From assembly GCA_017550445.1 (NCBI GenBank), contig JAFZOV010000147.1, forward strand, positions 1 through 22,423: 22,423 bases of DNA. Reading direction: 5' to 3'. The notes under the pieces were generated by a model, which was not told the origin of the DNA, ran no database searches, and worked only from the letters and a program-made list of their open reading frames with translations. Both the position numbers and the translations under genes were made by a program. Positions 1 to 22,423 of this stretch are shown here, one piece after another (position 1 is the stretch's first letter; each line of letters starts with the position of its first letter). The stretch comes from Fibrobacter sp. Lineage in GTDB: Bacteria; Fibrobacterota; Fibrobacteria; Fibrobacterales; Fibrobacteraceae.

Positions 1-375
<375 letters not shown>

Positions 376-383
376 TCCAAAAA

Positions 384-451
384 CGTCATTGCGAGGGGCG
401 AAACGCCCCGAAGCAATCCAATTGTCATCCCCGGCTTGACCGGGAATCTCC
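384..451. repeat. Two adjacent dispersed palindromic intergenic repeats
   Basis: Unit 1 (384-420) folds as ATTGC...GCAAT around GGGGCG-aaa-CGCCCC. Unit 2 (424-451) begins GTCATCCCCGG and ends CGGGAATCTCC. Both resemble short palindromic elements scattered between genes in many bacterial genomes. A relative of unit 2 in the opposite orientation lies at 361-387 past base 21000 (21361-21387). No coding potential is seen. Confidence 0.7.
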
Positions 452-459
452 TTTTAGCA

Positions 460-490
460 AAATTCCCTCGGTAAATACCGGGGGATTTTT
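460..490 (+). terminator. Rho-independent terminator after ahcY
   Basis: The stem TTCCCTCGGT / ACCGGGGGA has a short AAAT loop and is followed by TTTTT. It lies 85 bases past the ahcY stop in the correct orientation. Confidence 0.7.
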
Positions 491-564
491 GTGTCTAGCA
501 ATATGCGCATCAGCCCTTCTTTCTAGAACGCCTGAACTTAGCTAAATCCTAATAAATCGTGTTT

Positions 565-591
565 AAAACTGCAACAAGCTGTTGCAGTTTT
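565..591 (-). terminator. Terminator-like hairpin downstream of the 618-893 gene
   Basis: This is a perfect 11-bp inverted repeat, AAAACTGCAAC / GTTGCAGTTTT, with a 5-base loop. Read on the reverse strand it starts 27 bases past the stop of the 618-893 gene and its 3' arm ends in TTTT, so it fits as that gene's terminator. It could act in both directions. Confidence 0.65.
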
Positions 592-617
592 GCGTTTTAT
601 TTTTGGGAAGATGTTGC

Positions 618-893
618 TTAAAAACATTCCACCCACTTGCCGCGGGCGATGGCACGGGCATGTATGGGCCCGAGCATCCGGCTGCCTTCCAGCGCCCAGA
701 ACACTAGATAGCTCGACGCGATGTCGACCAAATGCATGCAGTACCGGGCAGTTGCAAGGTTGTGTTTTTCGCGGTTGAAACACGACACCATCAGCAGGCG
801 CCCGCTTTTTACAGCCTTCATGCAGAAATCAGGCAACTGTTCCGGCAACTTGCAGCCCATGAACCACACGGCTGAACCGCCGTACTTCAACAC
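618..893 (-). CDS. Small uncharacterised protein with weak DprA/SLOG-like C-terminus
   Basis: The 91-aa ORF starts at GTG 893-891 and has no obvious Shine-Dalgarno sequence. Codon choice looks like the real genes nearby, and a promoter-like motif upstream and a strong hairpin downstream support it being a gene. I do not recognise the family firmly. The stretch from residue ~49 (ARYCMHLVDIASSYLVFWAL, then EGSR and ARAIARGKWVE) resembles the second half of DprA/Smf-type Rossmann folds, where R..I..L.D..LVV.A..GS..A..A...G+.V is typical. At 91 aa it is much shorter than DprA and lacks the nucleotide-binding N-terminus, so it may be a minimal SLOG-like protein or a remnant. In-frame sense codons continue a few triplets above the GTG to a TAG. 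The DprA resemblance is an inference by eye. Confidence 0.55.
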   Translation of the reverse strand: MLKYGGSAVWFMGCKLPEQLPDFCMKAVKSGRLLMVSCFNREKHNLATARYCMHLVDIASSYLVFWALEGSRMLGPIHARAIARGKWVECF

Positions 894-923
894 ATAATAC
901 GAATTAACGATCTAAAAACACGG

Positions 924-960
924 GCTGGTACTTAACCAGCTATCTCAAATATACAAAAAA
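924..960 (-). promoter_or_regulatory. Promoter-like AT motif and dyad upstream of the 618-893 gene
   Basis: On the reverse strand, TTTTTTGTATATTTGAGATA (960-941) is followed by the inverted repeat GCTGGT...ACCAGC (940-924). The same TTTTTTGTATATT core occurs upstream of the DUF58 gene (8630-8611). That recurrence suggests a promoter element, and the dyad sits where an operator or a leader hairpin would lie. Confidence 0.45.
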
Positions 961-981
961 ATTTAGCTACGTGAACTTATC

Positions 982-1191
982 CTACCTATTCCAGCCGGAA
1001 TGGCCGCTGCCGTAATAAAGGGCTTCGTCTTCGGCGGTAAAGTCGTCTGCCACGGAGTCGCGAGGCGAGAGCCAACCGCGCATTTTCCTGATACGTTCGG
1101 CCCGCGCCTTTTTAGCCTGCATTTCTTCTGTCTGCAAGCCGGCATTTTGCTCTTCGGTACGAGAATCTGTTTTCGGTGTCGAATCTTGCAT
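982..1191 (-). CDS. Small charged hypothetical protein (69 aa)
   Basis: It starts at ATG 1191-1189, with a clear Shine-Dalgarno sequence GGGAGG nine bases upstream and an AT-rich promoter-like stretch (TTTTTTTATATTAG) beyond that. It ends at TAG 984-982. The protein is hydrophilic. A Glu/Gln-rich N-terminal helix-like half (residues 1-35) is followed by a basic KKARAERIRKMRGW segment and an acidic aromatic tail ending YYGSGHSGWNR. There is no signal peptide or membrane segment. No family is recognised. It may act in the cytosol as a small structural or regulatory protein, but nothing in the sequence fixes a role. The ribosome-binding site and promoter make it a more convincing gene than its length suggests. 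Confidence 0.6.
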   Translation of the reverse strand: MQDSTPKTDSRTEEQNAGLQTEEMQAKKARAERIRKMRGWLSPRDSVADDFTAEDEALYYGSGHSGWNR

Positions 1192-1281
1192 ATCTCAATC
1201 CTCCCTGGACTATCCGATACCTAATATAAAAAAAGTATTGTTTAACATATTTTTCGCGCATAATTAGGTATATTCCAATAT

Positions 1282-2220
1282 ATGAGAAATTTTATCCTTG
1301 CCTTTTGTTTATGCACATCTTTGATTGTCGGATGCGGAGACTCAAGTTCCAATCCCGCATCGAGTTCCACCGAAGTCAAGTCTTCGAGTTCCGAGGCAAG
1401 CTCACCTGAATCTTCTAGCGCTGTAACGCCAGCCTCTAGCGAAACGCAAACGGAAAAATCTTCTAGCAGCGTCGCTGGCAACGATGATGACGGCAAATGT
1501 ACCGCCTGCGATAGCTTTACTGCAGCAGACCCAGAGCTCACCGAAAACGGCGGCAAGGGTTCTGTGACCACTTACGGGAGCATTACCGCAAAAGAAACGA
1601 GCCTAGGCGGCGCCTGCAATTACGGGCAAACTAATATTCAATACTATGCTGCGATTCATGTAAACGTGTCACCGGGAGACGATAAAGGTCCGTGGAATGG
1701 TGGCGCTGCATGCGGCGGCTGCGTTCACGTAAAAGCGAAAACTCCCGATGGCTGGAAAGAAGTCACCGTACGCATTACCGACCGCTGCCCCGATGCAAAT
1801 TGTGGCGTAGACTTGGGCGGAGCTCCAGCCTCCGACATTATGGGAATCAACGTGGGTCGTTATTATGGCGAATGGGAATTCGTAAGCTGCGAAGGCGTAG
1901 AAGGCGTCTGGGGTGATTCCACCTCGATTTGGGTCAAGGAAGGCGCCAGCGAATTCTGGAGCATCATTCATGTGCGAAACCCCAAGGACATGGTAAAATC
2001 CATTACGATTTACGGCGTAGACACCCGCGATGTTCATGAACTCGAAATGGTCGTGGGCACCGAAAATTTCTGGACTGTTCCGCAAAGCGTGTTGCAGACT
2101 GACAACCGTTACCGTGTCGTGGTGAAGTACCGCACCGGTAAAGACGACGAATGGAAAATCAAGGGATCCGACCTAGCTGTACCTGAAGCGAATTTGTATC
2201 TGTACGAGCATCGGGAATAA
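1282..2220 (+). CDS. Expansin-like lipoprotein (DPBB domain plus CBM63-like domain)
   Basis: The 312-aa product has a lipoprotein signal peptide (residues 1-18, lipobox VGC with Cys18). A serine-rich linker (about 21-65) of the kind common in secreted Fibrobacter proteins follows. A double-psi beta-barrel-like domain (about 92-203) contains GGACNYG, a CGGCVHV motif, and TDRCPDANCGVDLG with Asp167 at the position of the key Asp of bacterial expansins. The C-terminal domain (about 215-312) starts WVKEGASEFWSIIHVRN, which matches the SxWWAAIQVRN segment of EXLX1-type expansins with its cellulose-binding aromatics. Expansins loosen cellulose networks without hydrolysis. The predicted location is the outer membrane, facing the medium or the periplasm. 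The extra cysteines in domain 1 (for example 112, 144, 147, 169, 174, 203) suggest disulfides, as in plant expansins. An AT-rich promoter-like stretch lies just upstream and no strong ribosome-binding site is seen. Confidence 0.85.
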   Translation: MRNFILAFCLCTSLIVGCGDSSSNPASSSTEVKSSSSEASSPESSSAVTPASSETQTEKSSSSVAGNDDDGKCTACDSFTAADPELTENGGKGSVTTYGSITAKETSLGGACNYGQTNIQYYAAIHVNVSPGDDKGPWNGGAACGGCVHVKAKTPDGWKEVTVRITDRCPDANCGVDLGGAPASDIMGINVGRYYGEWEFVSCEGVEGVWGDSTSIWVKEGASEFWSIIHVRNPKDMVKSITIYGVDTRDVHELEMVVGTENFWTVPQSVLQTDNRYRVVVKYRTGKDDEWKIKGSDLAVPEANLYLYEHRE

Positions 2221-2299
2221 CCAAGGTTGCTTTTAGCTCCTTCAAAATCTTTTTAAATTATCCATGTAAAAAAAGAAATGTCGCAGGAGGACAGCTGGT

Positions 2300-3676
2300 A
2301 TGGATTTTGATAAGATTCTCTCGCATTATAGGGCTAAAGCCTGTATAATGTCCGTGGAACTTTACCCGGATGGATCTTATGGGAATATTCGTGTCGTGGC
2401 AGGGAACAAGGCTCATTGCGATGATATGGAAGCATTGACGCATCGTCCGTTTGTACCGAACTCACCATACGAGATGTGCTTCCCGAAAAACCAGAATTTC
2501 GAAGACCACTGTTTCCGCTGCGTGCAGTCGGGCAAGCCGCTCCATGCCTATGTAGACCTCTACATGATGGGCCTTTGGCTGAACATGTTCCTGATGCCGC
2601 TGGAATCTGACAGCGAAAATATCGGCTACTGCATTTACTGCTACGATGTAGAACCCAAGGCAGATTCTTCGGCCATGGCAGACCTTTCTGCAGAAACCGC
2701 TAAAGACGTACTTAAAACGCACATCAAGTTGCGCGGTTCGGACAATGTGAAGCAGACTTTCCAAGAGGTTGTCGAAGACATCCGTAAAATATGCGATTCC
2801 GACCACTGTTGCATTTTGCTGACCGATGCCGAAAATCGCGAGTGCTCGATTTTTGCAGAATCCATTCGCGAAGGCATCAAAATAAAACCGATGTCTCGGT
2901 ATGTTGAAGGCTTTTATGCAATTGCCGAAACTTGGCCGGAAACTCTTGCGGGTAGCACCTGCATTATCGCAAAAGATGAACGCGACATGCAAAAGCTGCG
3001 TTTGGCAAACCCGATTTGGGGCTCGATGCTTGATCTCTCCGGCGTAAAGACGATTGTACTTTTCCCGTTACGGCACGGCGGCGAATTGCTTGGCTACATG
3101 TGGACCGTAAACTTCAATGTCAACGACGTGTTGAAAATCAAGGAAACGCTTGAAGTGATGTCGTTCCTTATTGCATCTGAAATTTCAAGCTACTTGCTTT
3201 TGAATAAGCTTCAGGTTATGAGCACAATTGATTCGCTTACCGGCGTCAAGAATCGTAACATGATGAACCACCGCATCGACCAAATTGTAGCAGGACGCGA
3301 ACCTACGCCTATAGCTGTCGTATTCGCCGACTTGAATGGTCTGAAGCGAATGAACGACGAACAGGGACATATTTCCGGTGATAAAGTATTACGTTCGGCA
3401 GCAGAAATTTTGCAGTACGTTTTCCCAAATGAAAACGTGTATCGCGCCGGTGGGGACGAATTCATGGTGCTTGTTTCGGACGTGACTGAAGACGAATTGA
3501 ATAAACGAGTTACCAAAATCCGCACAATGGCAAAACTATCCGAAAATGTACGTTTCTCCATTGGTACATGTTACGGAGAACCGGATGTTCGTAGGGCGAT
3601 GCATATAGCAGACGAACAGATGTATGCCGACAAGAATTCTTTCTATTCTGAGCATCCTGAATTAAAATACAGATAA
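2300..3676 (+). CDS. GGDEF-domain protein, putative diguanylate cyclase with GAF-like sensor
   Basis: This is a 458-aa soluble protein. The N-terminal ~115 residues form a PAS-like module with several Cys residues (C60, C71, C74, C111, C114). A middle region (about 135-300) resembles a GAF domain. The C-terminal GGDEF domain (about 308-450) has DSLTGVKNR at 311-319, the metal-binding FADLNGLK at 342-349 and an intact AGGDEF at 383-388, consistent with synthesis of cyclic-di-GMP from two GTP. No RxxD inhibitory site is visible before GGDEF, so product feedback may be absent. No membrane segments are seen. The start is well set by an AGGAGG ribosome-binding site (about 2285-2290) nine bases before ATG 2300. 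It ends 14 bases before the polymerase gene, so the two may be co-transcribed. Confidence 0.9.
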   Translation: MDFDKILSHYRAKACIMSVELYPDGSYGNIRVVAGNKAHCDDMEALTHRPFVPNSPYEMCFPKNQNFEDHCFRCVQSGKPLHAYVDLYMMGLWLNMFLMPLESDSENIGYCIYCYDVEPKADSSAMADLSAETAKDVLKTHIKLRGSDNVKQTFQEVVEDIRKICDSDHCCILLTDAENRECSIFAESIREGIKIKPMSRYVEGFYAIAETWPETLAGSTCIIAKDERDMQKLRLANPIWGSMLDLSGVKTIVLFPLRHGGELLGYMWTVNFNVNDVLKIKETLEVMSFLIASEISSYLLLNKLQVMSTIDSLTGVKNRNMMNHRIDQIVAGREPTPIAVVFADLNGLKRMNDEQGHISGDKVLRSAAEILQYVFPNENVYRAGGDEFMVLVSDVTEDELNKRVTKIRTMAKLSENVRFSIGTCYGEPDVRRAMHIADEQMYADKNSFYSEHPELKYR

Positions 3677-3690
3677 GACCGTGAGGCTCT

Positions 3691-5091
3691 ATGAACCAGC
3701 CTCGCGAATCTCGCACATACGCAGCCATAGACTTAAAGTCGTTCTTTGCCTCGGTGGAATGCATTCTCCGAGGACTTGATCCGTTAAAAGCGAAGTTGGT
3801 TGTTGCCGACGAGAGTCGCACCGAAAAGACGATTTGCTTGGCGGTAACTCCCGCGCTAAAGGCTTACGGGATTCCGGGGCGTGCGCGACTTTTCGAAGTG
3901 AATCAGAAGGTGCGCGACGTGCAGCGGCGTACCGGCGAAAAGATCGAATTTACGATTGCGAAACCGCAGATGGCAAAATACGTGGAATATTCCACGAAGG
4001 TCTACAACGTTTATCTGAAGTATCTAAGCGCTGAAGACATTCATGCGTATTCGATTGACGAATGTTTTTTGGATTTGACGCGCTACCTTAAGTTGTACAA
4101 AAAGCCTGCGCGGGAACTGGTGAAAACGATTATTCAAGATGTTTTCACGACTACGGGGATTACGGCTACAGGCGGCATCGGCACGAATCTGTACCTTTGC
4201 AAGATTGCAATGGATGTGATGGCGAAGCATGTAGACGCAGATGCCGATGGCGTGCGCATTGCGGAACTTGACGAGATGAGTTACCGCAAGCAGCTTTGGG
4301 CGCATAGACCGCTCACGAGTTTTTGGCAAGTGGGCCGCGGCATTGCTGAGCGCTTGGAAACTTGCCGTTTGAATGGCGGGCGTGGCATTTACACCATGGG
4401 TGATATTGCTCGCGTGAGTGTGAAAAATCCAGAAGCGTTGTACAAGTTGTTTGGCGTGAATGCGGAACTTTTGATTGACCACGCTTGGGGTTACGAACCT
4501 TGCACCATTGCAGACATCAAAAAGGCGAAACCGCGTTCGCAAAGTACAGGTGAAGGCCAAGTGCTACAAGATCCGTACTCATTTGACAAGGCGCGAATCG
4601 TGGTGCGCGAAATGGTAGATACGGTTTCAATGACGCTGATTGCACACGACTTGGTGACAAACGCGATGGTGCTTACCGTAGGTTACGACCGCGAAAATGT
4701 GGATAAGGGTATTTACCGTGGTGAGACCGTAGTAGATGTTTACGGTCGCACGCTCCCCAAACCCGCGCATGGCACTGCAAATATCGGCTATTACACGAGT
4801 TCGCAATCGGTGATGGCAGATGCGGTGATGAAACTTTTTGACCGCATCGTGAACCCGAAACTTACGGTTCGCAGGTTGAATCTTGTTGCCGCAAACATTG
4901 TGGATGCAAGTCACGAACAATACGACTTGTTTACCGATGTGCAAAAACAGGAACGCGAAAAGAAACGCTTGAAAGCAGAGCTGCTGATTAAAAAGCGCTT
5001 TGGCAAGAATGCGATTGTCAAGGGAATGGACTTGCAAGAGGGCGCCACCACCATCGAACGCAACGGACAAATCGGAGGACACAGGGCGTAA
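3691..5091 (+). CDS. Y-family DNA polymerase (UmuC/UvrX-like translesion polymerase)
   Basis: The 466-aa product shows Y-family motifs in order: AAIDLKSFFASVEC (11-24) with the catalytic Asp14, SIDECFLDLT (121-130) with the catalytic Asp123-Glu124 pair, and GGIGTNLYLCKIAMDVMAKH (finger and palm). HhH-like and little-finger regions follow. EQYDLF at 409-414 fits a beta-clamp binding motif of the QxxLF type. The family copies damaged DNA with low fidelity. The sequence is closer to Gram-positive UvrX/YqjW-type polymerases than to DinB, judging from overall motifs and from the small partner gene behind it. A GTGAGG ribosome-binding site precedes ATG 3691. No LexA-type box is obvious upstream. 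The stop codon overlaps a heptanucleotide repeat. Confidence 0.9.
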   Translation: MNQPRESRTYAAIDLKSFFASVECILRGLDPLKAKLVVADESRTEKTICLAVTPALKAYGIPGRARLFEVNQKVRDVQRRTGEKIEFTIAKPQMAKYVEYSTKVYNVYLKYLSAEDIHAYSIDECFLDLTRYLKLYKKPARELVKTIIQDVFTTTGITATGGIGTNLYLCKIAMDVMAKHVDADADGVRIAELDEMSYRKQLWAHRPLTSFWQVGRGIAERLETCRLNGGRGIYTMGDIARVSVKNPEALYKLFGVNAELLIDHAWGYEPCTIADIKKAKPRSQSTGEGQVLQDPYSFDKARIVVREMVDTVSMTLIAHDLVTNAMVLTVGYDRENVDKGIYRGETVVDVYGRTLPKPAHGTANIGYYTSSQSVMADAVMKLFDRIVNPKLTVRRLNLVAANIVDASHEQYDLFTDVQKQEREKKRLKAELLIKKRFGKNAIVKGMDLQEGATTIERNGQIGGHRA

Positions 5092-5124
5092 TGTGGAATG
5101 TGAGATGTGTAATGTGGGATGAAT
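5090..5124 (+). repeat. Five heptanucleotide tandem repeats at a gene junction
   Basis: Consecutive 7-base units are AATGTGG, AATGTGA, GATGTGT, AATGTGG and GATGAAT. They begin in the polymerase stop codon and run over the start codon region of the next gene. Each unit contains ATG and the unit length is not a multiple of three, so copy-number change would move the upstream ATGs relative to the downstream frame. Confidence 0.7.
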
Positions 5125-5337
5125 CTTATGGTTGATTATTCTGATATAATTGATTTGCCGTATCCGCGAAACGACTGGAACTTTTTAATGAAGCACCCTC
5201 GCATGGCCATAGAAGACCGCGCGAAGATTTTCCACCCTTTTGCAGCACTTCGCGGACATTCCGAGGCGCTAGAGGCTACCGCTGAACGCAAAGAAGAAGC
5301 AGTGGCGAACGAACTCACGCTAGACGAGAATTACTAA
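5119..5337 (+). CDS. Small polymerase-associated protein (YolD-context type)
   Basis: The product is 72 aa (69 if ATG 5128 is used). The core PRMAIEDRAKIFHPFAALRG (about residues 28-47), preceded by DIIDLPYP, matches a small conserved protein commonly encoded directly behind UvrX-type Y-family polymerases in Firmicutes, where HPRMSMxDRAAQFSPFAAL is typical. Its biochemical role is not established; it is presumed to assist or regulate the polymerase. The gene lies 27 bases behind the polymerase stop, within or next to the heptanucleotide repeat, so translation is probably coupled. The start choice is uncertain: GTGGG precedes 5119 closely, and 5128 gives the N-terminus MVDYSDII. The family match is recalled from pattern and was not searched. 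Confidence 0.75.
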   Translation: MNLMVDYSDIIDLPYPRNDWNFLMKHPRMAIEDRAKIFHPFAALRGHSEALEATAERKEEAVANELTLDENY

Positions 5338-5371
5338 ATTAATTATGTAAATCCTTTCACCCGAGGTCATT

Positions 5372-5719
5372 ATGAATCTTGATGATGAACGTATTCGCGA
5401 ACTCCAGCGCAAAGACCAAGAGCACGACGCTCGCCTGGATATGCAAAAGGAAAAGGATGATGAACACGACGTTCGCATTGACGCTTTATACAGCAAGGAA
5501 CGCGAGCAGGAATTCAAATTAAAAGCGCAGATGGCAAAAGATGCGGAACATGATTTCCGCTTGAATTCGGTCGATTCTGTAAACAAGATGCAGGACACGG
5601 AATTGCATCGTCAATCGGAAAAGGATCGCGAACACGATGCCCGATTGGATGCTCTTGAAAAGCTTTGCGCCGAATTGGCTGCACGCGTGACCGCCCTTGA
5701 AGAACAATTGAAAAAGTAG
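5372..5719 (+). CDS. Coiled-coil-like protein built of 14-residue repeats
   Basis: This 115-aa, highly charged protein has no signal peptide or membrane segment. The unit K-D-x-E-H-D-x-R-L-D recurs with exact 14-residue spacing: Lys at 14, 28, 42, 56 and 84, His at 18, 32, 60 and 88 (Gln at 46 and 74), and a hydrophobic residue at 22, 36, 50, 64, 78 and 92. The last ~25 residues (LEKLCAELAARVTALEEQLKK) form a conventional leucine-containing coiled coil that could oligomerise the protein. The 14-residue period equals two heptads, so an extended helix is expected. A CGAGG ribosome-binding site precedes ATG 5372. The stop is one base before the start of the GTPase gene, implying coupled expression. 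No function can be assigned. Confidence 0.75.
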   Translation: MNLDDERIRELQRKDQEHDARLDMQKEKDDEHDVRIDALYSKEREQEFKLKAQMAKDAEHDFRLNSVDSVNKMQDTELHRQSEKDREHDARLDALEKLCAELAARVTALEEQLKK

Positions 5720-5720
5720 T

Positions 5721-7676
5721 ATGAATCAGCCCGTTCGCAACATTGCAATTCTCGCTCATGTAGACGCCGGTAAAACGACGCTTTCGGAGCGTATTCTGTT
5801 TGCGGCGGGCGAAGTTCGCCGGCCGGGCAAGGTTGAAGAAGGCCTTGCCACCATGGACTACATGCCCGAAGAAAAAGAGCGCGGCATTACCATCGAAAGC
5901 GGCGTGGCGCATTTTGAATGGAAGAACACCTGGTTCAATTTTATCGATACGCCGGGGCATGTGGATTTTGGCGCCGAAGTCGACACGGCGTTGACAGCCG
6001 TCGAGGGCGCGGTTCTTGTGGTGAGTGCCGCGAGCGGAGTTGAAACGCAGACGGTGGCCGCCTTCCGTAAACTGCGCGAAGCGGGCGTGCGCACGATTTT
6101 GTTCGTGAACAAGCTCGACAATCCCGATTACTCGCTCGACGAAACCTTAATCAACATCGAAGAAGTTCTGGGCGTGCGCCCGGTGCTTATGACAGTGCCT
6201 GAATACAAGGGCGGCAAGATGACGGCAGTGCTTGATGTACTCAGCAAAAGCCGCTTGGTGCATTCGGATTCGGGCGAAGAAATTGTAGATGATTCTTGGC
6301 CGCAAGCGGGCGAAGTGAGCGATTCTACCGAGAAAATCAAGAAGCATTATGCCGAGGCCGTAGAATTTGCAAGCAACTTCGATGATGAAGTCTTGCAGCT
6401 TGCGCTTGAAGGCAAACCGGTTCCACCCAAGGTGCTTTTGCGCGGGCTCAAGGAACTGGCGAAGAGTAATGATTATGCGCTTTGCTATGCAGGCTCTGCG
6501 ATAGAAGGCTTTGGCGTGCGCAGCCTTACCACGGCACTTTCGTTCTTTTTGCCCGATGTGCCGCAATTTGCCGACAATGAATTAGGCCAAGTGATTCGCT
6601 TGCGTCACTTTAAGGGTGTGGGCGAAATTTCGCTGTTCCGCAGTCACACGAACATGGAACGCAAGGAATGGCCTGCTGGTTTTGAATTCTCGCGACTCAA
6701 AGCGAACTTGTTGCAGCCTGTTGACGAGATTCGCTCCGGCGATATTTACGCCATGCGTAGCCCCTTTGAAACGGAACTCGGACAGGTGATTTATTTAGAC
6801 GGCACGTTGCCGGAGTCTGTCGCAGGGGTCGGCGCGGAACCCTCCATTCGCGATAAGTACCAGCCGCTTTTGCAGACCCGCTTAGAATGCCTAGGTTCCG
6901 ACGATTATCATCATGTCGAAAAGAGTCTGAATATGCTTAGCCGTATGGACCCTAGTTTCCGCGTGCAGAAAGACGATGGTGGATTCTGGTATTTGCATAC
7001 GGTGGGCGAGGTGCAACTTGATGTTTTGCTTGCTCGCCTAAAGCGAGAATTCGGCTGCGAAGTGCGTGCCGGAAGCCCTGAGGTGCGCTGGCAAGAACGC
7101 TTGTGCCGTAACGTAGGCCCCGTCGAAAATACGTTCCAGCTTGGCCCCCATAAGATTTCGATTAAGCTTTCGGCAAGTCCGCTTGATGGCGATGCGCACG
7201 ACATTCGATTGTCTGCTGAATTTTTGGAAACTGCTCCGCGTGAAATTTTGGCCGGTGTGCGTTCGGCGCTTTTGGAATCTACAGAAATCGGCGTGCTCGG
7301 CAAGGGCGCGCTCGTGGGTGTGTGCTTTGAAGTCCATGAATTCACCTGGACCGAAGGCGCTTTGCCGCCTATGATTAAGAAGGCTTGCGCCGATGCGGTC
7401 ACGAAACTCATCAAGCCCGCCGACGTGCAACTTTACGAACCCATTATGGAATTGTCGCTTGAATGCCCCGTGAATTTTGCGGGCCTCGTGACGGGCGACA
7501 TTCAGTCCCGCGACGGTAAAGTGAAAGAAATCGGTGGCGACGGCAAGACGCATTTTTTGAAAGCCGAAGTTCCGCTCCGCAAAATCTTCGGTTACGCCAC
7601 AGGCGTGCGCAGCATTAGCAAAGGCACCGCGCTTTACAGCATGAAGTTGCTCGGTTACAAACCAGCGACGATATAG
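5721..7676 (+). CDS. EF-G/TetM-like translational GTPase
   Basis: The 651-aa product is near the length of ribosomal protection proteins (about 640) and shorter than canonical EF-G (about 700). GTPase motifs are intact: AHVDAGKT 12-19 (G1), RGITIES 54-60 (G2), DTPGH 76-80 (G3) and NKLD 130-133 (G4). After domains II and III, domain IV lacks the glycine-rich GGRGQYGHV stretch of EF-G. Instead it reads VRWQERLCRNVGPVENTFQ and KISIKLSASPL, closer to the TetM/TetO arrangement. Domain V retains EF-G features (LVTGDIQSRDGKVKEI, VPLRKIFGYATGVRS). It binds the ribosome by homology. It could act as an alternative elongation or recycling factor or a ribosomal protection factor; resistance cannot be concluded. 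The start lies one base after the 14-residue-repeat gene. Confidence 0.85.
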   Translation: MNQPVRNIAILAHVDAGKTTLSERILFAAGEVRRPGKVEEGLATMDYMPEEKERGITIESGVAHFEWKNTWFNFIDTPGHVDFGAEVDTALTAVEGAVLVVSAASGVETQTVAAFRKLREAGVRTILFVNKLDNPDYSLDETLINIEEVLGVRPVLMTVPEYKGGKMTAVLDVLSKSRLVHSDSGEEIVDDSWPQAGEVSDSTEKIKKHYAEAVEFASNFDDEVLQLALEGKPVPPKVLLRGLKELAKSNDYALCYAGSAIEGFGVRSLTTALSFFLPDVPQFADNELGQVIRLRHFKGVGEISLFRSHTNMERKEWPAGFEFSRLKANLLQPVDEIRSGDIYAMRSPFETELGQVIYLDGTLPESVAGVGAEPSIRDKYQPLLQTRLECLGSDDYHHVEKSLNMLSRMDPSFRVQKDDGGFWYLHTVGEVQLDVLLARLKREFGCEVRAGSPEVRWQERLCRNVGPVENTFQLGPHKISIKLSASPLDGDAHDIRLSAEFLETAPREILAGVRSALLESTEIGVLGKGALVGVCFEVHEFTWTEGALPPMIKKACADAVTKLIKPADVQLYEPIMELSLECPVNFAGLVTGDIQSRDGKVKEIGGDGKTHFLKAEVPLRKIFGYATGVRSISKGTALYSMKLLGYKPATI

Positions 7677-8585
7677 CTACATTCTCGCAGCTTTCGCGCG
7701 ACGGCGGAAGTGCTCGATAAGCGGGGCGACGGTTTCCTTGAAGTCGTCGTGAGTCTCAATGCGCACGAAGTCGATGGACATGCGCTGGAACAGTTCCTTT
7801 GTCGCCTTGCCCTGACGCTTGGCTTCGCGGGCGAATGCTTCGCGGAAGGTGGCATCGCCAGTATCAATCAGCAAAGTTTCACCGGTTTCAGGATCTTCAA
7901 GTTCCACGAGGCCTGCAGGCGGAAGTTCCATTTCGCGCGGGTCAACGACAGAAACCGCAAGCACGTCGTGGCGCTTTCGCAGAATCTTGAAGGCGTTTTC
8001 GAAACCTTCATCGAGGAAGTCGCTCATCACCACGACGACGGCACGACGATTCAAAATCTTGCCGGCATATTCCAGCGCAACCTGCGTATTCGTGCCGTGG
8101 TGCTGCGGCTTAAAATAAAGAATTTCGCGGATGAGTCGCAGCACGTGCTTGCGCCCCTTCTCCGGCGGAATAAAAAGCTCCACCTGGTCGGTGTAAATCA
8201 GCAAGCCGACCTTGTCGTTGTTCTTGATAGCCGCAAACGCAAGCAAAGCGGTGAGCGTCGCCATGACCTCGCCCTTCATCTGCTTGCCCGAACCGAATTC
8301 GGAACTGCTCGACGCATAGACCATCAAAAGCATGGTCATTTCGCGTTCTTCGATAAACTTCTTCACATACGGCGTGCCCGTACGCGCAGTCACGTTCCAG
8401 TCGATGGTACGCACGTCGTCGCCCGGCATATACTCGCGCACCTCGCTGAATTCCATACCGTTCCCCTTGAACGAACTATGGTAAGCGCCTGTCATCACGG
8501 TGTCGAGCGTGCCGCGAACAGAAAGTTCAATGCGGCTCACGGTCTTTAAAACTTCTTTATCTAGCATCTGTTTGCCGCCCGGCAA
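7677..8585 (-). CDS. DUF58 domain protein (VWA-like)
   Basis: The 302-aa protein carries the DUF58 signature EVREYMPGDDVRTIDWNVTARTGTPYVKKF, which continues into the conserved EERE, at about residues 48-81. A VWA-like alpha/beta region follows, with VVVMSDFLDE at about 190-199. DUF58 proteins are usually encoded with MoxR AAA+ ATPases and are thought to help metal-dependent assembly or chaperone systems; no MoxR gene lies next to this one. I favour the TTG start at 8585 because AGGAG sits nine bases before it. An in-frame ATG at 8567 (MLDKEVLK, giving 296 aa) has no comparable ribosome-binding site. The bases between the two starts hold the dyad TTTGCC-GGGC-GGCAAA. The stop codon abuts the stop of the convergent GTPase gene with no gap. 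Confidence 0.88.
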   Translation of the reverse strand: MPGGKQMLDKEVLKTVSRIELSVRGTLDTVMTGAYHSSFKGNGMEFSEVREYMPGDDVRTIDWNVTARTGTPYVKKFIEEREMTMLLMVYASSSSEFGSGKQMKGEVMATLTALLAFAAIKNNDKVGLLIYTDQVELFIPPEKGRKHVLRLIREILYFKPQHHGTNTQVALEYAGKILNRRAVVVVMSDFLDEGFENAFKILRKRHDVLAVSVVDPREMELPPAGLVELEDPETGETLLIDTGDATFREAFAREAKRQGKATKELFQRMSIDFVRIETHDDFKETVAPLIEHFRRRAKAARM

Positions 8586-8610
8586 ACCGGGCTTCTCCTA
8601 TTTTTACGCC

Positions 8611-8630
8611 TAGAATATACAAAAAAATGG
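8611..8630 (-). promoter_or_regulatory. Promoter-like motif of the DUF58 gene
   Basis: The reverse strand reads CCATTTTTTTGTATATTCTA, 26 bases before the TTG start. It shares the TTTTTTGTATATT core with the element at 960-941. TATATT could be the -10 box. Confidence 0.45.
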
Positions 8631-8649
8631 ATTTTTAAGCAATTTGACC

Positions 8650-8684
8650 AAATGTCGGTAAAAATCACTTTTTTACCGACATTT
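8650..8684. repeat. 15-bp-stem palindrome, left copy flanking the DUF3990 module
   Basis: AAATGTCGGTAAAAA and TTTTTACCGACATTT are separated by five bases. A close copy lies at 9907-9941, just behind the two-gene module. This copy sits between divergent genes, where a terminator would not be expected, so an operator or element-boundary role is possible. Confidence 0.75.
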
Positions 8685-8715
8685 GCCGAAATTTGAACAC
8701 TTGTTCACTATCTAA

Positions 8716-8814
8716 AGTGCGGAAAAGTGTCATCTACAGGTCAAAATATGCGTGGAAAAGTGTAATGAAAGAGCAAAAATATATGCGGAAAAATGTAGTT
8801 TTAGGGCATGCTCA
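8716..8814 (+). promoter_or_regulatory. Three 33-bp direct repeats upstream of the DUF3990 gene
   Basis: The core GGAAAARTGT occurs at 8721, 8754 and 8787, exactly 33 bases apart each time (about three helical turns). Flanking bases are partly conserved (TGCG before it; CAAAATAT-like ends in the first two units). The third unit runs into the start codon at 8808. The arrangement suits three regularly phased protein-binding sites over the promoter, as in autoregulated two-gene modules. Confidence 0.6.
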
Positions 8815-9476
8815 TTTACCATGGTTCTGAAAAACGAATCGAACACCCCGTTTGGGGGCAGGGAAACCCGCGCAACGACTACGGGAGTGGTTTCTATTGC
8901 ACCGAATCGCTGGAACTCGCAAAAGAATGGGCTTGCCAAAAGAATTCAGATGGTTTTGCAAACGCCTATGAATTGGATTTGTCAGGATTGAAGATTCTTG
9001 ATCTGTCTGCGGAGAATTTCAGCATTCTTCATTGGCTCACCATTTTGATGCAAAACCGAGTTTTTTCGCCCAAGTCGCCACTTGGTAGAACGAATCTAGA
9101 ATTCTTAACTGAAAAATTTCAGGTGCCTTATCTGGATTACGATGTTATTGTGGGCTATCGTGCCAATGATTCGTATTTTTCGTTTGCCAGTGATTTCTTG
9201 GAAAATGTTATTCCCATACAGAATCTAGCTGGTTCTATGAAACTCGGTAGCCTGGGTTTGCAGGTGGTTCTTAAATCGAAAAAGGCTTTTGCACAATTAC
9301 AGTTTAAGGGCGCCGAAAAGGCTTGCAAAGAAGAATACTACATCAAGTATCATAAGCGCGACGATGCAGCCCGAAAGAACTACTTGGAAGGCCTGCGAAA
9401 AGCCCGCCCAAGCGAAGGCGTGTACCTAATCGACATCGTTCGAAATCCGAGGTTACTCGATGAAATCCGCCTATAG
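8808..9476 (+). CDS. DUF3990 family protein, putative ADP-ribosyltransferase-like toxin or effector
   Basis: The 222-aa product shows the DUF3990 layout. MLIYHGS with His5 comes first, then DYGSGFYCTESLELAKEWAC (24-43) with Tyr30. The DUF3990-typical YDVIVGYRANDSYFSFASDF (111-130) follows, then LGLQVVLKSKKAFAQLQF and EYYIKYHKRDD. YHG and GFY fit the H and Y positions of H-Y-E clade ADP-ribosyltransferase folds. No catalytic Glu can be fixed with confidence. Family biochemistry is poorly known, and toxicity is inferred from fold and gene arrangement. There is no signal peptide. It overlaps the next gene by 17 bases and is preceded by three 33-bp repeats. Only a weak AGGG ribosome-binding site is seen at the start. 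Confidence 0.8.
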   Translation: MLIYHGSEKRIEHPVWGQGNPRNDYGSGFYCTESLELAKEWACQKNSDGFANAYELDLSGLKILDLSAENFSILHWLTILMQNRVFSPKSPLGRTNLEFLTEKFQVPYLDYDVIVGYRANDSYFSFASDFLENVIPIQNLAGSMKLGSLGLQVVLKSKKAFAQLQFKGAEKACKEEYYIKYHKRDDAARKNYLEGLRKARPSEGVYLIDIVRNPRLLDEIRL

Positions 9477-9897
9477 CGAAATGTACCTGAGTGATGTTCA
9501 GAAGAATCTTGGATTCTTTTTTCAGGCATCACTCCACAATTTGAACCTGCCTGTAGACGAAGTACAGAATGCTTTTCTTGCTTCAGAAATTCCAACTCAA
9601 ATCGAATTTGCAAATCCGAATTTCTTATGCGGTAAATCCGGCTATGAATTGGCCATTCTCGCGTTCCCGCAATACGAAAAGAAACTTCTGGAAACTATTG
9701 ACGAGCCTTTCTATCCACAAGCGGAATACTGGTGCGGACATGTTCTTGCCTATTATCAGTGGTACTCCTGCAAATCATTCGCCGAAATCCTCGACAAATA
9801 CCCCCTAGAGCGAATTCTCTCCGATTACCACCTGATGCACGAAGCCGACATCACTAAGATGGCTCAGGCGATGGATGCAGTAGTGTTGAAAAAATAA
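9460..9897 (+). CDS. Conserved partner of the DUF3990 protein, putative antitoxin or accessory protein
   Basis: The 145-aa cytosolic protein has CGKSGYELA (57-65), EYWCGHVLAYYQW (89-101) and HEADITKM (127-134). From memory these blocks match an uncharacterised protein often found directly behind DUF3990 genes in Firmicutes and other gut bacteria (PEYWxGWxLAYYQW, LHEAD). Its start ATG 9460 lies inside the DUF3990 gene, with GAGG eight bases upstream, so the two are translationally coupled. This order and overlap are typical of toxin-antitoxin or effector-immunity pairs, but it could equally be a modification target or co-factor. No DNA-binding motif is evident. A palindrome resembling a terminator begins ten bases after the stop. 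Confidence 0.75.
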   Translation: MKSAYSEMYLSDVQKNLGFFFQASLHNLNLPVDEVQNAFLASEIPTQIEFANPNFLCGKSGYELAILAFPQYEKKLLETIDEPFYPQAEYWCGHVLAYYQWYSCKSFAEILDKYPLERILSDYHLMHEADITKMAQAMDAVVLKK

Positions 9898-9906
9898 AAT
9901 TCAACT

Positions 9907-9941
9907 AAATGTCGGAAAAAAATGCATTTTTACCGACATTT
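9907..9941. repeat. Palindrome, right copy flanking the DUF3990 module (possible terminator)
   Basis: AAATGTCGG and CCGACATTT enclose AAAAAAATGCATTTTTA, itself nearly self-complementary. The TTTTTACCGACATTTGC end is identical to that of the copy at 8650-8684, and the flanks are similar too. It lies ten bases behind the partner gene and could serve as its terminator. Confidence 0.7.
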
Positions 9942-9970
9942 GCTAAAATACTGCTTTACATAGTGAGAGA

Positions 9971-10069
9971 ATGAAAATCTATCACGGCTATTGTAAATTA
10001 GATCAATTGCTCAACAACTTGCTGAGTAATTTGGCAATTCGTCCTTATTCTCCACAACTTGTGGAGTAA
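9971..10069 (+). pseudogene. 32-codon ORF starting like a DUF3990 gene, possible truncated copy
   Basis: ATG 9971 is preceded by GTGAGAGA and encodes MKIYHGYCKLDQ..., ending at TAA 10067-10069. The first residues echo MLIYHGSEK of the intact DUF3990 protein at 8808. The rest shows no resemblance, and its 3' half lies inside the first two dyads of the array. It may be the 5' remnant of a second ART-like gene or chance. Confidence 0.3.
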
Positions 10070-10141
10070 TTGAACTTTTTCTTTTGCTCCCCAACTTGGG
10101 GAATAATCAAAATTGTTCACTTTTTTCAGCAACTTGCTGAA
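10010..10141. repeat. Four 17-bp dyads with conserved CAACTTG core and covarying arms
   Basis: The dyads are at 10010-10026 (CTCAACAACTTGCTGAG), 10050-10066 (CTCCACAACTTGTGGAG), 10087-10103 (CTCCCCAACTTGGGGAA) and 10125-10141 (TTCAGCAACTTGCTGAA). Spacing is 40, 37 and 38 bases. The core CAACTTG is fixed while the outer 4-5 bases change in matched pairs on both sides. Each is followed by an AT tail (TAATT, TAATT, TAATC, AAATT). Confidence 0.75.
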
Positions 10142-10232
10142 AAATTTTACCTTTGCCCTTAAAGGGCGTATCAAGGAAAATCACTTTGGCTGAGAAAAAA
10201 GCTACATTGACACGCTTTCTTCAACCATAAAA

Positions 10233-10355
10233 ATGCTTGAAGACAAAAATGAATTGCCCGACCCTCAGCTTGCCGCATTTTCCAAATTCTCGGAAGACTA
10301 TGGCTGGGGTAAGGATCGCGATGGAACTAAATTGTCGATGGTGCTGAAGGGATAA
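10233..10355 (+). pseudogene. 40-codon ORF, likely 3' remnant of a lost gene
   Basis: The frame runs without stops from 10194 through an internal ATG at 10233 to TAA 10353-10355. The protein-like sequence has natural composition (LPDPQLAAFSKFSEDYGWGKD...) and no ribosome-binding site at the ATG. It reads like the C-terminus of a longer protein. The family is not recognised. Confidence 0.35.
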
Positions 10356-10356
10356 G

Positions 10357-10380
10357 GAAAAGGACTGTTTAACAGCCCCT
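10357..10380 (-). terminator. Terminator of the hsdRMS operon
   Basis: On the reverse strand GGGCTGT-TAA-ACAGTCC is followed by TTTTCC. It begins about a dozen bases past the hsdS stop. Confidence 0.65.
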
Positions 10381-10390
10381 GCTTATAGTC

Positions 10391-13209
<2,819 letters not shown>

Positions 13210-15639
13210 TTATGCAACCACCTTTAATAAGAATCTTGATAAAACCTGCATTTCATTTGCAAGCATTTTGTCTCCGAAACTCGTTATGCCTTTTCTCCAA
13301 AGGTCAGTGTCTATTTCGTTAAGTTCCTTTACAGAGAGAGCTCCGTCATTGATGACGAACTCTGCTATCTGCTTCATAATCTTAACTTGTTCTTCCGTTA
13401 GTACACGCTGCTGTTGTCCACAATACAAAGCGAAGCGTTTCGCATATCCGTTAATTAGGCTAGTGAGTTTCTGGTTCTTTTTATAAGCATATCGAACAAT
13501 TTGAATCAGATTGGTCAAAGCGTTGACATTTGTCTTTACATCCAATTCGTCTACATTCCCTTCGATATCCAATATTTTATAATTCTTCCATATTTGGAAC
13601 ACACCATACTGCCTATTTTCTGCAAGTAATCTATCACGTAAATCGCTTAGCATAGAATGCGTAATGACAGCATCTTCGGAATTGTAAATTATTCTTAGCG
13701 TTTCGATGCTATCCCTATTGTCGTCTAGATATTTCTCTAAATTTTCAATAAAGTTCTTCGCTGTTTCCTTAGAGAACCCTGCATAAATAATCTCATCAGG
13801 ATCCTCTTCTGTGTTCACGATATATCCGCGTTGCATTTCTAGAAGTTTATTTCGTGCGGCAACATTGCTGATTAAACTGTAAATCAGATCCATTCTTTTT
13901 GTATTGTCGTGAGACGGATCTATATATTCAAATTCATTCAGCAGCCCGTCATCGGTTGCCTGCTGAATGTTTCCTGCAATTGTTCGTGGAGCAAAACCAT
14001 AGGTAGTGATATAATAATCCAAATGCCTACCGAACAGGACATCGTCTTCATACCTTCTGTTGATGGTCGAACAATAATCTCGAAGCAACCACAAGTTTTC
14101 ATCGCTCACTTCATTATGAGCAAGATGCTCTAGAAGGAGTTCTAGAGAAAGAATCTTCTTTCCTGAACTTGAATTTACAATTGGATGCGGAATTATTTTT
14201 TCGTGCTCCGTCACGCCAACGCAATCAACAATGTAGTAGCACTCCTTTGTATTGGCATTTGGTGTCACCTCTCGCAATTTATCATCGCTGATAACACGGC
14301 AACCACGCCCCTTCATCTGAGTATAGAGTACATCTGAGCGGACGTCCTTCATGAAAAGAACAACTTCCAAAGGTTTTACGTCTGTACCAGTCGCTACTAG
14401 TGTTACGGTTACGGCGATTCGGAAATCTTTTTCTGTTCGCAAATCTCGAATTAATCCGTTGGAATCCCCAGATGAATATGTAATCTTCTGCACAAAGTGT
14501 TCCGGACACTCATGATTTTCAAATTCATCTTTGAAAACTTCCTTTACGCCCTCAACAATTTCTGATGCATGGTTGTCATCTTTTGCAAAGATTAGTGTTT
14601 TGGGAACATAAATCCAGTTTTTTTCTCGTTCCGGATAAAGTTCTTCATAAATGGAATTCTTGTATGCTTGCAAAGCTGTCCGAATTTGATCTCGATTCAC
14701 AACAGAACGGTCAAGTTGACCTGCGTCATATTCAACTCTTTGATCTGCTAGATAAGATGCGGATTCATGGGTCATGCGAGCATATTCACCAATTCTTGAT
14801 CCAGGCTTAATTGCACCTCCATGCTCCGTGATTTCTGTCGCAATGCGGTATACTCGTGATGGAACGTTTACGCCGTCAACAACAGACTCGTCATAGGTAT
14901 ATTTCTGAATGATATTGTTGTCGAAATATGCATATGCTTCTGGTGTCGGAGTCGCTGTAAGCCCTATTACCTTTGCTTCGGAGAAGTAATCTAGTACAGC
15001 CTTCCATTTTCCATAGATCGATCTATGACATTCATCTACAATGATTAATTGAAAGTGATTCGGAGGAAGCTTCAAATCTCCATCCAACGCGACAACATCC
15101 CTTGATTCCTTCTCTTCGTCTAAAGTATTTTTTTCATCTTCTGCGTCTTCAGTATCCTCAGATATTTTTTTGCCAGTAAGTACCGCAAATAACTTCTGAA
15201 TAGTGGAAATCACTATATCGGCCTTTATATCGTTTTCCTTCTTCAGCCGCTTAATTTCATACAAAGCACTCATTTCTTGTTGACCTTCTGTCCGGTCAAA
15301 CTGACTGAATTCCGCCTCAGTCTGCCTCGCAAGGTTATTTCGGTCTACAAGAAACAGTACTCTCTTTGTTGGGGTGTAATTCAACATTCTATAGCTTGCT
15401 AGACACGCTAAATAGGTCTTGCCACTACCCGTTGCAAGAATCGCAAGGTTTTTCTTCTTGCCGTTTTTTAGAGATTTTTCAAACTCGATTTCTGCTTCAT
15501 ATTGGCAATCACGTAGGCCTCTTTTTTCAAGACGTGGTAGAGCCCCATATTCCGATTTACAATTGATCACTGACAGCATTTTCTTTGGAGAATGCATCTC
15601 CGAAAGTTCTACATAATTACCATCTGGATCTGTCAGCAT
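13210..15639 (-). CDS. hsdR: Type I restriction enzyme HsdR, helicase/translocase part (frame-shifted from its N-terminus)
   Basis: The 809 aa from ATG 15639 contain the SF2 motor: Walker A ATGSGKT 69-75, TIQK at 146-149, Walker B DECH 202-205, LTATPTP from 227, and a motif VI-like MKGRGCRVI. A C-terminal region that contacts the methylase follows. The motor pulls DNA past the bound complex before cleavage. The nuclease domain that should precede it is encoded in the -1-related frame by the upstream ORF. The two ORFs overlap as ATGCTGA (15639-15633). Adding one A to the AAAA run just upstream would fuse them to give ...IYFKNMLTDPDG.... This is either a real frameshift or assembly indel, or a split gene expressed by termination-reinitiation. 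Confidence 0.9.
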   Translation of the reverse strand: MLTDPDGNYVELSEMHSPKKMLSVINCKSEYGALPRLEKRGLRDCQYEAEIEFEKSLKNGKKKNLAILATGSGKTYLACLASYRMLNYTPTKRVLFLVDRNNLARQTEAEFSQFDRTEGQQEMSALYEIKRLKKENDIKADIVISTIQKLFAVLTGKKISEDTEDAEDEKNTLDEEKESRDVVALDGDLKLPPNHFQLIIVDECHRSIYGKWKAVLDYFSEAKVIGLTATPTPEAYAYFDNNIIQKYTYDESVVDGVNVPSRVYRIATEITEHGGAIKPGSRIGEYARMTHESASYLADQRVEYDAGQLDRSVVNRDQIRTALQAYKNSIYEELYPEREKNWIYVPKTLIFAKDDNHASEIVEGVKEVFKDEFENHECPEHFVQKITYSSGDSNGLIRDLRTEKDFRIAVTVTLVATGTDVKPLEVVLFMKDVRSDVLYTQMKGRGCRVISDDKLREVTPNANTKECYYIVDCVGVTEHEKIIPHPIVNSSSGKKILSLELLLEHLAHNEVSDENLWLLRDYCSTINRRYEDDVLFGRHLDYYITTYGFAPRTIAGNIQQATDDGLLNEFEYIDPSHDNTKRMDLIYSLISNVAARNKLLEMQRGYIVNTEEDPDEIIYAGFSKETAKNFIENLEKYLDDNRDSIETLRIIYNSEDAVITHSMLSDLRDRLLAENRQYGVFQIWKNYKILDIEGNVDELDVKTNVNALTNLIQIVRYAYKKNQKLTSLINGYAKRFALYCGQQQRVLTEEQVKIMKQIAEFVINDGALSVKELNEIDTDLWRKGITSFGDKMLANEMQVLSRFLLKVVA

Positions 15640-15974
15640 ATTTTGAAGTAGATTTTGCTCCCGTTAGCCATGTAGACTAAAGGAATTAATCCAGAAAACC
15701 ACAAGCCATACCATTTCTGCGGATTTTTAGCATAATTCTCAGCCTGCTTTTCTACTTCCGTTCCTAGCGGATTTTCTTCTCTTTTGGCCTCAACAACGGC
15801 GATTGCTTTATCATCGATAAAAAGCAGGTAATCACTTTCCGTATTTCCTAGCATCAAAGCTTCTTTGACGGCTGATGAGGTCTTCGGAATATACTCGTTC
15901 CGAGATACAATATCCCAGCCAGCATTGATAAGCTGCTTATCAATTTTTTCGCGCGCACGTTCTTCAGGCAGCAT
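15633..15974 (-). CDS. hsdR: HsdR N-terminal nuclease part, separate ORF
   Basis: The 113 aa read from ATG 15974, chosen because AAAGGA lies about ten bases upstream and MLPEERAREKID is the usual HsdR beginning. An in-frame ATG at 16055 would add 27 unconvincing residues. The ORF holds a PD-(D/E)XK nuclease core: ESDYLLF with Asp48, VVEAK with Glu62 and Lys64, and the RecB-like QxxxY motif at 77-81. It stops at TGA 15635-15633, in the middle of what should be one protein with the 13210-15639 product (about 920 aa when joined). All catalytic residues are present, so cleavage would be possible if the parts are joined or associate. Confidence 0.85.
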   Translation of the reverse strand: MLPEERAREKIDKQLINAGWDIVSRNEYIPKTSSAVKEALMLGNTESDYLLFIDDKAIAVVEAKREENPLGTEVEKQAENYAKNPQKWYGLWFSGLIPLVYMANGSKIYFKIC

Positions 15975-16000
15975 AAGTGAAGTTTCCTTTCGTATGCATA
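15975..16000 (-). promoter_or_regulatory. Possible promoter and ribosome-binding site of hsdR
   Basis: On the reverse strand CATATATGCATACG precedes AAAGGA and ATG 15974. TATATG may be a -10 box, which would place the hsdR promoter downstream of the structured element. Confidence 0.35.
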
Positions 16001-16064
16001 TATGAAATTTGTGAAATGCTGCTCTTATTTCGTAAGTGAGAACGATTTGAGCCAAAATTGTCAG

Positions 16065-16236
16065 AAAAACAAAAAAGGCGTGGAGTCGTAGCGCTTACCT
16101 ATTCTGCGGGCTACCACACCCTTCCAATCAATAAGCACAAACGACCCACGCCCCAGATGGGACGTGAGCGTTCGTCTTATTCTCGATTGGATTGAAAGTG
16201 GTAGTTTCAGAATAGAGAATAAGAGACGAATCTCAA
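16065..16236 (-). ncRNA. Four-armed palindromic structured element with terminator-like end
   Basis: Reading the reverse strand, four arms are mutually complementary. Arm 1 is 16236-16218 and contains TCTCTTATTCTC. Arm 2 is 16190-16159 and contains GAGAATAAGACGAACG. Arm 3 is 16154-16124 and contains GGGGCGTGGGTCGTTTGTGC. Arm 4 is 16100-16077 and contains GGTAAGCGCTACGAC then CCACGCC. Arms 1:2, 2:3 and 3:4 can each pair. The 3:4 stem (GGCGTGG/CCACGCC, GTCGT/ACGAC, GCTTA/TAAGC) is followed directly by TTTTTTGTTTTT. Loops between arms are complementary as well (CTACCAC/GTGGTAG), making one imperfect ~155-nt palindrome centred near 16157. This looks like a terminated small RNA or an attenuator-like leader upstream of hsdR. 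It matches no RNA family I know. Confidence 0.45.
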
Positions 16237-16458
16237 AATTTCTGTTCGCTCCGCACCTTTCGGTACGGGGCTATGTCATAGGGAAATATAAATCTTTTCT
16301 TAAGAAGAAAGCTTGTTGGATAACGAATGTATCCCAAAAGAGCGAATCGTTTCTGTACGAAACTATTACAAATATTCAAAATTGTAGTAGTTTTGTACAT
16401 AAGCCGCCAACGGCGGGCGATTTATGTAGGAAAATGAGTTAATCCCTTTTGGGAACTT
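16237..16458. other. Non-coding stretch with a series of inverted repeats
   Basis: Dyads seen are CCGCACC/GGTACGG (about 16254-16268), a TTTCTTAAGAAGAAA dyad (about 16295-16309), TTGGATA/TATCC (about 16315-16335), and a 44-nt inverted repeat 16355-16398 with 17-base arms differing at two positions (GTACGAAACTATTACAA / TTGTAGTAGTTTTGTAC). A hairpin CATAA..CCGCC-AAC-GGCGG..TTTATG follows at 16398-16426. No ORF here has convincing protein character. Confidence 0.6.
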
Positions 16459-16623
16459 CTATAGTCTCTTTTGATCATTTTTCTGAGCTTCAAGAATGTC
16501 TCTTTCAAACTCTTGGCAGATTTTGTCTAGTTCTGAGAAATCAGGCTTTTGATGCCGAACGAACAACTGATACAATTCGTTTTTCTCAAGGAGTTTTAAG
16601 TATTCTTTACTTGGAGTCCTCAT
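16459..16623 (-). CDS. Small hypothetical protein (54 aa)
   Basis: It starts at ATG 16623, supported by AAAGAGG seven bases upstream. An ATG at 16671 in the same frame would add 16 residues but is less likely. The product is hydrophilic and mostly helical in composition: TPSKEYLKLLEKNELYQLF, then HQKPDFSELDKICQEFERDI, ending in a basic KNDQKRL tail. No membrane segment or known motif is seen. It lies between the RM operon with its structured elements and the hydrolase gene, with hairpins following its stop. Its size and charge would suit an antitoxin or accessory protein, but this is only a guess from context. Confidence 0.55.
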   Translation of the reverse strand: MRTPSKEYLKLLEKNELYQLFVRHQKPDFSELDKICQEFERDILEAQKNDQKRL

Positions 16624-16744
16624 TGCAAAACCTCTTTCCCATAAGATACATCTTTTTGATTCAAAAGACAATGCCTATTGGTGAAGGATTTGATTCATAC
16701 TGCGACACATACTGCCGCGATAAAGAAAATTTAAATCTGTCCGT

Positions 16745-16786
16745 AAAAAGCAAAAAGCGACTCCCCCAAGCAGGGATGTTTTTGCC
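16745..16786 (-). terminator. Terminator of the acetyltransferase-hydrolase operon
   Basis: On the reverse strand GCAAAAA...TCCC pairs with GGGGA...TTTTTGC and is followed by TTTTT. It begins right after the TAA stop of the hydrolase gene. Confidence 0.65.
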
Positions 16787-17500
16787 TTATTTCAAACGTC
16801 GCAACTGGATTTTATCCAGTTCCCGCAAGTACTTCTGCAAATCGCTTGCGGGGAAGGGCTTGCCGTGCGCGGGGTAGATGGTTTTGGGCGCGGCGGCGAG
16901 AATCGTTTGCCACGACTGCTTGAATTGCTGCAGGTTCTCTATCCAGATGATGACGCGCTTTTGGCTCGGGAAGTTGTTCATGGCGGCATCGCCGCTGAAG
17001 AGTGTGTCGCCAATTAATAGCGAGATGTGGTCCGCCGTGTGGCCCGGAGTTTCGAGGATTTTGAATGGCAGTTGCAGCGTGCGGAATTCCTCGGAATCTG
17101 TGGTGATGAGTCGCGGCAGGTATTCGGGCTTGATGGCAGGGAACTTGTGCTCGCCTTTGCCGCAGAGCGCGAGAATTTTGCAGAACAGGTATGCGAGTCG
17201 GCTGGAGCATCCGCCTTCGAATGAGTTCTGACCGATTTTGAGACGTTCGATGGCTTTCGGGTGCAAGATGACTTTCGCATCTGTGGCGGCGAGAACTTCG
17301 TTTAGGAATCCGGCATGGTCATCGTGTGCGTGTGTGAGGAAAACGTAGCGGATGTCCTTCGGTGATATGCGTAGTCGATTTAGCTTGTCTGCAAAATGCC
17401 TGAAGCCGTCCTCGTAACCAGTGTCGATGAGGACATATCCGACTTCTGTAGAAATCAGATAGTTGTTGACGACGCGTGTTCCGAGGTTAAAAAATTTCAT
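16787..17500 (-). CDS. MBL-fold metallo-hydrolase
   Basis: The 237-aa protein carries the metallo-beta-lactamase-fold metal ligands in order: THAHDDH (56-62), ETPGHTADH with His154, FSGDAAM with Asp171, and YPAHG with His212. The fold binds two metal ions, usually zinc, and hydrolyses esters, thioesters, lactones or lactams. The HxHxDH pattern with a GHT motif is that of the glyoxalase II or lactonase-like branch; substrate is unknown. There is no signal peptide, so it is probably cytosolic, which argues against a secreted beta-lactamase. Its ATG overlaps the stop of the acetyltransferase gene as ATGA, so the two are translationally coupled. A terminator follows. Confidence 0.9.
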   Translation of the reverse strand: MKFFNLGTRVVNNYLISTEVGYVLIDTGYEDGFRHFADKLNRLRISPKDIRYVFLTHAHDDHAGFLNEVLAATDAKVILHPKAIERLKIGQNSFEGGCSSRLAYLFCKILALCGKGEHKFPAIKPEYLPRLITTDSEEFRTLQLPFKILETPGHTADHISLLIGDTLFSGDAAMNNFPSQKRVIIWIENLQQFKQSWQTILAAAPKTIYPAHGKPFPASDLQKYLRELDKIQLRRLK

Positions 17501-18144
17501 TGTGCTTTTTCGACGAGAGCCTTGATTTGCGCCTTAACTTTTTCGAGGTCGCTGCAGGTGAGAATGGGAATGAGCTTGTTGATTTCTTCGATGCTTTTGT
17601 CCCACCATTTGAATTTTAGCAATAGTTCAGTGAGTTCATCATCGAAACGCTTGCGCAGCGGTTTGGCCGGGTTGCCTACCACGATGGTGTATGGCTCCAC
17701 GTCGCTGCCCACGACTGCGCTTGCCCCGATGATAGCTCCGTTGCCGATGTGCACGCCGGGGAGGATTGTCGCATTCTGCCCGATCCATACATCGTTTCCG
17801 ATGATGGTGTCGCCCTTGAGCGGTAAGTCTTTATGGGCGGGCGGTGCCATGTCCCAGCCCTGCTGCGTGTAAAACGGATAGGTGATCGCAGCATTCATCT
17901 GGTGATTCGCACCATTCATTACGAATTCCACGCCTGCGGCAATCTGGCAGAATTTGCCGATAATAAGCTTGTCGCCGAGCCATTCGTAGTGATGCGTCAC
18001 ATGGCTTTCGAAATCCGAGTCTGCGATGTAGGTGAAGTCCCCGACAATGATGTTCGGATTTTTAATCGTCGGCTTCACGTAGATTTCTTTGTCGTAGCCA
18101 GCGATGGGGTGAACGGTATTCGGGTCAGGGAGTTTTGCGGTCAT
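17497..18144 (-). CDS. Xenobiotic acetyltransferase, Vat/CatB-like (hexapeptide repeat)
   Basis: The 215 aa read from ATG 18144, which has GAGAGG six bases upstream. A TTG/ATG-type extension to 18189 lacks such a site. The product matches the left-handed beta-helix xenobiotic acyltransferase family (streptogramin A and type B chloramphenicol acetyltransferases). YEWLGDKLIIGKFCQIAAG comes first, then GANHQMNAAITYPF with the catalytic His81. The hexapeptide section GNDVWIGQNATILPGVHIG follows, then VVGNPAKPLRKRF, and a helical tail FKWWDKSIEEI. The family transfers acetyl from acetyl-CoA to hydroxyl groups of small molecules. Chromosomal members are common and many have no proven resistance role. 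It is coupled to the MBL hydrolase behind it. Confidence 0.9.
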   Translation of the reverse strand: MTAKLPDPNTVHPIAGYDKEIYVKPTIKNPNIIVGDFTYIADSDFESHVTHHYEWLGDKLIIGKFCQIAAGVEFVMNGANHQMNAAITYPFYTQQGWDMAPPAHKDLPLKGDTIIGNDVWIGQNATILPGVHIGNGAIIGASAVVGSDVEPYTIVVGNPAKPLRKRFDDELTELLLKFKWWDKSIEEINKLIPILTCSDLEKVKAQIKALVEKAQ

Positions 18145-18217
18145 AAATTCCTCTCTGCTGATAAATATATCAATATTTCTCGGCGGCACGCAAAGCCAGG
18201 GCCCGCTTGCAGCTTGT

Positions 18218-18246
18218 GCCTACATCAGCAGCGCCTTGATGTAGGC
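18218..18246. repeat. Perfect 10-bp inverted repeat across a stop codon
   Basis: GCCTACATCA and TGATGTAGGC, with a nine-base loop, span the last codons and the TAG of the 18220-19035 gene. There is no T-run behind it, so it is not a classical terminator. It may protect the mRNA 3' end or act in Rho-dependent termination. Confidence 0.5.
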
Positions 18247-19035
18247 TTGCACCTGTTTGACGGAGAGCGGAGTGTTGCCGTTTTCGAATGTGGCGATAAA
18301 GTTTTTGCCGAGAACGTAGCTGTTTGCGGCATAGTGTGCGATTTTTTGCACAGCGTTTTCAACGTAGTCCGGGTCGCCCATGAGTCCGAAATGCTCCCAG
18401 ATGATTTCTTCGCGGGTACGCTTGTTGAGACAGGTGAAGTCGGGGTAAAGCGTACCCCAGCCCTTGATGCCTATAGAGTATTCGTAACGGAAAGGAATAC
18501 CGGCGCGACAGAGCGCGTCCGCGATGATGACTTCGGATTTCGAGCGGACGCGCACGCCCGTGCTAGTGTAGAATTCGGGGGCATTGATTTCGAAGGGCTT
18601 GCCCGTATAGGGGTGATGCTGCCATGCCGCGACAAACTCATCGTCACTCTCCCGCACGGGCGTCACCAGGGCGCGACGGCCCGGATGCAGCTCGGTGTAG
18701 GCCGCATCAATTGCGCCCGGCCGGTACTTGGCAAGAAACCGGTCAATGGTCGCAATTTGCTCTTTGAGTTCCGCCGCCGCAGCCCTGTTGTAGTCGCGCT
18801 GCGCAATTGCCACCGCCTTGCGTATATCCTTTTTCGGAAGGTAAGTGCCGTTGGAATCTCCAACATCCTTGATTATATAGTACTGAAAACAGTTCTTTTT
18901 TGTCAAGACTTTAAGATTGCCCTTTGCTTGCGTCTTTTGAGCTTGTTTTACAGAGCTTAAATATGATTGCAACTTTTCGCGTTCAGAAAAAAGCTCTTGC
19001 ATGGTTGCCGTGGGCTGCATTGCGATATGATTCAT
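18220..19035 (-). CDS. Putative PD-(D/E)XK nuclease-like protein
   Basis: The 271-aa product starts at ATG 19035 with AAAGGA seven bases upstream. The N-terminal half (about 10-110) is helical and basic, with coiled-coil character. The C-terminal half has VRVRSKSEVIIADALCRAGI (161-180), then LYPDFT (196-201), IIWEHFGLM (211-219) and a Tyr-rich helix. Glu168, Asp199 and Glu214 have the order and spacing of a restriction-endonuclease-like core, with WEHFG in place of the usual E-x-K. Similar uncharacterised proteins (RSKSE...YPDF...WEHFG) occur widely in gut bacteria. A DNA-cleaving or repair role is an inference. It reads away from the hairpin-rich region shared with nhaA. Confidence 0.75.
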   Translation of the reverse strand: MNHIAMQPTATMQELFSEREKLQSYLSSVKQAQKTQAKGNLKVLTKKNCFQYYIIKDVGDSNGTYLPKKDIRKAVAIAQRDYNRAAAAELKEQIATIDRFLAKYRPGAIDAAYTELHPGRRALVTPVRESDDEFVAAWQHHPYTGKPFEINAPEFYTSTGVRVRSKSEVIIADALCRAGIPFRYEYSIGIKGWGTLYPDFTCLNKRTREEIIWEHFGLMGDPDYVENAVQKIAHYAANSYVLGKNFIATFENGNTPLSVKQVQAYIKALLM

Positions 19036-19204
19036 ATTTTTCCTTTGAATGACCGAAATTTACTAAGGAAAAATGGGAAAAGTGGATTTTTCCCCAAAAG
19101 CATTGCATTTTGCAAACAACTATTTGCAAAAAATGAATTATTTTACAAAACTAATGGCGTAACCGATGGAAAAGAAGAATTTTTAGCATTTTTTGAATGG
19201 GTGG

Positions 19205-19493
19205 GCATATAAATTTTGTGTTTGATTGTTTTTACATGCATTTGTTAGTTTGTTTAAAACGTAAAAACGGTTGTTAAAGCATATAAACGCTCTGTTTTTG
19301 CAGATTTATATGCCTCTTCTTGTAAAAACAACTCGCCCACCCCTCCAAAACACAGTTAATTTGTATAGAAAATACATATAAATCAAAAGAATTTATTGAT
19401 TTATATGCTCGCGGTGTTTTGAGCAGGCTTTATTTCGAGGCTTTTGTGGCCCGAAGTGCATATAAATCCAGCATTTCGATTGCTTTTATATGC
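19205..19493. repeat. Family of four hairpins with CATATAAA / TTTATATG ends
   Basis: H1 is 19206-19238 (right end TTTACATG, one change), H2 is 19280-19312, H3 is 19375-19407 and H4 is 19459-19492. Outer length is 33, 33, 33 and 34 bases. The 17-18 inner bases differ between copies, yet in H2 (TCTG/CAGA), H3 (TCAA/TTGA) and H4 (AGC/GCT) they are again self-complementary. H1, H2 and H4 extend outward with matching G/C pairs. This points to a structural element rather than simple sequence duplication. Confidence 0.75.
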
Positions 19494-19571
19494 ACAACAC
19501 CCGGCTTTGTGGGGTGCTAGGCGCTACATTCGCTCCTATTTAAGTCCGATTCACCCCTTTTATTACCAAAA

Positions 19572-19632
19572 TGGCGATTTTGCACCGATTTTCGCGTCCA
19601 TCGCCCGAAAAAATGATTATTTTGTTAGGCGA
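19572..19632 (+). promoter_or_regulatory. nhaA leader with two competing hairpins
   Basis: ATCGCC (19600-19605) can pair either with the upstream GGCGAT (19573-19578) or, via TCGCC, with the downstream GGCGA (19628-19632). The second fold is helped by AAAAAAT/ATTATTTT in its loop region. The second hairpin ends 35 bases before the ATG. It could be a regulatory switch; no known riboswitch core is recognised. Confidence 0.35.
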
Positions 19633-19667
19633 AAGGCTGAATCACTCAACCCTAATTACAGGTAGCT

Positions 19668-21014
19668 ATGTCGGCAAAAGTAACGAGCAGCGACAAGATT
19701 GAAGATTTGTTCCCGGAAACCTCTATCCGAAAGATCATCACGCCGGTCGAGCGTTTGATGAAGGTGGAGACCACGGGCGGTATAGTCTTGATTATTATGA
19801 CGATCGCGGCCCTGTTGTGGGCGAACCTCGCCCCCGAATCTTACCACCATTTTTGGCATTTGCCGTTCGCCATGACCATCGGTAGCTGGGTGGGCTCTGC
19901 AGACTTGCACTGGCTCATCAACGATGCGATGATGACCATCTTCTTCTTTAACATCGGGCTCGAAGTCAAGGGCGAAATGACCTATGGCGAACTGAGGAAC
20001 CCGAAGGCGGCGAGCTTGCCGATTATTGCGGCGGCGGGCGGTATGCTGTTCCCAGCGCTGATTTACTTGATGCTTTGCCCGCATGGCGCAAACAGTGCGG
20101 CTCACGGTTGGGGTATCCCGACGGCAACAGATATCGCGTTCGTGGTGGGCTGTATGGCGATTCTGGGTAAGAAGGTGCCGCATGCGCTCCGCGTGATGAT
20201 TTTGACTCTTGCGATTGCAGACGATATCGGTGCGATTTTGGTGATTGCGATTGGCTACCCGAGCGGTGACGGTATCAACTTCTTGGCGCTCGGTTCGGGA
20301 ATTGCCCTGTTGGTCTTGATTAACGTGCTGTTCCGGATTGGCGTTCGCAACATGCTGCTGCATGGCGTTATCGGTGTCGCGGTTTGGGCGTTCTTTGTGA
20401 AGAGTGGCGTGCACCCGACTATTGCGGGCGTGCTGCTTGGACTCTCGGTGCCTGCAAAGCCGGTGCTTGCCAAGGGCAAGCTTGCTCAATTTGCAGGGAG
20501 CGTCGGCGGAAAGCTTTCGGGCGAAGCGAAAGACCGCAACGAACAGTACGAAGTTTTCACGCTGCTCAAGCGTGGCGCCCGCGAAAGCATTTCGATGCAG
20601 GAACGTCTGTTCAAGCCGCTGGTCCCTTGGGTGAACTTCTTTATTATGCCGCTGTTTGCGCTGAGCAATGCCGGTGTCGAAATCAAGCTGGGCGGCGTGG
20701 AAGTGCCGGTGATGGGTGCTGTGGCCCTGGCCTTGATTCTGGGTAAGCCGATTGGCATTTTCCTGTTCAGCTTCTTGGCTGTCAAGATTGGCGTATCGGT
20801 GAAGCCGAGCTACAGCTGGAAGATTCTGTGGGGCGGTGGCATGCTTGCCGGTATCGGCTTTACGATGGCGCTGTTTGTTGCAAGCCTTGCATTCGATATT
20901 GGCGACCGTCAGGATTCTGCTAAGCTTGGCATTCTGTTGGGCAGCTTCTGTGCGGCGATTCTCGGTACAATCTACATGAGCATTGTGTCGAAGGCGCACC
21001 ACGACGACGCTTAA
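19668..21014 (+). CDS. nhaA: Na+/H+ antiporter NhaA
   Basis: The 448-aa inner-membrane protein has about twelve hydrophobic segments. The NhaA hallmark residues are present: TATDIAF with Asp155 (equivalent to Asp133 of E. coli) and LAIADDIGAI with Asp185-Asp186 (equivalent to the sodium- and proton-binding Asp163-Asp164). NhaA expels sodium in exchange for protons and supports pH and salt homeostasis. The protein is longer than E. coli NhaA (388 aa), with a 30-residue hydrophilic N-terminus and an insertion at about 270-315 (KLSGEAKDRNEQYEVF). An AGGT ribosome-binding site lies just upstream. The GIY-YIG gene follows after 12 bases and is probably co-transcribed. Confidence 0.96.
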   Translation: MSAKVTSSDKIEDLFPETSIRKIITPVERLMKVETTGGIVLIIMTIAALLWANLAPESYHHFWHLPFAMTIGSWVGSADLHWLINDAMMTIFFFNIGLEVKGEMTYGELRNPKAASLPIIAAAGGMLFPALIYLMLCPHGANSAAHGWGIPTATDIAFVVGCMAILGKKVPHALRVMILTLAIADDIGAILVIAIGYPSGDGINFLALGSGIALLVLINVLFRIGVRNMLLHGVIGVAVWAFFVKSGVHPTIAGVLLGLSVPAKPVLAKGKLAQFAGSVGGKLSGEAKDRNEQYEVFTLLKRGARESISMQERLFKPLVPWVNFFIMPLFALSNAGVEIKLGGVEVPVMGAVALALILGKPIGIFLFSFLAVKIGVSVKPSYSWKILWGGGMLAGIGFTMALFVASLAFDIGDRQDSAKLGILLGSFCAAILGTIYMSIVSKAHHDDA

Positions 21015-21026
21015 GTCTGACTTATA

Positions 21027-21353
21027 ATGTCTCATTTCGTCTACATGCTCCGTTGTGCGGGTGACCGCATCTATACGGGGTATGCCGTAGATGTAGAAGC
21101 TCGTTTTGAGCAACACAAGTCCGGCAAGGGAGCGAAGTTTACCAAGGCGTTCCCGCCGGAATGCATTTTAAGAAAGTTTGAATTGAATAGCCACGAAGAG
21201 GCCTTGCGGCTGGAAGCGCGTATTAAGAGATTGCCACGCCCGCAAAAAGAACTGCTAGCGGCAGGCGATGAAGAACTTGCTGCGCAATTGATTGCTGGCC
21301 TCGGGGAGAGGCTGGTTGAACGTAGAGCAAGAGAGAAACGAGAAGACCTTTAA
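21027..21353 (+). CDS. GIY-YIG nuclease superfamily protein (YhbQ/UPF0213-like)
   Basis: The 108-aa protein is a single GIY-YIG domain. VYMLRC (5-10) and IYTGYA (15-20) form the two signature strands. Arg26 in VEARFEQH and Glu63 in RLEARIK are the expected catalytic Arg and metal-binding Glu, with GKGAKFTK between. This is the layout of small stand-alone members such as YhbQ, which have weak or uncertain nuclease activity. The C-terminal 30 residues form a charged helix beyond the usual domain. It follows nhaA by 12 bases with no separate promoter visible, though no functional link to nhaA is known. Confidence 0.9.
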   Translation: MSHFVYMLRCAGDRIYTGYAVDVEARFEQHKSGKGAKFTKAFPPECILRKFELNSHEEALRLEARIKRLPRPQKELLAAGDEELAAQLIAGLGERLVERRAREKREDL

Positions 21354-21360
21354 TTGGAAG

Positions 21361-21387
21361 GAGATTCCCGCCTACGCGGGAATGACA
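21361..21387. terminator. Dispersed palindromic repeat acting as bidirectional terminator
   Basis: ATTCCCGC-CTAC-GCGGGAAT lies between two convergent genes, framed by GAG and GACATTTT. It is the reverse-oriented relative of the repeat at 424-451. Confidence 0.6.
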
Positions 21388-21402
21388 TTTTGCAAAGCAC
21401 TT

Positions 21403-22176
21403 TTATTTGACGGCCAAATCCACCACTAGCGCGACGGCCATGGCAATGCTACAAACGCTGATGAATCGCTGAATAAACTTGTTGCCCTTCTTGCGCTGTA
21501 AAAAACTGCCGAAGTAGCCGCCGACCCAGGCGCCCGCTGCCATCAGCACAGCAATAGGCCAGTCAATTTTTCCGTTGATTCCAAGTGCAATAGTGCTTAC
21601 AACCAGGAACACGTTGGTCAGCGAATTTTTGAGGGCGTTAATCTCGATAGGCGAAAGTCCAGTGTAGCGAGTGAGGCCAAAAATCTGCACGAAGCCGACG
21701 CCAACTTGCACAATGCAGCCGTAGACGGCGATGCCGAAAAATCCGAGCGCGCCTTTAAGAGTCAACTTCTCTGGCGGCGCTGCAGGCGGCTTGCCCAAAA
21801 CATCTTTCTTGAGGTTGCTCATGACGACCACAAGGCAAATCACCACAGCGAGAATCGCCTGGAAAAGTTTGTCGCCAATGTGAACCAAGAAGCATGCGCC
21901 GACAAGAGCGCCGAAGAATGTGGGGAGCGCGAGTTGCAAGAAAATCTTCTTGTTCAAGTAGCCGTGGCGCATCAAGTTGATGGCGCTGCTGAAGTTCCCG
22001 ATGATAAGCCCGATGCGGTTCGTACCGTTTGCTACTGTAGCGGGGAGTCCCATAAATATCATGATGGGGAGGCTCAAGGTAGAGCCGCCGCCCGCGATGC
22101 TGTTGATAAGGCTTACCACTGCGCCTAACACGAAGTAGGCGGCGTAAAGGGCAAGTGCTGTGGATTCAAAATTCAT
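21403..22176 (-). CDS. TSUP (TauE/SafE, DUF81) family membrane permease
   Basis: The product is 257 aa from ATG 22176. A TTG at 22185 would add three residues, and neither start has a strong ribosome-binding site. About eight hydrophobic segments are arranged as two repeats. The first has GAVVSLINSIAGGGSTLSLPIMIFMG and ANGTNRIGLIIG; the second has YGCIVQVGVGFVQIF and INALKNSLTNVF, which is the typical TSUP pattern. Family members export or import sulfite, sulfoacetate or other organosulfur anions; the substrate here is unknown. It lies close behind the serine hydrolase gene on the same strand and is probably co-transcribed with it. The convergent GIY-YIG gene ends 50 bases from its stop. Confidence 0.92.
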   Translation of the reverse strand: MNFESTALALYAAYFVLGAVVSLINSIAGGGSTLSLPIMIFMGLPATVANGTNRIGLIIGNFSSAINLMRHGYLNKKIFLQLALPTFFGALVGACFLVHIGDKLFQAILAVVICLVVVMSNLKKDVLGKPPAAPPEKLTLKGALGFFGIAVYGCIVQVGVGFVQIFGLTRYTGLSPIEINALKNSLTNVFLVVSTIALGINGKIDWPIAVLMAAGAWVGGYFGSFLQRKKGNKFIQRFISVCSIAMAVALVVDLAVK

Positions 22177-22197
22177 CGAAACCAAATTTAGAAAAAG

Positions 22198-22423
22198 CTA
22201 CCCAAAGAAAGCGTCGCTGAGTGCAGCACGGAAGGCGTGGATGCGATCGGCGTTTGCTTCGCGATGCGGATAGGTGAAGTTGCTGAGCAACACAACCGCG
22301 GCGCCCTTCTCCGGGTCGGCCACAATGCTTGCGCCGGTGAATCCCGTCTTGCCGAAGGTATGCGGCGACACCTTCGTACCCATGAACTTTTCGCTGTTGA
22401 GTTCCCAGCCGAGGGCGGTGCAG
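22198..22423 (-). CDS. Serine hydrolase of the beta-lactamase class C-like family, C-terminal part (cut by window end)
   Basis: The last 74 codons read TALGWELNSEKFMGTKVSPHTF, then GKTGFTGASIVADPEKGAAVVLLSNFTYPHRE, ending at TAG 22200-22198. ALGWE followed by G(K/H)TGFTG and DPE...VVLLSN is characteristic of class C beta-lactamase-like serine hydrolases. KTG here is the third catalytic motif; the SxxK and YxN motifs are beyond the window. Such proteins include esterases, D-aminopeptidases and peptidoglycan-related hydrolases, so a true beta-lactamase cannot be claimed. It lies directly upstream of the TSUP permease gene on the same strand. Confidence 0.88.
   Translation of the reverse strand, partial: CTALGWELNSEKFMGTKVSPHTFGKTGFTGASIVADPEKGAAVVLLSNFTYPHREANADRIHAFRAALSDAFFG

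Follow-up and report, generated by a model that had tools for sequence, protein, structure and literature searches.

A structurally conserved RNA leader family ahead of restriction and defence-type operons in Fibrobacter, with a putative conditional terminator

Fibrobacter is best known for the breakdown of fibre in the rumen. Transcription attenuators of the trp type carry four arms that can pair as 1:2, 2:3 and 3:4, with a terminator and a T-run placed before the first gene, and the leaders of riboswitches and protein-binding attenuators hold a mutually exclusive terminator and antiterminator in the 5' leader. How bacteria restrain several restriction systems at a time and fit newly acquired ones to the host is an open question. 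The trp leader of B. subtilis is an example of the first kind (PMC3913778, PMC4027176), and the ANTAR and L10(L12)4 leaders are examples of the second (PMC3369936, PMC4538822). Restriction genes are controlled through antisense RNAs, methylated promoters and control proteins, as well as by hairpins that hinder access to the start site, according to the available portion of a review of the subject (PMC12707154), and a shared leader of the kind present in Fibrobacter is not among the controls described in that portion.

The window analysed here is a stretch of 22,423 nucleotides of Fibrobacter sp. (contig JAFZOV010000147.1), and the element that lies in it above a type I restriction operon belongs to a family of RNA leaders, conserved in structure and outside Rfam, which Fibrobacter and its relatives have closely ahead of many restriction or other defence-type operons. 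The leader is rated as a new class of RNA with a familiar type of function, one that would work like a transcription attenuator or the expression platform of a riboswitch. It has in common with the trp-type attenuators the four-arm pairing scheme, the terminator and the T-run ahead of the first gene, but is devoid of a conserved leader peptide, would control very different genes and adds a fifth arm past the terminator. With the riboswitch and protein-binding leaders it would share the mutually exclusive terminator and antiterminator, but it matches no Rfam family (riboswitches and T-boxes included) and stands as one class before unrelated operons. Control of restriction genes at the RNA level would be common to the leader and to the antisense RNAs and start-site hairpins; in the available portion of PMC12707154 the latter belong to single systems and act by antisense pairing or by hiding the start, whereas the Fibrobacter leader is a sense-strand RNA ahead of type I, IIG, III and ISP systems. 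Literature searches found no paper on the element, which does not in itself establish its absence from print, and the available portions of PMC3874152, PMC12707154 and PMC2864571 do not mention it.

The leader and the hsd operon in the window

The conserved leader RNA, as delimited by the alignment of 80 copies, is 207 nt long and extends from a GACATAG motif to a T6 run (16071..16277, minus strand, as are all the features below). The initial annotation had placed a four-armed palindrome at 16065..16236; the four arms do lie inside these limits, while the conserved RNA runs from 16277 to 16071, and a -10-like box and a further arm lie beyond them. The box, TATATT (16285..16290), is a conserved AT-rich element just above GACATAG, and T occupies position -8 in 77 of the 81 non-redundant stretches upstream of leaders. 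It probably acts as the promoter of the leader, the 5' end of the RNA presumably being at GACATAG.

The RNA begins with the hairpin P1 (16248..16271), in which 8 of 10 pairs are changed on both sides and 84.9% of the alignment cells are paired, the pairs 14/31 and 10/35 being often unpaired in the 80 copies. The GAGA-UUCG-UCUC hairpin P2 (16223..16234; 94.4% of cells paired, 1 of 4 pairs changed on both sides) is followed by arm 1 (16215..16222), whose helix with arm 2 is 98.1% paired and changed on both sides at 2 of 8 pairs. Next are the 5' halves V1, D and V2 of a nested hairpin (16185..16215), with helices that are 84.6-92.2% paired and carry both-side changes at all pairs, arm 2 (16159..16184), which has arm 1 or arm 3 as its partner, and arm 3 (16130..16154), which is paired in 96.6% of cells with arm 2 and in 95.7 and 97.6% with arm 4. 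The 3' halves V2', D' and V1' (16099..16129), recognised by covariation, precede arm 4 (16077..16098), the 3' side of the terminator stem, defined by co-varying 3:4 pairing. The segments GGCGTGG/CCACGCC, GTCGT/ACGAC and GCTTA/TAAGC, noticed at the outset, are all present and together make up the 3:4 stem; the T-run TTTTTTGTTTTT (16065..16076), read from the sequence, comes directly after it, as had been described. The distance to hsdR, put earlier at about 100 bases, agrees with an ATG placed 97 nt past the last T of the T6 run (16071 to 15974). Arm 5 (16006..16029), complementary to the P2-arm 1 segment, forms the inverted repeat I1 with 16218-16241.

The minus strand folds with -84.6 kcal/mol against -55.3 +/- 4.1 for shuffled sequences (z -7.09; none of 200 shuffles as good) and the complementary strand folds alike (z -7.28). 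Since both strands fold equally well, folding alone cannot assign the strand, and the minus strand was assigned from the promoter-like box, the T-run and the orientation of the gene. The leader scores 239 bits with the covariance model of the family, for which the window itself supplied one training row. Rfam covariance models at the gathering score gave no match in the window, and when E-values up to 5 were admitted for 15900-16500 there were just two hits, weak and chance-like, which lie outside the element on the other strand. Additional inverted repeats are present above the leader (16351-16371 with 16382-16402 and 16391-16408 with 16416-16433), with sub-threshold Rfam scores.

The first gene below the leader is hsdR (13210..15974), which is read in two frames, 15974-15633 with an HSDR_N domain and 15639-13210 with ResIII and EcoEI_R_C, and is followed by hsdM and hsdS (10391..13209; N6_Mtase, HsdM_N and Methylase_S). 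The two hsdR frames overlap at 15633-15640, where a difference of one base in length from the related locus of another Fibrobacter sp. (L006) changes the reading frame some 113 codons into the gene; this may be either a sequencing error or a real inactivation. Next to the operon, at 8808-9897, a DUF3990 protein overlaps by a few bases a 145-aa protein with no Pfam match.

The hsdR-hsdM DNA (11760-16007) is closely similar to Lachnospiraceae and Roseburia loci, with HsdR identities of up to 89%, and the closest relatives of the operon in the HsdR search are mostly from Lachnospiraceae. The likeness to four foreign hsd loci (L001, L002, L003 and L057) ends at 16007, next to arm 5. These similarities point to a horizontal transfer of the hsdR-hsdM region and, in view of the break at 16007, the leader module including arm 5 was seemingly joined there to an imported operon.

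Distribution of the family and the genes below it

A search with the HsdR of the window yielded 79 loci, one of which is the locus L006 with two leader copies, in a genome with eight leader matches. Matches to the leader occur in 79 of the 80 genomes of the genus to which L006 is assigned, and the covariance model found the family in 93 of 167 genomes of the phylum, comprising the 79 of the genus, nine of a second group and five that are more distant, whose copies keep the architecture in a largely different sequence. The copies are multiple and dispersed, at times paired at 1.3-2.1 kb from each other, and their arms are much alike within one genome. For the alignment, 136 profile hits from the best matches were reduced to 128 by coverage limits and to 111 unique copies, of which 95 could be trimmed by motif and 16 could not; 80 of the 95 were picked by hand, leaving out 15 of unusual length or nearly duplicate, and the alignment is therefore biased to regular copies.

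Matches in the second group (L236-L238, L249, L250, L257 and L258) are longer, 261-296 nt, and precede proteins that by eye resemble DNA methylases (L236, L237, L258) or else surface-type or unknown proteins. The distant relatives in the five other genomes (L239-L243, L251, L252 and L259) keep the architecture, show no fifth arm and precede genes that do not resemble restriction genes. Neither a comparison of 15990-16460 with phage and plasmid records nor an exact search of viral contigs with a 22-nt core of the leader gave a match.

The context of the leader was examined with ORFs of at least 70 aa, distances being taken from the T-run to the first possible start codon. The first gene below is co-oriented with the leader in all the 109 testable copies among the 111 fetched, at a median distance of 62 nt (range 16-395) and within 60 nt in 51 of the 109, while the nearest ORF above runs opposite to the leader in 62 cases and shares its strand in 45. 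Of 30 first ORFs outside the genus, 28 have the orientation of the leader, and each of the other two is a short opposite ORF with a longer co-oriented one behind it.

Grouped by similarity, the 109 first proteins form 22 groups, which were assigned to cargo classes through scanned representatives. By these representatives, 76 of the 109 belong to restriction-modification or related defence and helicase groups, namely type I/IIG N6-methylases (26), type ISP enzymes (23), type III mod proteins (11), HsdR, MmeI-like proteins and split methylases (three each), EcoRI methylases, Snf2/HKD helicases and cases with Eco57I as the second gene (two each), and one further N6-methylase. The other 33 lie outside the restriction groups, some of this cargo not being defence by the libraries used. 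Eight have a TPR protein accompanied by MazG-like and Schlafen-type helicase partners, eight an unnamed cassette of small genes, five a protein of 793-844 aa from a group in which neither of the two scanned members matches Pfam, and three a large protein that hits an Ig-like domain weakly; in two, a small protein precedes a NERD protein. The last seven are singles and include an acyltransferase, an EndoU nuclease and a protein in which HSDR_N_2 is hit weakly.

Among 58 non-redundant proteins below the leader, 21 match N6_Mtase and nine N6_N4_Mtase. Both are absent from the best 25 of the 54 families matched by the 57 nearest proteins above it, so that each can account for at most one protein there (Fisher's test, 21 of 58 against 1 of 57, p 8.7e-7); one of the 57 matches MmeI_Mtase and is at the same time the gene below another leader copy. 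Matches of defence type do occur above the leader too (PDC-S05 in up to five of the 57, others in at most two, and one ToxN). The association of leader and restriction genes is one-sided: in the 80 genomes all four type III mod genes (PF12564) have the leader, while it stands at only one of the best 30 N6_Mtase loci, which rules it out as a general companion of methylases.

Other gene rows were seen at these loci. A cassette of three small genes (about 224, 139 and 119 aa; four genes in L006) sits between two leader copies in eight loci (L117:5831-7283, L118:5408-6860, L119, L120, L121, L122, L124 and L006:5567-7293), the second copy being followed by a restriction-type gene or, in L122, by a 793-aa protein. 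Neither Pfam nor PADLOC gave a match to the 224-aa protein in the one member scanned, and a scan of viral contigs gave no relative of it. Another unnamed cassette (227 and 124 aa), also flanked by two leader copies, precedes a type ISP gene (L127:6465-7392 and L125:4809-5736). At L134:5318-9596 and L133 a TPR protein and a MazG-like protein follow the leader, with a Schlafen group 3 helicase protein added in L134; this row is perhaps an undescribed defence system.

Two alternative folds and a fifth arm

The pairings 1:2, 2:3 and 3:4 proposed from the single sequence are all kept among the 80 aligned copies and, far from diverging without compensation, the arms of the relatives show compensating changes in all three. 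Two folds were compared, a nested fold (V1:V1', D:D', V2:V2' and 2:3, with P1 and P2) and a terminator fold (1:2, 3:4 and a GGG/CCC mini-hairpin, with P1 and P2). Pairing in the nested fold reaches 91.5% and drops to 37-47% when the partners are slid by 1-3 columns, and 582 of its cells show double changes where shuffled alignments have 169; the terminator fold is 93.8% paired, with 129 double-change cells against 41. As the copies are related, the double changes are not all independent and these cell counts are not counts of events.

Since P1 and P2 belong to both folds, pairs unique to the terminator fold were inspected separately. The pair 63/94 is C-G in 62, U-A in eight, U-G in four and unpaired in six of the 80 copies; nucleotide 63 lies in V1 of the nested fold as well, where its partner is nucleotide 179. 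The pair 134/192, between arm 3 and arm 4, is U-A in 71, C-G in seven and U-G in two copies and is never unpaired. Two copies, L189 and L190, carry a concerted change of one nucleotide per arm, from A-U-A-U to G-C-G-C over the four arms, which ties the three pairings to one another, although the two are alike and their change may be one single event.

The covariation supports two folds that would be mutually exclusive, a nested hairpin with 2:3 and a 1:2 fold with the 3:4 terminator, as 2:3 competes with 3:4 for arm 3 and with 1:2 for arm 2. In 71 of the 80 copies the nested fold has the greater stability, by 6.8 kcal/mol on average, and in the other nine the terminator fold; judged by energy only, termination would thus be the less frequent result. 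When the window RNA is folded as a growing prefix, 1:2 is present at nt 101-148 and is replaced from nt 156 by 2:3 and the nested hairpin, and when the RNA is extended to the gene start its best fold has the nested hairpin and 1:5 together, arm 1 being contested between 1:2 and 1:5.

The spacer between the T-run and the gene is complementary to nt 41-68 of the leader. In a test set of 55 non-redundant spacers out of 106, the spacer-leader duplex averages -13.3 kcal/mol, compared with -9.1 when the spacers are dinucleotide-shuffled and -8.6 when DNA lying 200-660 nt farther along is used, and for 29 of the 55 at most five of 100 shuffles are as good; for the window, the arm 5 duplex is -12.6 kcal/mol, equalled by one of 100 shuffles. 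A complementarity scan of 47 leaders has its peak at nt 41-68 (z -1.32 and -1.11) and a smaller one at 185-204 (-0.77). Variant spacers favour their own leader over the common one in 20 of 24 cases and the reverse in three (p 1.7e-4), and 24 of 31 common spacers favour the common leader (p 1.7e-4). The second group shows the peak at nt 41-68 again, with z -0.92 +/- 0.24 over 21 copies, and in eight distant copies the peak is not seen. Arm 5 thus co-varies with nt 41-68, which ties the leader to the gene below.

Proposed mechanism and its alternatives

On the strength of these comparisons the leader is probably a cis-acting, conditional terminator with a promoter of its own, transcribed into the hsd operon, that is, an attenuator or antiterminator element. 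The sequence places an intrinsic terminator between the promoter-like box and the first gene, and the pairing exclusive with it, 2:3 with the nested hairpin, co-varies. In the OFF state arm 1 would pair with arm 2, leaving arm 3 free to form the intrinsic terminator with arm 4, and transcription would halt ahead of hsdR. In the ON state arm 2 would pair with arm 3 within the long nested hairpin (V1, D and V2), no terminator would form, the polymerase would read through into the hsd operon, and the freed P2-arm 1 segment would pair with arm 5 just above the gene. These assignments are proposed from the joint occurrence of the nested hairpin and 1:5 in the extended fold and from the competition of 1:2 with 1:5. 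Attenuation had been among the readings of the initial annotation; the compensating changes in all three pairings and the co-oriented gene in 109 of 109 copies bear out its structural side, and attenuation itself is the likely function read from them. From this arrangement we infer a transcript with regulated readthrough, one of the two states as the default and a possible effect of arm 5 on translation. A special antiterminator of the NusG type was considered as a partner; NusG matches occur in 17 of 31 genomes, with two in one of these, and single out no factor.

The initial annotation had leaned to an independent RNA with a possible hsdR promoter below the T-run; this alternative was weighed here as a small RNA terminated at the T-run and active in trans. 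A promoter-like box and a strong terminator do bound a unit of about 207 nt, and the likeness of the arms among the copies of one genome would permit action in trans, but this explanation is unlikely, because the gene below is co-oriented throughout, in 51 of 109 copies no more than 60 nt separate its first possible start from the T-run, which would leave little room for a separate promoter there, and the spacer co-varies with the leader. Under the cis-acting reading, leaders that have terminated might still have an additional role in trans.

Quite improbable is a trp-type attenuation by the ribosome, in which translation of a short ORF with a UUG start over P2-arm 1 would decide between 1:2 and 2:3. 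UUG is present at nt 42 in 66 of the 80 copies with a closed frame over arm 1, which in the window reads LRFVSYSLF and a stop, and 64 of 95 leaders hold a closed AUG-started ORF of at least six codons, with 44 counts of a start near nt 16-19. Against this, 14 of the 80 copies have no start codon at nt 42, eight of them having a stop, an SD-like 4-mer precedes only one of the 66, the length is not kept (40 of the 66 share one end), the residues at the variable stem differ, and the window leader is without a closed AUG ORF of at least six codons. A conserved translated leader ORF was not found, and a ribosome on such an ORF is unlikely as the general sensor.

The complementarity and co-variation of 1:5 would also suit a leader that acts solely after the termination point, mainly on translation or mRNA stability and by way of the 1:5 pairing beside the gene start, with the terminator incidental; this is very unlikely given that the 3:4 stem co-varies independently and runs straight into a T-run in the 80 aligned copies, for which such a run had served as the trimming point. 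A mobile repeat (MITE-like, or an attC-like recombination site) lying before genes by chance would fit the dispersed copies, the pairs 1.3-2.1 kb apart and the break in similarity at 16007 beside arm 5, but is highly improbable in view of the single orientation to the gene, the covariation in two alternative folds and the lack, in 96 copies, of any excess of direct repeats at the ends such as target-site duplications of MITE type would give (6-mers in 16 of 96 against 25.4 expected by swapping, 7-mers in 8 against 8.3). A functionless relic of serial inverted duplications, suggested earlier by the four related arms at one locus, can practically be dismissed, being unable to account for compensating changes kept over 80 copies and matches in 79 of 80 genomes.

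The attenuator reading has a bearing on how restriction systems are accommodated, as a leader of the host lineage precedes very different restriction operons, including a type I operon with mostly Lachnospiraceae relatives. It may even be, though this is put forward only tentatively and is rather doubtful, that the phylum has an RNA-controlled regulon in which one leader class sets the expression of many phage-contact genes (restriction, other defence, and some surface-type and toxin genes) as a group. In such a regulon, since the arms are nearly alike among the copies of one genome, terminated leaders of one operon could pair with nascent leaders of a second one and so link the defence operons. 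If the switch is real, it would give one experimental point of entry to a set of defence genes, together with a novel class of RNA whose trigger can be looked for directly.
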